Of a stretch of DNA of 64,000 nt, positions 1 through 64,000 are shown in pieces. The stretch is from a bacterium. Its GTDB lineage: Bacteria > Actinomycetota > Acidimicrobiia > Acidimicrobiales > Bin134. The translations under genes were made by a program, and so were the position numbers. The notes beneath the pieces were generated by a model. It ran no database searches and had not been told where the DNA came from. It saw only the letters and a program-made list of their open reading frames with translations. Position 1 is the first letter of the stretch, and the number at the start of each line of letters is the position of its first letter. The stretch is from positions 1-64,000 of the forward strand of contig JAPPAP010000029.1 in the NCBI GenBank assembly GCA_026705465.1, given 5' to 3'.

Positions 1-161
1 CCCACTACTGCCTGGGCGCCAATCTGGCCAAGACCGAGGCCCGGGCCTACTTCTCGGCCCTAGCCCCTCATCTGCACCGCATGGAGCGGACCGGTCCTGA
101 GGCAAGGCTCCGCACCACACACTTCAACAGCCTTAAGCATTTGCCGGTGGCGGTGAAATAG
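1..161 (+). CDS. Cytochrome P450, C-terminal fragment (5' end outside window)
   Basis: The frame from base 3 reads HYCLGANLAKTEAR and ends at TAG (159-161), giving 53 residues. H-x-CLG-x-x-LA-x-x-E is the end of the P450 haem-binding loop, whose Cys is the axial haem thiolate, followed by the start of helix L. The remaining 40 residues fit the short tail usually found after the L helix. Everything upstream, including the oxygen-activation and ExxR motifs, lies outside the window, so the subfamily and substrate cannot be assigned. The next gene on the same strand starts 82 nt later with its own strong ribosome-binding site. Confidence 0.85.
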   Translation, partial: HYCLGANLAKTEARAYFSALAPHLHRMERTGPEARLRTTHFNSLKHLPVAVK

Positions 162-243
162 TTCGCGCACCCGCCGGGTTGCAGAACTTGACGTTGGCGG
201 CTCGCATTGCCAGCTATGGGATGATGGCTGAAGAGGAGGCCCC

Positions 244-675
244 ATGAGGTTGCAACTGGCGTTGAACGTGTCCGATCTGGAAGAGGCATTGGAGTTCTAC
301 TCCCGCCTCTTCGGCGTGGAGCCGGCTCGGCGGCGGCCGGGGTACGCCAACTTCGCCATCGACCAACCGCCGCTCAAGCTGGTGCTATTCGAGGCCGGCC
401 ACAGTGCAACCGACGAAGAAGGGTGCTGCAACGGCGTCGGCGGCACGATCAACCACCTAGGGGTAGAGGTCGAGACCACCGAGGAGGTGCTCGACGCCGA
501 ACGCCGCATAAGCAAGTCGGGCCTGGCCACCTCTGGGGTGGATGACACTCAGTGCTGTTTCGCCGAGAAGACCGAGACCTGGATCACCGACCCCGACGGC
601 ACCGCCTGGGAGTGGTACGTCCGCACCGGCGACAGCGAAGTCCTACAAAACGTGGTGCTCACCACCCGCAGCTGA
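244..675 (+). CDS. ArsI/CadI-like vicinal-oxygen-chelate (glyoxalase-fold) protein
   Basis: This is a 143-aa protein of the glyoxalase/bleomycin-resistance/extradiol-dioxygenase fold. The N-terminal half (LALNVSDLEEALEFYSRLF) and the C-terminal WITDPDGTAWEWY strand are typical. The adjacent cysteines C104-C105 (DTQCCFAEK) just before that strand recall CadI (cadmium-induced) and ArsI (C-As lyase) proteins, where a vicinal Cys pair binds the thiophilic substrate. A second pair, C61-C62, lies in the central loop. In this fold the metal ligands would be about H71 and the Glu in WEWY. The start is fixed by AGGAGG at 233-238. No ars regulator or transporter is nearby, so an organoarsenical or metal role is suggested only by family resemblance. 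Confidence 0.75.
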   Translation: MRLQLALNVSDLEEALEFYSRLFGVEPARRRPGYANFAIDQPPLKLVLFEAGHSATDEEGCCNGVGGTINHLGVEVETTEEVLDAERRISKSGLATSGVDDTQCCFAEKTETWITDPDGTAWEWYVRTGDSEVLQNVVLTTRS

Positions 676-727
676 GCTGGACACCCTGCCTGTGGCCCAT
701 CACAGAAGCTAAGTTGCCGATACTGGC

Positions 728-755
728 TTGATATCTGAATTAATTCAGATATTCT
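728..755 (+). promoter_or_regulatory. Toxin-antitoxin promoter covered by a perfect 22-bp palindrome
   Basis: Bases 731-752 form a perfect inverted repeat: half-site ATATCTGAATT followed directly by its reverse complement. A plausible promoter overlaps it, with TTGATA at 728-733, a 16-nt spacer and TATTCT at 750-755. The start codon follows after 6 nt, with no Shine-Dalgarno, so the mRNA is probably leaderless. A protein bound to the palindrome would cover both the -35 and -10 boxes, which is how type II antitoxins commonly autoregulate. The palindrome is seen directly; the promoter and its function are inferred. Confidence 0.75.
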
Positions 756-761
756 GACTCG

Positions 762-1226
762 ATGCAGGTCATTGAACGCACCTTCTCCGAGTTCCTCCGG
801 CAGCCGAAAGAGGTGACGGCCGACCTCTCCCAGCACGACGTGGTGCTGCGCCGGCGCAATGCCCCCGATCTTTATCTCAGCCTCGCCGCCCGCGACACAA
901 GCAGGGCTAAGACCATCGAATGTCTGGCCCGCCTTCTCCGCAAAATTTCTGCAGATTCTCCCGAGGCCATGGATGACGCCATTGAGGCCGCCTTCCCCTG
1001 GGTCGAATTCCTCTCTGCCGATGGCCGTCGCGAATTCGTCGAGGATCTGACGCGGACCATTCTGGCCTCAGCAAGCGTCGAGAGCTTTGAACCAGTCGAT
1101 CTCACCATCGACTCTTGGCAGAATACGGCCGAAATTCTCAGCGACCCCGAACTCACTGCCCTGCTCTCCGGTCCCTTCACCATCACCCACGGTGGACGCG
1201 CCATTCCTCCCCCCGCCGTCGACTGA
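762..1226 (+). CDS. Type II toxin-antitoxin system antitoxin (Phd-like)
   Basis: This is a 154-aa protein with no signal peptide or membrane segment. Its first 45 residues (FSEFLRQPKEVTADLSQHDVVLRRRNAPDLYLSLAARD) resemble the Phd/YefM fold, a small DNA-binding dimerisation domain with a strand ending on a hydrophobic 'LYLS' motif. The rest is mostly acidic helix, suited to wrapping a basic toxin. The stop overlaps the next gene's start (TGATG at 1224-1228), implying translational coupling in antitoxin-first order. The operator at 731-752 lies 9 nt upstream of the start. At 154 aa it is longer than classical Phd antitoxins (70-90 aa). The family assignment is by resemblance, and the pairing rests on the downstream toxin. 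Confidence 0.7.
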   Translation: MQVIERTFSEFLRQPKEVTADLSQHDVVLRRRNAPDLYLSLAARDTSRAKTIECLARLLRKISADSPEAMDDAIEAAFPWVEFLSADGRREFVEDLTRTILASASVESFEPVDLTIDSWQNTAEILSDPELTALLSGPFTITHGGRAIPPPAVD

Positions 1227-1570
1227 TGCCCCGTCGCCGGGACCGAGTCGCCCCACCGCCGCGCAAAGGCGGATGGGACTGCCGTTTCGCCAGCAACGAC
1301 GCAGCCAAGTCTTGGGAGCAACTCAGCGCCTCTGTCCCCAACAACGTCCGAGCGGCATGGGGGCTCATCACCGCCGATCCCCGGCGTTGGGATAAGCGCC
1401 AAAAGCCACTCAAAGGCGATTTGGCCACGGCAGTGGTCAATGGCATAGAGATGCCCCAGTGGCAATACGAGGTCACCGGCAGCGGCCGCATCTGGTACTG
1501 CATTGACGACGACAAGAAAACCATCTGGGTGACCGCCGTCCACCCCGGCCACCCCAAAGCCACCCAGTGA
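1226..1570 (+). CDS. Type II toxin, RelE/ParE-superfamily-like
   Basis: This is a 114-aa, very basic protein beginning MPRRRDRVAPPPRKGGWDCRF. Its core is a helix with W and R residues (WEQLSASVPNNVRAAWGLI), then 'KGDLATAVVNG', then strands 'WQYEVTGSGRIWYCIDDDKKTIWVTAVHPGHP'. This layout, two helices followed by an antiparallel sheet in the order RIWY-x6-K-x-IWV, is that of RelE/ParE/HigB-type mRNA-interferase or gyrase-poison folds, and matches a recurrent actinobacterial toxin paired with Phd-like antitoxins. The start overlaps the antitoxin stop by one base. Whether the target is ribosome-bound mRNA or gyrase cannot be read from the sequence. Confidence 0.75.
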   Translation: MPRRRDRVAPPPRKGGWDCRFASNDAAKSWEQLSASVPNNVRAAWGLITADPRRWDKRQKPLKGDLATAVVNGIEMPQWQYEVTGSGRIWYCIDDDKKTIWVTAVHPGHPKATQ

Positions 1571-1629
1571 GGGCTTTATAAACATACGGTGGGGACTAGC
1601 TGTCACACTTCGCAAGTAAGGTTCCCGCC

Positions 1630-4600
1630 GTGGCTGATCAGGTACAAACAAAGCCAGACTCCTCAGCCGGCAGCCCAGTCTTCCGTCTTGAGTTTCCTGG
1701 CTGCAGCGGCACCGGCGTATTGCTCCCTGACGGACGATTCCTGGTTCGTGAAGGTGCGGTAGGACGTGCCGAGACGATTGCGTCGTTCGACAAGCATGCC
1801 AATAAGTACCGACGGCAGCTTCGCAAGGAACTGCTTGACGACGGCACTCTCCTAGTCGATGGCGACAGTGCGGTGTTGACCCGTGACTGGGAATTCAATT
1901 CACCGAGCGCTGCTGGCGCGGTGCTAACAGGTAGCCACAGTACTTGGCTTGACAAGTGGCAAGACGACGACGGCAAGAAGTTACGGGAGTACCTGCGCAT
2001 CGAGTCGAGCAATTCCGGCGATGGTGGCCCTGACCCCGAGCGCGTATCACCGGGGGAGATCGAGTTCCGACAGCTTTGGTACGAAGCGCATGTTGCACGA
2101 TTCGCTGCCGATGAAGACCACTGGCGGCAGGCCAAGGCCGCTACCGACGGATTCAAGGCAAGTGCGGACGAAGCGTTGCAACTTCTAGCCGAACTCCGAC
2201 ATCCAGACGACGTGAAATTGTTCAAAGAACGGATGGAAGCGTGGTCACGCAAGCCAGGAACCTTGGCGTTCAAGGGTCAGAACGGTCAGATGCTGTTGAA
2301 CCAACTCGTCAATCGGTCAGAAGACCATCAAGGGCTGGTATTTCTGCTGAGAGATTCCCTGACTACGCCGACCTCCGAAGAAGAGGCAGTAGCCAAGATT
2401 CAGAGAGTTGTAGAACACGTCAAGAGCATTAAGGTGGGATCCCACCCGGCCCCAGGCAATGTGCCGTTCCTCCTGTCGTATTTCTGGGCACTTGCTGACT
2501 GGGAACGCTGGCCAGTGATGTGGCCAAGTGCTGTCCGCTTCATTGAGTTCTCTACCGGTGAAAACCTCCCAGATGATCCCGCTGAGAAGTATCGGGTGTT
2601 CATCGAGAGGGTTCGGGAACTTACCTCCAACCATCTTGAGTTTGAGACCACCGCTGCATGGTGGCAAGAACAACGGCCTGTGTTCGTTGATGAAGTTCTG
2701 GCGGATCGCGCCGCGTTCGGGCTCGACACCGAGACTGCGGCGAAAGGTGACCTGGAGATCAATGCCTGGGCCCTAGTGAGCATCGCGAAATATTGGGGCA
2801 AACGGCTTGTCGACGATGTCGCGGAAGCGCTCGGCCACCCAGTCAAGGTGACCGTGCCGAAAGACAGCAGTGCCAGGACCGACCTATGGGTGGATTGGCG
2901 AGTCAACAAGGCCGCCGAAAATGGCCTCAGCATGAGGGTTTGGGTAAACGAGCAGGGTGCAGCGGTTGCCCTGCGACCAGGAATAAACCCTCAAGGCTGG
3001 ATGGAAAAGGTTGCGCCGGTCCTCTCTTCAGCCCCGCACGACGGCTGTCAGGTTCTCGGCGGTTCAAGCTCCCAAATCGGCGAGGATGTCGGGCTCCGCG
3101 GGGGACACTGGGCAGAATTCGTCTACGGACGCTGGTTCGACCGGGAAGAACTCGCCGATGTCGACCTGGCTGCCACGGTTGTTGAGACGGCTGCGCAACT
3201 GAAGCCCCTGTTTGACGAGCTCCTAGCCCTTGCGGGGAAGGTACCGACGACACCTGTGATTCGAAGCGACGATCCGTTGGCATCGTATGTCGAGAGATTC
3301 CGAACTGGAGAGGGATATCCGAGAGACTGGGATGCGAGTCACATGGACGAGCAGCGTCGATTCGCCAGAATGCTCGCGCCAGATTCAATCTCCCAAGCTG
3401 AACGCGCTGAAGTCCGCAAGATCTGGAGTGGTGGCGGATATGGCGGCACAGGGCCAATGCCATTGTTGAATAGATCGCTCAAGGAGGCTGACGAAGCCGA
3501 GTATGACCGCATCATGCAATCATTCCGGTACTTGTGCTGGGGAGAAGGCCCTGACGCAGGGCGAATCGACAGGCTTCTCGAAGACCAGGAGTCTCGTATC
3601 AAGGGGCTGGGCGAATCGGTGATAATGAAGCTCCTAGCGATCACGCATCCCGAGAAATATCTTTGCGTGTATCCCCAAGGCGGCGAGAAGGGAAAACGAG
3701 CGATGCTCTCCCTTCTCGAACTCGACGAACCAACTGGATCTCGCGGTGAGGTCCATGTGAATTCCAACAGGATATTGCGAAGCCGCCTAGAGCCGTTTTT
3801 CCCTGATGACCCTTGGGGAATGTCGCAGTTCCTCTATTGGTTCCAATGGCAAAAGACTCTGGAGCAAGAAGGAATTGACGACATCCCCCCTAGTCTGGAG
3901 ACGCTTCTGGACCAACTGGCAAAGGATCTGCTCGTTGACCAGAGCTTCTTGGAAGACATCGTCGAGTTGTTGGAAGACAAGGGGCAGGTGATCTTCTACG
4001 GGCCGCCTGGGACAGGGAAGACTTATCTGGCTCGGGAGCTTGCCAGGGTATTGGCACCTGATCCCGGGCAGCGGGCACTGGTTCAGTTTCATCCTTCTAG
4101 TTCCTATGAGGACTTCTTCGAGGGGTACCGACCCCAAGCTGACAGCGGCGACATGACCTACGAGCTCACACACGGTCCATTGGCGGATATGGCACAGCGG
4201 GCGGCGGATCCCCCAGGCGGACGGCATGTGATGATCATCGACGAGATCAACCGGGCAAACTTGCCCAAGGTGTTCGGCGAGTTGCTGTTCCTTTTGGAGT
4301 ACCGCGACGAGAGCGTGCGCACGCTCTACCGGCCCGACGATGCCTTCGAACTCCCCCGCAACCTGTGGTTTATCGGCACCATGAACACCGCTGATCGTTC
4401 CATCGCCCTTGTGGATGCTGCACTGCGGCGCCGGTTCCACTTCATCCCGTTCTTTCCCAATCGGTGGCCGATAGAAGGGCTACTTGAGCGCTGGCTGGCC
4501 GCCAACGACGAGCCGAGTTGGGTGGGCGAGCTAGTGGCCCAAGTCAACGATGAACTCGACAGAGAGTTGGGCGGGCCTCACCTGCTGCTGGGACCAAGCC

Positions 4601-4833
4601 ACTTCATGAAGAAGGGCCTCAACGAGGAGACGATGGGCCGCATTTGGAAGTACAACATCGAGCCATTCATCGAAGACCAGTTCTTCGGCGACCGCGATCA
4701 GATCGACTACTTCCGCTTCGATCAGGTTTACAAGCGTTATCTCGATTCTTTGGGACGCTCAGAAGCAGCTGAGGACGAGGCCGCTGCCCAAGCAGAATTG
4801 GAGGGCGGTACGGAATTGACCCCAGATCAGTGA
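1630..4833 (+). CDS. mcrB: McrB-type restriction NTPase with N-terminal DUF4357-like domain
   Basis: This 1067-aa protein is the motor and DNA-recognition subunit of a McrBC-type modification-dependent restriction system. The N-terminus (about 18-121) resembles DUF4357, with the hallmark 'FNSPSAAGAVLTG' and W-x-x-W-x-x-x-x-GK. A long helical middle region follows (about 140-770). The AAA+ module has Walker A GPPGTGKT at 791-798, Walker B MIIDEINRAN at 868-877 and the McrB signature MNTADRS at 918. In McrB proteins the N-terminal domain reads modified DNA while the AAA+ hexamer hydrolyses GTP; DUF4357 as reader is inferred. The start is GTG with TAAGGT 7 nt upstream and no Shine-Dalgarno. The stop overlaps mcrC by 4 nt. 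The 5' two-thirds is lower in G+C than neighbouring genes, suggesting transfer. Confidence 0.92.
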   Translation: MADQVQTKPDSSAGSPVFRLEFPGCSGTGVLLPDGRFLVREGAVGRAETIASFDKHANKYRRQLRKELLDDGTLLVDGDSAVLTRDWEFNSPSAAGAVLTGSHSTWLDKWQDDDGKKLREYLRIESSNSGDGGPDPERVSPGEIEFRQLWYEAHVARFAADEDHWRQAKAATDGFKASADEALQLLAELRHPDDVKLFKERMEAWSRKPGTLAFKGQNGQMLLNQLVNRSEDHQGLVFLLRDSLTTPTSEEEAVAKIQRVVEHVKSIKVGSHPAPGNVPFLLSYFWALADWERWPVMWPSAVRFIEFSTGENLPDDPAEKYRVFIERVRELTSNHLEFETTAAWWQEQRPVFVDEVLADRAAFGLDTETAAKGDLEINAWALVSIAKYWGKRLVDDVAEALGHPVKVTVPKDSSARTDLWVDWRVNKAAENGLSMRVWVNEQGAAVALRPGINPQGWMEKVAPVLSSAPHDGCQVLGGSSSQIGEDVGLRGGHWAEFVYGRWFDREELADVDLAATVVETAAQLKPLFDELLALAGKVPTTPVIRSDDPLASYVERFRTGEGYPRDWDASHMDEQRRFARMLAPDSISQAERAEVRKIWSGGGYGGTGPMPLLNRSLKEADEAEYDRIMQSFRYLCWGEGPDAGRIDRLLEDQESRIKGLGESVIMKLLAITHPEKYLCVYPQGGEKGKRAMLSLLELDEPTGSRGEVHVNSNRILRSRLEPFFPDDPWGMSQFLYWFQWQKTLEQEGIDDIPPSLETLLDQLAKDLLVDQSFLEDIVELLEDKGQVIFYGPPGTGKTYLARELARVLAPDPGQRALVQFHPSSSYEDFFEGYRPQADSGDMTYELTHGPLADMAQRAADPPGGRHVMIIDEINRANLPKVFGELLFLLEYRDESVRTLYRPDDAFELPRNLWFIGTMNTADRSIALVDAALRRRFHFIPFFPNRWPIEGLLERWLAANDEPSWVGELVAQVNDELDRELGGPHLLLGPSHFMKKGLNEETMGRIWKYNIEPFIEDQFFGDRDQIDYFRFDQVYKRYLDSLGRSEAAEDEAAAQAELEGGTELTPDQ

Positions 4834-6062
4834 GCGACCTAATCGAACTCTTTGAGTACGAGTCGACCTCGGTCGGTCTCACTCAGCGCCAAGTGCAGCG
4901 CCTCGCTGCCTTGGGCAAGGGCGCGGTCACGGTGGAGCCCGCAGGCCAAGCCGACCAATACTCGATCACCGCCCAGAACATGGTAGGCACCCTGGTTGTC
5001 GATGATCTCCGAGTACTGATCCGCCCGAAGATTCGCCCAGAAAATCTCTTTCTGCTTTTGGAAGTGGGGCTTGACGAAAAAGCTTGGCGGCAGGAGGCCT
5101 TCGACTATGCGAAGAAGGCCGACCTCCTTCCCTCGGTGATCGCCTTCTATGCCCGGACTCTAGAGACCACTCTGGCCCGCGGGCTACTGCGGTCGTATCG
5201 GCCCGAGGAGGATCGTCTGATCGCGCTTCGGGGGCGTATCGATATCGCCGGGCAGTTCCGCCAAGCAGGAATCCGGGTGCCGGTAGCGTGCCGTTTCGAC
5301 GAGTACACCTCCGACATCGCCGAGAACCGCTATCTGAAGGCCGCGACCCGACTGGCGTTGAGAGTTCCCGGTGTGGCTTCAGAGGATCGTCAACGATTGC
5401 TCCGGGAGGTCGTCTCACTGGAGGATGTGGCAAACATCCACGTTGAACCTGACGAACTCGACCGAATTGCATTCACCCGATTGAACGCCCACTATCAGCC
5501 TGCGCTGCGCCTCGCCCAGCTACTACTCGCGAACCTGACTCTGGCCGACCAGCTTGGCAAACGCGCCGCTTCGTCGTTCCTGGTGGACATGAACCAACTC
5601 TTCGAAGACTTTGTCATGCAGCGTTTGCGGCGTGCGTTGCGGGGCCGTCTCGAGGTAGCGAGCCAATTGAGAACCTACTTGGCAACTCGCAATCAGGTGC
5701 CGGTCCGACCCGACTTGGTGTTCCGCAGGCAGGGCCAAGAGGTCTATGTGGCCGACATCAAGTACAAGCTCACGGACGATGCCCGGGCCCGAACCGCCGA
5801 CTACTACCAACTCCTGGCCTACACCACGGCGCTGGACCTGCCTGAGGGTGTATTGATCTACTGCATGGCCGACGGAGGAGAGCCCGAAAGCACCATCACC
5901 GTCCGCCACGCCGGAAAGCTTCTCCACACCCTGGCCATCAATCTCAGCGGGTCGCCCACCGAAGTGGCCGAAGAAATCGCCAAGGCCGCCATCTGGATCA
6001 ATCAGCGTGCCCAGACAATCCACCCGTCGATTACCCCTGTTCGACGAAAGCCAGCAGCTTGA
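4830..6062 (+). CDS. mcrC: McrC-like nuclease subunit of the McrBC system
   Basis: This 410-aa protein is the endonuclease partner of the upstream McrB-type NTPase. The N-terminal half carries the McrC beta-rich region that bridges to the McrB ring (ITAQNMVGTLVVDDLRVLIRPKI), then 'LRGRIDIAGQFRQ' and 'DIAENRYLKAA'. The C-terminal PD-(D/E)xK nuclease is recognisable: 'NQLFEDFV', D295 in RPDLVF, and D309-x-K311 in VADIKYK, as expected for metal-dependent cleavage. The GTG start overlaps the mcrB stop as GTGA, so the two are cotranslated. Its last 32 bases overlap the 3' end of the convergent PLD-like gene. Length and motif order match full-length McrC, with no sign of decay. Confidence 0.92.
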   Translation: MSDLIELFEYESTSVGLTQRQVQRLAALGKGAVTVEPAGQADQYSITAQNMVGTLVVDDLRVLIRPKIRPENLFLLLEVGLDEKAWRQEAFDYAKKADLLPSVIAFYARTLETTLARGLLRSYRPEEDRLIALRGRIDIAGQFRQAGIRVPVACRFDEYTSDIAENRYLKAATRLALRVPGVASEDRQRLLREVVSLEDVANIHVEPDELDRIAFTRLNAHYQPALRLAQLLLANLTLADQLGKRAASSFLVDMNQLFEDFVMQRLRRALRGRLEVASQLRTYLATRNQVPVRPDLVFRRQGQEVYVADIKYKLTDDARARTADYYQLLAYTTALDLPEGVLIYCMADGGEPESTITVRHAGKLLHTLAINLSGSPTEVAEEIAKAAIWINQRAQTIHPSITPVRRKPAA

Positions 6063-6684
6063 TCCGCGCCCAGAGGTTTGCGGCAGCGTGAGCTGGGATC
6101 AACGCCAACGCTGGAAGGCAGCCGCCTTTGCTGGTCGCGGCCTGGGGCTTGTCCTTCGCTGCGGACCTCGCAGGCGCGTCCTTGGTCACGAACCCGATGA
6201 GCTTGTCGTTGGCCGGTGGATATCTTGTGGCCTCGGCGATGTAGGCGTCGATCTCATGCAATTCGCCAGGGTCGCAGCGCACCATTAGCTCTAGGTTGTC
6301 GGATAGGCCTTTGTCCGTGAGGTTTGCCGAGCCGACCAAGGCAGCCACTGCCTTATATCCGCCACCTTGGAGAGCAACCACTGCCTTCCCATGGGCAATC
6401 TTCTTGACCGGCTTCTGGCGATACCAGTTATGTACCTTTACGTCGCCTCGGCGAAGGAACGCAGCGGCGACCCTTCGATCGTCTTCTGTCGCGACTGCGA
6501 ATGATTGCTCGGTCATGTCACCAATGACGATGGTGACCCTTTGGCCACTGCCGACTTGCCTGGCCAACCATGCCAGTCCCTTGACGGAAGCGGACCCCGT
6601 GCAGACCACTACATCGTCACCGCGGTACTCGTCCAGAAACGCCTTGATCTTGCGCGCGGGTTGAGACGGGCCTCGGTCATTCAC
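6031..6684 (-). CDS. PLD-like (HKD) phosphodiesterase/nuclease domain protein
   Basis: This 217-aa protein has one phospholipase-D-type active-site motif: H98-x-K100 (IAHGKAVVAL) followed by GSANLTDKGLSDN (from 118), the HxK...GSxxN signature of PLD-superfamily nucleases. The Asp usually found five residues after the Lys is Leu here. A single motif implies a dimer, as in BfiI and Nuc. There is no signal peptide, so a cytoplasmic nucleic-acid substrate is more likely than a lipid. I chose the GTG start because TAGTCT (minus strand, 6693-6698) sits 8 nt upstream; an in-frame ATG lies 21 nt further out. It converges on mcrC with a 32-nt overlap, and its position suggests a defence role. Confidence 0.75.
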   Translation of the reverse strand: MNDRGPSQPARKIKAFLDEYRGDDVVVCTGSASVKGLAWLARQVGSGQRVTIVIGDMTEQSFAVATEDDRRVAAAFLRRGDVKVHNWYRQKPVKKIAHGKAVVALQGGGYKAVAALVGSANLTDKGLSDNLELMVRCDPGELHEIDAYIAEATRYPPANDKLIGFVTKDAPARSAAKDKPQAATSKGGCLPALALIPAHAAANLWARIKLLAFVEQG

Positions 6685-6843
6685 CGCGTCGGAGACTAGG
6701 CACATACAGCCAGCTGCGCCACAGCGGATCGAAACTGAAGGCAGCGCGGCACCTGATTCGACCGCTGCTCATCTGCAACAAGTTGGGGGCCGTTGCAGTC
6801 GGTCAAAGACAAGCTGTCACTGGCCATCGGTATAGTGCTCGTC

Positions 6844-8037
6844 ATGGCTTATGGGGCTGTGACCAGGGATTTTGAGGTCACTTTGGAGATACCCGCGGCA
6901 GATCCGGCGGACATGTCGGGCGACCAGCGGCGAGCGGCTCTGGCATCCATACGCCGTGTTGAGGCCCGGCTGGCCGGATGGAAGGCACGGCTGGTCAACG
7001 CGGAGCGCGATCAGCATGGCGTGGGCGCAGCCGAGATGGCCGTCCGGGAGGAGCTTCAGGCTTCCAAGCGGGAAGCCAGGCGGGATGTGGAAACCGCAAC
7101 CAGCTTGTCTGGGCTGGCCGAGACTTGGAGGGCTCTCGAAGCTGGGGAAATCCCGCAGAAGCACGCCTGGCTGATCGCCAGAGCTTCAGCAGAGGGGCCG
7201 ATTGATGAGACCGCCTTGACTGAGGCGGCTAGACACCAGCCCTACGACCAGTTTGCCCGCACCCTCCGCCAGCAGCAACGGGAGCTCTCAGAAGATGACG
7301 GTCAGTCGATTCTGGATCGCCAACGCGAGAAGCGCTGGGCAAAGATGTTTGAGAGCCGGGAAGATGGGATGTTCGTGGTGTCTGGCGAATTCGACCCCAT
7401 CACCGGCAATCGGATTGCCTTGGCAATCTCCGACAAAGAGCGAGAATTGTGGCGCAAGGAAGACCCAAAGAACCGGCGCACCCCTCAACAGCGGATGGCC
7501 GACGCGCTGGCTGAGTTAATTCTCGAGCCGAAGTCAGGCCAGCCGCCTCGCACCGCATTGCTAGTGATAGCCGACTACAACGCCGTTCACCGGGAGTTGG
7601 CAAATGCCCGGCTGTGCGATGGCACGCCCATTCCGTTGGGCGAATTGCGCCGGTTGGCCTGTGATGCCGACATCCTGCCCGCCGTGTTCCGAGCCAAGAC
7701 CCAGAAACTCTGGCTGGGTCGAAAGCGGCGGATAGCCACTGAGGCCCAGAGGGCCGCTTTGGCACTTCGAGACAAAGGTTGCATCGGCTGCGATGCCAAC
7801 CCCGCCTGGTGCCAAGCGCACCACATCCAGCCTTGGTCCTGGGGCGGGCCGACCAACCTGGACAATTTGGTCATGGTGTGCGCGAGGTGCCATCACCGCA
7901 TCCATAACGACGGTTGGGAGGTAGCCAAGTGTCCCACCACCGGGCGACATGACCTGCGACCCCCGCCCGAGCCGTTCCCCGAATACGGCACTGCCATCGA
8001 CCGACCACCTCAGCGAAACCCGGTGCTCTTGAACTGA
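6844..8037 (+). CDS. DUF222 (13E12-type) HNH endonuclease domain protein
   Basis: This 397-aa protein has an N-terminal helical DUF222/13E12 region, rich in charged helices (ADMSGDQRRAALASIRRVEARL...) with an A-W-L-I-A-R helix. It ends in an HNH nuclease: CIGCDANPAWCQAHHIQPWSWGGPTNLDNLVMVCARCHHRIHNDGW. The CxxC and CxxC pairs bind zinc and H-H-I...N...H are the expected metal and catalytic positions. Such genes are multicopy in many actinobacteria and their function is not established. The ATG at 6844 is preferred because TATAGT (6831-6836) precedes it by 7 nt; an in-frame TTG at 6793 would lengthen it. It is not part of an intron or a transposase. Confidence 0.85.
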   Translation: MAYGAVTRDFEVTLEIPAADPADMSGDQRRAALASIRRVEARLAGWKARLVNAERDQHGVGAAEMAVREELQASKREARRDVETATSLSGLAETWRALEAGEIPQKHAWLIARASAEGPIDETALTEAARHQPYDQFARTLRQQQRELSEDDGQSILDRQREKRWAKMFESREDGMFVVSGEFDPITGNRIALAISDKERELWRKEDPKNRRTPQQRMADALAELILEPKSGQPPRTALLVIADYNAVHRELANARLCDGTPIPLGELRRLACDADILPAVFRAKTQKLWLGRKRRIATEAQRAALALRDKGCIGCDANPAWCQAHHIQPWSWGGPTNLDNLVMVCARCHHRIHNDGWEVAKCPTTGRHDLRPPPEPFPEYGTAIDRPPQRNPVLLN

Positions 8038-8231
8038 AGATCACCCGCTGGGCAAGCGGCAATGCCCGCTGCTGGTCTCTGAAGTCCCGAACGCCGGCAA
8101 TGGATAGCCGCCAAGCCGCACTCGAACCTTGACAATTGAATTTGGCAAACCGCCTCTACATCCATGGGGTGGACCTGCGTGGATCGGCCCTGCGAATGAA
8201 ACCAACCTTGGGGTTTGTAAGTTGGTTGATG

Positions 8232-9218
8232 ATGGTCAAGAAAGTCTCGGATGGCAGGGCGCCAGTGTTGTGGTGCCGCTGGCCTTGTAGCCGAGTGGGG
8301 CGCCAACTTGGCCGGATCGGACTGATTTTGGTTGTTGGTTCCGCAATCGCCGTCGTTCTTGCTGGGTGTGGGAGGTCATCTGACCAGGAAGCCAGCATCT
8401 CTGCTGCGATTGCTGGTGAATCGGGGATAGACGCCTCAGAAGGCGAAGGGGTCCGCTTCACAGATGTGGCCACCGGTGGGAATCACAGGTGGAATTTCTC
8501 ATGCGGGCTGCGCGCCGATGGGACTGCTCAATGTTGGGGCAAACGCTCCAACGACGGTATAGAAGCGCCTGAAGGGGAGTTCACGGCCATGACTGCCGGT
8601 TACCAACACTTGTGCGGGCTGCACGCCGACGGAACCGCCGATTGCTGGGGCTATACGGCGGGTGCCCCTGAAGGCCAGTTCACCGCCATTTCAGCGGGTG
8701 GAGACCATTCATGCGGCTTGTACGTCGACGGAACCGTCATTTGCTGGGGCCAAGATTGGGCGGGGCAAGCCGATGCCCCCGGCGGCCATTTCACAGCCAT
8801 CTCAGCTGGGTCGTCCCATTCGTGCGGGCTCAGGACTGACAGAACCATCGAATGCTGGGGGTTCACCGACGGAGGACGGATTGGTGCCCCTGGAGGGCAT
8901 TTCACCGCGATCTCAGCTGGTGGAGTCAATTCCTGCGGGCACAGGACCGACGGAACTATCCAATGTTGGGGCAACAACGATGCTCCTCAGGGTCAGTTCA
9001 CTGCCATTTCCGCCGGTGAGAGGCATTCCTGCGGGCTCAGGACCGACGGAACTATCGAATGCTGGGGCGACAACGATTTTGGCCAGTCGAATGCACCAAG
9101 GGGCCACTTCACCACCATCTCAGCCGATTGGATGCACTCCTGCGGGCTCAGGACCGACGGAACTATCGAATGCTGGGGCGACAACCGGAACGGCCAACTG
9201 GACGTGCCTTCAGGCTAG
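8232..9218 (+). CDS. RCC1-repeat lipoprotein
   Basis: This predicted exported lipoprotein of 328 aa has a basic N-region, a hydrophobic stretch (LGRIGLILVVGSAIAVVLAGC) and a lipobox LAGC whose Cys would be lipidated. The mature part is seven tandem repeats of 32-40 aa with the pattern FTAISAG-x-x-HSCGLRTDGTIECWG, matching RCC1-type beta-propeller blades. Each repeat has a conserved C-G and C-W-G pair, giving about fourteen cysteines and possible blade disulfides. The sequence ends right after blade seven. The last blades are nearly identical in DNA, indicating recent duplication. The start is uncertain: TAAGTT (8218-8223) lies 8 nt before this ATG and 5 nt before another at 8229. The binding partner is unknown. 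Confidence 0.75.
   Translation: MVKKVSDGRAPVLWCRWPCSRVGRQLGRIGLILVVGSAIAVVLAGCGRSSDQEASISAAIAGESGIDASEGEGVRFTDVATGGNHRWNFSCGLRADGTAQCWGKRSNDGIEAPEGEFTAMTAGYQHLCGLHADGTADCWGYTAGAPEGQFTAISAGGDHSCGLYVDGTVICWGQDWAGQADAPGGHFTAISAGSSHSCGLRTDRTIECWGFTDGGRIGAPGGHFTAISAGGVNSCGHRTDGTIQCWGNNDAPQGQFTAISAGERHSCGLRTDGTIECWGDNDFGQSNAPRGHFTTISADWMHSCGLRTDGTIECWGDNRNGQLDVPSG
9027..9185 (+). repeat. Two identical 48-bp direct repeats, period 111 bp (RCC1 blades)
   Basis: Bases 9027-9074 and 9138-9185 are identical and separated by exactly 37 codons. A diverged copy begins near 8930. These encode SCGLRTDGTIECWGDN in successive propeller blades, so this is internal gene duplication rather than a noncoding repeat. 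Confidence 0.9.
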
Positions 9219-9253
9219 AAATCGGCCAGGCTCGTGATCTCAGTCGGACGAGC

Positions 9254-10714
9254 TCACACCAGGTTTTCGACGAAGCCTTCGAGCTGGCGGAGGTTGCGGA
9301 CTTCGAAGACTCCGTCGCAGTGGACGCCGTATTCAGAGACGATGGAGTCGCCGGTGTCCCAGTAGGCGCCGGGCTCGGGGTTGAGCCAGAACACCTTGCG
9401 GGCTCGGTGCTCGATCTCTTTGAGGATCCAGGCCTGGGAGGCGTGGTAGTTGTTGCGGGCGTCGCCCAGGATCATCACCGTGGTCTTGGGGCCGACGTCT
9501 TTGCCATAGCGCTCCCAGAACACCTCGAAGGCGTGGCCGTAGTCGGAGTGGCCGTCCACCCACACCACGTCGGCCTCGGCGTTCACTCGGTGGACGGCCT
9601 CGCCGATGTCGTCCACCCCCTCGAAGAAGCTGGTCACCTCGTCGAGGCCGTCGATGAACACAAATGAGCGCACCTTGGAGAACTGGTTGCTGATGGCGTA
9701 CACCAAATGCAGGGTGAATCGGGCGAAGGCGGCCACCGACCCGCTCACATCGGCCACCACCATGATCTCGGGCTTGGCCGGCCGGGGGTAGCGGAATTTG
9801 GGCTCGGCCGGCACGCCTCCGTAGGAGAGGGAGTGGCGCATGGTGTTGCGAAAGTCCAGCGGGCCCTTTCGCCCATGGCGGCGCTTGCGGGCCAGCCGCA
9901 CGGCCAGCTTGCGGGTGAGCGGGTAGATGGCCCGGCGCAGGGCCATCATCTCCTCCCGGCTAGCGTGCATGAAGTCCACGTCTTCGGGCAGGGGCTTGCG
10001 AAGCGTCTTAGCCATGGCCTCCACTCCCCGGTCGGCCACCAGCCGGCGGCGGATCTCGGCCTCCACCTCCTTGCGGAGCTGGTCGATGCGGGCCTCGAAC
10101 TCGTCGCGCTCCAGCCGTTCCTCAAGAGGCGTCAGATCGCCGGGGGCATCATGGCGGGCCTGATCCATCAGACGATCCAGCACGCCATCGAGGTCGAGGT
10201 TTCGCAGTGTGCGATACAGGTAGTAAGTACCGCCCACCGGTCGACCCGGCTCCATGCCGGCGTAGCGCTGCACCGCCTGGCGGGCGATGGCCCGCATGAG
10301 GGCGTCATCGCCCCGCATGAGCGCCTGGAACAGCATCTCGGCCAGCTGTTCGGCCGACATGGCCTCGCCGCCTCCACCGCCCTGGCGGCGCTGCTGGCCG
10401 TCCAACCCGTCGACGAAGTCGGACAAGTCCATGCCCTCGGGCCACTCCCCGTCCACCAGGTCGTATTCCGCCCCCCGCAGCGAGAAATACACCTCGAAGA
10501 CCGTCTCGAAGGCTCGCCAGTGGGCATGGTTCTTCACCAGGGTGGCGGCCAGGGCGTATTTGAACGCATCCCGGTCCTCGATGGGGATGTGCTGGATGGC
10601 CTCCATGGCGTCCAGGTTCTCGGTCAGGCTCACCGGCAAACCGGCGGCCCGCAGCTCGGAGATGAACCCGGCCAGAAGCGCCAGCAGCGGCGAGGTGGCG
10701 GGCTCGACTTTCAT
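9254..10714 (-). CDS. VWA domain protein, CoxE-like
   Basis: This 486-aa cytoplasmic protein has no signal or membrane segment. The N-terminal two-thirds is helical and charged, with a Q/R/G-rich linker (DGQQRRQGGGGGE, about 104-116). The C-terminal third is a von Willebrand A domain starting 'PEIMVVADVSGSVAAFARFT', whose D-x-S-x-S forms the MIDAS metal site, followed by 'VFIDGLDEV' and 'TTVMILGDARNN'. This is the CoxE-like architecture, which works with a MoxR-type ATPase in maturing metalloenzymes such as CO dehydrogenase. It lies 21 nt downstream of the MoxR gene. No cox structural genes are near, so the client is unknown. Confidence 0.85.
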   Translation of the reverse strand: MKVEPATSPLLALLAGFISELRAAGLPVSLTENLDAMEAIQHIPIEDRDAFKYALAATLVKNHAHWRAFETVFEVYFSLRGAEYDLVDGEWPEGMDLSDFVDGLDGQQRRQGGGGGEAMSAEQLAEMLFQALMRGDDALMRAIARQAVQRYAGMEPGRPVGGTYYLYRTLRNLDLDGVLDRLMDQARHDAPGDLTPLEERLERDEFEARIDQLRKEVEAEIRRRLVADRGVEAMAKTLRKPLPEDVDFMHASREEMMALRRAIYPLTRKLAVRLARKRRHGRKGPLDFRNTMRHSLSYGGVPAEPKFRYPRPAKPEIMVVADVSGSVAAFARFTLHLVYAISNQFSKVRSFVFIDGLDEVTSFFEGVDDIGEAVHRVNAEADVVWVDGHSDYGHAFEVFWERYGKDVGPKTTVMILGDARNNYHASQAWILKEIEHRARKVFWLNPEPGAYWDTGDSIVSEYGVHCDGVFEVRNLRQLEGFVENLV

Positions 10715-10735
10715 GGCAGCCTCAGCGCGGGACGA

Positions 10736-11650
10736 CTACGGAGTTGCGGCCGGAACAGCAAACTCCTCGTCGGAGGAGGCGAACTCCTTCAGCGCCTTCT
10801 CGATATCACTGCGGTACTTGAGCAGGATGTTGACTGTCTCAGCCGCGGTGTCGGCGTCGATGTGCTCCACTCCGAGCAGCACCAGGGTGCGGGCCCAGTC
10901 CAGGGTCTCCGACACCGACGGGGCCTTCTTCAGCTCGATCTGGCGGACCGATCGCACGATGCGAGCCACCTGGTCGGCCAGGCTCTCACCCACGCCGGGC
11001 ACCTTGGCCAGCACAATCTCTTTCTCCCGGTCGAGATCGGGATAGTCGATGTGCAAGAACAGGCACCGCCGCTTCAGAGCCTCCGACAGCTCCCGGGTGT
11101 TGTTGGAGGTGAGGAACACCAACGGGATCTGGCTGGCGGCCACCGTGCCCAGCTCGGGGATGGACACCTGGTAGTCGGACAGAATCTCCAACAGCAGCGC
11201 CTCGGTCTCGATCTCCACCCGGTCGACCTCGTCGATGAGCAGCACCACCGGCTCCGCGGCGCGGATGGCCTCTAGCAGCGGCCGGGTGAGCAGGAACTCC
11301 TCAGAAAACAGGTCGTCTTCGATCTGCTGCCACATGCCCTCGCCCTCGGGGTCTTCTCCCTGGCGCTCGGCTTGGATGCGCAGCAGCTGCTTCTTGTAGT
11401 TCCACTCGTACAGCGCCTTGGACTCGTCGAGCCCCTCATAGCACTGGAGGCGGATAAGGCGGGCCCCGGTGGCCTCGGCCACGCTCTTGGCCAGCTGGGT
11501 CTTGCCCGTGCCCGCCGGGCCCTCCACCAGCACCGGCTTCTGAAGCCGCTCGGCCAGATAGACCACTCCGGCGATGCCCTCATCGGCCAGGTACTGCACA
11601 CCGCTCAGGCCCTTGCGCACCGAGTCGACGTCAGCGAAGGAGAAGCTCAT
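10736..11650 (-). CDS. MoxR-family AAA+ ATPase
   Basis: This 304-aa chaperone-like ATPase has Walker A GPAGTGKT at 44-51, Walker B VVLLIDEVDR at about 137-146, a sensor-1 'FLTSNN' and an arginine finger 'EALKRRCLFLHIDYP', all standard for MoxR/CoxD. It covers essentially one AAA+ module plus lid. With the CoxE-like VWA gene 21 nt downstream it forms the usual MoxR-VWA pair, in which the ATPase remodels a target presented by the VWA partner. TAGCCT (minus strand, 11657-11662) sits 6 nt before the ATG with no ribosome-binding site, so this is probably a leaderless start and the promoter of the pair. Confidence 0.92.
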   Translation of the reverse strand: MSFSFADVDSVRKGLSGVQYLADEGIAGVVYLAERLQKPVLVEGPAGTGKTQLAKSVAEATGARLIRLQCYEGLDESKALYEWNYKKQLLRIQAERQGEDPEGEGMWQQIEDDLFSEEFLLTRPLLEAIRAAEPVVLLIDEVDRVEIETEALLLEILSDYQVSIPELGTVAASQIPLVFLTSNNTRELSEALKRRCLFLHIDYPDLDREKEIVLAKVPGVGESLADQVARIVRSVRQIELKKAPSVSETLDWARTLVLLGVEHIDADTAAETVNILLKYRSDIEKALKEFASSDEEFAVPAATP

Positions 11651-11698
11651 GGTTGAAGGCTACGTCTCGCTCGCTCAAGCTCCGAAATCAGCAAATCC

Positions 11699-12955
11699 CT
11701 AGGCGCGTACCTGGCCCTCGCCCCGCACCACGTACTTGGTGGTGGTGAGCTGGCGCAGCCCCATGGGGCCTCGGGCGTGCAGTTTCTGGGTGCTGATGCC
11801 GATTTCAGCGCCGAAGCCGAACTCCTCGCCGTCCACAAACCGGGTGGAGGCGTTGACCAGCACCGCAGCGGCGTCCACCTCGGTGCAGAACCGGTCGGCG
11901 GCGTCCAGATCGGCAGTGATAATGGCCTCGCTATGGCCACTGCCGGTGTCGTTCACATGGGCAATGGCCTCGTCCAGGCTGTCGACCACTTTCACTGACA
12001 GCTTCAGATCCAAGAACTCAGTGAAGTAGTCGGCTTCGGTGGCCTCGCCGATGCGATCCGACCCCAAGATTGTCTGAGAGGCCTCGTCGCCCACCAGCTC
12101 CACGCCGGCCAGGTCGTCGGCCAAAGGGGGCAGCAACTCGGCCGCCACCGCCTGGTGTACCACCAGGGACTCGGCCGCGTTGCACACCGACGGGCGCTGG
12201 GTCTTGGCATTCACCACGATGCGCCGGGCCATGTCCAGATCGGCGGAGGCGTCCACGTAGACGTGGCAGTTACCGTCGCCATCGATGACATAGGGCACGG
12301 TGGCGTTCTCCAAGATGGAAGCGATCAGCCCGGGACCGCCTCGAGGGATGAGACAGTCGATACTGTCCCGGAGCTGCATGAACTCCGCTGCGGCGGCGTG
12401 GCTGGTGTCGGACACCAGCACCAAGGCATCGCTGGGCAACCCGGCCTTCTCATACGCATCCCGCATCACCCCGGCAATGGCCAGATTGGAGCCCAGGGCG
12501 CTGGAAGACCCCCGCAAAAACGCGGCGTTGCCCGACTTGAGGCACAGGCCGGCGGCATCGCTGGTCACGTTGGGGCGGCTCTCGTACACGATGGCCACCA
12601 CCCCCAGGGGCACCCGCACCTGGCTGATCCGCAGGCCGGAGGGCACCACCCAGCCACCGACAATCTCCCCTACCGGGTCGGTCAAACCAGCTACCTTGCG
12701 CAAGCCCCCGGCCATTCCCTCTAATCGGGAGTCGGTCAGCCGGAGCCGGTCGACGAGGGTGGCGCTCATACCCGACGCGGCGGCTGCCTCCACATCGGCC
12801 CGATTGGCCTCCAAGAGGTCATCGCGGGCCTGTTCGAGTTGGTCGGCGGCCAGCAGCAGCGCATGGTTCTTGGTTTCGGTGTCGGCGGAGGCCAGGACTC
12901 GGGCCGCGGCCTTGGCCCGGTCGGCCAACTCGGCCATGCTCGTATCTGCGCTCAC
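11699..12955 (-). CDS. proA: Glutamate-5-semialdehyde dehydrogenase (gamma-glutamyl phosphate reductase)
   Basis: This 418-aa enzyme does the second step of proline synthesis: NADPH reduction of gamma-glutamyl phosphate to glutamate-5-semialdehyde. Family landmarks are VPLGVVAIVYESRPNVTSDAAGLCLKSGNAAFLRGSS (cofactor region), 'LIPRGGPGLI', and the catalytic-Cys segment KTQRPSVCNAAESLVVH. The C-terminal 'EFGFGAEIGISTQKLHARGPMGLRQLTTTKY' is diagnostic of ProA. The open frame runs far upstream, but the GTG at 12955 gives the normal length and has TACGCT 6 nt upstream; the ATG at 12937 is the alternative. Its partner proB lies 1.9 kb away across murJ, so the two are not in one operon. Confidence 0.95.
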   Translation of the reverse strand: MSADTSMAELADRAKAAARVLASADTETKNHALLLAADQLEQARDDLLEANRADVEAAAASGMSATLVDRLRLTDSRLEGMAGGLRKVAGLTDPVGEIVGGWVVPSGLRISQVRVPLGVVAIVYESRPNVTSDAAGLCLKSGNAAFLRGSSSALGSNLAIAGVMRDAYEKAGLPSDALVLVSDTSHAAAAEFMQLRDSIDCLIPRGGPGLIASILENATVPYVIDGDGNCHVYVDASADLDMARRIVVNAKTQRPSVCNAAESLVVHQAVAAELLPPLADDLAGVELVGDEASQTILGSDRIGEATEADYFTEFLDLKLSVKVVDSLDEAIAHVNDTGSGHSEAIITADLDAADRFCTEVDAAAVLVNASTRFVDGEEFGFGAEIGISTQKLHARGPMGLRQLTTTKYVVRGEGQVRA

Positions 12956-13105
12956 CGCATGAGCGTACCCGACAGGGGTTCGGCTCCTTGAAGTGCTTTG
13001 TTCGGGGTACGGGCGCTCGGGCTGCCCAAAATGAACCCTTTGCTCCGGTAGCGTGTTTTGGCATTCCACCGGTTGAACAACGACTTGACGGCTCCAACGA
13101 CATCC

Positions 13106-13185
13106 CGCGCCCCAGCGGCGAGGGAGCGGCCAGGAATCAAACTGATGTCTGATACGCCAACCGCCGCGCGCCCCAGCGGCAAGGG
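13106..13185 (+). repeat. 19-bp near-identical direct repeat flanking the murJ start
   Basis: CGCGCCCCAGCGGCGAGGG at 13106-13124 recurs at 13167-13185 with one mismatch, 61 bp apart. The first copy is in the 5' noncoding region and the second is inside codons 8-14 of murJ. The spacing is not a multiple of three, so it is not a protein repeat. Confidence 0.75.
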
Positions 13186-14816
13186 GGCAGTTTTGGTGGG
13201 CACAGGCATCTTCTTGTCCCGAGTCTCCGGCATTGGCCGAGAGGTAGCCGTGGCCGCATTCATCGGAGCGGGCCGCGTCGGCGACGCCTATCGGGCTGCC
13301 TTGACCATTCCCCGCCTTCTGCAAAACCTGCTGGGTGAGGGGGTGCTGTCCGCCTCGTTTATTCCCATCTACTCGCAACTGGTCGAGCAGGGCCGGCGCA
13401 AGGACGCCGGACGGCTGGCCGGAGCGGTGTTCGGGCTTTTGGCCGTGGTCACCGGGTTGTTGGTGCTGGCCGGTTGGTTGCTGGCCGAACCGTTGGTGTC
13501 GCTGTTGTTGTGGCGGCTGTCAGACGACACCGCCGACTTAACCGTCGAACTGGTGAGAGTGATGTTCGCCGGGATCGGCTTCATCGTGCTGGCGGCATGG
13601 ACTCTGGGGGTACTCAGCGCCCACCGCCGCTTCTTCTTGTCCTTTGCCGCTCCAGTGATCTGGAACGCCGCCCAGGTGGGGTTCATGGTGGGGGCCTGGC
13701 TGGTGTGGCACAACGTCGACCCGGCGACCCGGGCCTCCGACGTGGCCAAGATGGCGGCCTTGGGAGTGGTGCTGGGCGGGGCCCTCCAGTTCTTGGTGCA
13801 GGTGCCATTGGTGCTCCGGCTGGTACCGACGCTGCGGCTTAGCCTCAATTGGCGACGCCCCGACGTCCGCACCGTGCTCAACCGGTTCGGCCCTGCGCTG
13901 ATCGGCCGGGGAGTGGTGCAGGTATCGGCCTACGTGGACCTGATCTTGGCCGGACTGCTGGCCGGAGGGGCCATTGCCGCCTTGGGGTTCGCCCAGGTGA
14001 TCTACTTCTTGCCCATCAGCCTGTTTGCCATGAGCGTGGCGGCCAGCGACCTTCCCGAGATGGCCCGAGAGCAGGGCGACCTCGAGGTTCTGAGGCGGCG
14101 CTTGCAAACCGGTCTGGACCGCATCGGGTTCTACGTGCTGTTCTCGGCAGTGGCGTTCATCACCATGGGCGGGTTGATTGTGGGGGCGCTGTTGGAGCGG
14201 GGGCAGTTCAGCGGCGACCAGACCGTGCAGGTGTGGTGGATCTTGGCCGCCTACTCCCTGGGACTGGTGGCCTCGGCGTCGTCTCGCCTGTTGCAGAACG
14301 CCTGCTTTGCGGCCGGCGATGCCAAAGGGCCCGCTCGGGTGGCGGTGGTGCGGGTGGTTCTGGCTGCGGTGGTGGGTGTGGTGCTTATGTTCAGCTTCGA
14401 CTCCTACGCCGTGGTCAACGGCAGTGTGGAGCGGCTGGGGGACTTTCAAGTGCTGTCGCCGCTGTCGGATGCCGAACGGGCCGGCGAAGCGGTGCGGCTG
14501 GGGGCGGTGGGACTTGCCTTGGGCAGCACGGTGGCCGCCTGGGTGGAGTACGGCATCTTGCGCCATCGGGTCCGCTACTTATTAGGCCGCCGTCAGCCGG
14601 TGAAGGGGCCGACAGGACGCCTGGCTGTCGCCGCCCTGTCCGCTGCCGTTTTGGGCGCAGTTCTGGCCTGGGGCCTTGATCCGCTGCCGCTGCTGGTGGC
14701 CGCGCCGTTCTCGCTGCTGCTAACCGGGGTGGTCTATGTGATTTTGGGCCGCGGCTCGGGAGTGGCGGCGGCCGAAGAGGCTGCGACGTTGATGGAGCAG
14801 GGCGTAGACCGAATAA

Positions 14817-17203
<2,387 letters not shown>

Positions 17204-17252
17204 TCAATCCGCACTCGTCTGAGCCAAGCGGCTGTGAGCCGCTGGGAGACGA

Positions 17253-17504
17253 TCAGCCGGGGATGACGTCGACGAGCTTGCGGCGTCGCCGGCGGCCGAA
17301 CTTGACCCGCCCGTCGGCGGTGGCGAACAGGGTGTCGTCGCGGCCTCGCCCCACGTTCTCGCCGGGATGGATGCGGGTTCCCCGCTGGCGCACAATGATC
17401 GATCCGGCAGTCACCTGCGTACCGTCGAACACCTTCACCCCGAGGCGCTTGGGGTTGGAGTCACGGCCGTTCCGAGTTGAGCCGCCGCCTTTGGTCTTGG
17501 ACAT
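17253..17504 (-). CDS. rpmA: 50S ribosomal protein bL27
   Basis: This 83-aa protein begins [48 protein letters not shown], which is bL27. The flexible basic N-terminus reaches the peptidyl-transferase centre. There is no cleavable N-terminal extension like that in Firmicutes. The very basic C-terminal RRRRRK run is a short addition. It lies 24 nt after rplU in the standard rplU-rpmA-obg order. Confidence 0.97.
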
Positions 17505-17528
17505 CTTTTGCTCCCTTCGGTATTCGGT

Positions 17529-17834
17529 CTAGGCCTTGATGGCCGTGATCTGAATGCGGGACTTGCGCTGGCGATGGCCCCACCGCCGACGCTGGTTGCT
17601 CTTGTTCTTGTAGGTGAAACCGTTGATCTTGCGGTCTTTGACCGAGTCCACCACCGTAGCGGTGACCGTGGCCTTGCCGAGCTGATCGGGAGCGGCGGTT
17701 ACCGAGTCGCCGTCTACCAACAACAGCGGGGTCAGCTGGACCTCAGCCCCGGGCTCACCCAGCAGCTCCACATCGAGGATCTGGCCCTCTTCTACCTTGT
17801 ACTGCTTTCCGCCTGTGCGGATGACGGCATACAC
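17529..17834 (-). CDS. rplU: 50S ribosomal protein bL21
   Basis: This 101-aa protein begins MYAVIRTGGKQYKVEEGQILDVELL and ends with the basic tail 'KNKSNQRRRWGHRQRKSRIQITAIKA', both typical of bL21, which binds 23S rRNA near L20. The GTG start (GTGTATGCC) has a GAGG element upstream. The 98 nt separating it from rne could hold a promoter or leader, but I see no clear terminator or recognisable ribosomal-protein leader. Confidence 0.97.
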   Translation of the reverse strand: MYAVIRTGGKQYKVEEGQILDVELLGEPGAEVQLTPLLLVDGDSVTAAPDQLGKATVTATVVDSVKDRKINGFTYKNKSNQRRRWGHRQRKSRIQITAIKA

Positions 17835-17932
17835 CTGCTTGCGCCTCGCTCACTACTTGCCGGCAGGTCCGAAGGACAATTCTAGACGAACCATCAGCCA
17901 CCAACCCCAACTGTTATGGGCCAGCCAAACGG

Positions 17933-19579
17933 CTATTTCTTTGATGTCAGGTTGCGGTCTAGCTCCAAGCCCCGCCCCTCGCAGGTCGGACAGACCGAAG
18001 AGCACGACTCCAGCAGGCCCTCTCCGATGCGCTTGCGGGTCATCTCCACCAAGCCCAACTCGGAGATGTCCAGCACCTGGGTGCGGGTCTTGTCCCAAGC
18101 CAGCGACTCCCGGAAAACCTTCATGAGCTCATCGCGGTTGCCCCGCTTCTCCATGTCCACGAAGTCGATCACGATGATCCCGCCGATGTCGCGCAGCCGG
18201 AGCTGGCGGGGGATCTCCTGGGCCGCCTCCAGGTTGTTGCGGAACACCGTCTCCTCCAGACTGGAGTCACCAACGTTCTTTCCGGTGTTCACGTCGATGA
18301 CCGTGAGTGCCTCGGTGCTCTCAATGATGAGCGAGCCGCCGCCGGGGAGCCACACCTTCTTGTCCAGAGCCTTGACGAATTGCTCGTGTACGTGGTGGCG
18401 CTCCATCAGGCTGAGATGCTCGTTCTCGGCGTCGTAGTACTCGAGCCGCTCCACCAGCTCGGGGGCCACGCTGGACACGTAGTCGTGTACCCCGTCGAAC
18501 AGGCGGCGGTCGTCGATGTGGACCGACCGGAAGTCCTGATTGAATTCCTCTCGGATGACTCGGACCGCCATCTCGGGCTCCCGATACAGCAGTGCGGGCA
18601 CCTGGCTGCGCTTGGACAAAGCGTCGATCTCCTCCCATTGCGACACCAGCCGCTTCACGTCGCGCTCCAGTTCCTCGGCGGTGATCTTCTCGGCCGCGGT
18701 GCGCACGATGATCCCATGCTCTTCCGGCTTGCACCGATCGAGCACTTTTCGCAGCCGCTTGCGCTCCTTGTCGGGAAGCCGCTTGGAGATGCCATAGGTC
18801 TTGGAGTTGGGCACCAGCACCACAAACCGGCCCGGCAGCGACACTTCCTGGGTCAGCCGGGCTCCCTTGTGGGCGATGGGGTTCTTGGTGACCTGGCACA
18901 TGATGGTCTGACGCGCTTCCAAAAGGTTCTCGATGCGGGGCGAGCCGTTCGAGGTCTCCACGTCGTCGGGGTCGAATACCACATCGCCCCGGTACAGCAC
19001 CGCATTCTTGGGAGTGCCGATGTCCACGAATGCGGCCTCCATGCCGGGTAGCACGTTTTGGACCCGACCCAAGTAGATGTTGCCGTGGATCTCACCGACG
19101 TCGTCGGCCGGGCGGGAGACGTAATGCTCGATCAGCGCCCGACCCTCCAACACTGCGATCTGGGTGACTTCCGGGCGGACTTGGACCAGCATCATGTAGC
19201 GGCCCACCGGTCGGCCTTTGCGTCGACGGCCTCGACGGCGCTCCAGAGTCTTCTCGTCCAGCTCTACTGGTCCGTCGGATACCCGGTGCTCCACCGGCTG
19301 GACCGGGCGGCTGCCTCCCCCGCGGCCCCGCCCGCCTCGACGACGGCGGCGCTTGCGGCCCGACCCAGAACCGCCTCCGCCTGAGTTCGAGCCTCCCCCT
19401 GAGCCCGAGCCCCCGGATGTGCCCGACCCGTTTCCGGCAGGCGCGGGGCGGGTATCGCCGATCTTTGGGCGATTGTCAGAAGGTGGTGGCGCGGGGCGGG
19501 TATCGCCGATCTTTGGGCGGCTGTCAGAAGGTGGTGGCGCGGGGCGGGTATCGCCGATCTTTGGGCGATTTTCGGTCAT
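17933..19579 (-). CDS. rne: Ribonuclease E/G with repetitive N-terminal extension
   Basis: This 548-aa endoribonuclease handles rRNA and mRNA processing. The first 80 residues are low-complexity: three copies of RPKIGDTRPAPPPSD, then a Gly/Ser tract, then an Arg/Gly-rich RNA-binding-like stretch. The catalytic core follows, with S1-like 'EIHGNIYLGRVQNVLPGMEAAFVDIG', 5'-sensor and RNase-H-like sections, catalytic Asp motifs 'LTVIDVNTGK' and 'GGIIVIDFVDM', and Zn-link CPTCEGRG near the end. Actinobacterial RNase E enzymes often carry their disordered region at the N-terminus. The start has GAAAGGA upstream and lies 15 nt after the DUF2344 gene. Confidence 0.95.
   Translation of the reverse strand: MTENRPKIGDTRPAPPPSDSRPKIGDTRPAPPPSDNRPKIGDTRPAPAGNGSGTSGGSGSGGGSNSGGGGSGSGRKRRRRRGGRGRGGGSRPVQPVEHRVSDGPVELDEKTLERRRGRRRKGRPVGRYMMLVQVRPEVTQIAVLEGRALIEHYVSRPADDVGEIHGNIYLGRVQNVLPGMEAAFVDIGTPKNAVLYRGDVVFDPDDVETSNGSPRIENLLEARQTIMCQVTKNPIAHKGARLTQEVSLPGRFVVLVPNSKTYGISKRLPDKERKRLRKVLDRCKPEEHGIIVRTAAEKITAEELERDVKRLVSQWEEIDALSKRSQVPALLYREPEMAVRVIREEFNQDFRSVHIDDRRLFDGVHDYVSSVAPELVERLEYYDAENEHLSLMERHHVHEQFVKALDKKVWLPGGGSLIIESTEALTVIDVNTGKNVGDSSLEETVFRNNLEAAQEIPRQLRLRDIGGIIVIDFVDMEKRGNRDELMKVFRESLAWDKTRTQVLDISELGLVEMTRKRIGEGLLESCSSVCPTCEGRGLELDRNLTSKK
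19441..19575 (-). repeat. Three tandem 48-bp repeats in the 5' end of rne
   Basis: Units at 19441-19488 and 19489-19536, and a partial unit from 19537, each encode a 16-aa proline-rich unit (RPKIGDTRPAPPPSDN/S). They are almost identical in DNA, so copy number is probably variable between strains. Confidence 0.9.
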
Positions 19580-19594
19580 TTATGTAGTCCTTTC

Positions 19595-20326
19595 TCATTG
19601 CACACCAACCAGGGTGTGCTGAGCAGGGGCTGCGCCGACCTCAAGTGGGTCCAAACGGGCGCCATCCTGCTCAATCCATTGACGAGTGCGTCGAACCAGT
19701 ACCGGGTAGTACCGCGGCTCGAAGGCAGTCAAGAGCTCCGACGGTCGAGCTGCCCGCGGTTGGGTGCCCAGAGTGGCCAAGAGGCGAACCCCCCGATTCG
19801 TCGGCTCGCCGACCTCCAGTGCCCGTATCTGAGGGGTGAGGTCGTCGGTGATCTGCTGTCCCTTGCGTTCTCGCGTAATCATTATCGTAGTCGCACCGCG
19901 CACCCGATCTACCCATCCGGCAACATCGTCAGCGGTCACGTCGATCAGTTCGATGTCCCAGTCACAACTGGTCACCGCTTGCTGCAACGACATCTCGCCG
20001 GGCAAAAGCACGGTTCCCCCGGTGGCGGCAATCCCGCAAGGCAACACGCTGACCAGGGCTTTCAGCACCTCATCAACTGCGACATCGGCGCCCTTGAAGT
20101 CGACATCGAGATACTCGGCATCCGATTCATAGCCGGTGGCCAACGCCAGTCCGAAGTGCAGCTTGGCCCGGGGTGAGAATCCCTCGGTCTGGGCCACCGG
20201 CAGCCCGGTTCGCCGCAGTGAGCGCTCCCAAATCCGGGCCACATCCCGATGGCTGGTAAACCGGATGCGCCCGGTCTTGCTGTACCGCAGCCGAATCCGC
20301 GTGCGAGGTGGCTGGTTCGGGTTCAC
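19595..20326 (-). CDS. DUF2344 / TIGR03936-family radical-SAM-linked protein
   Basis: This 243-aa cytoplasmic protein begins MNPNQPPRTRIRLRYSKTGRIRFTSHRDVARIWERSLRRTGLPVAQTEGFSPRAKLHFG, the diagnostic N-terminus of the TIGR03936 family. In many bacteria this domain is adjacent or fused to the TIGR03960 radical SAM protein, and both sit by rne and rplU. Their reaction has not been established to my knowledge; an RNA-modification role is a guess from context. The GTG start at 20326 overlaps the upstream gene's stop (GTGA) and has GAGG 8 nt before it. Confidence 0.9.
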   Translation of the reverse strand: MNPNQPPRTRIRLRYSKTGRIRFTSHRDVARIWERSLRRTGLPVAQTEGFSPRAKLHFGLALATGYESDAEYLDVDFKGADVAVDEVLKALVSVLPCGIAATGGTVLLPGEMSLQQAVTSCDWDIELIDVTADDVAGWVDRVRGATTIMITRERKGQQITDDLTPQIRALEVGEPTNRGVRLLATLGTQPRAARPSELLTAFEPRYYPVLVRRTRQWIEQDGARLDPLEVGAAPAQHTLVGVQ

Positions 20327-22272
20327 GATGAGGTCCTCGAGCCGACGCCGGAGAGCTGTACGGACACCGCAGCGGGAGGCTGGTAATCGGTGGGAACCTG
20401 GCCGGTGCCCTGGCTGCCTCCGGCTGGGGGCACCGCAGAAGCCACAATGTGCTCGATGCTGTAGCCGGTGCAGGCTCCGCAGTCGTAGCACGGGGTCCAC
20501 CGGCAGTCTTCCAAACCCACCTCATTGAGGGCGTCCCGCCAGTCCTGCCACAAGAAGTCCTTGTGCAAACCCGCCGACAGATGGTCCCAGGGCAGAACCT
20601 CGTGTTCGGTGCGGTGCCGATGCACGTACCAGTCCGCCGAGAGCCCGTGTCGGTCCATGGCCTGTGTCCAGCGGTCGTAGTCAAAATGCTCGGACCACTC
20701 TTGGAAGGTGCCTCCCTGCCGCCACACATCCTCGATGACCCGTCCGATGCGACGATCGCCCCGGCTGGCGATTCCCTCCACCAAGCTGGCCTTGGGGTCG
20801 TGCCACTTCATCTGCACGCCCCGGTTCCGCTTGATGTCGTCGCGCAGCAAGAAGATCTTGCGCTGCAACTCAGCCACCGTGTTCTGGCCAAACCACTGGA
20901 AGGGGGTAAACGGCTTGGGCACGAATCCACCCAGAGACACAGTCACCGAAGGGTTCTTGGTGTGGGATCTGCCCAACTCCACACAGTTGCGGGCCAGTTC
21001 CCCGATGGCCAGGGTGTCCACATCAGTCTCGGTGGGCAGACCGGTGAGGAAGTAGAGCTTCATGCGCCGCCATCCCTGGGAGAAGGCCGACTCCACTGCC
21101 CCGTAGAGGTCTCGCTCGTCGATCAGCTTGTTGATCACCTGGCGCATCCGCCACGACCCGGCCTCCGGAGCGAAGGTCAGGCCGGTGCGCCGGGCCCTCT
21201 GGATCTGGGCCGCCAGCCCCACGGTGAAGGCGTCAACCCGCAGGCTGGGCAGCGACACCGACACCTCTCCGGCGCCGCAGTCCATGGTGGCGGCCACCAC
21301 CTCCTGGATCCCACTGAAATCGGCAGTGGACAGCGAGGTGAGCGCGACCTCGTCGTAGCCGGAGCGGGCCAGCCCGTCGGCCACCATGGTGCGGACTTGC
21401 TCGGCGGGCCGCTCCCGCACTGGACGGGTGATCATCCCCGCCTGGCAGAACCGGCATCCTCGGGTGCAACCCCGGAAGACCTCCACGTTGAGCCGGTCAT
21501 GAACCACCTCGGTGAGCGGCACCAGCTGGTGCTTGGGATAGGGCCAAGCAGCCAGATCGGCCACCGTGCGCTTCTCCACCACGGCGGGCACGTCGGCGAA
21601 CCGCGGGGTAACCGATACCAACGCGGGGCCTTCGTACACCACGTCATAGAGCGACGGTACGTACACGCCCTCGACAGCGGCCAAAGCCCGCAGCACCGAC
21701 TGCCGCCCCTTCTTGCCCGACCGCTTCCAGTCGCAGAGCACCGCGTTGATCTCCGATACCACCTCCTCGCCGTCTCCCAGCACGAAGAAGTCAACAAAAT
21801 CGGCCAACGGCTCGGGGTTGTAGGTGCAGTGTCCACCAGCACCGATCAGCAGATCGTCATCGGCACGTTGCTCGGTCCGCACCGGCGCTCCGGCCAGATC
21901 AATGCAGTTGAGCAAGTTGGTGTAGACGAGTTCGGCCGACAGGTTGAACGCCAGCACGTCGAAGTCCCCAGCCCGGCGGTGGGTGTCCACTGAGAACAGC
22001 GGCAAGCCCGCTGCCCGCATCTCGGCCTCCATGTCCACCCAGGGGGCATAAGCCCGCTCGGCTACCGCGTCGTCTCGTTCGTTGAGGATCTCGTAGAGGA
22101 TTTGAAGCCCCTGATTGGGAAGGCCGATCTCATAGGTGTCGGGATAGGCCAGAAGCCACGCCACCTTCGACGGATGGTGCTCCGGTTCCACCATGCCGCC
22201 TTCGCCACCGATGTAGCGCGCCGGCTTCGACACCTCGGGCAGCATCAACTCCAATTCAGGCCAAAGGGACAT
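20323..22272 (-). CDS. TIGR03960-family B12-binding-like radical SAM protein
   Basis: This is a 649-aa radical SAM enzyme. The N-terminal 200 residues resemble a Rossmann/B12-binding-like fold (VAWLLAYPDTYEIGLPNQGLQILYEILN...). The radical SAM core has 'VEVFRGCTRGCRFCQAGMITRPVRER', whose C-x3-C-x2-C binds the [4Fe-4S] that cleaves SAM, followed by 'LTSLSTADFSGI' and 'LTFAPEAGSWRMRQVINK'. A C-terminal cluster 'CRWTPCYDCGACTGY' may hold a second Fe-S centre. It is translationally coupled to the DUF2344 partner. I moved the start to the ATG at 22272 because TAGATT lies 7 nt upstream. The substrate is unknown. Confidence 0.92.
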   Translation of the reverse strand: MSLWPELELMLPEVSKPARYIGGEGGMVEPEHHPSKVAWLLAYPDTYEIGLPNQGLQILYEILNERDDAVAERAYAPWVDMEAEMRAAGLPLFSVDTHRRAGDFDVLAFNLSAELVYTNLLNCIDLAGAPVRTEQRADDDLLIGAGGHCTYNPEPLADFVDFFVLGDGEEVVSEINAVLCDWKRSGKKGRQSVLRALAAVEGVYVPSLYDVVYEGPALVSVTPRFADVPAVVEKRTVADLAAWPYPKHQLVPLTEVVHDRLNVEVFRGCTRGCRFCQAGMITRPVRERPAEQVRTMVADGLARSGYDEVALTSLSTADFSGIQEVVAATMDCGAGEVSVSLPSLRVDAFTVGLAAQIQRARRTGLTFAPEAGSWRMRQVINKLIDERDLYGAVESAFSQGWRRMKLYFLTGLPTETDVDTLAIGELARNCVELGRSHTKNPSVTVSLGGFVPKPFTPFQWFGQNTVAELQRKIFLLRDDIKRNRGVQMKWHDPKASLVEGIASRGDRRIGRVIEDVWRQGGTFQEWSEHFDYDRWTQAMDRHGLSADWYVHRHRTEHEVLPWDHLSAGLHKDFLWQDWRDALNEVGLEDCRWTPCYDCGACTGYSIEHIVASAVPPAGGSQGTGQVPTDYQPPAAVSVQLSGVGSRTSS

Positions 22273-22359
22273 CAGCACCAATCTACCGCTGCTTCTTGAA
22301 ATGACAGAACCAGTTCAGGGAGACCCCAGAGCAGACCGTTGGACCTAGGCTTCCTCCGT

Positions 22360-23520
22360 TCAGACAAACCGTCTCATGCGCACGTTCAAAACGAGGCCGA
22401 GGCCGATGAGGGTGGCGATAGCCGAAGAGCCCCCGTATGACACCAACGGCAGGGGAATCCCGGTGATGGGAGTAATGCCCAGGGTCATGCCCACCGCCTC
22501 AAACATCTGGAACAGGATCATGGCGAAGACTCCCGAGCAGATGAGCGCGCCGAACCGGTCTTTGGCCAACCGGGCAGCTTGGAGTATCCGCAACAGCAAG
22601 ATGGCGTAGAGCCCCAAGGTGGTGGCTGAGCCGACGAAGCCGAACTCCTCCCCGATGACGGTGAAGATGAAGTCGGTGTGCTGCTGGGGCACCAGACCGC
22701 TGAGCGTCTGAGAGCCCTCGCCGTAGCCCTTTCCGCTCACCCCTCCGTTGCCAATGGCAATTTGGGCCTGGCGCTGCTGGAAACCGGCCTCGGTGATACC
22801 GGTGGTGGGATCAACAAAAGTACGAAGCCGGTTGGTCTGATATTCCTCCAGCATGTTGGAGTTGATCATCAGCGTCACCACCGTGGTGGCGATCAGGGCA
22901 ATGCCGATCACCTGGCGAAAGCGGATGCCGCCGATGAGCAGCAAAACGAACCCGATGAACACATAGATGAGCGCGGTGCCCACATCGGGCTGAAGCAGAA
23001 CCAAAAGGCCGGGCCAAGCCACAATGCCCACGGCAAAGAACACCCGGGGCGCGGTCAAATGGTCCTCGTAGCGGGACAAAAAGGCCGCCACCGCCACGAT
23101 CACCGCAAGCTTGTGGAACTCAGAGGGCTGAAGCTGGAAATCGCCGAACCTGAACCACGAACGGGCACCATTGACCTCTTCGCCCAACGGGCCCAGCACC
23201 ACGATCAGCGCCAGAATTCCCACTCCGTAGATGGCCATCGCGAACTTGGCCAACTCGTGGTACGGGAACCAGGCCGCGAACACCATGAACAGCCCGCCAG
23301 CCACCGCGAACAGCGTCTGGCGCTCCAGGAAGAAGGAGTCGAAGTTCTCGGGGTCTCGACCCCGAGTAGTGCTGTAGATGGCCGCGATCCCGATAGCGGC
23401 AAGACCTGCCGCGGCCAGTACCAGGAGCACATCAATGTGCATCCACGGTGCGTACGGTCTGCTCCGGGGGTTCAGCTCCCGTTCCCGAAGCCGGCGCTCC
23501 TCTAAGGAGATGACTGCCAT
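22360..23520 (-). CDS. rodA: Peptidoglycan glycosyltransferase RodA (SEDS family)
   Basis: This 386-aa membrane protein has about ten transmembrane segments and polymerises glycan strands from lipid II for lateral wall growth. SEDS landmarks are 'GARSWFRFGDFQLQPSEFHKLAVIVAVA', 'LLVLLQPDVGTALIYVFIGF' with the catalytic-region Asp, 'HTDFIFTVIGEEFGFVGS' and the C-terminal 'ITGIPLPLVSYGGSS'. The start overlaps the mrdA stop by one base (TGATG), so the transpeptidase and its polymerase are coupled. It is the last gene of the mre-mrdA-rodA unit. Confidence 0.96.
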   Translation of the reverse strand: MAVISLEERRLRERELNPRSRPYAPWMHIDVLLVLAAAGLAAIGIAAIYSTTRGRDPENFDSFFLERQTLFAVAGGLFMVFAAWFPYHELAKFAMAIYGVGILALIVVLGPLGEEVNGARSWFRFGDFQLQPSEFHKLAVIVAVAAFLSRYEDHLTAPRVFFAVGIVAWPGLLVLLQPDVGTALIYVFIGFVLLLIGGIRFRQVIGIALIATTVVTLMINSNMLEEYQTNRLRTFVDPTTGITEAGFQQRQAQIAIGNGGVSGKGYGEGSQTLSGLVPQQHTDFIFTVIGEEFGFVGSATTLGLYAILLLRILQAARLAKDRFGALICSGVFAMILFQMFEAVGMTLGITPITGIPLPLVSYGGSSAIATLIGLGLVLNVRMRRFV

Positions 23521-25550
23521 CAGGCCTCACCCCCCGATCCAGCCTCGCCGGCTTCCTCGCCAGCCTCATCTTCCCCAATCGTTCCGCCCAGCTCGGCAAG
23601 ATCGTCGATGGTGCGTACCGCCGGTACCGAGTCGGTGGCGATCGGCTCCAGAACCCGGCGAACTGCGGGAGCGGCCACCGACGCCCCGAATCCCGACTCC
23701 TCCATGATCGCCACCACCACATACTCGGGATTCGGATTGGGGCCGAAGGCGACGAACAACGAGTTATCCGCTTTACCCACTACCTCGGCCGTGCCCGTCT
23801 TTCCCGCCACCGACCACTGTTCATGAGGGAAGCCGACGAAGGCCGAGTGGGCGGTACCTTCCAGTTCGGCGGTAACCCCAAGCAGCCCTTCGAGAATCGG
23901 TACTCGGATGGAGTTGGGCAAATAAATCTGGCTCAGAACCCGGTCAGCAAAGGCTTGCATGACTTCTCCAGTGACCGGGTTCTCCACCCTGTCCACCATC
24001 TTGGGGGCATACAGCGTGCCCCCGTTGGCAAAGGCTGCGTAGCCGTTGGCCAACTGCAACGGGGTGGACCCCAGCACACCCTGACCGATGGCCAACACGA
24101 TGGAGTCGCCGGTTCGCCAAGGCTCGCCGGCTGCCTCCGCCGCCGATGGGGAGGGCACCCTGCCCACTCCTTCGCCGGACAGGGCGATGCCCGAAGGCGC
24201 TCCGAAACCGAACAACTTGGCGGTCCGCTGGATTCCCTCCCGGTCGAAGCGGTCGGCCCGGTCCATGGTGTCAGCCAAGTAGTAGAAGTACACGTCGGAC
24301 GAAACGATGATGGCCCGGATCAGGTCAACCGGACCGTAGATGGCCTCTTCTGCGTTGCGGAAGGTGCACGAGGCGATCACATCCTCCTCGCAAGACGGCA
24401 CCACGTAGGTACCGGTGTCCTCATAGAGGGTGCGAACGTCCAGCACGCCCCGCGGACCGATCACGCCACTGTTCATCGCGGCATAGGCGGTGAACAGCTT
24501 GAATGTGGATCCCGGCGGATAGATGCCAGCCAAGGCCCGATTGTGCAGCGGTTGGTGGTTAGCCGGGTCTTGGAGTTGGGTCCAGCGGTCCTGTGAGAAG
24601 CCGCTCACGAACTCGCTGGGCGAATACGTCGGGAACGACGCCATGGCCAAGACCTCGGCCCCGTTGGGATCCAACACCACCAGAGCACCACCGGGAGCCT
24701 TGAACGGGGGATCATTCGGGTCATCGACCTCCTGCTGACGAGCCTCGGCCAGACCGGCTAGGAGCTCTTTCTCAGCCAGCGCCTGGACGTCGATGTCCAA
24801 GGTGAGGTGGACATCGGCGCCGGCAATCGGGTCGATCTGCTCCAACACCTGCACTGGATCGCCGACGTTGTCCACCTCCAGCCTCGTAAAACCGGGTGTG
24901 CCCCGGAGCACCGATTCGAAGGACGCCTCGATCCCGGTCTGGCCGATCTCGTCATTGCGCCGGTAGGTCTTGGGATCATCAGCGACCAGCTCGTACTGCT
25001 CCTCGCTGAGCAGGGAGACATAGCCGAGGATGTGGGCAGCCAGGTCGCCGTACGGGTAGGTGCGAACGCTGCGAATGACGGTGCCCACACCCGGGAACTC
25101 GTCGGCCCGCTCGGCCAAGACGATCTCGAAGTTCTCAGTGACATCATCGGCCACCGGCACGGAGTCGAGAGGGCCGTATCGGGGGTCGTCGAGCGCCTCG
25201 TTGATCTCGAATATCTTGGTCAGCCGCCCAGCTCGGCTGATCTCGGTGGCCAGGCGCAACACCAGCTCTTCTTGCTCTTCCTCGTTGAACTCGGTGTCGT
25301 AGGTGAACCGATCCACCGTCACCACCAAGGACTCACGATTGTCCACCAGCACATTGCCGCTCCGGTCGAAGATGCGTCCCCGGGGAGCGGGCTCATAGAT
25401 CACCCGGACCGTGTTGGATTGGGCTTGGGCCTCGAACTCCTCCGAACTCAACACCTGGAGGAACCACAAGCGGGCCACCAGCGCACCGAAGGCCAACAGG
25501 GCCAACAGGGCCAGGAAGCTCAACCTCAGGCGGAGCGACTCGGGGCTCAA
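23520..25550 (-). CDS. mrdA: Penicillin-binding protein 2, peptidoglycan DD-transpeptidase
   Basis: This 676-aa class B PBP is the partner of RodA in elongation. It has one N-terminal membrane anchor (LRLRLSFLALLALLAFGALVARLWFLQVL), a dimerisation/pedestal domain and a transpeptidase domain. The catalytic Ser is in PPGSTFKLFTAYA (SxxK), with 'SSDVYFYYLAD' at the second motif and AGKTGTAEVVG as the KTG box. The C-terminus is acidic and disordered (IGEDEAGEEAGEAGSGGEA). The TTG start overlaps the mreD stop as TTGA; this is a rare start codon but the overlap and spacing support it. Confidence 0.95.
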   Translation of the reverse strand: MSPESLRLRLSFLALLALLAFGALVARLWFLQVLSSEEFEAQAQSNTVRVIYEPAPRGRIFDRSGNVLVDNRESLVVTVDRFTYDTEFNEEEQEELVLRLATEISRAGRLTKIFEINEALDDPRYGPLDSVPVADDVTENFEIVLAERADEFPGVGTVIRSVRTYPYGDLAAHILGYVSLLSEEQYELVADDPKTYRRNDEIGQTGIEASFESVLRGTPGFTRLEVDNVGDPVQVLEQIDPIAGADVHLTLDIDVQALAEKELLAGLAEARQQEVDDPNDPPFKAPGGALVVLDPNGAEVLAMASFPTYSPSEFVSGFSQDRWTQLQDPANHQPLHNRALAGIYPPGSTFKLFTAYAAMNSGVIGPRGVLDVRTLYEDTGTYVVPSCEEDVIASCTFRNAEEAIYGPVDLIRAIIVSSDVYFYYLADTMDRADRFDREGIQRTAKLFGFGAPSGIALSGEGVGRVPSPSAAEAAGEPWRTGDSIVLAIGQGVLGSTPLQLANGYAAFANGGTLYAPKMVDRVENPVTGEVMQAFADRVLSQIYLPNSIRVPILEGLLGVTAELEGTAHSAFVGFPHEQWSVAGKTGTAEVVGKADNSLFVAFGPNPNPEYVVVAIMEESGFGASVAAPAVRRVLEPIATDSVPAVRTIDDLAELGGTIGEDEAGEEAGEAGSGGEA

Positions 25551-26059
25551 CGCTCTTCACCTAGCAGTCTGGGCCACGACCAGTGCCACAGGCCCAGCAG
25601 GGGCAGGCTCAGCACCAAGTTGTAGGCCGCAGCCACGCCCATGACCACGTAGAGGTGATCGGTGTAGAGGTTGGCCTCACCCAACAGCTCCCCCAGCACC
25701 GCATATACCAGTAAGCCGCCCGCAGTGGCCGCGGCGGTGACCAGAACATTGATCCACCAGGCACTGCGGAAGATCCGCTCTTCCAGCAATCCCACCGTGT
25801 AGCCCCAGACGGTGTAGATGAGCGCAGACAGGCCGAACAGCGTGGGGAGATAGAGATCGATGCCCAACCCGATGGCAAATCCGGCCACCGCTCCTCTCTC
25901 CGGTCCGCCAGCCAATCCGGCGGTGACCGCGATAGCCAGCGGTACTTCAGGAGCAACCCCCAGCACCCGCAGATCGGAGAACAGCGTCAAATGGAGTACC
26001 AACGCGGTCAGCAGGAACAACCCGCTGCGAACGTAGGCTCCGGCCACGCTCACGGGCAT
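25547..26059 (-). CDS. mreD: Rod-shape-determining protein MreD
   Basis: This 170-aa integral membrane protein with about five hydrophobic segments (SGLFLLTALVLHLTLFSDLRV..., LFGLSALIYTVWGYTVGLLEERIF...) sits between mreC and mrdA, as MreD does, and links MreC to the elongation synthase. The start region is unusual. A 28-bp segment holding codons for SVAGAYVR is duplicated 47 bp upstream, where the first copy begins with an ATG overlapping the mreC stop. That copy runs into TGA, so the functional start is the second ATG at 26059 (MPVSVAGAYVRSG). Confidence 0.88.
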   Translation of the reverse strand: MPVSVAGAYVRSGLFLLTALVLHLTLFSDLRVLGVAPEVPLAIAVTAGLAGGPERGAVAGFAIGLGIDLYLPTLFGLSALIYTVWGYTVGLLEERIFRSAWWINVLVTAAATAGGLLVYAVLGELLGEANLYTDHLYVVMGVAAAYNLVLSLPLLGLWHWSWPRLLGEER

Positions 26060-26099
26060 ATCCCCAGTCCACTGCGAACGTAGGCTCCGGCCACGCTCA
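26025..26099 (-). repeat. 28-bp direct repeat duplicating the mreD start, period 47 bp
   Basis: Bases 26025-26052 and 26072-26099 are identical (plus strand begins CTGCGAACGTAGGCTCCGG). The period is not a multiple of three, so the duplication shifts the frame between the old and new start codons. Confidence 0.95.
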
Positions 26100-26100
26100 T
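26050..26100 (-). CDS. 16-codon upstream ORF left by the mreD start duplication
   Basis: ATG at 26100 overlaps the mreC stop as ATGA and reads MSVAGAYVRSGLGICP, then TGA at 26050-26052. The first ten residues equal the MreD N-terminus. It was presumably the original mreD start before a 47-bp insertion. The stop lies 7 nt past the current mreD ATG, so ribosomes terminating here could restart on mreD. Whether the peptide is made is unknown. Confidence 0.55.
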   Translation of the reverse strand: MSVAGAYVRSGLGICP

Positions 26101-26945
26101 GAGCCTTCTTCCAGTGGGTCGTAGAGCAGCACGGTGACGAAGCTCAAACTGTCGGTATTGGCCGACGGCTCCACGGTGAGAAGCTGGAGCAGCCGGGCCT
26201 CGTCATAGTCGATGTTGGTGACGGTGCCGATGGGAATTCCCGGGGGATAGCGGCTGCGGTCCACCCCGCTGGTCACCACCTCATCGCCAATGGCCACCTC
26301 GGTATCGATTTCCAGCCCCTTCGTCACCATGAGGGGCTCGCCATGACCGCCCCCCGAGGCCAGGGCCACGTCTTCGGTGCCCACCACCAGCACCCCGACC
26401 TCGAAGCCGGGGTCGGTGAACAGTGTCACCCGAGAGTGCCCTCGACCGGGATCGCCATCGATGCGCCCGATCAGGCCTCCCCTGGTGACTACCGGCATCC
26501 CGTTGCGGATCCCGTCTTCGGTGCCGCGGTTGATCTGCACCGAGTACCGGTCGAAGTTGCCTATGTTGGCGGTCACGACTTCGGCCACCACGTTGGGGAT
26601 GTCCTGCACATAGGGCAAGCCCAGCTGATCGAGCAAGGACTCCAAGCGGATCGCTGCGTCGGAATCCAGGATCTGCTGACCTTCGAGCTTTTGCAACTCT
26701 TCTCGCAGCATTTCGTTCTCGGATTCCAACTCGTCGTAGCCGGTGACGCCAGCCCAGGCATCGCCCACCGGTTCGAATACTCGGTCGGCCCCCGACCGCA
26801 ACGGGGAGATCAGATCGGAGAGGGTTTCCTCAGTTCGCTGGAGGGGCTCGAAATTACGGGCGTCCAGGGTGAGCAGCGTCGCAGAGGTGAGCAGCAGGAA
26901 GATGAGCGTGAATCGCGACCGCCCTGTACGGGTGCCCGTTGCCAC
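26097..26945 (-). CDS. mreC: Rod-shape-determining protein MreC
   Basis: This 282-aa protein has one N-terminal membrane helix (FTLIFLLLTSATLLTLDARNF), a coiled-coil region (YDELESENEMLREELQKLEGQ, about 72-95) and the extracytoplasmic beta domain. The beta domain shows 'EVVTANIGNFDRYSVQINRGTEDGIRNGMPVVTRGGLIGRI' and 'GDEVVTSGVDRSRYPPGIPIGTVTNI', standard MreC motifs. It scaffolds the wall-elongation complex outside the membrane. The GTG start lies 17 nt after mreB and its stop overlaps the upstream mreD ATG. Confidence 0.95.
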   Translation of the reverse strand: MATGTRTGRSRFTLIFLLLTSATLLTLDARNFEPLQRTEETLSDLISPLRSGADRVFEPVGDAWAGVTGYDELESENEMLREELQKLEGQQILDSDAAIRLESLLDQLGLPYVQDIPNVVAEVVTANIGNFDRYSVQINRGTEDGIRNGMPVVTRGGLIGRIDGDPGRGHSRVTLFTDPGFEVGVLVVGTEDVALASGGGHGEPLMVTKGLEIDTEVAIGDEVVTSGVDRSRYPPGIPIGTVTNIDYDEARLLQLLTVEPSANTDSLSFVTVLLYDPLEEGS

Positions 26946-26962
26946 GGGGCTGAACCGAGCGT

Positions 26963-28006
26963 TCAGTCGTACGACGAGGAGAAGAGGAGCCCCTCAAGCG
27001 CATCGAACTCCTCCAGCGATTGGCCCGAGCCAATGGCCACTGCGTGGAGGGGATTGGGCGCCAACCGGACCGGCATTCCCGTCTCTTCCTCGATCCGAGG
27101 GGGCAGGCCATTTAGCAGGGCTCCACCGCCAGCCAAAACGATCCCCGCCTCCATGATGTCGGCGGCCAGCTCGGGGGGAGTCTCATCCAGCGTCACTTTG
27201 ACCGCGTCGACGATGGAGCGCACCACCTCGGAGATGGCCTCGCGGATCTCGGCGGTTGAGGTCACCACCGTTTTGGGCAAGCCGGTAATCATGTCTTGGC
27301 CTCGGACCTCCGCAAAGCGATTCTCGCTGCCCGCCCATGCCGTGCCCAGCACCATCTTCACCTCTTCGGCGGTGCGGCTGCCGATGGTAAGGCTGTGCTC
27401 TTTCTTCAGGTAGGCGATGATGTCCTCGTCCATCCGATCGCCGCCCATGCGGATCGACTGCCCGGTGACCACTCCGCCGAGAGAGATCATGGCTACCTCG
27501 GTGGTGCCACCACCGATGTCCACGATCATGCTGCCTGAGGCCTCCTGCACCGGCAGACCGGCACCGATGGCCGCGGCCATGGGCTCTTCAATGATGTAGA
27601 CCGGCTTCTTCGCTCCGGCAGAAATCGCCGCCTCCTGCACGGCTCGCTGCTCCACGGGGGTGATGCCGGAGGGAACGCAGATCACCATTCGGGGTCGGAT
27701 GAACCTGCCCGGAGATACTCGCTGGATGAAGTACCGAAGCATCTTCTCGCAGATGTCGAAGTTGGCAATGACCCCGTCTTTGAGCGGGCGGATGGCCTGG
27801 ATGTGGGCCGGAGTGCGCCCCAGCATCCGCTTGGCCTCGGAGCCCACCGCCAGAGGCAGTCCTTCGTTGGTAACCGCCACCACCGAGGGCTCGTTGATCA
27901 AGATGCCCTCGCCACGGACATACACCAGCGTGTTGGCGGTGCCCAGGTCGATAGCGACATCGCGGCCAACCAAACCGCTACTGGAAGAGAACCGCCGCTT
28001 CACCAT
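26963..28006 (-). CDS. mreB: Rod-shape-determining actin homologue MreB
   Basis: This 347-aa actin-fold ATPase forms membrane-associated filaments that direct elongation. The motifs are phosphate-1 'VAIDLGTANTLVYVRGEGILINEPSVVAV', phosphate-2 'MIVDIGGGTTEVAMISLGG' and the adenosine motif 'GIVLAGGGALLNGLP'. It heads the mreB-mreC-mreD-mrdA-rodA unit. TAACCT (minus strand, 28013-28018) lies 6 nt before the ATG with no Shine-Dalgarno, suggesting a leaderless promoter. The first of three 14-bp repeats sits about where the -35 would be. Confidence 0.97.
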   Translation of the reverse strand: MVKRRFSSSSGLVGRDVAIDLGTANTLVYVRGEGILINEPSVVAVTNEGLPLAVGSEAKRMLGRTPAHIQAIRPLKDGVIANFDICEKMLRYFIQRVSPGRFIRPRMVICVPSGITPVEQRAVQEAAISAGAKKPVYIIEEPMAAAIGAGLPVQEASGSMIVDIGGGTTEVAMISLGGVVTGQSIRMGGDRMDEDIIAYLKKEHSLTIGSRTAEEVKMVLGTAWAGSENRFAEVRGQDMITGLPKTVVTSTAEIREAISEVVRSIVDAVKVTLDETPPELAADIMEAGIVLAGGGALLNGLPPRIEEETGMPVRLAPNPLHAVAIGSGQSLEEFDALEGLLFSSSYD

Positions 28007-28033
28007 GGGGCAAGGTTAGAACAGCCGACCCCA

Positions 28034-28116
28034 GTTCGCACACCGGCACTGGCGTTGCGTTTCTCTGTTCGCATACCGGCCCCTTCCCATGTCGGAAAGG
28101 AAGTTCGCACACCGGC
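28034..28116 (-). promoter_or_regulatory. Three copies of a 14-bp element GTTCGCAyACCGGC upstream of mreB
   Basis: Copies lie at 28034-28047, 28067-28080 and 28103-28116 in the 115-bp gap between ndk and mreB. They have the same orientation, are spaced 33 and 36 bp, and differ only at one C/T. The copy nearest mreB covers the expected -35 position. Spacing near three helical turns suggests binding of one factor on one DNA face; the factor is unidentified. Confidence 0.6.
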
Positions 28117-28121
28117 GCTAG

Positions 28122-28529
28122 TCACAGCTCGGGGAAGAAGATGGCAATCTCCCGCTCGGCAGAGGCGTTGCTGTCGGAGCCGTGAACGAGGTTCTCGGTG
28201 ACCTCCAGTCCGAAGTCCCCCCGGATCGTTCCCAGGGGAGATTCCAGAGGATTGGTGGCCCCCATCATGGAGCGGACCACGGCATAGACATCTTCGGGCC
28301 CTTCGATCACCACCGCCACCGATGGTGAACGGCCGATGAATGCCACCAAATCCGGATAGAACGGACGGTCCACATGCTCGGCGTAGTGGCGGGCGGCCAG
28401 ATCGGCGTTGATGGTGAGCATGCGCATAGCAGCGATGCGCAAGCCCTTGGACTCGAAACGGGACAAGATTGCTCCCACTAGACCACGCTCCACTGCATCG
28501 GGCTTGCACAAAACCAATGTCCGATTCAC
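28122..28529 (-). CDS. ndk: Nucleoside diphosphate kinase
   Basis: This 135-aa enzyme transfers the gamma phosphate between nucleoside triphosphates and diphosphates. It begins MNRTLVLCKPDAVERGLVGAILSRFESKGLRIAAMRM. The nucleotide site is 'GATNPLESPLGTIRGDFG', and the catalytic His is in 'ENLVHGSDSNASAEREIAIFF'. I chose the GTG at 28529 because GGAAGG lies 8 nt upstream and the product then has the normal N-terminus; another GTG at 28538 would add three residues. It is 48 nt downstream of folC. Confidence 0.96.
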   Translation of the reverse strand: MNRTLVLCKPDAVERGLVGAILSRFESKGLRIAAMRMLTINADLAARHYAEHVDRPFYPDLVAFIGRSPSVAVVIEGPEDVYAVVRSMMGATNPLESPLGTIRGDFGLEVTENLVHGSDSNASAEREIAIFFPEL

Positions 28530-28577
28530 TGGGAGCACCTTCCCAGTCGCGTCCTGTCGTAATTCACCGGCTGCACC

Positions 28578-29945
28578 CTACTGATCGCGCGAGGCCAAGT
28601 GAAGGCGAGCCGCACCGGCGGTGTAGAGGGAGCCGGTGATGACCACCGCGTCCTCCTCGGTGGACAGTGCCAGTGCCCGATCTACCGCCTCGCTCACATC
28701 GTCGGCGATCTCGGCATCGATCCCCCGGTTCCGGGCCGCAGCGGCGAGATCGGCAGCCGACAGGGCCCTCGGCCAAGCGGGAGCGCAGCACACCACCAGA
28801 TCGCATCGGGCGCCGGAGGCGTCAATCGCGGCCAGCATGGCATCGGGGTCCTTGTCGCCCATCATGCCCACCACCCAGGTGACTGCGCCCAACACCGTGA
28901 ACTGGTCGGCCAGCGTGTCTGCCGCCGCGGCTAGTCCGTCGGGATTGTGGGCCCCGTCGATCACTAACAGAGGTTGGCGGGCAACTACCTCGAATCGGGC
29001 CGGGACCGTTACGCCGCCCAATGCGTCCAGGAGCGGCTCATCCAGCGCCTGGCCGACAAGGGCTTCGAATGCGGCAATGGCCAGTGCCGCATTCTGTCCT
29101 TGGTGCGCGCCGAACAAGCTGACGTAGACCTGGTCGTAGCGGGTATGGGGAGTGCGCAGCGAAACCAGTCGCCCACCCACCGCCGATCGGTTCTCCACCA
29201 GCTCAAAGTGCTGGCCGGCCACCAGCATCTCTGCTGGGGTCTCCTGGGCGGCAATGGCTACCAGCTCGGGGGCCATAGGCCCTAGCACCGCAGCGGATTC
29301 GGGATGGATGATGCCTGCCTTCTCCCCCATCACCTCCTGCTCCCAACCGGGTCGGCCGTCAGTGTGGTCACGGCCGATGTTGGTGATGACCGCCACCTTG
29401 CTGTTCACGACGTTGGTGGCGTCGTAGCGGCCCAGCTTTCCCACCTCCACTACCGCCAAGTCCACGGCCACATCGGCAAACCAGCGCAGGGCCGCTGAGG
29501 TGACCAGCTCAAACCATGAGGGCACAGAGCTAGCCCGCCCCGTAATCAGATGGTGTTCCACTAGCCGCAGGTGCCCCAGCAGTTCGGCCAGGTCGGCATC
29601 GCCGATAGGGTCGCCGCCCACGGCCATGCGCTCGTTGATGCGCTCGACATGGGGGCTGGTGTAAGCCCCAACGGTCATCCCCCATGCCCCGCCTAAGGCG
29701 GCAATGAGCGCCGCGACCGAGCCCTTGCCATTGGTACCGGTTATGTGGACTGCCGGATAGTCAGCTTGGGGATTTCCCAGCGCCTCCAAAAGCTGGCGCA
29801 TCGGAGCCAGCGACAGGCCGTCGGTATCGCCAGCCGTCGCCTCCAAGTTGACGTGGCCGTCCAGCCACGCTCGGGCTTCAGCCAGGGACGGGAAGTCAGC
29901 TGGCTTGGCGACGGGACCGGTCGGCTGAACGGGCTTTGGCGGCAT
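28578..29945 (-). CDS. folC: Folylpolyglutamate synthase / dihydrofolate synthase
   Basis: This 455-aa Mur-ligase-superfamily enzyme adds glutamate to folates and probably makes dihydrofolate. The motifs are '[24 protein letters not shown]' (P-loop), '[19 protein letters not shown]', '[14 protein letters not shown]' and '[21 protein letters not shown]'. The C-terminal Mur-type domain ends with '[17 protein letters not shown]'. The ATG at 29945 lies 50 nt inside clpX and is the first start giving a normal N-terminus. Longer in-frame starts add residues encoded by clpX in another frame. Confidence 0.93.
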
Positions 29946-31167
29946 TGAGCAGCTGGGGGGCTTCCTCACCGCGGACGGTTGCCGCGCTGACCACGCATTG
30001 GACCACGTCATCGCGGCTGGGCAGCTCGTACATCACGTCGAGCAACACCTCTTCTAAAATGGCTCTCAGCCCCCGGGCCCCGGTGTTGCGGCTGAGGGCC
30101 AACTCGGCCACCTCGTCCAGCGCCTCATCGCTGATCACCAGTTCTACGTTCTCGAACTCGAAGAACTTGCAGTACTGCTTCACCAGGGCGTTCTTGGGCT
30201 CCACCAGGATCCGTACCAGCATGTCCCGCTCTAGGTGGGAGACCACCCCAACCACCGGCAGGCGGCCGATGAATTCGGGGATGAGGCCAAATTTGATCAG
30301 ATCCTCGGGCTGGACTTGGTTGAATAGCTGGCCGTGGTCGCGCTCAGCATCGGTGCGGATTTCGGCCCCGAAGCCGACGCCGACATTGCCCACTCGATTC
30401 TCGATGATCTGCTCCAAACCGGCGAATGCGCCGCCGACGATGAACAGCACGTTGGTGGTATCGATCTGGATGAACTCCTGATGGGGATGCTTGCGCCCGC
30501 CCTGGGGTGGCACCGATGCGGTAGTGCCCTCCAGGATTTTCAACAGAGCCTGCTGGACACCCTCGCCGGAAACATCGCGGGTGATTGACGGGTTCTCGCT
30601 CTTGCGGGAGATCTTGTCGATCTCGTCGATGTAGATGATGCCGGTTTCCGCCTTCTTGACGTCGTAGTCGGCAGCCTGAATCAGCTTGAGGAGGATGTTC
30701 TCCACGTCCTCGCCCACATACCCGGCCTCAGTCAGCGCGGTAGCGTCGGCGATGGCGAAGGGAACGTTCAGCATCCGGGCCAAGGTCTGAGCCATCAGCG
30801 TCTTGCCGCATCCGGTGGGGCCGAGCAGCAAGATGTTCGACTTGGACAACTCCACCTCGGGGTCGGATGAGCCCATCTGGACTCGCTTGTAGTGGTTGTA
30901 CACCGCCACCGACAGGATCCGCTTGGCGTGCTCTTGGCCGATGATGTAGTCGTTCAAGAAGGAGTAGATCTCCTGGGGTTTAGGGAGCTCCTTGAATCCG
31001 ACGTCGGTGCCTTCGGCCAGCTCTTCCTCGATGATTTCGTTACAGAGGTCGATGCACTCGTCGCAGATGTAGACACCGGGGCCAGCGATCATCTTCTTGA
31101 CCTGCTTCTGAGTCTTGCCGCAGAAGCTGCACTTGAGAAGCTCGCCCCCCTCTCCGAATTTAGCCAT
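29896..31167 (-). CDS. clpX: ATP-dependent Clp protease ATP-binding subunit ClpX
   Basis: This 423-aa AAA+ unfoldase begins with an N-terminal zinc-binding domain ([30 protein letters not shown]). The AAA+ module has Walker A GPTGCGKT, the pore loop 'YVGEDVE', Walker [11 protein letters not shown] and '[13 protein letters not shown]' (sensor 2). '[12 protein letters not shown]' carries the IGF-type ClpP contact region in the IG-R form. A GGGGGAG element lies 8 nt before the ATG. It follows clpP by 72 nt, the common tig-clpP-clpX order. Confidence 0.97.
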
Positions 31168-31239
31168 GGTCTCTGCTCCCCCGGCTTATTCGACCTCCAT
31201 CGGTTGGCCAGTCACGCTTTGCCACGGTTCTTGCTCCCC

Positions 31240-31872
31240 CTACCGGATGGCCGTTATCGGGCCGGCGGCTTCGACGGCATCACGCGACGAGATGACCTCG
31301 TCGATGAGGCCGTATTCCTTGGCGTCCTCGGCGGTCATCACGTAGTCGCGGTCGGTGTCCTGCTTTACCTTCTCGAGATCTTGGCCGGTGTGGCGGGCCA
31401 AGAGCTGCTCAAGCTGGTCCTTGAGCCGCTGGATCTCCCGCGAGGCGATCTCAATGTCGGAAACCTGCCCGGATGCCCCGGCATAGGGCTGGTGGATCAG
31501 CATCCGGGAGTGGGGCAGCGCCAAGCGCTTGCCAGGAGCACCCGCGGCCAGCAGCACGGCGGCAGCCGACGCTGCTTGACCGAAGCAGATGGTGGTGATG
31601 TCGGGCTTCAGGTACTGCATGGTGTCGTAGATCGCGAACATGGCGTTTATGTCGCCACCCGGACTGTTGATGTAGAGGTTGATGTCTTTGTCGGGGTTCT
31701 CCGACTCCAAGTGCAGAAGCTGGGCGCAAATGAGATTGGCCACGGTGTCGTCGATCGGAGTCCCCAAGAAGATGATGTTCTCCTTGAGCAGGCGGGAATA
31801 GAGGTCGAATGAGCGCTCGCCCCGGTTGGTCTGTTCGACCACGACTGGCACCATGTAGTTCTGAGGTCTCAT
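31240..31872 (-). CDS. clpP: ATP-dependent Clp protease proteolytic subunit ClpP
   Basis: This 210-aa serine protease assembles as tetradecamers and degrades substrates fed by ClpX. It has '[41 protein letters not shown]', catalytic Ser in '[14 protein letters not shown]', and His in '[18 protein letters not shown]'. The ATG overlaps the tig stop by 4 nt (ATGA), so translation is coupled. Only one clpP is visible; many actinobacteria have two paralogues, and any second copy lies outside the window. Confidence 0.97.
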
Positions 31873-33236
31873 GTGATTTGGCTCTCGGTGGTGGTGGGGG
31901 GAAGGTCAGACTCGTCGTCGGGATTCAGGCTAGACCGCTCAATGGGGTTTCCGTCGGGATCTTTTATCTCAACCCGCTCCAAAACCCATTCCCGTGTCCT
32001 GCGCATCTTTGCGTCCAATCGTACCCCCTTGAGACTGCTTTCATCGGCAGCGAATACCGATGACTTGAGCTCATCAACGGTCTGACCCACTTGGGCGGCC
32101 AGCATGGCCAGCTCGAAATCCACGTCCTCATCAGTGACTTCGATGGACTCCGCCGCAGCCACGGCCCGCAGGGCTAGGTCGGTTTTCGCCTCTTGGAGGG
32201 CGGGTTCGCGCAGCGCCTCGGCCATCTCCTCAACAGTCTGACCGATGGCCTCCAGATAGGCGTCCATCTCGACACCTTGGCTGCCCAGACGCATCTGGAG
32301 GGTCCGCAGGCGATGTTGTACTTCGGCGTCCACTAGGGCCGCGGGTATGTCGTCGATCACCAGCTCGGCGAGCTGTTCGCCCACCTGGTTGGCCAAAGAG
32401 GCCAAGGCGTTGGCCCGCTTGGCCCGAGCGATGTTCCCACAGACGTCGGCCCGCAGCTCATCAGCGGTGTCGAACTCAGAGGCCTCTTGGGCGAATTCGT
32501 CGTCAAAGTCAGGCAGAACCGTCTCCTGCACCTCTTTGACCAGGATGCGGAACCGCAACAGCCCGTCTTCGTCGGGATCGGGGTGCTGGGCATTGAACTC
32601 CAAAATGTCACCGGCTTTGGAACCGCGGAGCTGTTCGTCTATCTCGGGTACGACAGCCCCTTGGCCCACCTCATAGGCATAGTCGTCCACGGTGAGACCC
32701 TCGACCTCCTCGCCGTTGTAGGTCCCGTAGATGTCCATGGTCACGTTGTCGCCGTCGATTGCCGGCCGGTTGACCGGGGCCAACTCGCCGAACTGTTTGC
32801 GAAGTTGGTCCACCTGCTTGGCGACCTCATCGTCGGTGGGCACAGGGCTGGGCACCTCAGCCTTGAGCTGGTCGTAGCCGGTGATGGAGATCAGGGGCCG
32901 TACCTCGACCACCGCGTCGAAGCTGACCAGGCCATCCTCGGCCCCGCTGGTTATGTCGATCTCCGGGGGGGCGATGACGTCAACATCGTGGTCGACTACG
33001 GCCTGGGCGTAGTACTCGGGAACAGCATCGCTGAGAGCCTCTCCCCGAGCTGCCTGGGGACCTAATCGGGCCTCCAACACTCGGCGAGGAGCTTTGCCGG
33101 GGCGGAATCCGGGCAGACGTACTTGGCGGGCGAGCTTACGGAAGGCCTCGTCCAGCTTCTGCTCGAATTCCTCCGCTTCGATATCCACCGACACCTTGAC
33201 CCGGTTGCCTTCCAGGACCTCGACCGTGCTCCTCAC
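31869..33236 (-). CDS. tig: Trigger factor
   Basis: This 455-aa ribosome-associated chaperone and prolyl isomerase has the N-terminal ribosome-binding domain '[23 protein letters not shown]', which contains the GFR-x-GK signature. A PPIase region (about 160-250, '[27 protein letters not shown]') and a helical C-terminal arm follow. The acidic tail is short. The start is GTG; TAAACT (minus strand, 33246-33251) lies 9 nt upstream, a possible promoter. It is the first gene of tig-clpP-clpX. Confidence 0.95.
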
Positions 33237-33322
33237 AGGTGTGGCAGTTTACCGGCGACCCCTCAAATCCTCGTGTCGTAGCCGGTCGCCAACACAACCA
33301 GATTTAATGATTCCCCAGCTAT

Positions 33323-33347
33323 GCGGGTGTAGTTCGGTGGCAGAACC
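33323..33347 (+). pseudogene. 5' fragment of a tRNA-Gly (partial duplicate)
   Basis: The 25 bases starting GCGGGTGTAGTTCGGTGGCA match the acceptor 5' strand and D-arm of the intact tRNA-Gly that starts 47 bp downstream, with two differences. No anticodon arm, T-arm or 3' acceptor follows, so it cannot fold as a tRNA. Confidence 0.75.
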
Positions 33348-33369
33348 GGTAGCATCCTCGGCTAAATCC

Positions 33370-33440
33370 GCGGGTGTAGTTCAGTGGTAGAACCCCAGCC
33401 TTCCAAGCTGATGACGCGAGTTCGATTCTCGTCACCCGCT
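33370..33440 (+). tRNA. tRNA-Gly, anticodon TCC
   Basis: The 71-nt cloverleaf has acceptor GCGGGTG paired with CACCCGC (33433-33439) and discriminator T. The D-arm is GTTC-AGTGGTA-GAAC, and the anticodon loop CTTCCAA puts TCC at 33402-33404. The T-arm is GCGAG-TTCGATT-CTCGT with one weak end pair. The top pair of the anticodon stem is C-A, so that stem has four good pairs. CCA is not encoded. Its 3' end overlaps the stop region of the convergent SGNH gene by 9 nt. Confidence 0.95.
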
Positions 33441-34820
33441 CTCTTCGAATTCCCACCTTTCTCGGGCGACCTCCACGATCTTTGCTGCCACCCAGGCGGA
33501 CCCCGTGCGGTTGATGTGTACTCCGTCTTCTTGTCGAACCCGAACAGGGTCGCCTCCCGATGGCGGGGTGAGGATCTCCTGATAGGGGTCATCGCCGCCA
33601 AACAGGTTCCAGACGTCCACCATTGTCACACTGGGGCGGACCAGGGTCACCGGCCGTGAGACCTCGTTAATCACCGGATTTCCCGTGCGGAACGGCTCGG
33701 TCCGGGCCGGGGGTAGGCCAACCCAAACCACATGGCGGTGGGAGGCGGCAAGAGTGTCGAAGGTGATGTGCATACGCCAAGCCCACTCAGACCTCCATGC
33801 GTCGGACCCCGGGATCAATACCAATCCGTCGGCTGACTGCATGGCTTGCCAATCGTTTCCTCCCATGATCAACACGACCAGCTCGGGATCGTGTTCGACC
33901 ACAATTTCGAGGAATTCGGCCGGCCAATTGAAGAAATCGGGCCGGGCCAACCCGGTGCCGTTGCGGGAGTCCACGGTCACGTCAAGCAACCCGCCGTCAA
34001 CCGCACCGGCCAGCGCGTGGCCGGGATAGAAGGCCTGACTGTCACCAGCCACGTACACCCGCAGCGGTTGTTCGGCTGTGACGGTGCGAATCTTGGGAGG
34101 TAGCAGCGAGGCGTCCGTCGGGGGGAGAGGTGGCAGCGGCAGTCCCGCGTCGTCAAAGCCGAGCACGAGGTCGGGGGAGGCCCCAGTCGGCTCAATTTCT
34201 CCGTTCGGGTCGTCGCCTCTCGTGGGCGTGGGGCTCCCATCTGGGCTTGGGCTGGCACCCGGGGTTGGGCTCCCATTCGGAGAGGGGCTTCCTCCCAGAG
34301 CCGGGGTCTCAGAAAGGGCGGTGGGCTCGGGGGCTCCCACTGCTTCGGGGACCGATGACTGCTCGTCCTGCACCGGCGATTCTGTTTGCGCGGGGGCGCC
34401 AGTAGCCGCCGGTGCCTCGGTAGCTGCCGGTGCCGTAGAGGTGGCTGTCGGGGCTGATACCGATGATGACTCCCGCCCCCGGGCCAAGTTGGCGGCCACC
34501 GCTTGAATGCTGTCCACCCTCTCTCCGGCATCGGTGCCTACCCCGCGGATGTCAGTAATGAGGTCGTAGGGACGGTTCAATGCCAGGAAATTGGCCACCC
34601 GGTCGACTCCTTCGGCCACGTCCAACCATCGGTCCCGGCTGTCGCCCAGCGGCTGGCGTTCGGCGATCTCCACCAACTTGCCGCTCACCAAGAACATGGT
34701 CAGCAATAGGCAGCCCAAGACCCCCGTTGCCATCCTCGCCACGCTGGAGGCGCCGCGGCCAGATCCAGAGTTGCCCATGTCGGATTCGGGGCTGCCCATG
34801 TCAGAACTGGAAATAGCCAT
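33432..34820 (-). CDS. SGNH-hydrolase-like (DUF459-type) secreted/anchored protein, partner of MBOAT
   Basis: This 462-aa protein has an N-terminal membrane segment (MATGVLGCLLLTMFLVSGKLV) and a long Ser/Pro/Thr/Ala-rich extracytoplasmic linker with GSPSPNGSPTPGASPSPDGSPTP repeats. The C-terminal SGNH/GDSL domain has 'LRVYVAGDSQAFYPGHAL' (block I Ser), 'LVVLIMGGNDWQAM' (Asn block) and 'RQEDGVHINRTGSAWVA' (D-x-x-H block). With the MBOAT acyltransferase immediately upstream it forms a familiar pair that O-acylates a cell-surface polymer. The ATG at 34820 is one base after the MBOAT stop. The N-terminus comes from a 21-bp tandem repeat (MAISSSD/MGSPESD). The stop lies inside the tRNA-Gly acceptor region. 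Confidence 0.82.
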   Translation of the reverse strand: MAISSSDMGSPESDMGNSGSGRGASSVARMATGVLGCLLLTMFLVSGKLVEIAERQPLGDSRDRWLDVAEGVDRVANFLALNRPYDLITDIRGVGTDAGERVDSIQAVAANLARGRESSSVSAPTATSTAPAATEAPAATGAPAQTESPVQDEQSSVPEAVGAPEPTALSETPALGGSPSPNGSPTPGASPSPDGSPTPTRGDDPNGEIEPTGASPDLVLGFDDAGLPLPPLPPTDASLLPPKIRTVTAEQPLRVYVAGDSQAFYPGHALAGAVDGGLLDVTVDSRNGTGLARPDFFNWPAEFLEIVVEHDPELVVLIMGGNDWQAMQSADGLVLIPGSDAWRSEWAWRMHITFDTLAASHRHVVWVGLPPARTEPFRTGNPVINEVSRPVTLVRPSVTMVDVWNLFGGDDPYQEILTPPSGGDPVRVRQEDGVHINRTGSAWVAAKIVEVARERWEFEESG

Positions 34821-34836
34821 GTCAGAACTGGAAGTA
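34774..34836 (-). repeat. Tandem 21-bp repeat spanning the MBOAT stop / SGNH start
   Basis: Adjacent units at 34795-34815 and 34816-34836 match at 19 of 21 positions, and a decayed third unit lies at 34774-34794. Each unit carries a CATGTC core, so each supplies an in-frame ATG for the SGNH gene seven codons apart. Confidence 0.9.
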
Positions 34837-36258
34837 GATGTAGTCGGCCACCCCTTCGGGGCCGAGGGCGACAACGATCATGGTCCACACCGAGAAACCC
34901 ACCGCGGTCAAGCCGAGCGGAGTCTTCGCCAGTGCATCCGATCCCTTCTCGGCCCAAGACCGGGGCAAGAACTGAGCGGCAAGGGCAGCAGCGATAGCCA
35001 GGGCCACCAGTGGATTCAGCAGTTCAGGGCCGGTGCCCCACCCGGTGAACAGCCGAACGAGCACGTCGCCAGCGCGGCCCAGCGTCTCGCTGTTGAACAG
35101 CACCCAGCCCAGGCACACGAAGTGGAAGACCCCGAGCCGCCGCACCCATAGCCGGGTGGTGTCCGACGGGGTCCAGCGCCGGCCTAAGAGAGCCAGTTCC
35201 CGCTGCCTTGGACCTCTCCCGACTTCCCTGCGCCACCGCTCCACCGCTAGTCCCGCGCCGTGGTAGATGCCCCAGATGATGAACACCCCGGCCGCGCCGT
35301 GCCATAGGCCCCCCAAGGCCATGGTGATGAGCAGGTTTCGGTAGGTGGCCAAGCGCCCTCGGCGATTGCCCCCCAATGGGATATAGAGATAATCCCGCAG
35401 CCAGCGTGACAGCGTCATGTGCCACCGCCGCCAGAAGTCCTGAATGGAGTCGGACACATAGGGGACATCGAAGTTCTGGGGGAAGCGGAACCCCATCAGC
35501 AGAGCCACGCCGATGGCCATGTCGGTGTAGCCGGAGAAGTCGGCGTAAATCTGCACGGCGTAGCCGTAGATCCCGGCAAGTATGTCGAGAGCACCGTGCT
35601 CGCCGGGGGACTCAAAGGCGTCTTTCACCACCGCCCGGGCCAAAAAGTCGGCAATGACCACCTTCTTGAACATGCCCCGGCCGATGAGCCTGACCGCGTG
35701 GGCTACCTCCGCCCGGTCGGGACGGGTTTCGGAGCGCAGCTGGGGCATGAATTCAGTGGCCCGCACGATCGGGCCGGCTACCAGCTGGGGGAAGAACGAC
35801 AAGTAGACCGCGAAATCGAGCAGCATTGCTTCTTCAGTGCGGCCCCTGTGCACGTCAACCACGTAGCTGATGGCCTGGAAGGTGAAGAACGACACCCCCA
35901 CTGGCAGCACGATGTCGAGGGCGGGACTGGAGATTCCCAGGTTGCGGTCGAGGCTGTCGGTGAAAAAGTCGTAGTACTTGAAGAAGGCCAGAACGCCGAG
36001 CGACAGCGTCACTCCACCAGCCACCGCGGCCTTGCGGACCCGCTCGCTGCTGGCCCGCACGTTGATGGCGGCGGCGATCGCATTCCCCAGGGTCATTCCC
36101 ACCAGCAGCAGCACAAAGCGGGCGTCCCAGGCGGCATAGAACCAGTAGGAGGCCCCCAGCAGGAACAGCTTCCACGGCACCGGCCATCGCCGCAATGCCC
36201 AAGCTACCGGCAGCACTACCGCGAAGAACGCGGCAAAGCTGAAAGTAGGGAAAAGCAC
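34822..36258 (-). CDS. MBOAT-family O-acyltransferase (AlgI-like)
   Basis: This 478-aa polytopic membrane protein of the MBOAT family transfers acyl groups, usually acetyl, across the membrane to a surface polymer. It shows the AlgI/PatA pattern 'SLGVLAFFKYYDFF', 'LPVGVSFFTFQAISYVVDVHRG', 'FFPQLVAGPIVRATEFMPQL' and 'DFWRRWHMTLSRWLRDYLYIPLGGNRRG'. The catalytic His lies in 'NLLITMALGGLWHGAAGVFIIWG'. I chose the GTG at 36258 (MLFPTFSFAAFF) because TAGCTT lies exactly 7 nt upstream and this is the usual family N-terminus; a TTG nine bases earlier is less likely. The SGNH partner follows at one base. Confidence 0.92.
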   Translation of the reverse strand: MLFPTFSFAAFFAVVLPVAWALRRWPVPWKLFLLGASYWFYAAWDARFVLLLVGMTLGNAIAAAINVRASSERVRKAAVAGGVTLSLGVLAFFKYYDFFTDSLDRNLGISSPALDIVLPVGVSFFTFQAISYVVDVHRGRTEEAMLLDFAVYLSFFPQLVAGPIVRATEFMPQLRSETRPDRAEVAHAVRLIGRGMFKKVVIADFLARAVVKDAFESPGEHGALDILAGIYGYAVQIYADFSGYTDMAIGVALLMGFRFPQNFDVPYVSDSIQDFWRRWHMTLSRWLRDYLYIPLGGNRRGRLATYRNLLITMALGGLWHGAAGVFIIWGIYHGAGLAVERWRREVGRGPRQRELALLGRRWTPSDTTRLWVRRLGVFHFVCLGWVLFNSETLGRAGDVLVRLFTGWGTGPELLNPLVALAIAAALAAQFLPRSWAEKGSDALAKTPLGLTAVGFSVWTMIVVALGPEGVADYIYFQF

Positions 36259-36336
36259 CCCCGCCAAGCTACAGCCAGCTAGTGCTGAGCTACACAGCGC
36301 ATCCGAGTATCAATGAGTTCCATCGATTTCGAAAAG

Positions 36337-36411
36337 CGCCCACGGCAGGATTCGAACCTGCGACCTTGGACTTAGGAGGTCCCTGCTCTGTCCTGACTGA
36401 GCTACGTGGGC
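36337..36411 (-). tRNA. tRNA-Arg, anticodon CCT
   Basis: The 75-nt cloverleaf on the minus strand has acceptor GCCCACG/CGTGGGC with discriminator G, and D-arm GCTC...GAGC. The anticodon loop CTCCTAA puts CCT at 36376-36374, and the T-arm is GCAGG-TTCGAAT-CCTGC. The outer pair of the anticodon stem is G-A. CCA is not encoded. It reads the AGG codon. Confidence 0.94.
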
Positions 36412-36558
36412 GGGCTGGCGCGAAAAACGGCGCGAAATAGACAGTAGCAAGCTGGTTGCGAGACTCGAGGTGGGGATTAGCGAATAGGTTGTGGTCCCGG
36501 AGGATCTGGGGAACATGAACTTGCATAGTGCGTCTTTGGCCGGGCGTGCCTGTTGATC

Positions 36559-38055
36559 ATGGCCGCTGATCGACAGCAGCCTGGGTTCGAGCGTCGGGCG
36601 TACATGCTGGACGTTTCCAGGGACCGGGTCCCCACCAACGAAACCCTTGAGTGGCTGGCTGGTGCGATGACGATACTCGGGTTCAATGAACTGCAGCTCT
36701 ATGTCGAGCATGCCTTCACCTATGCGGACCACGAGGATGTCTGGCGGGAGGCTTCGGCGCTCACCCCCGGCGACCTGCGGTGGCTAGACAGAGTCTGCGA
36801 GGCCAATGGGGTAGACCTCGTGGCCAACCTAAATTGCTTCGGCCACATGGAGCGATGGCTGTCCCATGAGCGGTATCGGAATCTCGCCGAATGCCCAGAC
36901 GGGGCTCCCAACCTCTTCGGTGCAGGCAAGATGCGGCCCGGATGTCTGGCACCAACCCCAGCCAACGCAACATTCGCGGTGGCCCTGGCTCGGGAGATGG
37001 CCGCTGCCGTCCGCCATCGCCGAATCCACATCGGCGGCGACGAACCGTTCGAGCTCGGCGAGGGCGTCTCCGCACAGGAAGTGGCCGAACGCGGACGCAG
37101 CGCCGTGTACGTGGAGCATCTGTGCCGAATAATCGAGCCGCTCATCGCCGATGGACACGAGGTGATGTTCTGGGCCGACCAGCTGCGCCAAGACCGGGAC
37201 TTGATTCCCAAGATCCCGATGGGAGCGGTACCCGTGGTGTGGAATTACGAGGCACCGTCGGAGACCGGGTGGGAGGCCATGCTTCCGCCCGAACTCATAG
37301 AGCGCCTCGGCCTCCCCGAAGACCCGCATCTCGGCTTCGAGTCGCATGCCCGCCTGCTAGCCGACGCTGACGTGCCTTTCTGGGTGGCACCCGGGACCGG
37401 ATCGTGGAATTCGCTGATCGGCAGGAATCGCAACGCGGCGGCCAATATCGCCGACGCTGCCGCTGTCGGTGCCGCCAACCAATCACCGGGCCTTCTGCTG
37501 ACCGATTGGGGCGATAACGGGCACTTCCAGCCCCTGGCGGTGTCTTTGCCGTCGATGGCGCGAGCCGGGGCCGCCGCCATGGGCCACCCGACCAGCGATC
37601 CCGCCCAAGTCGCCGACAAAGTAGAAGCGGTATTGGGCTGCGATCCCGGCATTGGCGCCCTCATCGATCGCCTGGGCCACATCGGCGAAGACCTGGGCAT
37701 GACGGCTATCAATTCGAGCCCGATCTTCGTCGTCCTCTGCCACACCGGTCTGCCCGGATTCGGCGAACCCGACCCCGAGGCTCTCGCTGCTGGCCTTGAG
37801 ACCCTGGCTGTGGCCCAAGAGCGCTTCAACGAGCCCATAGGCGGACCTCGCGGCCCGATTGTGGCCGCAGAGATGCAGGCTGCTTGCCAGCTGGCAGAAA
37901 TCGGCCTGCGCCGCCTCGGCATTCAGCACGGCCTCGACGTGGAGGCACCCACCGCAAGTGAGGTCAACGAAGCAGCCAAAGCCCAAAGAAGCGCATGGCT
38001 GCTCTCCAGCCGCCCAGGAGGCCTCGACGACTCCATCAACAAACTGAACCGCTAA
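36559..38055 (+). CDS. Glycoside hydrolase family 20-like protein
   Basis: This 498-aa protein has a TIM-barrel beginning 'RRAYMLDVSRDRVPTNETLEWLAGAMTILGFNELQLYVEHAFTY', typical of bacterial GH20-like beta-N-acetylhexosaminidases. The catalytic Asp-Glu pair is in 'RRIHIGGDEPFELG' (about 161-162), followed by 'EVMFWADQLRQDRDLI' and 'GLLLTDWGDNGHFQP'. There is no signal peptide, so it may act in the cytoplasm on imported N-acetylhexosaminides or recycled wall sugars. The ATG at 36559 is preferred over an in-frame TTG two codons earlier; no ribosome-binding site or TAnnnT box is obvious. It stands alone and faces the xsc cluster. Confidence 0.8.
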   Translation: MAADRQQPGFERRAYMLDVSRDRVPTNETLEWLAGAMTILGFNELQLYVEHAFTYADHEDVWREASALTPGDLRWLDRVCEANGVDLVANLNCFGHMERWLSHERYRNLAECPDGAPNLFGAGKMRPGCLAPTPANATFAVALAREMAAAVRHRRIHIGGDEPFELGEGVSAQEVAERGRSAVYVEHLCRIIEPLIADGHEVMFWADQLRQDRDLIPKIPMGAVPVVWNYEAPSETGWEAMLPPELIERLGLPEDPHLGFESHARLLADADVPFWVAPGTGSWNSLIGRNRNAAANIADAAAVGAANQSPGLLLTDWGDNGHFQPLAVSLPSMARAGAAAMGHPTSDPAQVADKVEAVLGCDPGIGALIDRLGHIGEDLGMTAINSSPIFVVLCHTGLPGFGEPDPEALAAGLETLAVAQERFNEPIGGPRGPIVAAEMQAACQLAEIGLRRLGIQHGLDVEAPTASEVNEAAKAQRSAWLLSSRPGGLDDSINKLNR

Positions 38056-38143
38056 CGACCCCGCCGCCACCTCGATGAGCGTCTTTACCTAAAAGAACAT
38101 AAAAAGAACTGAAAATAGGTTAGGGGTAATAGCCTGACCGGAA

Positions 38144-38218
38144 GGGTGGCTCGGCCCACCCGGTCCGGTCCTTCAACCTTGTACTCGGCACCGGACCGGG
38201 ATCGGGCCGAGTCCACCC
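38144..38218. terminator. Large inverted repeat between convergent genes
   Basis: The left arm 38144-38169 (GGGTGGCTCGGCCCACCC...) pairs with 38190-38218 around a 20-nt loop. Outer (GGGTGG), middle (CTCGGCCC) and inner (CGGTCCGGT) segments are perfectly complementary, broken by small bulges. It lies in the 196-bp gap between the 3' ends of the GH20-like gene and xsc, so it probably ends transcription from one or both sides. No T-run follows either arm. Confidence 0.6.
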
Positions 38219-38251
38219 TACCCCATCGATGCTGGTCCTTCTACCCTGCTT

Positions 38252-40018
38252 TCAGACGTAGTCCTCGTACTTGTCCAGGTGGCGGGTGGGGGTCTTGAGG
38301 GCGTCCTTGCGGAAGGGGTCGCCCAGCTCCATGGTGCACATGGCCTCAATGACAGTGGTGCGGCCCCCGTTCATCTGGGCGTCGATGGCCTTGGTCAGCG
38401 CCGGGCCCACCTCTTCGAGCTCGTTGACCCGCACGCCGTCGGCGCCCATGGCCCGGGCCACCTCCGACCAGTCCTCGCCGCCGTCGAGCTCGCCAGCCAC
38501 GAACCGGCGGCCGTAGAAGTCCACCTGGTTCTTCTTCTCGGCACCCCACTGACGGTTGTGGAACACCACCGCGGTGACCGGGATGTTGTGGCGCACTGCG
38601 GTCATGGTCTCCACCATGCTCATCGCCCACGCCCCGTCGCCGGCGTAGGCCACCGCCGGGCGGTCCGGCGCGGCCTTTTTGGCCCCGATGATGGTGGGCA
38701 GCGCGTATCCGCAGTTGCCCCAGCTCATGGCGGCAAAGAAGGACCGGGGCTCCTCAAAGCGCAGATAGCTATTGGCCACCGAGTTGATGTTGCCGATGTC
38801 GGTGGACACCATCACACGCTCTGGCATGGCGTGCTCCAGCTCGCGCAGCACCTGGCGGGGATGCATCCAGTTGTAGCGCTCTTCGGCGGCCTGTTTGATC
38901 ATGTCGACGCTGAAGTCGTCGGTCTCATGGATCCAGTCGTCCAGCTCGGTCTCCCAGTCGGCCTTGTCATCGGCGATCTCGGCCGCCCGTTGGACCCGGG
39001 TGGCATCGCAGGCCAGCTCCCGACCCTCCAAACGCTGGAGAAGCGCCGCGGCGGCAGCTCCGGCGTCGCCGCAGATGCCCACGTCGATGCGCTTGACCAG
39101 CCCGAGCATCTTGTTGTCGGCGTCCACCTGGATGATCTTGGCGTCGTTGGGCCAATAGTCCATGTCGTGCTGGGGCAGGGTGCCGAACGGCCCCAGCCGG
39201 GTGCCCAGCGCCAGCACCACGTCGGCCCTCGAGATGAGCCGCATGGCCGCTTTGGAGCCCTGGTAGCCCAAAGGCCCACACCACTGAGGATGCGACGCCG
39301 GGAACGAGTCGTTGTGCAGGTAGCTGTTGACCACCGGACAGCCGAGCCGCTCGGCCAGCGCCACTGTCTCGGCCATCGCGTCGCCCATCACCACTCCCCC
39401 GCCGGAGACCATCACCGGGAACGAGGCTCCGGCTAACAGCTCGGCGGCCTCGTTCAGGGTGCGCTCGCCGCCCGGACCCCGATCCAGGCCCTGCGGCTGT
39501 GGTATCTCCACGTCGATGTCACCGTAAAAGCGGTCGCGGGGGATGTTGAGCTGCGTCGGCCCCATCTCCGACAGGGCCCGGTCAAAGCACCGGCCGGTGA
39601 GCTCGGCCATGCGGTGCTCGTTGTTGACGTGGCCTTGGTACTTGGTGAACTCTTCGAACATCGGCAGCTGGTTGGCCTCTTGGAAGCCGCCCAAACCGAT
39701 GCCCATGGTTCCGGTCTCGGGGGTGACGATCACCACCGGACTATGGGCCCAGTAGGCCGCGGCGATGGCGGTCACACAGTTGGAGATGCCCGGCCCGTTC
39801 TGGCCGATCACCACGCCGTGGCGGCCGCTGACCCGGCTGTAGCCGTCGGCCATGTGGGCCGCGCCCTGCTCGTGGACCACCGGCACCAGCTCGATGCCGG
39901 CCGGCTCGAAGATGTCCATGGCATCCATGAACGCACTACCCATGATGCCGAAGATGGTGTCGACGCCGTGGGCGACCATGGTCTCCACGAACGCTTCGCT
40001 AGGAGTCATTCGGGTCAT
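38252..40018 (-). CDS. xsc: Sulfoacetaldehyde acetyltransferase
   Basis: This 588-aa thiamine-diphosphate enzyme splits sulfoacetaldehyde with phosphate into acetyl phosphate and sulfite. It begins MTRMTPSEAFVETMVAHGVDTIFGIMGSAFMDAMDIFEPAGIELVPVVHEQGAAHMADGYSR, the Xsc N-terminus with the ThDP-activating Glu (HEQ). Other landmarks are 'IGQNGPGISNCVTAIAAAYWAHSPVVIVTPETGTMGIGLGGFQE' and the ThDP/Mg motif 'YAGDGAWAMSMVETMTAVRHNIPVTAVVFHN'. The start has AAAGGA upstream. It is the last gene of the taurine cluster, 59 nt after the molybdoenzyme. The length matches known Xsc. Confidence 0.95.
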   Translation of the reverse strand: MTRMTPSEAFVETMVAHGVDTIFGIMGSAFMDAMDIFEPAGIELVPVVHEQGAAHMADGYSRVSGRHGVVIGQNGPGISNCVTAIAAAYWAHSPVVIVTPETGTMGIGLGGFQEANQLPMFEEFTKYQGHVNNEHRMAELTGRCFDRALSEMGPTQLNIPRDRFYGDIDVEIPQPQGLDRGPGGERTLNEAAELLAGASFPVMVSGGGVVMGDAMAETVALAERLGCPVVNSYLHNDSFPASHPQWCGPLGYQGSKAAMRLISRADVVLALGTRLGPFGTLPQHDMDYWPNDAKIIQVDADNKMLGLVKRIDVGICGDAGAAAAALLQRLEGRELACDATRVQRAAEIADDKADWETELDDWIHETDDFSVDMIKQAAEERYNWMHPRQVLRELEHAMPERVMVSTDIGNINSVANSYLRFEEPRSFFAAMSWGNCGYALPTIIGAKKAAPDRPAVAYAGDGAWAMSMVETMTAVRHNIPVTAVVFHNRQWGAEKKNQVDFYGRRFVAGELDGGEDWSEVARAMGADGVRVNELEEVGPALTKAIDAQMNGGRTTVIEAMCTMELGDPFRKDALKTPTRHLDKYEDYV

Positions 40019-40077
40019 GACTCGTTCCTTTCGTGTAAGAGAATTCTCCGTTGAAAGAGATCTCGTGGGCAAGAAGA

Positions 40078-42891
40078 TCAGAGCGCATAGGCAGCAGGCA
40101 TGGGTTTGAGCGGGCGGGAGTACCACAGGGGCCGGCGCAGGCCGCCGGGGCCGGGAGCGGGACGGGTCATGGCCAGCCACTCCTGGTAGGCCTTGCGGGC
40201 TTCGGCGGTGTCCACCACTACATCGCCTGGGGTGTCCCCGGGATGGGCGGGTGTCACCCTCACTCGCTGGTGCCAGCACTGCATTCCCGAAACCGGGTCG
40301 GGCTGCACACAAAACGCCAGATTCTGGTGGACGCCGGTATCGCTCCACCAGATCCGCTCGGTGTCGTCATCCGCGCTGGCATGGCGCTCCGGTTGGCCTC
40401 GTCGACGGAGCCGCCACAACGTACCGTCGTTGGTGATGTCGGCGTCGCCCCCCGTCCACGACCCGCCGTTTTCGGGGTCGATACGCCAGCGGCCCATGTG
40501 ATGCGAAGCCGCCACCACGCCGGGTCGGATGCCCTCGGTACGCCAGGCTCCAATTACGAAGTGGCCGATCCGGGTGGTGATCCTCACCAGCCCATTCACT
40601 TCGATGCCCAGAGCCTCGGCATCGGAGGGGTGGACCCACAACGGGTGGCGATGGCTGAGCTCCGACAGCCACTTGCTGTTGGCCGAGCGGGTGTGGATCA
40701 GCGTCGGGATGCGAAACGTCGGAACCAGAATGCGCTCATCGCCGGAGAGGTCGAGGTTCTCCCAGTGCACGTGGGACGGAATCCAAGTCGGGGCGGCGTA
40801 CTCGGGCCAGCCCCAGTCGGCCAGCGTCTCCGAGTACAGCTCCAGCTTGCGCGACGGCGTGGGAAAGCCCTCCTTGGGGCTGCCGTCCACCTGCACCGCC
40901 AGAGAGCCGTCGCCCAAGCCGGCCAGCTCCAGGCCAGCCAGGTCATCCGCCTCGCCCGACCACGTACCAGGGGTACCCGAGCGGCGGTACACGCCGGCGT
41001 CGTCGAGGTGACAGCCCACCAATTCGGCAGGGTCCACCTCCCGCTCATAGGGCTGGTACATGTCGCCGTCGAGGGCATACGCGCCCCGATCCCGCATGAA
41101 CTCCAACGGGGTCTGACCGGCGGCCTCGGCGTCATCGGCCAAGCCGGGGACCGCCGCAAACATCGACCCGTAGTACTCGTCCACGCTCATCGGCGTGCCG
41201 GGACGCTCGCAGCTCTCGAACCATTGGCGAATGCCCATGGAGCCGTCGGGGTCGATGCGCCACGACAGGTCGATCCAGAACTCGTTCTCCTCCCACACCT
41301 CGCCGGGGTTGAACTCGTGGGTGCGCGACCCACTGGAGACCTCGGCGCCTCGAATCTCGGCGAAGCGGCGCAGCACCGGCTGGCGGAAGCCGATCCACCG
41401 ACCGGCGTGGGTCTCGAAACTGGCCACATCGTGGCGCTCGGCCCCCACCCCCATGGGCAGCACGTAGTCGGCGAACACCGCCGTCTCCGACCACGTGGGG
41501 GTCAGCGCCACGTGACAGGCCACTTTGTCGGGATCTTTGAGCGCCTCCAGCCAGCTGAACCCGTCGGGGTTGGTCCACACCGGGTTGTACACCCGGCTGA
41601 AGTACACCTCGAGGCGGCCTCGGCCCTCGGCCAGGAAATGGGGCAGCAGGATCGACATTTCGTGGTGGGCCAGCGGGTACTCCCGAGGCCAGCTCAGCTC
41701 GTTCCACTGGTCGAAGGGCGGCGCGCCCGCCGGGTGGGGTGCCTTGTACTTGTTCCAGCCGTTGCCGGTGGTGCCCCCTACCGTGCCCACCGATCCGGTG
41801 AGCACGTTGAGGAAGAACAGGCACCGGGCCGTCTGCCAGCCGCCCAGGTTGCCGGCGGCTGCCGCTCGCCAGTTGTGGGAGGCGAATTTGGTGGGATGGC
41901 CGCCGATGATTTCGGCGATCTCGATGATCTGAGACGCGGGCACCCCGCACACCCGCTCGGCCTCCTCCGGGGTGTAGGCGGCATAGTCGTCGAGCAACGC
42001 TGGACCCACTGATTCGAACTCCATCGGGCGCTCCGGGTGGCGCTGACGCAGGTAGACCTCCCAGTTGGTCCAGCGCCGCACGAAGTCGCGTTCCCAGGTG
42101 CCGTTGAGCACCAGCAGCCGGGCGATGGCCAGCAGCAGGAAGGGCTCGGTGCCCGGCCAGGCGGGCAGCCAATAGTCGGCCTTGGAGCCGGTGTTGGAGA
42201 GCCGGGGGTCCACGCAGATGACGGTCGCCCCCTTCGATTGGGCTTCGACGATCCGCTGGGCGTGGGGGTTGAAGTAGTGGCCCGACTCCAGGTGCGACGA
42301 GATCAGGAAGATCACCTCGGCGTTGGCGAAGTCTGCCGACGGGCGATCATGGCCCATCCAGCTCTGGTAGCCGACCCGGGCGTTGGAGCTGCACACGTTG
42401 GTGTGGCTGTTGTGGCCGTCCACCCCCCAGCACTGGAGCACCCGCTCGGCGAAACCGTCCTCGCCGGGGCGGCCCACGTGGTACATGACCTCGTTGTGGC
42501 GCCCTTCGGCGATGGCGGTGCGGATGCGGCCGCCGATGTCGGCCAGCGCCTCGTCCCAGCTCACCCGCTCCCATTGCCCGGAGCCCCGCTCACCGGCCCG
42601 CCGCAGCGGATACAGGATGCGCTCATGGTCGTCGATCTGGTTGAGCGTGGCCGGGCCCTTGGCGCAGTTGCGGCCCCGGCTGGCCGGGTGCAGGGGGTTG
42701 CCCTCGACGCGGTCGATGCGACCAGTGGCGTGGTCCACATGGCACACCAGTCCGCACGCCGCCTCGCAGTTGAAGCAGGTGGTGGGCACCAGGGTGTGAT
42801 GGCGCTCCACCCGGCGGGGCCAGGCTTTGGCGTCGAGCGAGGTGGCGTCGTGCCAGGTCTCGTGCGGCGGGTAGCGGTGCAATTCAGTCAT
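40078..42891 (-). CDS. soeA: Molybdopterin oxidoreductase, probable sulfite dehydrogenase SoeA
   Basis: This is a 937-aa Mo-bis-PGD enzyme of the DMSO-reductase superfamily. The N-terminal [4Fe-4S] motif is CFNCEAACGLVCHVDHATGRIDRVEGNPLHPASRGRNCAKG. The likely Mo-ligand Cys is in 'HTNVCSSNARVGYQSW'. The C-terminal cofactor-binding domain includes 'LWVHPSDAEALGIEVNGLVRITTRIGHF'. There is no twin-arginine signal, so it is cytoplasmic. That argues against the exported PsrA/PhsA enzymes and fits SoeA, which oxidises sulfite on the cytoplasmic side. Its place between a fused Fe-S/membrane subunit and xsc, which releases sulfite, supports this. The ATG lies 14 nt after soeBC. Substrate assignment rests on context. 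Confidence 0.75.
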   Translation of the reverse strand: MTELHRYPPHETWHDATSLDAKAWPRRVERHHTLVPTTCFNCEAACGLVCHVDHATGRIDRVEGNPLHPASRGRNCAKGPATLNQIDDHERILYPLRRAGERGSGQWERVSWDEALADIGGRIRTAIAEGRHNEVMYHVGRPGEDGFAERVLQCWGVDGHNSHTNVCSSNARVGYQSWMGHDRPSADFANAEVIFLISSHLESGHYFNPHAQRIVEAQSKGATVICVDPRLSNTGSKADYWLPAWPGTEPFLLLAIARLLVLNGTWERDFVRRWTNWEVYLRQRHPERPMEFESVGPALLDDYAAYTPEEAERVCGVPASQIIEIAEIIGGHPTKFASHNWRAAAAGNLGGWQTARCLFFLNVLTGSVGTVGGTTGNGWNKYKAPHPAGAPPFDQWNELSWPREYPLAHHEMSILLPHFLAEGRGRLEVYFSRVYNPVWTNPDGFSWLEALKDPDKVACHVALTPTWSETAVFADYVLPMGVGAERHDVASFETHAGRWIGFRQPVLRRFAEIRGAEVSSGSRTHEFNPGEVWEENEFWIDLSWRIDPDGSMGIRQWFESCERPGTPMSVDEYYGSMFAAVPGLADDAEAAGQTPLEFMRDRGAYALDGDMYQPYEREVDPAELVGCHLDDAGVYRRSGTPGTWSGEADDLAGLELAGLGDGSLAVQVDGSPKEGFPTPSRKLELYSETLADWGWPEYAAPTWIPSHVHWENLDLSGDERILVPTFRIPTLIHTRSANSKWLSELSHRHPLWVHPSDAEALGIEVNGLVRITTRIGHFVIGAWRTEGIRPGVVAASHHMGRWRIDPENGGSWTGGDADITNDGTLWRLRRRGQPERHASADDDTERIWWSDTGVHQNLAFCVQPDPVSGMQCWHQRVRVTPAHPGDTPGDVVVDTAEARKAYQEWLAMTRPAPGPGGLRRPLWYSRPLKPMPAAYAL

Positions 42892-42905
42892 AAGCCGACA
42901 TCCGC

Positions 42906-44420
42906 CTAAGACAACGGCACGGACTGGCCCGCCCGCACGAAGCTGTCCTCGTAGCACCACATGCCCACCACCGCGCTGATCCCGGCCGCTGCGGCCAGCC
43001 AAGACCCCGTATCAGCAGCGAGGCTGACCGCAACCAGCCCAGCGGGCGCAGCCAGCCCCAGCACGACGCCTCCGACCCAGAATTGCCGGGCGTATCGACC
43101 CTTGGTCATGGCCACCACTGCCGCCTCGACATGGGGCGTTCCCCGCCCCAAGACCTCCGCCCCTACCAGCGCAGCGGTGGCCAGCACTCCCGCTAGCAGC
43201 ACCCACTGCACGGCGACAGGGTCAGGCCCATCGACCGCTAGTTCCATCACCGCGTAGCCGGCTCCGCCTGCGACAACCGCTTGGGCCAACAGTGTGGGCA
43301 GCACCAGCGGCGACTGCCACAGATCGCGGCCCTCGCACTGGGCGAACAAGAAGGCGGTGTAGCCCGCGGTGGCCAACCCCAGCAGCGCGGCAGGCGCAGC
43401 CAGCCCTTGCAGCGCGCCCACCGAGCCGACCACACCGGCGACGAACCATGCTGCGCTCACCGCCGCGAACGCCCCGAGCACAGCTCCGCCCTTCACCAAC
43501 CATGACCGGCGATTGGCCCGGGTGATGAGGTAGTAGAACCGGGTCGGCTGGCGCAGGTCCCCCACCAAAAGCACGCCGGTGACCGCCAAGAACACTCCCG
43601 CGGTCACCGCCGGCGCCACCCCCACAACCGCCTGCTCGCCACCGTGGCCAAGCAGGACCAACAGCGCGGCCATCATCATCATGCCCGCGGCCACCGCCTT
43701 GGTCACCAGATAGCTGGACACTTTGGCCTTCCAGGTCATCTCATGCGCCGTGGTGTAGGCGGTGCGGGCCTCCACTTCGCCACTGACAGGATCCGCGGTC
43801 GGATGCTGGGCAGTGGTGTCGGCCCAGATCATTCCGTCGCTGGCAATGGCCGCGCGCAAGGGATCGAGCGATGCCGCTTCGGCCCCCACATAGTGCACTT
43901 TGGGCCGCGTGTTCTGCTCTGGCGCTCGCACCGCGGTGTCGCTGCGGGCGATGAGCTCGGTGGTTTCATCGTCGGGGTCGTCAAGATCGGCCACCTTGAT
44001 GGCGTGGGTGGGGCATACCACCACGCAGCTCGGCTCCAGGCCCTGGTCGATGCGGTGGTTGCAGAAATTGCACTTGTTGGCCGTGTTGGTGACCGGGTTG
44101 ATGTAGATCGCGTCGTAGGGACAAGCGTTCATGCACCCCTTGCAGCCAATGCAGTTGTCGTCGTCGAAGTCGACAACCCCGTTCGATGCCCGGAACAGCG
44201 CATTGGTGGGACAGATGGAGATGCACGGCGCATCGTCGCAGTGGTTGCAGCGCATCACCGAGAAGTGCCGGTTGACATCGGGGAACGTGCCGGTCTCGAT
44301 GTACTTCACCCAGGTTCGGTTCACCCCCAAGGGCACGTCGTGCTCGGCCTTGCAGGCAACCGTGCAGGCGTGGCATCCGATGCAGCTCTCGCTGTCGAGA
44401 AGGAACCCGAGTCGGCTCAC
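42906..44420 (-). CDS. soeBC: Fused 4x[4Fe-4S] ferredoxin / NrfD-DmsC-type membrane anchor (SoeB-SoeC)
   Basis: This 504-aa protein joins two usual subunits. Residues 1 to about 200 are a DmsB/PsrB-type electron-transfer protein with four cysteine clusters: CIGCHACTVAC (13-23), CNHCDDAPCISICP, CIGCKGCMNACPYD, and CNFC...CVVVCPTHA. From about 225 to the end there are roughly eight to nine hydrophobic segments (SYLVTKAVAAGMMMMAALLVLLG ... GISAVVGMWCYEDSF), an NrfD/DmsC-like quinone-reactive anchor. The GTG at 44420 is preferred because GAGGG lies 7 nt upstream; a TTG at 44465 would overlap tetR. It would pass electrons from the upstream-acting SoeA to quinone. Fusion of B and C is the notable feature. 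Confidence 0.82.
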   Translation of the reverse strand: MSRLGFLLDSESCIGCHACTVACKAEHDVPLGVNRTWVKYIETGTFPDVNRHFSVMRCNHCDDAPCISICPTNALFRASNGVVDFDDDNCIGCKGCMNACPYDAIYINPVTNTANKCNFCNHRIDQGLEPSCVVVCPTHAIKVADLDDPDDETTELIARSDTAVRAPEQNTRPKVHYVGAEAASLDPLRAAIASDGMIWADTTAQHPTADPVSGEVEARTAYTTAHEMTWKAKVSSYLVTKAVAAGMMMMAALLVLLGHGGEQAVVGVAPAVTAGVFLAVTGVLLVGDLRQPTRFYYLITRANRRSWLVKGGAVLGAFAAVSAAWFVAGVVGSVGALQGLAAPAALLGLATAGYTAFLFAQCEGRDLWQSPLVLPTLLAQAVVAGGAGYAVMELAVDGPDPVAVQWVLLAGVLATAALVGAEVLGRGTPHVEAAVVAMTKGRYARQFWVGGVVLGLAAPAGLVAVSLAADTGSWLAAAAGISAVVGMWCYEDSFVRAGQSVPLS

Positions 44421-44454
44421 CCGAGGCCCTCGGCACTCAGCAGGGGTCTGCCAG

Positions 44455-45078
44455 TCACTCAACAACCCCTGTGCTCATCTCCGGCTTGCGGGAGAGTCGC
44501 TGGATTCCGGCGCACAGCAATTGCACCAGATGATCGAAAGTGTCCTCGGGATCGTGGGGCAGGGGATGGCCGTCGCCCGACTCAAGATGGCTGAATCCGT
44601 GAAAAGCGCTGCGCAGAGCGCGGGCGGCATGCACCAAGTCTTCGTCGCTGAGGTCGTAGCCCCGCAAGGCCTGGCCCAACACTGCCAGCACCCCTTCGAC
44701 GGCGGCCTCCAACTCTGCATCCCCGGCACACGGATAGCGATCGGTGGCGGCGTAGATGCCGGGATGGTCTCGAACCACCTGTCGCCAGGCGTGGCCCAAC
44801 GCGGCCACCGCATCGTCGCCCGACAGGCCCACAGTGGCGTCGGCCAGCCGCTGGGCCAATATCTCCCGGCCCCGCAAGCTGAGGCTGCGAAGCAGATCGT
44901 CGTAGCCCTCGACATGGCGATACAGGGCCGGCTGGCGCACACCGAGCACGTCGGCAACCCGAGTGAGGGTCAGACGGTCGAGCCCTTCGGCGTCGGCGAC
45001 ATCGGCCGCGGTGGCGATCACTTTGGCGCTGTCCAGGGGCGGGCGCTCCGACATCGAGCCGCCCTTGGGCCTCGTCAT
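44455..45078 (-). CDS. TetR-family transcriptional regulator
   Basis: This 207-aa protein has an N-terminal helix-turn-helix (about 14-60, 'VIATAADVADAEGLDRLTLTRVADVLGVRQPALYRHVEGYDDLLRSL') of the TetR type, and an all-helical C-terminal ligand domain ending 'ALRSAFHGFSHLESGDGHPLPHDPEDTFDHLVQLLCAGI', resembling the WHG subclass. Its ATG overlaps the pta stop as ATGA, so it is cotranslated with the taurine genes and may sense taurine or an intermediate. The repeated element at 51003-51032 is a candidate operator. Confidence 0.9.
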   Translation of the reverse strand: MTRPKGGSMSERPPLDSAKVIATAADVADAEGLDRLTLTRVADVLGVRQPALYRHVEGYDDLLRSLSLRGREILAQRLADATVGLSGDDAVAALGHAWRQVVRDHPGIYAATDRYPCAGDAELEAAVEGVLAVLGQALRGYDLSDEDLVHAARALRSAFHGFSHLESGDGHPLPHDPEDTFDHLVQLLCAGIQRLSRKPEMSTGVVE

Positions 45079-46010
45079 GATTCTGCTCCTTCGCATGTCG
45101 CCTGACAGGCGGCAATCACAGCCACAGTGGCAATGTCGTCGGCGTTGCAACCCCGCGACAGGTCGTGAATCACACCAGCAGTTCCTTGCAGCAGTGGACC
45201 GTAAGCTCGGGCACCGCCCAGCCGCTGGGTGATCTTGTAGGCGATGTTGCCCGAGTCGAGGTCGGGAAAGACGAACACGTTGGCCCGACCGGCGATCTCT
45301 GAGCCAGGAGCCTTGGCCGCGGCCACCTGCTGATCCCAAGCCGCATCGAACTGCATCTCGCCGTCGATGGCTAGCGATGGCATCCGGTGGCGCACGATCT
45401 CAGTGGCCTCTCGGACCCGCTCCACCCGTGAGCCACCGGCGCTGCCCTTTGTGGAGTACGACAGCATGGCCACTCGAGCCGTCTCGCCCACCAGCTGTTC
45501 GTGGGTGGCCGCGGTCGACACTGCGATTGAGGCAAGCTGGCCTGGGTCGGGCTCGGCCACCACCCCGCAGTCGCCGTAGGTAATGGGCGTCCCGTCGGGG
45601 AGCACCAAGAGGAAGCAGCTGCTGATGGTTTCGACACCGGGCGCCGGACCGATGCAGTACAGGGCCGCCCGCACGACATCGGCCGTCGGCCGACTAGCGC
45701 CGCCCACACAGGCATCGGCCTCGCCAGCGGCCACCATGAGGGCAGCAACATGCAGAGGGTCACCCAGATCGATGCGCTCGCTCCAGGGTGAGGTCTCAGC
45801 CTCAGTCTGTAATGCCCGCGAGCAGAAGCTGGCTGGATCGTCCAACAAAACAGGGGCAGCCAAGCCTTCACGATCCAGCAACCGGGCCGCGACCTTGGCC
45901 CGCTCGTCAGAGCCGTCGGCCAACACCACCCGCATCCGGGACGCGCGCGCTTGTTCACGCCACAACTCGGTGATGGGTACCCGATCCGCGGTTGGCTCGA
46001 GGTTGGTCAA
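45075..46010 (-). CDS. pta: Phosphate acetyltransferase
   Basis: This 311-aa single-domain enzyme of the Pta/PTB family converts acetyl phosphate plus CoA to acetyl-CoA. It shows 'RVVLADGSDERAKVAARLLDREG', 'HVAALMVAAGEADACVGGASRPTADVVRAALYCIG', 'YGDCGVVAEPDPGQLASIA', 'VAMLSYSTKGSAGGSRVERVREA' and the C-terminal 'NVFVFPDLDSGNIAYKITQRLGGARAYGPLLQG'. It lacks the N-terminal DRTGG extension of long Pta. The TTG start overlaps the tauC stop (TTGA) and AAAGG lies just before. In this cluster it consumes the acetyl phosphate from Xsc. Confidence 0.93.
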   Translation of the reverse strand: MTNLEPTADRVPITELWREQARASRMRVVLADGSDERAKVAARLLDREGLAAPVLLDDPASFCSRALQTEAETSPWSERIDLGDPLHVAALMVAAGEADACVGGASRPTADVVRAALYCIGPAPGVETISSCFLLVLPDGTPITYGDCGVVAEPDPGQLASIAVSTAATHEQLVGETARVAMLSYSTKGSAGGSRVERVREATEIVRHRMPSLAIDGEMQFDAAWDQQVAAAKAPGSEIAGRANVFVFPDLDSGNIAYKITQRLGGARAYGPLLQGTAGVIHDLSRGCNADDIATVAVIAACQATCEGAES

Positions 46011-47074
46011 CCTTTGCCCCGCCAGGGGATCAGTCGCTTTTCGGCCATGCGCATGGCCACGTCCATGGTCACCCCAAGGATGCTGATCAGGATCACCGCC
46101 GACAGCATCAAATCGAGCAGGAAGAACTGGCGGGCTTTGAAGATGGTGAAGCCGAGGCCGGAACTGGCCCCCAGCAATTCGGCCGCCACCAGAGTTCCCC
46201 AGCACACGCCGATGGCCACTCGCAGTCCGGTGAAGATCTCCGGCAGCGCGTTGGGCAGGATCACATGGCGCAGCACTTGGGCTTTGGACGCGCCCAGCGA
46301 GTACGCGGCGTGCACCTTGGTGGTGTTGACGGCCAGCACGCCGGAGCGAGCGGCGATGATCATGATCCAGACCGCCGCGAACAGGAGCAGGTTCACCTTG
46401 CCCTCCTCCCCGATGCCGAACCAAACGATGAACAGGGGGATCAGCGCTAGCGGCGGGATGGGCCGCAGAAGCTCCACAATGGGGTCGAAGATGCCCCGCC
46501 AGCGGCTGGAGAGGCCCATGGCCAGGCCGATAGGCACCCCGATGGCCACCCCCCAGAACAAGCCCTTGGCTAAACGGCTGAAGCTCAGCCACAGGTGCTG
46601 CCACAGGGTGAATCCGCTGTAGCCATTGCGGGCGAAGTCCCAGGTGGCGTCCCACACTTGGCCCGGACTGGGAAGCACCCTCTCGCTGAGCCACTGCGTG
46701 TAGGAGCAGGCCGGCAGCCCGGGGAATTCTTCGGGGTAGTCGGCCGCCCGATCACAGTCGCTCAGCAGGCGGTGCTGGTTATAGGATTCGTTCTCTTCGA
46801 GCCCAGCCCGCACGTCGTCGGCGTAGTCGTACCAGGCCTGGGGCAGCCCCCACACCCGGGTGGAAATGAACCACAGCGCCAGGATCACGATGAGGCTGAA
46901 AATGGTCCACCGCAGCGCACCGCTGACCTCGGCAGCGTCGCCAAAGGTAACCGTCTTGCGGGTGCTCTGGCCGGTCTTGCCTCGGAACAGCCAATTGAAT
47001 GGCCAGTTCGCAGTGCGGTTCTGCTGTTCGATGTTCTCCTTAACGGCGTGTCCGCCAGGTCCCTCTACCATCAC
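46007..47074 (-). CDS. tauC: ABC transporter permease, taurine/sulfonate type
   Basis: This 355-aa membrane protein starts with a hydrophilic region of about 50 residues, then a first helix (WTIFSLIVILALWFISTRVWG). An extracytoplasmic loop of about 60 residues (DDVRAGLEENESYNQHRLLSDCDRAADYPEE...) follows, which is not typical of TauC/SsuC. The permease core has five helices and the EAA loop 'AAYSLGASKAQVLRHVILPNALPEIFTGLRVAIG', which contacts the ATPase. The GTG start overlaps the tauB stop (GTGA). Substrate is inferred from the tpa-xsc-pta context. Confidence 0.85.
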   Translation of the reverse strand: MMVEGPGGHAVKENIEQQNRTANWPFNWLFRGKTGQSTRKTVTFGDAAEVSGALRWTIFSLIVILALWFISTRVWGLPQAWYDYADDVRAGLEENESYNQHRLLSDCDRAADYPEEFPGLPACSYTQWLSERVLPSPGQVWDATWDFARNGYSGFTLWQHLWLSFSRLAKGLFWGVAIGVPIGLAMGLSSRWRGIFDPIVELLRPIPPLALIPLFIVWFGIGEEGKVNLLLFAAVWIMIIAARSGVLAVNTTKVHAAYSLGASKAQVLRHVILPNALPEIFTGLRVAIGVCWGTLVAAELLGASSGLGFTIFKARQFFLLDLMLSAVILISILGVTMDVAMRMAEKRLIPWRGKG

Positions 47075-48444
47075 GCACCCCCTCCCGTGCCCATGATCTG
47101 CTCTTCCATCTCCCAGATCATCGTGAGGATCTCCTCTCGGTTCTCGATGAACTCCTGGGACGTCTTCAACTCGCGGGCATCGGCGGTCAATGCCTCCTGG
47201 GCGAAGGGAAGGTCGTAGGTCCGCTCAATGCGACCGGGCCGCGGCGCCATCACAAACAGCTGATCCCCCAAATACAGCGCCTCCTCCACGCTGTGGGTCA
47301 CCAACACGATGGTCTTGCCTGTTTCATTCCACAGGTTGAGCACCAGGCTCTGCATCTTCTCCCGGGTGAGTGCGTCAAGGGCCCCCAGGGGCTCGTCCAT
47401 CAAGATGATCTTGGGATCGTTGGCCAAGCATCGGGCCAAAGCCACCCGCTGCTGCATGCCGCCGGAAAGCTCGTACACCGCCTTGTCGCCGAAATCTTGA
47501 AGCCCGACAATCTGAAGCAGATCTTGCACAGCCTCGCGCGAGGCAGGCCGGGAGCGTCCGTTCATGCGAGCGCCGAAACCTACGTTGTCGTTCACGCTGA
47601 GCCACTCGAACAGCGCACCCTGCTGGAACACCATGCCCCGGTCTTGACCAGGGCCAGTGATCGGGTCGCTACCCAGCTTGACATCACCGGAGGTAGGAGC
47701 CAAGAAGCCGGCGATGATGTTCAAGAGCGTGGTCTTGCCGCACCCCGACGGTCCCAGAAGGGTTAGCAGCCGGCCCGGCTCAAGGGTGAACGAGACATCC
47801 TTGAGCGCCTCCACGCTGCCCCCATCGGGCAGCTCGTACACCATTCCGAGTTGTTCCACCACCAAGGGACTCTCGGTTCTGGACTCCTGGGCCACCTCCA
47901 CCTTGGATGGGTCGAAGTGCACTTCGGGTCGAGCCAATGTGAACCACGCCCGGGCGACCACCAGCGCGGCCACGAGCAGCATCATGTAAGGAATGGAGGA
48001 GTCCTCACGCTGCATGAAGGCCAAAATCACCGCAATGGTTGCGCTGGCCGCCAAGGCGAGCCAGATGTACCAGGCCGTGGCGGCTTGCTTCTCCTCGTCG
48101 GCGCGCCGGAACAGCAACAAAATGGCCAGGAGCGCAGCGCCGCCCACCAGTGAGACCACCGGCTGCCACGGCGACGCGGTGTCGCGGAACGACAGCACCA
48201 CGCCTCCGATGAGAGCGACACCGGCCATGATCTGGCCGATCAGGATGATGCCATCACGGGGCTGGGCGGCCCGATCGGCCCCCTTGAATCGCCGTGACGG
48301 CGTCGCCGCAAGATCAATGAGCATCACCAGCACCGCCAATGCAGTGGCGGCCAGAAGGGCGACCGAGAGCCAATATGCACCACGGGCGATCACATAGGTG
48401 AAGCCGTCGTATACGTCGGCTAGACCATCAACAAACGAATCCAT
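47071..48444 (-). CDS. tauB: ABC transporter ATPase with N-terminal five-helix membrane domain, taurine/sulfonate type
   Basis: This 457-aa protein is about 200 residues longer than a normal TauB/SsuB. The N-terminal part has five hydrophobic helices (about 22-45, 65-86, 95-113, 123-143, 151-168). The ATPase follows, with Walker A GPSGCGKTT at 231-239, Q-loop 'VFQQGALFEWLSVNDNVGFG', signature LSGGMQQRVALARCL and Walker B IILMDEPLGALDALTRE, then 'VTHSVEEALYLGDQLFVMAPRPGRI', typical of nitrate/taurine importers. The membrane part has no recognisable permease EAA loop, so it probably anchors or regulates rather than forms the channel. AAGGG precedes the ATG. Confidence 0.87.
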   Translation of the reverse strand: MDSFVDGLADVYDGFTYVIARGAYWLSVALLAATALAVLVMLIDLAATPSRRFKGADRAAQPRDGIILIGQIMAGVALIGGVVLSFRDTASPWQPVVSLVGGAALLAILLLFRRADEEKQAATAWYIWLALAASATIAVILAFMQREDSSIPYMMLLVAALVVARAWFTLARPEVHFDPSKVEVAQESRTESPLVVEQLGMVYELPDGGSVEALKDVSFTLEPGRLLTLLGPSGCGKTTLLNIIAGFLAPTSGDVKLGSDPITGPGQDRGMVFQQGALFEWLSVNDNVGFGARMNGRSRPASREAVQDLLQIVGLQDFGDKAVYELSGGMQQRVALARCLANDPKIILMDEPLGALDALTREKMQSLVLNLWNETGKTIVLVTHSVEEALYLGDQLFVMAPRPGRIERTYDLPFAQEALTADARELKTSQEFIENREEILTMIWEMEEQIMGTGGGA

Positions 48445-48508
48445 AACGTCCGCCCTTGGTTTTGGAACTCAACCCTGAAGGAACTTAGCTGCTTCGCAAT
48501 GAGCCATC

Positions 48509-48548
48509 AGCGGGAGCGGGCTTGGAGGGGATCAAACCCGCCCCCGCT
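48509..48548 (-). promoter_or_regulatory. Strong hairpin in the tauA-tauB intergenic gap
   Basis: AGCGGGAGCGGG (48509-48520) pairs with CCCGCCCCCGCT (48537-48548) with one mismatch and a 16-nt loop. It lies 9 nt past the tauA stop in a 112-nt gap, with no T-run. Such hairpins after binding-protein genes commonly stabilise the upstream message or reduce read-through, raising the level of the binding protein over the transporter. Confidence 0.6.
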
Positions 48549-48556
48549 GCTCGTGC

Positions 48557-49561
48557 TCAGTCGACGGCTTCGAGGAAGCTCGTATCGACGAAGCTGTCGT
48601 AACTGGACAGGGCCGAGGGGATTTCGCCTTGGGCGACGAAGAAGTCCATCTGGTCCTTCATCACCTGCTGCACGGTTCCTCCGAGCCACGCCTGAGACAA
48701 CTGCACGTCCTTCTCGGGGAACGAGAAGGCGTCCAACAAGGCGATGGTCGGGGCGCGCTCCATGCCCGCCGCTCCAGCGATGGTATCGATGAACGGCTCC
48801 CGGTTGGCGTTGTAGGCCCGGTTGGCGTCCTCGGTCACCTGCAAGAAGCCGGTCACAACTTCGGGATACTGCTCCGCAAATGTGCCGGTAGTGGAGATGA
48901 TGTCGAACACGCGGATGCCGATGGCCTCCTGCTCGGAGCCGGTCATCACCAGGTTGCCGCCGTTGGCGATCATCTGATTCACCGCGCCACCGAACGCGCA
49001 GGCCATGGCCACCTCGCCCGAGTCCAGGGCCGCCACCGCAGCGGGGCCGCCCTCCGACTGGATCAACTCAACCGTGGAGGTGTCCACACCCAGGTGCTCC
49101 AGCATCTTCAATAGCTTGAAGTGGGTCACATTGCCCAGCGGCGTGTAGATGCTCTGGCCAGCCAGCGTCTGCGCCGCGTTGGCCGCGGTGACCCCATAGT
49201 CGGGGTGGGCCACGCAGTTGTCAGCATCGGCATAGCTCACCGCCACACCAACCAGCAACAGGTCAGAGCCGCTAGTCACGAAGTTGGCGAACGGCGTCAA
49301 ACCCTGTGAATAGGAGATGTCGATGTCGCCAGCCTCCATGGCCTGGGCCATATCGCCACCCGACGCGAACGGAATCCAGTTGACCGTCAAACCCAGTTCA
49401 TCGTCGTAGGTTTTCTCAGCCTGGGCCGCCTGATTGGCCGTCGGCCACTCCAGGAAGTAGGCCACGTTCAACTCGCCGCTCTCCGGTGCTGCGTCGTCGT
49501 CGTTACCGCAAGCAGCAGCAATCAACGCCATTACCATAAGCAGTGCCAGTAGTCGCTTCAT
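48557..49561 (-). CDS. tauA: ABC transporter substrate-binding lipoprotein, taurine/sulfonate type
   Basis: This 334-aa lipoprotein has signal MKRLLALLMVMALIAAAC, a lipobox with Cys18, and an acidic linker GNDDDAAPESGE. The mature part is a two-lobe NMT1/TauA-like receptor: 'LNVAYFLEWPTANQAAQAEKTYDDELGLTVNWIPFASGGDMAQAMEAGDIDISYSQGLTPF' with the usual G-G-x-M-x-x-A-M-x-x-G-x-I-D element, then 'VSYADADNCVAHPDYGV' and 'MACAFGGAVNQMI'. GGAGGA lies upstream of the ATG. It follows tpa by 34 nt. Taurine as ligand is inferred from the neighbouring catabolic genes. Confidence 0.88.
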   Translation of the reverse strand: MKRLLALLMVMALIAAACGNDDDAAPESGELNVAYFLEWPTANQAAQAEKTYDDELGLTVNWIPFASGGDMAQAMEAGDIDISYSQGLTPFANFVTSGSDLLLVGVAVSYADADNCVAHPDYGVTAANAAQTLAGQSIYTPLGNVTHFKLLKMLEHLGVDTSTVELIQSEGGPAAVAALDSGEVAMACAFGGAVNQMIANGGNLVMTGSEQEAIGIRVFDIISTTGTFAEQYPEVVTGFLQVTEDANRAYNANREPFIDTIAGAAGMERAPTIALLDAFSFPEKDVQLSQAWLGGTVQQVMKDQMDFFVAQGEIPSALSSYDSFVDTSFLEAVD

Positions 49562-49595
49562 ATTGGTTCCTCCATCTAGATGGATGTTTCTTGCC

Positions 49596-50969
49596 TCATT
49601 TCAAGGCCTTCAGCCAACCGCCTACGCGGTTGAACACTTGGTCGACCCGGCTCAGCAGGTCGTCGATCACTTCAGCATCGGCCACCAGCGGTGGTGAGAT
49701 CATCACCATGGCCGCGCCACGCGAGTCTGGTCGCACCAGCACCCGCGCCTCTCTCACAAACCGGTCCAGTGCCCCGCCGGGCAGCAGCGCGGCGAACTCG
49801 GTCTCGGTCAGATCGATGCCCCGCTCCCGGTCCCGCATCAACTCCACTGCGTAGAAGAACCCCGTCCCCCGCACATCCTTGACACAGGCGTGGGCCGCCA
49901 TCAGATCTCGTAAACCGCCCGACAGGCGGTCCTCATGGCGCAGCACTCCGGCCATGACGTTCTCGTCGCGCAACGCCGTCATGTTGGCGGCCGCCACCGC
50001 AGTGGACACCGGATGGCCGCCGAACGTGGACCCGTGGACATACATGGCCAAAGAGGAATCCCACACCCGTTCTACCAGCGAGCTCTTGACGACAAGGCCA
50101 CCCAAGGGCACGTAGGCGCTGGTGACACCTTTGGCGAATGTGATCATGTCGGGTTCGGCACCGAATCGCTCGCTGCCAAACCAGTGGCCGAGACGGCCGA
50201 ACGAGTTGATCACCTCATCGGCGCACAGCAGCACTCCGTAGGCATCGCAAATGCGGCGGAGTTCCTGCCAGTAACCCTCTGGCGGCACCAGTGCACCGCG
50301 GCCGTTTTGCACCGGCTCGGCGATCACCATAGCCACGGTTTCGGGACCCTCAGCCACAATCGCCTCTTCGATGGCGGTCACGCAGGGCAGCTCCGCGACC
50401 GATTGGCCGGCCTCAAGGCGGCAGTCCAACGTGCTGGGCACGTGTCGCACGGGCCCGGCCAGCAACGGCTGATACGGGTCTCGCAGGTTGGGAATGCCGG
50501 TGAGCATGAGGGCACCGAGCGTGGTGCCGTGGTAGGCCCAGTTCCGGGCGATCACCTTGTGGCGCTGCTCGTCGCCGTTGGCCAAGTGGTAGCAGCGAGC
50601 GAACTTGAGAGCCGACTCCACCGCCTCCGAGCCCGAGTTCACGAAGAACACCCGATCGAGTTCGCCTGGGGCGACCTGGGCGATCATCGAGGCCGCTTCC
50701 ACCGAAGATGGGTGAGCAAAACCCCAGTTGGAGTAGAAGGCCAGCTTGTCCATCTGTTTGGCTGCGGCGGCGGTCAGGTCGCTTCGGCCGTGGCCGAGGT
50801 TGGTGCAGAACAAGCCGGCGAGACCGTCGAGATACTGGTTGCCGTCGGTGTCCCATACGTAGCAGCCCTCGCCACGGTCGATCACCACCAAGCCATCCGC
50901 CATCCATGCGTCGCCCCGTGTGAAATGGGGAACGAGGTGGCGTTGAGCCCGCTCGCGATCGTCAAGCAT
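49596..50969 (-). CDS. tpa: Taurine--pyruvate aminotransferase (class III, PLP)
   Basis: This 457-aa class III aminotransferase has 'VFFVNSGSEAVESALKFARCYH' for PLP phosphate binding, D251 in LCADEVINSFGRLG to hold the pyridine nitrogen, and the PLP-Schiff-base Lys280 in MITFAKGVTSAYVPLGG. Many class III enzymes share these, so the taurine assignment comes from being the first gene of the cluster that also has xsc, pta and a tau-type transporter. The product is sulfoacetaldehyde, with pyruvate becoming alanine. The ATG at 50969 has AGGGGG 9 nt upstream; a GTG nine bases earlier has no room for a binding site. Confidence 0.85.
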   Translation of the reverse strand: MLDDRERAQRHLVPHFTRGDAWMADGLVVIDRGEGCYVWDTDGNQYLDGLAGLFCTNLGHGRSDLTAAAAKQMDKLAFYSNWGFAHPSSVEAASMIAQVAPGELDRVFFVNSGSEAVESALKFARCYHLANGDEQRHKVIARNWAYHGTTLGALMLTGIPNLRDPYQPLLAGPVRHVPSTLDCRLEAGQSVAELPCVTAIEEAIVAEGPETVAMVIAEPVQNGRGALVPPEGYWQELRRICDAYGVLLCADEVINSFGRLGHWFGSERFGAEPDMITFAKGVTSAYVPLGGLVVKSSLVERVWDSSLAMYVHGSTFGGHPVSTAVAAANMTALRDENVMAGVLRHEDRLSGGLRDLMAAHACVKDVRGTGFFYAVELMRDRERGIDLTETEFAALLPGGALDRFVREARVLVRPDSRGAAMVMISPPLVADAEVIDDLLSRVDQVFNRVGGWLKALK

Positions 50970-51002
50970 CTGCCCCACCCCCCTGGAAGCCCCGGAGCTA
51001 CG

Positions 51003-51032
51003 TGAGTTAGACGCTATACAAATGAGTTAGAC
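51003..51032 (-). promoter_or_regulatory. Candidate promoter/operator of the taurine cluster (two 10-bp direct repeats)
   Basis: TGAGTTAGAC (plus strand) occurs at 51003-51012 and 51023-51032, 20 bp apart, two helical turns. On the minus strand a -10-like TATAGC (51018-51013) lies between them and TTGCAC lies 15 nt upstream, 34-43 nt before the tpa start codon. A factor bound to the repeats would straddle the promoter. Promoter and factor are inferred. Confidence 0.5.
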
Positions 51033-51083
51033 AGTGCAATAGATCTGGAAGAACTTCTAATAGTTCCGTTATGAGCTATAGCT

Positions 51084-52052
51084 CTACTCCATCAGGGCGC
51101 GGGCTTCGGCAACGATCTTGTCGGTGTTGGGCAACAGAACTTTCTCCAAGTCGGCGTTGAACGGCATATGGGTGTGAGGCGTTGTCACCCGGGCGATGGG
51201 GGCCTGGAGACTCCAGAACCCATGCTGGGCCACTACCGCCGAGATCTCCGACGCCACCGATCCCATCTCGTGGGCCGGGTCGGCAATAAGGAGACGGCCG
51301 GTCTTGGCCACCGACTCGAGGATGGTGTCGGTGTCCATCGGCACGATCGAGCGCAGGTCGATCACCTCCGCTGAGATCCCCTCGGAGGCGAGCTGCTCGG
51401 CGGCGGCGAGGCCCAGGGTGATCGCCCCGGCCACCGTCACCACGGTTACGTCGGTGCCCTCACGGCGCACCGCGGCTTGGCCCAAGGGCACGATCAGCTC
51501 GCCGTCGGGCACTTCGCTGCTTTGACCCCACAGGCTCCGGTCCTCGAAGGTGATGACCGGATTGTCGTCGCGGATCGCCGCCTTGAGCATCCCCTTGGCG
51601 TCGTGGGGGGTGGCGGGGGCGATCAGCTTGAGCCCCGGAATGGTCATCAGCGTGGCGTAGGGGCGGTCGGAGTGCTGGGCCGCATTCGAAACCCCGTACA
51701 TCATCGGGGCCCGCAGCGTGATGGGCAGTCGGGCCTGGCCGCCGTAGGTGTAGGTGGACTTGGCGATGATGGAGACGATTTGGTCGAAAGCCACGTACAT
51801 GAACGGGGCAATCAGCATGTGGACGATGGGCCGCATCCCGACCATGGCAGCGCCGGCACCAGCGCCGACGAAGCCCGCCTCGGAGATCGGCGTGTTGCGA
51901 ACCCGCTCAGTGCCGAACTTCTCGACCATTCCGGTGCAGTCGCCCATCATGTTCCAGGCCACGTCCTCGCCCATGATGAAGACACTCTCGTCTCGCTCCA
52001 TCTCCTCGGTCATCGCTTCGGTAACCGCCTGGATGTAGCTCACTGTACGCAT
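51084..52052 (-). CDS. 2-oxoacid dehydrogenase E1 component, beta subunit
   Basis: This 322-aa transketolase-like subunit begins 'MRTVSYIQAVTEAMTEEMERDESVFIMGEDVAWNMMGDCTGMVEKFGTERVRNTPISEAGFVGAGAGAAMVGMRPIVH', with the conserved Glu (E59 in ISEAG) that activates ThDP. It ends in a transketolase C-terminal domain ('GELIVPLGQAAVRREGTDVTVVTVAGAITLGLAAAEQLASEGISAEVIDLRSIVPMD'). AGGAGG precedes the ATG. It lies 18 nt after E1-alpha. The relation is to pyruvate, acetoin and branched-chain enzymes; the substrate is not resolvable. A 12-bp palindrome, GAGCTATAGCTC (51073-51084), sits at the stop codon. Confidence 0.92.
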   Translation of the reverse strand: MRTVSYIQAVTEAMTEEMERDESVFIMGEDVAWNMMGDCTGMVEKFGTERVRNTPISEAGFVGAGAGAAMVGMRPIVHMLIAPFMYVAFDQIVSIIAKSTYTYGGQARLPITLRAPMMYGVSNAAQHSDRPYATLMTIPGLKLIAPATPHDAKGMLKAAIRDDNPVITFEDRSLWGQSSEVPDGELIVPLGQAAVRREGTDVTVVTVAGAITLGLAAAEQLASEGISAEVIDLRSIVPMDTDTILESVAKTGRLLIADPAHEMGSVASEISAVVAQHGFWSLQAPIARVTTPHTHMPFNADLEKVLLPNTDKIVAEARALME

Positions 52053-52070
52053 AGTGAATTCCTCCTGCGA

Positions 52071-53048
52071 TCAGCCCGCACTGGGGGCGAAAAGATGGGT
52101 GAAGGCGGCTTCTGGCGGCGGCGCCGGACTCTGCCGGGCGAACTCGATGGCGGCCACGATTTCCTCGCCCACGGCGGCGTCGAGATCATCGACCTGCTGC
52201 TCGTCGAAGCCCCGCTCGACGAGGACCTGGCGGAACAGCACCAGCGGGTCGCGCTCTGTGCGCCAGTACTCCACCTCCTCGGCCGATCGGTAGTGCTCGG
52301 GCAGCCGGCCTATGGCGTGGTTCTCGAACCGGTAGGTCTTGGTCTCCACCAGGCTGGGGCCGCCCCCGCCGCGGGCCCGCTCCACTGCCTCGCTGACGGC
52401 CTCGAACACGGCCAGCACGTCTTGGCCGTCGACGGTCACCCCGGGCATGTCGTAGCCCACAGCCCGAACCGAGATGTCCTCCACCGAAATCGCATCCTTG
52501 GCCGAAGTGAGCTCGCCGTAGCCGTTGTTCTCGCACACGTACACCACCGGGAGCTTCCAGATGGCGGCCAAATTCAGCGACTCGTGGAAAGTGCCCTGGC
52601 TCGATGCCCCGTCGCCGAAGAAGCACAGGCTCACCTTGTCCTCGCCCCGCATCTTGTAGGCCAGCGCTGCGCCGGTGGACACCGGCAGCCCGGAGCCGAC
52701 GATCGAGGTCTCGCCCAAACTCCCGATGCTGAAGTCCGACAGGTGCATCGACCCGCCCTTGCCCTGGTTGACGCCGGTCTCCTTGCCCATCAGCTCGGCC
52801 AGCAGACGGTCGAGCCGGGCCCCCTTGCCGATCGGATGCCCATGGGAGCGGTGGGTCCCGACCATCGAGTCCTCAGTGCGCAGCGCCATGCACGACCCCA
52901 CGATGGACGCCTCCTGTCCGGTGGACGTGTGGAATGCGCCATAGAGCTCCCCGCCCAGCAACAGCTCCTTGGTGGTGTCCTCGAATTTTCGGATGCGGGA
53001 CATCCGCCTATACATCTCCCGCAAGAAATCGCCATCGACTGTGATCAT
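52071..53048 (-). CDS. 2-oxoacid dehydrogenase E1 component, alpha subunit
   Basis: This 325-aa ThDP-binding subunit contains 'GAFHTSTGQEASIVGSCMALRTEDSMVGTHRSHGHPIGKG', the 'GKGGSMHLSD' loop and the ThDP/Mg motif 'LCFFGDGASSQGTFHESLNLAAIWKLPVVYVCENNGY'. It pairs with the E1-beta gene 18 nt downstream. The reading frame stays open for 1.4 kb upstream across E2 on the other strand, but the ATG at 53048 has AGGGGGAG before it and gives the usual length. It is divergent from E2 with a 78-bp shared promoter region. Confidence 0.92.
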   Translation of the reverse strand: MITVDGDFLREMYRRMSRIRKFEDTTKELLLGGELYGAFHTSTGQEASIVGSCMALRTEDSMVGTHRSHGHPIGKGARLDRLLAELMGKETGVNQGKGGSMHLSDFSIGSLGETSIVGSGLPVSTGAALAYKMRGEDKVSLCFFGDGASSQGTFHESLNLAAIWKLPVVYVCENNGYGELTSAKDAISVEDISVRAVGYDMPGVTVDGQDVLAVFEAVSEAVERARGGGGPSLVETKTYRFENHAIGRLPEHYRSAEEVEYWRTERDPLVLFRQVLVERGFDEQQVDDLDAAVGEEIVAAIEFARQSPAPPPEAAFTHLFAPSAG

Positions 53049-53126
53049 CAGCTCCCCCTTCTCTCTGGCAATGCCCTCCGATGGTATTCCGAACCGCCAG
53101 AAGTGGCCGCTAGTCTCCACAACCAC

Positions 53127-54236
53127 ATGGCGACCGAGGTGCGGCTCCCCCAGTGGAGCATGGGAATGGAAGAGGGCCAAGTGGTCACCTGGCACAAGCA
53201 GGTGGGCGACGTGGTGGCCGTCGACGAGCCCCTGGTCGAGATCGAGGCCGAGAAGACCACCGACGACGTGCTCGCCCCCGTGGCCGGAACCATCCTCGAG
53301 ATCCTCGTCGCTGAAGGGGAGACGGTGCCGGCGCTGACGGTGCTGGCGCTGATCGGAGAACCCGGCGAGGCGATAGCCAGCCCAGCGCCGGATCGGCCCT
53401 CGGTGCAGATCACCCCGGTGGCTCGTCGAACGGCCAAGGAACTTGGTGTCGATCTCGAGGCAGTCGTCGGCACCGGCCCGGGAGGGCGCATCACGGAGTA
53501 TGACGTGATCAGCCATGCCACCGACACCCCTGCCGGAGCGGTGGGAGAGCGAGCTTCGAGCCCGACCACAACGGTGCCGCTGGCCGGCATGCGGAGGGTC
53601 ATCGCCTCGCGGATGCACGAGAGCATCCAGTCGATGGCCCAACTCACCCTGGCCCGCCAAATCGACGCCACCGAGATGATCGCGCTTCAGCGAGCATTGA
53701 AGGCCGAAGGAACTGACGTGTCGGTAACTGACTTCGTGCTTAAAGCAGTCACCGTTGCCCTGGCAGATCACCCCGCTCTCAACGCCACCCTGGAAGACGA
53801 CGTGATCACCCAGTACGCCCGAATCGATCTCGGGGTGGCGGTGGCGCTCGAAGACGGCCTCATCGTGCCGGTGGTGCGCGACTCGGGCGCCAAGTCGCTG
53901 GCCGAGCTCTCGGCCGAAGTGCGGGACCTGGCCGAAAGGGTGCGCACCAGGTCGGTCAAGCCCGCCGAGATCACCGGCAGCACGTTCACGGTCACCAACC
54001 TGGGCGCCTACGGCATCGACGCCTTCACCCCCATCATCAATCTTCCCGAGGTGGCCATACTCGGTGTGGGCCGAGCCGTGGAAGTGCCCACTCGCGACGG
54101 CGACAACGTGGTCTGGCGCCAGATGATCACCTTCAGCCTCACCATCGACCATCGAGCCGTGGACGGCGCACCGGGTGCTCAATTTCTCCAGACCCTGGCC
54201 GAGATCATCGCCTCCCCGGCCGCGCTCGCTGATTGA
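53127..54236 (+). CDS. 2-oxoacid dehydrogenase E2 component (dihydrolipoamide acyltransferase)
   Basis: This is a 369-aa protein. One lipoyl domain (1 to about 78) carries the lipoylated Lys in 'EIEAEKTTDDVLAP'. A peripheral-subunit-binding domain follows (about 93-130, 'ITPVARRTAKELGVDLEAVVGTGPGGRITEYDV'). The catalytic acyltransferase domain ends with 'FSLTIDHRAVDGAPGAQFLQTLAEII', whose H-R-x-x-D-G is the active site. It is compact for E2, like acetoin or branched-chain types. The ATG at 53127 (MATEVRLPQWSMGMEEG) is the standard start; a long upstream frame is antisense to E1. No E3 gene is in the window. Confidence 0.94.
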   Translation: MATEVRLPQWSMGMEEGQVVTWHKQVGDVVAVDEPLVEIEAEKTTDDVLAPVAGTILEILVAEGETVPALTVLALIGEPGEAIASPAPDRPSVQITPVARRTAKELGVDLEAVVGTGPGGRITEYDVISHATDTPAGAVGERASSPTTTVPLAGMRRVIASRMHESIQSMAQLTLARQIDATEMIALQRALKAEGTDVSVTDFVLKAVTVALADHPALNATLEDDVITQYARIDLGVAVALEDGLIVPVVRDSGAKSLAELSAEVRDLAERVRTRSVKPAEITGSTFTVTNLGAYGIDAFTPIINLPEVAILGVGRAVEVPTRDGDNVVWRQMITFSLTIDHRAVDGAPGAQFLQTLAEIIASPAALAD

Positions 54237-54327
54237 CCTAGCCAGCGGCTTGACGCCGAAGAATATGCGTCCTGCTAGGGCGAAATTCACCTTGGAAACC
54301 GGGGGTGCGCCGGTAGGCTGAACGACA

Positions 54328-55674
54328 GTGGCCGAGAACGCCGTCGGGCGGCTGGAGCATGACGACGGCGGGATCGTCGGTGGACCTCTTCTTGAGACGG
54401 GGCCCAAGGGACGCGGCCTAGGCGCGGCCCGAGCCTTGCTGGTGGGAATGCTGTTCATTCAGGTGGGCGGCGGCCTCCAGGGAGTGCTGCTGGGGGTGCG
54501 AACCGAGTCGGAGGGGTTCGGCCTGGCGGTCAGCGGCCTTGTCATGGCCTGCTTCTATCTGGGGTTCATGATCGGGACGCGACTGGCCGAGCATTTTCTC
54601 GCCGCGGTGGGCCACATCCGAGTGTTCGCCGCCTTGGCCTCGGTGGCCTCCGCGGTTTCCATCCTCCATCTGCTGTGGATCAATCCCGCCGCTTGGGCGC
54701 TGCTGCGGATGCTGTTCGGGCTGTGCATCGCCGGCGTCTTGGTGGTGGTGGAGTCGTGGCTCAACGACATGGCCACCAACGCCACCCGGGGGCGCCTGCT
54801 GTCGATGTACATGGTGTCGTCGATGGGCGGGCTCACCCTGGGCCAGTTGCTGTTGAACGGGGGCGATCCGGCCGGATTCGAGCTGTTCGTGATCTCTTCG
54901 GCGCTCATCTCCGCCGCGCTGGTTCCCATCACGCTGTCGGCCACCAGCGCTCCCCCGCTGACCGTGCCCGAGCCGCTGTCGCTGCGTCAGCTCATCTCTC
55001 TGGCTCCCACTGGGGTGGTCACCGCCTTCTGTGCCGGTATCAGCCACGGGGCGCTGCTGGGGGTGGGGGCGGTGTACGCCGCTTACGAGGGACTGCCCAC
55101 CAGCCGGATCGCGCTGTTCCTGGTGTCGGCCACCGCCGGGGCCATCGCATTCCAATGGCCCGTGGGGTCGCTTTCCGATCGGGTGTCGCGTCGAGCAGTG
55201 ATCTTCGCGGTTGCCACCGCGGCCGCGGCCATCGCCGGGATCCTGCCTTTGGTCGAACCGGGATCAGCACTGTCGCTGGTGCTCGTTTTCTGCTTCGGCG
55301 GCGCCACCTTCCCGCTGTACTCGCTGGCCATGGCCCTGACCGGCGACTGGGTGCCGTCCTCGCAGTTGAACGGAGCCAGTGCCTCACTGGTGCGTATGGC
55401 CGGGGTGGGGTCGATAATCGGACCGGTGGCCGGCGGGGTGGTCATGTCTTTGACCGCCCCCTGGACCTTCTTTCTGGTGCTGGTAGGGGCCCATGCGGTG
55501 GTGGTGGCCTACACCGGGTGGCGGATCGTGGCCCGAGAAGGCGTGCCGGTTGACGAGCAGGGCGAGTGCGTGCCGTGGTCTACGCGGGCATCAGCCATGG
55601 CCGTGAACCTGCTGCGACGCCCGCCACGGCCCTTCTGGCGCAACGGCGGAACTGGCCCCGGCAAGGCCGCTTAG
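54328..55674 (+). CDS. MFS transporter
   Basis: This 448-aa protein has about twelve hydrophobic helices after a 30-residue cytoplasmic N-terminus. The loop 'GFMIGTRLAEHFLAAVGHIRVFAAL' and the second-half loop 'WPVGSLSDRVSRRAVIFAVA' are the G-x-L-x-D-R-x-x-R-R motif A of the major facilitator superfamily. It resembles YcaD-like and other uncharacterised MFS members. The substrate cannot be told. The GTG start has TAGGCT 8 nt upstream. It precedes the toxin-like gene by 46 nt on the same strand. Confidence 0.9.
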   Translation: MAENAVGRLEHDDGGIVGGPLLETGPKGRGLGAARALLVGMLFIQVGGGLQGVLLGVRTESEGFGLAVSGLVMACFYLGFMIGTRLAEHFLAAVGHIRVFAALASVASAVSILHLLWINPAAWALLRMLFGLCIAGVLVVVESWLNDMATNATRGRLLSMYMVSSMGGLTLGQLLLNGGDPAGFELFVISSALISAALVPITLSATSAPPLTVPEPLSLRQLISLAPTGVVTAFCAGISHGALLGVGAVYAAYEGLPTSRIALFLVSATAGAIAFQWPVGSLSDRVSRRAVIFAVATAAAAIAGILPLVEPGSALSLVLVFCFGGATFPLYSLAMALTGDWVPSSQLNGASASLVRMAGVGSIIGPVAGGVVMSLTAPWTFFLVLVGAHAVVVAYTGWRIVAREGVPVDEQGECVPWSTRASAMAVNLLRRPPRPFWRNGGTGPGKAA

Positions 55675-55720
55675 CCAATTGCCTATAGTCAGTGTCAAAT
55701 AATTTCCCTATATTCCATGT

Positions 55721-56824
55721 ATGCCCACTGTGGGAATGGATGCCGAGGCGGCCTTTGGACTGGCCATCGACTACCTGGCCGCCGCTGATGAGATCGACCT
55801 GCGGCGCCAACGGTGGGCCGCGGTGGTGGCCGAGGTGGAGTATTGGATAGGGGGTGAGCAGTACCCGGTGGAGCTGTCGCTGGGAGGGATCGCCCAGCAG
55901 CTCCGAGTCGACTCGGGGGACATCTCCCAGCGAGCGCAGATGATCCTGCTCGGCCCTGAAGGGCTGAACCTGGCTCTGTGGGCTATCGAGGTTCTGCGCA
56001 ACACACCGGAGGCGTGGGGAGGCGACCACATCGTGTCGCGGGGCGACCTGGAGGGCTTCGTCACCCGCACCGACGAGCTGGGCGAGGCATCCCGGATCCT
56101 GCTCACCAACCCCAGCCTGTTCACCATGGTGGACACGGCCCGCAACAACAGCGATTACCTGTCCGATCCCACTGAGGGGTTCTCGGCCAGCGGCGGGGAC
56201 GGGCGCATCAGCCTCGACGACCTCGATGCTTTCGAGGCCAAAATGTCGGCCTTTACCACCCTGCTGCCCTACTTGGCTGCCATTGACACCGCGGCCCAGG
56301 GCGACCCGACCAAGGCCGACCGGTTCCTGTCCAAAGCCGACTTCGAGGCCATCGCCGCCGATGCCAGCCTGCCCCCGGAGGTACGGGAAGCGGCTGCCAC
56401 GGTCATCGCTCACGGGGCCTACCACCGCAAAGACGGCTTCGGCTGGGACGACGTGGGGTTCTGGGCTATGGAAGCGGCCGGGGTGCTGCCGGTGGTGGGC
56501 GAGATCGTGGACACCACGCGCGCGCTGTATGCGCTGAGCCAGGGCGACTGGCGCTCGGCGCTGATGTTCGCCGGGAGGGTGGCCATGCCCTTGGGAACCG
56601 GCAAGACGCTGAGTGCGGCCCGGGCGCTAGTTGAGATGGGCCGCCGTCGGGCGTTCAAAGAGATGCAGTACTACACCATCACCCAGTCGGCAGAGAAGGC
56701 CAAGAAAAGGGCGGTCAAGACCGTGCGGAAGAAGGCCACCAGCAAGGCCAAGGACACCTATCAGGATTGGCGGGACGACTCTCCGGAGGGATTCGAATAC
56801 TTGTCATCTGTGCCCCGCCCATAG
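55721..56824 (+). CDS. Unrecognised protein with EF-hand-like and pre-toxin-like regions
   Basis: This 367-aa protein has no signal peptide and no assigned full-length family. Residues 60-150 are helical ('GGIAQQLRVDSGDISQRAQMILLGPEGLNLALWAIEVL'). Around 155-170 lies an EF-hand-like loop (SGGDGRISLDDLDAFEAKM), repeated loosely at about 200 (DRFLSKADFEAIAAD). Residues 245-300 ('WAMEAAGVLPVVGEIVDTTRALYALSQGDWRSALMFAGRVAMPLGTGKTL') resemble the pre-toxin segment that precedes C-terminal toxins in polymorphic toxins. The tail is basic (KKRAVKTVRKKATSKAK) with no recognisable catalytic domain. TATATT (55709-55714) lies 6 nt before the ATG in an unusually A+T-rich promoter. Confidence 0.6.
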   Translation: MPTVGMDAEAAFGLAIDYLAAADEIDLRRQRWAAVVAEVEYWIGGEQYPVELSLGGIAQQLRVDSGDISQRAQMILLGPEGLNLALWAIEVLRNTPEAWGGDHIVSRGDLEGFVTRTDELGEASRILLTNPSLFTMVDTARNNSDYLSDPTEGFSASGGDGRISLDDLDAFEAKMSAFTTLLPYLAAIDTAAQGDPTKADRFLSKADFEAIAADASLPPEVREAAATVIAHGAYHRKDGFGWDDVGFWAMEAAGVLPVVGEIVDTTRALYALSQGDWRSALMFAGRVAMPLGTGKTLSAARALVEMGRRRAFKEMQYYTITQSAEKAKKRAVKTVRKKATSKAKDTYQDWRDDSPEGFEYLSSVPRP

Positions 56825-56833
56825 GCTTGTCGT

Positions 56834-57733
56834 ATGGTCTCGGAGCTGTTCGACGCCGAGGTGTGGAAGCCAGTTGAGGGATTTGACCTGTCCGACGTGA
56901 CCTATCACCGGGCCGTGAACCAGGCCACGGTGCGAATTGCCTTTGACCGCCCCGAGGTGCGCAACGCCTTTCGCCCCCACACGGTGGACGAGCTGTATCG
57001 CACGCTGGACCACGCTCGCATGACGCCCGACGTGGGCACCGTGTTGCTCACCGGCAATGGGCCGTCGCCGACGGATGGCGGTTGGGCGTTCAGCTCCGGG
57101 GGCGACCAGCGCATACGGGGAGCCGACGGCTATCAGTACGCCAGCGGCGAGACCGCCGACACGGTGGACGACGCCCGCACCGGGCGCCTGCACATCCTGG
57201 AAGTGCAGCGCCTCATCCGGTTCATGCCCAAGGTGGTGATTGCCGTGGTGCCGGGGTGGGCAGCCGGCGGGGGCCACAGCCTGCACGTGGTGAGCGACAT
57301 GACCTTGGCATCGGCCGAACACGCCATGTTCAAGCAGACCGACGCCGATGTGGCCAGCTTTGACGGCGGCTTCGGGTCGGCCTACCTGGCCCGCCAAGTG
57401 GGTCAGAAGCGAGCCCGGGAAGTGTTCTTCGTGGGCAAGGCCTACACCGCGGCCGAGGCTTACGAGATGGGCATGGTCAACGCAGTGGTGCCCCACGCCG
57501 AGCTGGAGCAGGTGGCCTTGGAGTGGGCCGCGGCGGTGAACGCCAAGAGCCCCACCGCTCAGCGCATGCTGAAGTTCGCCTTTAACCTCATCGACGATGG
57601 GCTGGTGGGCCAGCAGGTGTTCGCCGGGGAGGCCACCCGGCTGGCCTACAGCACCGACGAGGCTGCCGAGGGCCGGGATTCATTCCTCGAGAAGCGCGAC
57701 GCCGATTTCTCCAAGTTCCCGTACCACTTCTAG
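56834..57733 (+). CDS. menB: 1,4-dihydroxy-2-naphthoyl-CoA synthase
   Basis: This 299-aa crotonase-fold enzyme cyclises O-succinylbenzoyl-CoA in menaquinone synthesis. It matches the mycobacterial MenB pattern throughout: 'RPEVRNAFRPHTVDELYRTLDHARMTPDVGTVLLTGNGPSPTDGGWAFSSGGDQRIRGADGYQY', oxyanion-hole 'VVIAVVPGWAAGGGHSLHVVSDMTLAS', 'KQTDADVASFDGGFGSAYLARQVGQKRAREVFF', and the C-terminal 'TDEAAEGRDSFLEKRDADFSKFPYHF'. TAGGCT (56822-56827), overlapping the previous stop codon, lies 6 nt before the ATG. No other men gene is in the window. Confidence 0.95.
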   Translation: MVSELFDAEVWKPVEGFDLSDVTYHRAVNQATVRIAFDRPEVRNAFRPHTVDELYRTLDHARMTPDVGTVLLTGNGPSPTDGGWAFSSGGDQRIRGADGYQYASGETADTVDDARTGRLHILEVQRLIRFMPKVVIAVVPGWAAGGGHSLHVVSDMTLASAEHAMFKQTDADVASFDGGFGSAYLARQVGQKRAREVFFVGKAYTAAEAYEMGMVNAVVPHAELEQVALEWAAAVNAKSPTAQRMLKFAFNLIDDGLVGQQVFAGEATRLAYSTDEAAEGRDSFLEKRDADFSKFPYHF

Positions 57734-57769
57734 TTCTGTTGTTGATCTAGCCCTGGTTAGGGTTCGGCC

Positions 57770-58603
57770 ATGGCCGACTCCCCTGCTGCTGATCCCACCA
57801 CCGACCCCAAGTTCGCCCCGAGGCCCGACTCGGCGTCGCTGGGCGCGGCCACGATGTTCGACCTGTCGGGGCGGGTGGCAATCGTCACCGGGGGGAGCAG
57901 AGGCATCGGTTTGTCCATCGCCCACGGATTCGCCGCCCAAGGCGCCAAAGTGGTGGTGGCCAGCCGCAAGGCCGACGCCTGCGACGCCGCGGTGACCGAG
58001 GTCGCCGAGGCCGGGGGCGAGGCGGTGGCTGTGCCCACCCACATGGGCGACCTCGACAGCGTCAGCCGGCTGGTCGACGCCACCCTGGAGCACTACGGCC
58101 AGATCGACATCTTGGTGAACAACGCCGCCAATCCGCTGGGCCTGCCCATGGAGGACATCACCCCTGAAGCGTGGGAGAGCTCGTTCAGCGTGAACCTGCG
58201 AGGCCCGTTCTTCTTGTTCCAGCGCTGCTTGCCGTCACTGCTGGAGTCCGACCACGCCTCGGTCATCAACGTGATCTCGGTGGGGGCCTTTATTGCCGGA
58301 GGGAACACCTCCATGTATTCGGCAGCCAAGGCCGGGCTTTTGTCGTTCACCCGGTCGATGGCCGGGGTGTTCTCCCCCCAGGGCGTCAGGGTGAACGCCA
58401 TCGCTCCCGGCACCGTAGACACCACCATGACCCGCAACTCCGGCCCTGAGGCCATGGGCCGCATGTCCGTCCTCAGCTATATCGGCCGCATCGGTCACCC
58501 CGACGAACTGGTCGGCGCTGCCCTCCTCTTGGCCTCTGACGCTGGCAGCTACATCACCGGCCAATGCATCATCGTCGATGGCGGCTTCGTCCCCCCGAGG
58601 TGA
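57770..58603 (+). CDS. Short-chain dehydrogenase/reductase (SDR)
   Basis: This 277-aa classical SDR has a 25-residue leader, then the NAD(P) motif 'VAIVTGGSRGIGLSIAHGFAAQGAKVVVASRK', 'NNAANPLG', the catalytic Ser in 'NVISVGAFIAGGNTSMYSAAKAGLLSF' with Y-x-x-x-K, and the C-terminal 'GRIGHPDELVGAALLLASDAGSYITGQCIIVDGGF'. R/K in the first loop suggests NADP. The substrate is unknown. TAGGGT lies 6 nt before the ATG. It ends 3 nt from the convergent amidohydrolase, with no room for a terminator. Confidence 0.94.
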   Translation: MADSPAADPTTDPKFAPRPDSASLGAATMFDLSGRVAIVTGGSRGIGLSIAHGFAAQGAKVVVASRKADACDAAVTEVAEAGGEAVAVPTHMGDLDSVSRLVDATLEHYGQIDILVNNAANPLGLPMEDITPEAWESSFSVNLRGPFFLFQRCLPSLLESDHASVINVISVGAFIAGGNTSMYSAAKAGLLSFTRSMAGVFSPQGVRVNAIAPGTVDTTMTRNSGPEAMGRMSVLSYIGRIGHPDELVGAALLLASDAGSYITGQCIIVDGGFVPPR

Positions 58604-58606
58604 GGG

Positions 58607-59800
58607 TTAGGAGACTTTGAAGAGGGTGGCGGCGTTGTCGCGCATGATTTGGCGCTGCTCGGGCTCGGGGCGGTTGGCGATGAGGTTGATGAAGGAGTTG
58701 GGATCGGCGATTCCCTCGGGGTGGGGGTGGTCGGAGCCGAACAGCACTTGGGAGGCACCGATGCGGTCGGCCAGAGCCTCCACGTCGTCCTCGGGGTAGG
58801 GGGATACGAAGCAGCACTGCTTGAAGATCTCGCTCATGCGCCCGGCAGGGCGGCCGGCGGGCCAAGGGCCGAAGCGGGCCATGCCCTTCTTCTTGTCCAT
58901 GAGGGTGAGCAGGTAGTGGACCCAGTCGGAGCCGTTCTCGATGCTCAAGAAGTTAAGGTTGGGGAAGCGGGCGTGCATGTTGCCGTACAGCAGCGCCCCG
59001 TACGTCTCCATGATGGGGCGATCACCGTGGAGGAAGGCCCATTGGAAGGCCGACATCTCCCGCACGTTGGCCACCGGGTCGTCGCCCATGCGCACGGCCA
59101 GATCCCCGTAGCGCAGATCGGAGATGTGGAACGCCACCGGGATCTGGGCCTCGTTGAGGCGGGCCCAGAACGCGTCGTAGTAAGGGTCGGCGATCGAGCG
59201 GCCCTCGCCGCCCCACGGGCAAGGCCGCAGGTGCACGATGCGGGCCCCGGCCTCCAGCACCCGGTCGAGCTCTTCGATGGCCTGCTCCCGTTCCAGCAGC
59301 GACAGCAGCGGCGGGGTGAACAGCCGGTCTTGGTGGACGTAGCCCCAGTCGTCCTCCAGCCACCGGTTGAAGGCCCGCAGGTTGGCGTAGGTCTGTTCGA
59401 CGTCGTCGACCATGTACTCCTCCACCGACACCCCGAAGGTGGGCAGCAAGATGGCCCACTCCACGCCCTGGGAATCAAGCAGATCGAGGCGGGCGTCGGG
59501 CTGTTTGTAGGCAGCCAGCATGTTCTCGGCGGTATAGGCGTCGCCCCAGCTCAGATCGGGGTTGTCGCGCTTGGCCTTGAACATCTCGTACATGGAGCCC
59601 GGTGCATTGGTCTTGTCGAACTTCACATGCATGAAGTTGTAGGGCTGGTCGCCTACTTTGACCTCCCACTCCCCGTCGGGCTGCTGAGCAGCCGTGATGG
59701 CCTTGTCACGGAAGCGGGACTCGATATGGCGGCTGAAGCAGTCGGGCGCCTCGTAGTAGTGGTTGTCGGAGTCGAACGTGCGGTAGCCGAGAGCGGCCAT
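58607..59800 (-). CDS. Amidohydrolase 2-family metal-dependent hydrolase/decarboxylase
   Basis: This 397-aa TIM-barrel protein begins 'GYRTFDSDNHYYEAPDCFSRHI', where D-x-D-x-H-x-x-E is the modified HxH metal site of the amidohydrolase-2 group. It has 'PVAFHISDL' with the third His and 'GASQVLFGSDHPHPEGI' with the C-terminal Asp. Many relatives are decarboxylases or hydrolases of aromatic and terpenoid catabolism. TAAGCT (59808-59813) lies 7 nt before the ATG inside the end of the CPBP gene, so it may also have its own promoter. Confidence 0.88.
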   Translation of the reverse strand: MAALGYRTFDSDNHYYEAPDCFSRHIESRFRDKAITAAQQPDGEWEVKVGDQPYNFMHVKFDKTNAPGSMYEMFKAKRDNPDLSWGDAYTAENMLAAYKQPDARLDLLDSQGVEWAILLPTFGVSVEEYMVDDVEQTYANLRAFNRWLEDDWGYVHQDRLFTPPLLSLLEREQAIEELDRVLEAGARIVHLRPCPWGGEGRSIADPYYDAFWARLNEAQIPVAFHISDLRYGDLAVRMGDDPVANVREMSAFQWAFLHGDRPIMETYGALLYGNMHARFPNLNFLSIENGSDWVHYLLTLMDKKKGMARFGPWPAGRPAGRMSEIFKQCCFVSPYPEDDVEALADRIGASQVLFGSDHPHPEGIADPNSFINLIANRPEPEQRQIMRDNAATLFKVS

Positions 59801-59805
59801 GCGAT

Positions 59806-60585
59806 TCAGCTTACGGCCAATACGAGTAGATCAATGGTCAGCGCGACGGCGAAGTGGAGGGCGGCGCCTAGGTACACCGAGCCGGTGCGGAGGCTGAGGA
59901 AGCCGAGGACGGTGCCGGCGACAATGGACCCGAGGGCCTCGGCCAGGGGCTTCGTGAGGTGGATCATCACGTAGGGGATGAGAGCGATGAACACGGCCAT
60001 GGCCCCAAAGCGGCGGGCCAGGCCGTGGACCAGCACCCCGCGGAAGAAGAACTCGAGGGCCAAGAACTGCCCGGCGTACACCGCCTGCCAGATGTAGAAG
60101 CGAGGCCAGTAGCCGATGCCGGGGGGCGGTTCGTAGAACGGGTAGGTGTCCTGGAATTCGCCGTTGAAGCTGGCCGCCACCACGAACGGCAACAACAGCA
60201 GGTAGAGGCCCAGGTAAAGCGGCGCGTGGCGGCGGAGCTCGGGGCCGGCTTTAAGGCCGAGGTCGCGTAGGCGGGTGCGCAGCACGTACCGGGCTACCAG
60301 CACAGCGGGCGCCACATACACCACCCACCGGAACAGCCCCCAGTAGATACGGCGGTTGAACGAGGCGTGTTCCGATTGGCCCAGGGCCCGGTCGAACCGG
60401 TTGGACAGTCCGTCGAGGGCCACGCCGTCGAGGGCAGTAGTCAGCCAGTCGGTGGTGGACGACAGTCCGCCGTAGCGGATGGCGATGACGGTGCCGATGG
60501 CCAGCAGGATCAGCACGACCGCGTTGCGGTCGAGTTCCCCCGGCGCCGGAGCCGCGGCCCGAATCCGACCGCTGATCCCGCTCAT
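59806..60585 (-). CDS. CPBP-family intramembrane glutamic endopeptidase
   Basis: This 259-aa membrane protein has about seven helices. The CPBP/Abi motifs are E-F-F-F-R in 'AGQFLALEFFFRGVLVHGL' (the usual EExxxR has Leu at the first position) and 'IPYVMIHLTKPLAEALGSIVAGTVLGFLSLRTGS', holding the conserved His. Related proteins process prenylated proteins, modify bacteriocins or have unknown roles. The N-terminus is cytoplasmic and basic. It lies 25 nt after the SDR and 5 nt before the amidohydrolase, on the same strand, so it probably shares their transcript. Confidence 0.85.
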   Translation of the reverse strand: MSGISGRIRAAAPAPGELDRNAVVLILLAIGTVIAIRYGGLSSTTDWLTTALDGVALDGLSNRFDRALGQSEHASFNRRIYWGLFRWVVYVAPAVLVARYVLRTRLRDLGLKAGPELRRHAPLYLGLYLLLLPFVVAASFNGEFQDTYPFYEPPPGIGYWPRFYIWQAVYAGQFLALEFFFRGVLVHGLARRFGAMAVFIALIPYVMIHLTKPLAEALGSIVAGTVLGFLSLRTGSVYLGAALHFAVALTIDLLVLAVS

Positions 60586-60610
60586 CGGCCAGGACTCAAG
60601 GGGCCAAGGG

Positions 60611-61375
60611 TCACGGGGTGAGGTACCACCCGCCGGAGATGTTGATCACCTGGCCGGTGATGTGGGCCGACTCGTCGCTGCACAGAAAGGCGATGGTGTT
60701 GGACACGTCCTCGGGCTCGCCGTGGCGGCGCAGCGGGGTCTCCTCCTTGAACGATTCGTAGTGCTCGGCTTGGGCGTCCACCCACTTGGAGCGGATCAGG
60801 CCAGGGGCCACCGCGTTGGCCCGGATGTTGTAGGGCCCGCCCTCGATGGCCGCTCCCCGGGTCACCTCGTTGAGCGCGGCCTTGGCCGCGGCGTACGGCC
60901 CCTCCCGACCATTGCCCCCCAGATAGGCGGCCACGGAAGACACATTCACGATGCGTCCCCACTGGCGATCCCGCATGGCCCCAATGGTCCGCCAGATCAG
61001 CCACCAACAGGCGGTGAGGTCCACGCCGATGACCCAGTCCCAATCCTCGGGCTTGTAGTCGAAGATGCTGCCCTGCACGTTGACCGCTGCGCTGTTGACC
61101 AGGATGTCCACTGACCCCATCTGGGCGTAGACCTCGTCCATGGTCTTGGCCATGTGCTCCCGGTCGCCGATGTCGGCCACCGCGGCCATCACCGGCACGT
61201 CGTAGGCCTCCCGCAGGGCCTCAGCCGTCTCATGGGTGCGGCGCTCGTGGTTGTCCAGCACCACGATCCCGGCCCCATACGAGGCCAGCGTCCGGCAGGT
61301 GGTGGACCCTATGGCCGCCCCTGCCGCCCCCGTGACCAACGCCACCCGACCGGCAAACTCATTCTCCGCAGGCAT
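60611..61375 (-). CDS. Short-chain dehydrogenase/reductase (SDR)
   Basis: This 254-aa classical SDR has 'RVALVTGAAGAAIGSTTCRTLASYGAGIVVLDNHERR', where the Gly motif is a slightly altered TGAAGAAIG. 'DILVNSAAVN', catalytic 'IVNVSSVAAYLGGNGREGPYAAAKAALNEVTRG' and the C-terminal 'FLCSDESAHITGQVINISGGWYLTP' follow. Asp at the end of strand 2 suggests NAD. TACCAT lies 6 nt before the ATG. The frame is open another 600 nt upstream through the synthetase gene, but those residues do not belong to an SDR. Confidence 0.92.
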   Translation of the reverse strand: MPAENEFAGRVALVTGAAGAAIGSTTCRTLASYGAGIVVLDNHERRTHETAEALREAYDVPVMAAVADIGDREHMAKTMDEVYAQMGSVDILVNSAAVNVQGSIFDYKPEDWDWVIGVDLTACWWLIWRTIGAMRDRQWGRIVNVSSVAAYLGGNGREGPYAAAKAALNEVTRGAAIEGGPYNIRANAVAPGLIRSKWVDAQAEHYESFKEETPLRRHGEPEDVSNTIAFLCSDESAHITGQVINISGGWYLTP

Positions 61376-61388
61376 GGGGCGATGGTAG

Positions 61389-63515
61389 CTATCCGGTGAG
61401 GGCGCGGTTGCGGGCGTGGCGTTTGGCGGCAGCAACGGCCGCCATGGCCTCGTCGAAGCGGGTGAAGGCGGGGAGGTTGGCGTCGAGGCAGGTTTGCTGG
61501 ATGCGGGCGGCGGTCTCGGGCGGAGCGCAGTCGAGGTTGCGCAGTACCAGGCACAGACGGGTTTGGGGCCAGCAGCGGGCGGCGGTGGTCTCGATGATGG
61601 GGAACAGGCGCTCGATGCCGTCGCCGGCATAGCTGAAAAACGCCTGCACGTTGGAGTGAACCACCACGTCGGGATAGGGCTGGATCTCAAGGATGGGATC
61701 GAGGGCTTTGACCAGCACATCGGGGTCGGAAACGGGACCGAAGCCGATCTCGATGGGGTTGCGGATGCTGGTACCCACCCCGTAGCCCAGATCCCTGACC
61801 GCCTGCTGGCCCTGGTCGCTGACCGTGGTGGTGACCAGGCCGGCCCGGTCGGCGGCGTCGGTGCCCAGGACCGATGCTCCACCACCCACGCCCAGCACCA
61901 GAGTGTCGGGGTCGCCGCTAATGTCGGCGTCGGCCCAGCGCTGGAGATAGGCCATCGCGGCCAGTAACTCCTCCAGAGTGCCGACAATGCTGACTCCGGC
62001 GGACGCGCTGAGGGCGTCCCAGATCCGGTGGTCGGCCACCAGTGCCCCGGTGTGCGAAACCGCCGCTCCCCTGCCCTGGTCGGTGCGGCCTCCCACCAAC
62101 ATCACTACCGGCTTGTGGCCTTTGGCCTTGTGCAGGGCATTGGCCAGTCGGGGGCCGTCGCGGGGATCTTCCAGGTAGACACCGATGATGCCGGTATCGG
62201 GATCGTTCACCAGCCACTCCAACAACTCGCCGGGAGTGACGTCCACACCGTTGCCGACGGTGCACAGTTTGGTGAAGCGGACACCCCGAACTGCCCCGCC
62301 TTTGACCATGTCGCCGGCCAGCCCCCCGCTCTGGGAGATCATGGCCACCCGGCCCACCTCGGTGGGGGCGTTGCGCAAGAAGGTCTGCCGCCCGGCCGGG
62401 CTGTAAGCCCCCAGGCAGTTGGGGCCGAGCACCCGCACTCCGGACTCCCGGGCCGCGGCAGCCAGCTCGTCTTCCAGGGCCGCGCCTTCAGCGCTGGCCT
62501 CGCGGAATCCGCCGCTGATCACATGGACGAATTGGGCTTTGCCCTTTGCTCCCCGCACCAGATCGCCGCAGGCCGCGGCGGGCACCGCGCCCACCACATA
62601 GTCCACATCGCCGTCGATGTCGGCCACCGAGGCAACCGCGGGCACCCCGTCGATCTCGGTGGCCTTGGGATGAACGGCCCACAGCGTGCCCGGTCCCCAG
62701 CCCAGCTCCTGGTAAGCGGTCAAAAAGGTGTTGCCGAACCCGGGCCGGCTCGTGGATGCCCCGGCCACCGCGATGCCCCGCGGAGCGAACAGCGGCCCGA
62801 AGTCGGTGGGCGGCGGCTCAGCGCGCACCTTGGCGGGGGCTTCCCAGAGGATGAGCCGGGCGTCCACGGCGATGGCACCGTCGGGGCTGGCGATGACCGG
62901 GTTGCACTCCAGCTCGGCCAAATAGTCGCCGAGGTGTACCGCCAGCCCGTCGGGGCCGGCCACGGCCAACAACAGCTCGATGAGCGACTCAACGTCCACG
63001 GGCGGCTGACCCCGAAACCCGCCCAACAGCTCGGCCCCCTTGAATCCGGTCACCATGGCCTCGGCGTCGGCTCGGGAGATGGGGGCCAGTCGCAGCACCA
63101 CCTCGTCGAGCACCTCGGTGAGGGTGCCGCCCAAACCGAGGGCAGCCACCGGTCCAAACGGGGGCCGGTCCACCACCCCAATCAGCAACTCCACCCCGGC
63201 CGCCGCCTGCTCCTCCACCAGGAACCCGTCAATACTCCCACCGGCTTCGGCCACCGCCACCGCCATTTGGGCGGCCTCGTAGTTCAGCTCGTAGGCGGCC
63301 ACCCCCATGCGCACGGCGCCCACATCGCTCTTGTGCACCACGCTGCCGCCGAAGCCCTTCAGCACCAGCGGCTCGCCCAGCCCATAGGCCGCCACCAAGT
63401 CAGCCAGCATCGAGGGGTTGGCCACCGCGTCGTCGTAAGCCGCCACCACGCCTTTGGGCACGGTGACCCCGGCGTCAGCCAGCAGCGCCTTGACCTCGGG
63501 CTCGGGAACGGTCAC
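61389..63515 (-). CDS. Acyl-CoA synthetase (ADP-forming), beta-alpha fusion
   Basis: This 708-aa protein of the acetate-CoA ligase (ADP-forming)/Pat-like family has the ATP-grasp beta part first (1 to about 225, 'LVLKGFGGSVVHKSDVGAVRMGV', 'FGPVAALGLGGTLTEVLDEVVLRLAP'). The alpha part follows, with a CoA-binding Rossmann domain (from about 240, 'RGIAVAGASTSRPGFGNTFLTAYQELGWG') and succinyl-CoA-ligase-like domains. 'GGRTDQGRGAAVSHTGALVADHRIW' carries the phospho-His. It forms or cleaves an acyl-CoA with ATP/ADP; the acyl group is unknown. The GTG start lies one base after the upstream amidohydrolase stop. Confidence 0.92.
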   Translation of the reverse strand: MTVPEPEVKALLADAGVTVPKGVVAAYDDAVANPSMLADLVAAYGLGEPLVLKGFGGSVVHKSDVGAVRMGVAAYELNYEAAQMAVAVAEAGGSIDGFLVEEQAAAGVELLIGVVDRPPFGPVAALGLGGTLTEVLDEVVLRLAPISRADAEAMVTGFKGAELLGGFRGQPPVDVESLIELLLAVAGPDGLAVHLGDYLAELECNPVIASPDGAIAVDARLILWEAPAKVRAEPPPTDFGPLFAPRGIAVAGASTSRPGFGNTFLTAYQELGWGPGTLWAVHPKATEIDGVPAVASVADIDGDVDYVVGAVPAAACGDLVRGAKGKAQFVHVISGGFREASAEGAALEDELAAAARESGVRVLGPNCLGAYSPAGRQTFLRNAPTEVGRVAMISQSGGLAGDMVKGGAVRGVRFTKLCTVGNGVDVTPGELLEWLVNDPDTGIIGVYLEDPRDGPRLANALHKAKGHKPVVMLVGGRTDQGRGAAVSHTGALVADHRIWDALSASAGVSIVGTLEELLAAMAYLQRWADADISGDPDTLVLGVGGGASVLGTDAADRAGLVTTTVSDQGQQAVRDLGYGVGTSIRNPIEIGFGPVSDPDVLVKALDPILEIQPYPDVVVHSNVQAFFSYAGDGIERLFPIIETTAARCWPQTRLCLVLRNLDCAPPETAARIQQTCLDANLPAFTRFDEAMAAVAAAKRHARNRALTG

Positions 63516-63516
63516 G

Positions 63517-64000
63517 TCATCCCAGGCGAGTGAACACCCGTCGGGCGGTGTCGCCGAGCAGGTTGGCCCGAGCCTCGTCGCCCAGGTCCAACTCCTGGAG
63601 CTGGTCCAGGCAGTGGCGGTGGCCAGCCGCGGGGAATCCAGTGCCCCACAGGCACTTGCGCCGGCCAGCCCGGTTCATGAACTCCACCAGCTCGTCTGAC
63701 CAGTGCCGGGGCGGGTACACCGAGGTACCCAGGTACACGTTGGGGAATTTGAGGGCCATGGCAATGCACTCGGATACCCACGGCCAGCCGGTATGCGACA
63801 GCACGAAGCGCACCTGGGGGAAGTAGAGGGCGGGCCGGTCGATGCCAACGGGCACCCCACACTCGCTGGGCATCAGCCCACCGGAGGTGCCGGCCTGCAT
63901 CACGAACGGGACGTCATGGGTGGCGCAAAGGGCGTAGTAGGGGTAGTAGTCGGCGTGGTCGAAGCGGCGGTCGAAGCTGTGGGTGTGGGTGTGCAGGCCC
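63517..64000 (-). CDS. Amidohydrolase family protein, C-terminal part (5' end outside window)
   Basis: The frame is open from the window edge to TGA at 63517, giving 161 codons. It reads 'GLHTHTHSFDRRFDHADYYPYYALCATHDVPFVMQAGTSGG', then 'RFVLSHTGWPWVSECIAMALKFPNVYLGTSVYPPRHWSDELVEFMNRAG' and 'KCLWGTGFPAAG'. This is the C-terminal half of an amidohydrolase-2 TIM barrel, with the S-H-T-G and W-G-T-G-F-P strands but Thr-Gly where the common Ser-Asp would be. It is probably cotranscribed with the acyl-CoA synthetase. The N-terminal metal ligands are not visible. Confidence 0.82.
   Translation of the reverse strand, partial: GLHTHTHSFDRRFDHADYYPYYALCATHDVPFVMQAGTSGGLMPSECGVPVGIDRPALYFPQVRFVLSHTGWPWVSECIAMALKFPNVYLGTSVYPPRHWSDELVEFMNRAGRRKCLWGTGFPAAGHRHCLDQLQELDLGDEARANLLGDTARRVFTRLG

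Follow-up and report, generated by a model that had tools for sequence, protein, structure and literature searches.

Several described systems come close to parts of the locus considered here. In the McrBC system of Escherichia coli K-12, two genes are arranged in the order mcrB-mcrC with a short overlap, the GTPase of McrB carries an NxxD motif, and McrC combines PF10117 with a PD...DxK motif. In Type I restriction (hsdS), specificity switches by recombination, so that the target-recognition part is replaced in situ and the remainder of the locus is retained. Among toxin-antitoxin (TA) pairs, YoeB-YefM and RelBE2 of Mycobacterium tuberculosis join a RelE-fold toxin to a Phd/YefM-type antitoxin that comes first in the operon, with a 1-nt overlap between the two genes and a palindromic operator in the promoter. 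The nucleases DrmC, NgoFVII and those of the BfiI type have one H-x-K...N...E PLD motif per chain. Finally, BrnT-like RelE toxins lie immediately upstream of the RtcR-associated members of the CoCoNuTs, McrBC-type systems that are defined by an NxD GTPase motif and by coiled-coil, helicase or HEPN partners (PMC11090510).

All of these likenesses meet within a few kilobases of the window that we analysed, a stretch of 64,000 nt from a genome of the Acidimicrobiia. A TA pair lies there immediately upstream, and in the same direction, of a McrBC-type system, on which the gene of a PLD-like protein converges. The preliminary description had read these parts as one defence block; its gene coordinates and overlaps were all verified on the sequence, and the accessory setting of the stretch is confirmed, but its low G+C content is only modest (59.0% for the block and 57.6% for mcrB, against 65.1% in the remaining window). 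The picture of a three-part defence system is tempting, but it is corrected by the results that follow. We rather consider, with a probability of about 0.8, that this stretch is a defence hotspot made of independent modules, in which the specificity of McrB is exchanged in place.

The toxin-antitoxin pair

The antitoxin gene (762-1226, + strand) and the toxin gene (1226-1570, + strand) overlap by 1 nt as TGATG. The AlphaFold2 model of the antitoxin (pLDDT 89) finds YefM and Phd antitoxins as its best Foldseek matches, which points to a Phd/YefM-like N-terminal DNA-binding domain, but its C-terminus differs from that of Phd/YefM antitoxins in being a helical DUF6247-like domain. Among 48 relatives, DUF6247 was matched in 35 and PhdYeFM_antitox in two, and no mention of DUF6247 was found in the literature searched. 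The toxin model (pLDDT 83) matches RelE of Thermus thermophilus (E 1.7e-4) and RelBE2 of M. tuberculosis (E 3.5e-4) in Foldseek, and its sequence matches PHROG 1213, which is RelE-like (E 3.8e-4); a RelE (BECR) fold is assigned on these grounds. Unlike RelE/ParE toxins, this one has no family match among the Pfam and NCBIfam models tested, and it has about 17 additional N-terminal residues. PDB sequence searches with either protein returned nothing useful, and no toxin relatives were found in phage records. The predicted structures thus support the view that the genes at 762-1570 form a type II TA pair, composed of a RelE-fold toxin and a Phd/YefM-type antitoxin.

The likely promoter of the pair (728-755, + strand) has a -35 box TTGATA (728-733) and a -10 box TATTCT (750-755) separated by a 16-nt spacer. 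The predicted operator sits between the boxes, at 731-752, and is a 22-bp perfect palindrome, ATATCTGAATTAATTCAGATAT. Perfect 18-bp palindromes occur only twice in the whole window, and TCTGAANTANTTCAGA has one match there when 0 are expected. The antitoxin ATG, at 762, is so close to the -10 box that the TA transcript is probably leaderless. With at most one mismatch allowed, the palindrome core is found upstream of the same pair in 38 of 65 loci across Actinomycetota, against about 0.2% of random windows, and because of this recurrence, together with the placement of the palindrome in the promoter, the autoregulation proposed in the preliminary description is strongly supported by sequence comparison. 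In such a self-contained module, the antitoxin would bind the palindrome and repress the leaderless promoter, and the toxin, once freed, would most likely cleave mRNA on the ribosome.

The McrBC system and its mosaic structure

The mcrB gene (1630-4833, + strand, GTG start) begins 59 nt after the toxin gene and overlaps mcrC (4830-6062, + strand) by 4 nt. McrB aligns to the E. coli McrB structures (E 2.5e-44) and matches AAA_5 (E 2.3e-22) and DUF4357, and its GTPase AAA domain (residues ~785-945) has the Walker A/B and NxxD motifs GPPGTGKT, IIDEINRAN and MNTADRS. Where McrB of E. coli K-12 has a DUF3578/ADAM methylcytosine domain at its N-terminus, this protein has DUF4357 (residues 65-118) and about 600 unannotated residues, which make up the central regions (residues 136-740). 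PDB sequence searches with both of these regions gave nothing useful, and the idea that they are repeats of each other was rejected (hhalign probability 1.1). McrC has a DUF2357-type N-terminus (PF10117, E 2.5e-56, residues 47-344) and, near its C-terminus, a PD-(D/E)xK nuclease motif, RPD...ADIK, which can be read directly from the translation. Membership of the CoCoNuTs was rejected, since MNTADRS is an NxxD and not an NxD motif; none of their partners (coiled-coil, helicase, HEPN, RtcR) was found among the neighbouring genes tested, and the toxin here, unlike in the CoCoNuT case, is one half of a complete TA pair that brings its own operator. The system would act in Type IV restriction, the N-terminal and central regions of McrB recognising modified DNA, the GTPase ring translocating and McrC cleaving.

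The leader of mcrB (1571-1629, + strand) contains a GTCAC-N10-TAnnnT element. Since this element precedes mcrB in genomes with the TA pair as well as in those without it, it suggests that mcrB has its own promoter, separate from that of the TA pair. This candidate promoter is a sequence pattern only.

Sliding identity and counts of informative sites delimit a recombined unit at 1590-5190, which comprises mcrB and the first ~120 codons of mcrC. When G000 is compared with G201 and G308, pS reaches 0.60-0.78 in mcrB as against 0.17-0.35 in the neighbouring genes, and within mcrC the informative sites turn from 30:56 to 134:37 at about position 5190 (Fisher p 1.4e-11). The TA pair, the nuclease half of McrC, the PLD gene and the flanks lie outside the exchange. 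The evidence says that it is the putative target-choosing part of McrBC that is swapped in place, as for hsdS, with the difference that the system is here of Type IV and that the unit consists of mcrB and the beginning of mcrC. The target choice of McrB would accordingly change through recombination events that replace mcrB along with the N-terminal part of McrC that docks on McrB. In the parts measured, dN/dS is about 0.09-0.25 in the TA pair, McrBC and the PLD gene, which indicates purifying selection.

The PLD protein

The single-motif PLD protein announced in the preliminary description is indeed encoded on the opposite strand (6031-6705, - strand) and converges on mcrC, whose 3' end it overlaps by 32 nt (6031-6062). 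It matches PF13091 and PF09565 at gathering score, the PLDc_2 match scoring 29.7 bits where the cut-off is 27, and its motif, H105xK107 ... GSAN(128)LT ... N137xE139, varies little or not at all among 20 relatives. A GCLPAL hydrophobic segment forms a C-terminal tail that sets it apart from DrmC, NgoFVII and BfiI-type nucleases. Searches of PDB sequences with its profile gave only weak matches to NgoFVII, BfiI-type and NucT nucleases, and only two relatives, both weak, were found in viral contigs. An assignment to DISARM was rejected, both by the DrmC equivalog (27.4 bits against a cut-off of 133) and by the context, in which the neighbours are mcrC and an HNH gene, with no DISARM genes. This third module would be a PLD-type nuclease, probably working as a homodimer.

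The hotspot in the genus and relatives elsewhere

In 22 genomes of this sponge-associated genus of Acidimicrobiia, mostly draft MAGs, in some of which the site is cut by contig ends (G302, G306 and G298), these modules occupy a single orthologous site. Its left anchor is a VOC-fold gene of the ArsI/CadI type (244-675, + strand; NF041414, E 2.4e-45, 153.7 bits against a cut-off of 116), whose orthologue borders the site whether this is filled or empty, and its right anchor is a CoxE/VWA gene (9254-10714, - strand) that is 97-100% identical in most copies of the genus. The site is empty in five genomes (G244, G303, G300, G119 and G282), in which the two anchors are 19 nt apart. Elsewhere its content varies. 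G000, G201 and G308 have the TA pair, McrBC and the convergent PLD gene, with the 32-nt overlap retained in the last two; G176 has a divergent PLD gene upstream of the TA pair and McrBC; G301 has the TA pair and McrBC without the PLD gene. In these five genomes the TA pair immediately precedes mcrB and has the same orientation. G298 has McrBC without the TA pair, G305 and G085 have a damaged toxin next to an intact McrBC, G224 retains the TA pair beside a McrBC remnant, and G304 carries TA-PLD-TA without McrBC. The PLD gene is absent beside McrBC in G301, G305, G085 and G298. Other genes come and go as well: a protein with an HNH endonuclease domain (6793-8037, + strand; PF01844, E 9.7e-9) is found in some alleles only, and an RCC1-repeat protein (8136-9218, + strand) is present in G176 and missing in G201. 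What brings the TA pair, McrBC and the PLD gene together is a single orthologous hotspot whose content changes.

Outside the genus, the association expected from a single block does not appear. Neither McrBC nor the PLD gene was found within 8 kb of the TA family at any of 72 loci, a PF10117 gene occurs anywhere in the genome in only 11 of 48 TA-bearing genomes, and distant PLD relatives have neither McrBC nor the TA pair nearby. Neither at separate sites nor in other lineages were the three found together as a single multi-gene system. The TA family is present on 33 actinobacterial plasmids, mostly of Rhodococcus. On plasmids, the pair carries a hypothetical annotation. PADLOC scans of the PLD neighbours and of the TA neighbours both found defence families, which we do not count as enrichment because these scans had no random-gene control.

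Possible links between the modules

One can imagine a two-layer defence, in which McrBC first cuts modified phage DNA and the upstream toxin serves as a back-up by abortive infection, set free if restriction fails. The arrangement of the five genomes with the TA pair directly before mcrB would fit, as would the CoCoNuT precedent (PMC11090510), but we judge this very improbable: the TA family was not found with McrBC outside the hotspot, the toxin is broken or missing beside intact McrBC in three genomes, the TA pair persists without intact McrBC in two others, and a leader element of its own seems to precede mcrB. Hardly more credible is the recruitment, within the genus, of a formerly free TA pair as the guard of a specificity-switching Type IV locus, the TA pair and the PLD gene being fixed frame genes while mcrB and the McrC docking region swap. 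Still, of the 12 genomes in which the site shows any trace of the TA pair, 8 have it together with McrBC, which leaves room for a functional benefit within the genus.

A role of the PLD protein as a third functional subunit of McrBC, comparable to a restriction or accessory nuclease, is likewise unlikely. Its overlap with mcrC is retained, it is under purifying selection and its homologues resemble DrmC and NgoFVII-type nucleases, but it is missing beside McrBC in four genomes, accompanies the TA pair without McrBC in G304, lies at the opposite end of the block in G176, and has distant relatives with no McrBC nearby. All six close PLD copies (at least 64% identity), which occupy two different positions, lie within ~4.5 kb of the TA pair, and this might point to a link. 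A more plausible role for the TA pair, though one that we still find somewhat doubtful, is that of an addiction module that would stabilise the hotspot, the loss of linked genes being punished by release of the toxin. TA modules on chromosomes are able to stabilise the genes linked to them (PMC3874152), and the plasmid carriage of the family and its retention where McrBC is a remnant or absent go in this direction, but empty sites and broken toxins show that genomes can lose the locus as well as the toxin. Such a role is compatible with the hotspot of independent modules that we favour.

Significance of the locus

Two results are robust. One is a widespread TA family, with a hypothetical annotation, whose palindromic operator recurs across the phylum. 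The other is a Type IV restriction locus in which the putative target-recognising gene and the corresponding contact region of its partner were exchanged jointly. This mosaic, the most informative of the additional results, offers a natural experiment on which residues of McrC have to match McrB and on the way such systems change target.

Gene Content and Protein Identity

The preliminary description had presented a toxin-antitoxin (TA) pair, McrBC and a convergent PLD protein as one defence block. When we re-read the sequence, its gene coordinates, order and spacings proved correct: the antitoxin gene (762-1226, + strand) overlaps the toxin gene (1226-1570, +) as TGATG, and the latter lies 59 nt ahead of mcrB (1630-4833, +; GTG start), which overlaps mcrC (4830-6062, +; Pfam PF10117, E 2.5e-56) by 4 nt, while the PLD gene (6031-6705, -; PLDc_2 above the Pfam cut-off) runs 32 nt into mcrC. 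The low G+C of the stretch is true but modest (59.0% in the block vs 65.1% in the window beyond 9254). McrB carries AAA_5 (E 2.3e-22), an N-terminal DUF4357 (Pfam) and the NxxD motif as MNTADRS, and it aligns with the solved E. coli McrB (E 2.5e-44). The source genome (G000) also has a second, distant McrBC pair on another contig (C2:9421-11421; PF10117 E 1.1e-20, McrB-like GTPase 38% identity).

The toxin and antitoxin are both below every Pfam and NCBIfam cut-off, and they were modelled with AlphaFold2 from deep alignments of the collected relatives (pLDDT 83 and 89, respectively). In Foldseek, YefM and Phd antitoxins match the first ~50 antitoxin residues (highest probability 1.00, highest target TM 0.79), with weak E-values because only one third of the chain aligns; 35 of 48 antitoxin relatives match DUF6247 and 2 match PhdYeFM. 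For the toxin structure the hits are RelE of T. thermophilus (E 1.7e-4) and RelBE2 of M. tuberculosis (E 3.5e-4), a PHROG RelE-like toxin is matched at E 3.8e-4, and W30, R58, Q78, W79, Q80, E82, R88, W90 and D94 are invariant across 66 relatives. The toxin's first ~28-32 residues reappear, 68-73% identical, in separate open frames of 85 aa each (G201:C17:33796-33888, G307:C59:21531-21620, G306:C36:7520-7606), as if this piece were common to another small gene.

A Shared Hotspot

In our sample of 22 genomes of the genus, one of which is named Candidatus Poriferisocius aerobius (Acidimicrobiales), TA, McrBC and PLD occupy a single orthologous site, between the VOC gene (244-675, +) and the CoxE gene (9254-10714, -). 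G000, G201 and G308 carry TA-mcrB-mcrC-PLD(convergent)-HNH, the last being an HNH endonuclease-domain gene (6793-8037, + in the window), and G176 carries PLD(divergent)-TA-mcrB-mcrC-HNH. G302 has PLD-TA before its contig ends, G301 TA-McrBC without PLD, G305 an antitoxin and broken toxin with McrBC, G085 a toxin fragment with McrBC, G224 TA with an mcrC remnant, G298 McrBC without TA, and G299 TA without McrBC. The site is empty in G244, G303, G300, G119 and G282 (VOC-CoxE gap 19 nt). Further alleles hold NUDIX-, RpiB-, methyltransferase- and VapBC-like genes, as read off translations, which makes the site a general hotspot. In G304 it holds a tandem TA-PLD-TA without McrBC (L136:7776-10366), and recombination between the two TA copies could delete PLD.

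Among 84,980 genomes scanned we found 79 TA loci, of which 7 (L205-L211) belong to genus members with the site; none of the 72 others, counted as outside, has McrC, McrB or PLD within 8 kb; on some of these contigs one flank falls short of 8 kb. L223 and L229, too, come from genomes of the genus, in which a more distant toxin copy sits at another place. PF10117 is present in 11 of 48 genomes searched, and contig coordinates do not point to one near TA, with one possible exception ~8 kb off (G310). Neither McrBC nor TA was found near PLD relatives of <50% identity (L172-L188). The TA loci and the distant PLD relatives therefore give no independent TA-McrBC or PLD-McrBC association, the outcome that the preliminary description had named as speaking against its reading: the single shared hotspot explains the local co-occurrence, and one defence block is not supported beyond it. 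Since RelE-like toxins adjoining McrBC-type systems have published precedent (PMC11090510), even a coupled TA-McrBC reading, in which the toxin would hypothetically back up McrBC by abortive infection, would be no new category. The setting of the hotspot fits sponge-associated communities, described as rich in defence features (PMC5099237). The toxin family is also found on 33 plasmids, 23 of them from Rhodococcus, and it is "hypothetical" wherever annotation was read.

A Recombination Mosaic in mcrBC

Identity between G000 and G201/G308 is 85-96% over TA, ~45-80% from ~1590 to ~5190, then mostly 80-96%; synonymous divergence agrees, with pS 0.60-0.78 in mcrB vs 0.17-0.35 in VOC, antitoxin, toxin, mcrC, PLD, HNH and CoxE. 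The exchanged part of G000 resembles G305/G301/G176 instead. Counts of informative sites (G000=G201 : G000=G305) favour G201 over TA (87:17) and past codon 120 of mcrC (134:37), and G305 across the mcrB GTPase (52:132) and mcrC codons 1-120 (30:56); the two mcrC parts differ at Fisher p 1.4e-11. This switch within mcrC means that mcrB and the first part of mcrC travelled as one piece. The N-terminal domain of McrC is in contact with the McrB ring (PMC11090510), so the natural inference is a joint exchange of matched McrB and McrC parts. The DUF4357 region is missing from G201 and G308 McrB, in line with altered target choice.

Regulation

The putative TA operator is the palindrome ATATCTGAATTAATTCAGATAT (731-752), between the -35 (TTGATA, 728) and -10 (TATTCT, 750) boxes of a putative + strand promoter, the only one that a sigma-70-like pattern scan found in 600-7000 (chance expectation of such scans, 1.7). 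TCTGA-N6-TCAGA, with at most one mismatch, occurs at 38 of 65 relative loci vs ~0.2% of 50-nt windows drawn at random from these loci, mostly 24-30 nt upstream of the antitoxin start, and the DNA around it is unrelated between the relatives compared. It is this footprint, and not the promoter scan, that constitutes the real evidence for the predicted operator, and it argues strongly for the proposed autoregulation of the pair. In members that have diverged further, in Mycobacterium and on Rhodococcus plasmids, the site is of a related kind but not the same. The variants ATCTGATTATAATCAGAT (Deltaproteobacteria; L228, upstream of 2587) and TTCTGAAAAAGTTCAGAA (several Actinomycetota) form a graded set for operator-antitoxin co-evolution; the variant loci listed with L228 are L242, L254, L256, L266, L278 and L282.

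A GTCAC-N10-TAnnnT element in the 50-65 nt before mcrB, ~8 nt from its start codon, suggests that mcrB has its own promoter: the element is kept in G000, G201, G308, G301, G305 and G085 (G176 has GTCAT), it also precedes the second, TA-less mcrB of G201, and in the TA-less copy of G119 its spacing is N9. Read-through from TA may still contribute to mcrB expression.

The PLD Protein

One H-x-K...GSANLT...N-x-E motif per chain, conserved across 20 relatives, makes a homodimeric nuclease or phosphodiesterase likely, for which BfiI and Nuc are the models. Several relatives have a clear C-terminal hydrophobic segment (maximum Kyte-Doolittle mean >2), weaker in the window protein (1.24, after GCLPAL), and a membrane-associated form is possible. 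Downstream-convergent and upstream-divergent PLDs form two sequence groups, ~65% identical. Three relatives from sponge-type Acidimicrobiia are each followed directly, on the same strand, by a gene of ~430-450 aa (L178:5291-7719, L180:4420-6788, L184:6801-9220), confirmed as PADLOC PDC-S19 at L178 and L180; three neighbours of PLD relatives in all match PDC-S19 and DUF3644. PLD with its PDC-S19 neighbour is a recurrent pair of separate interest.
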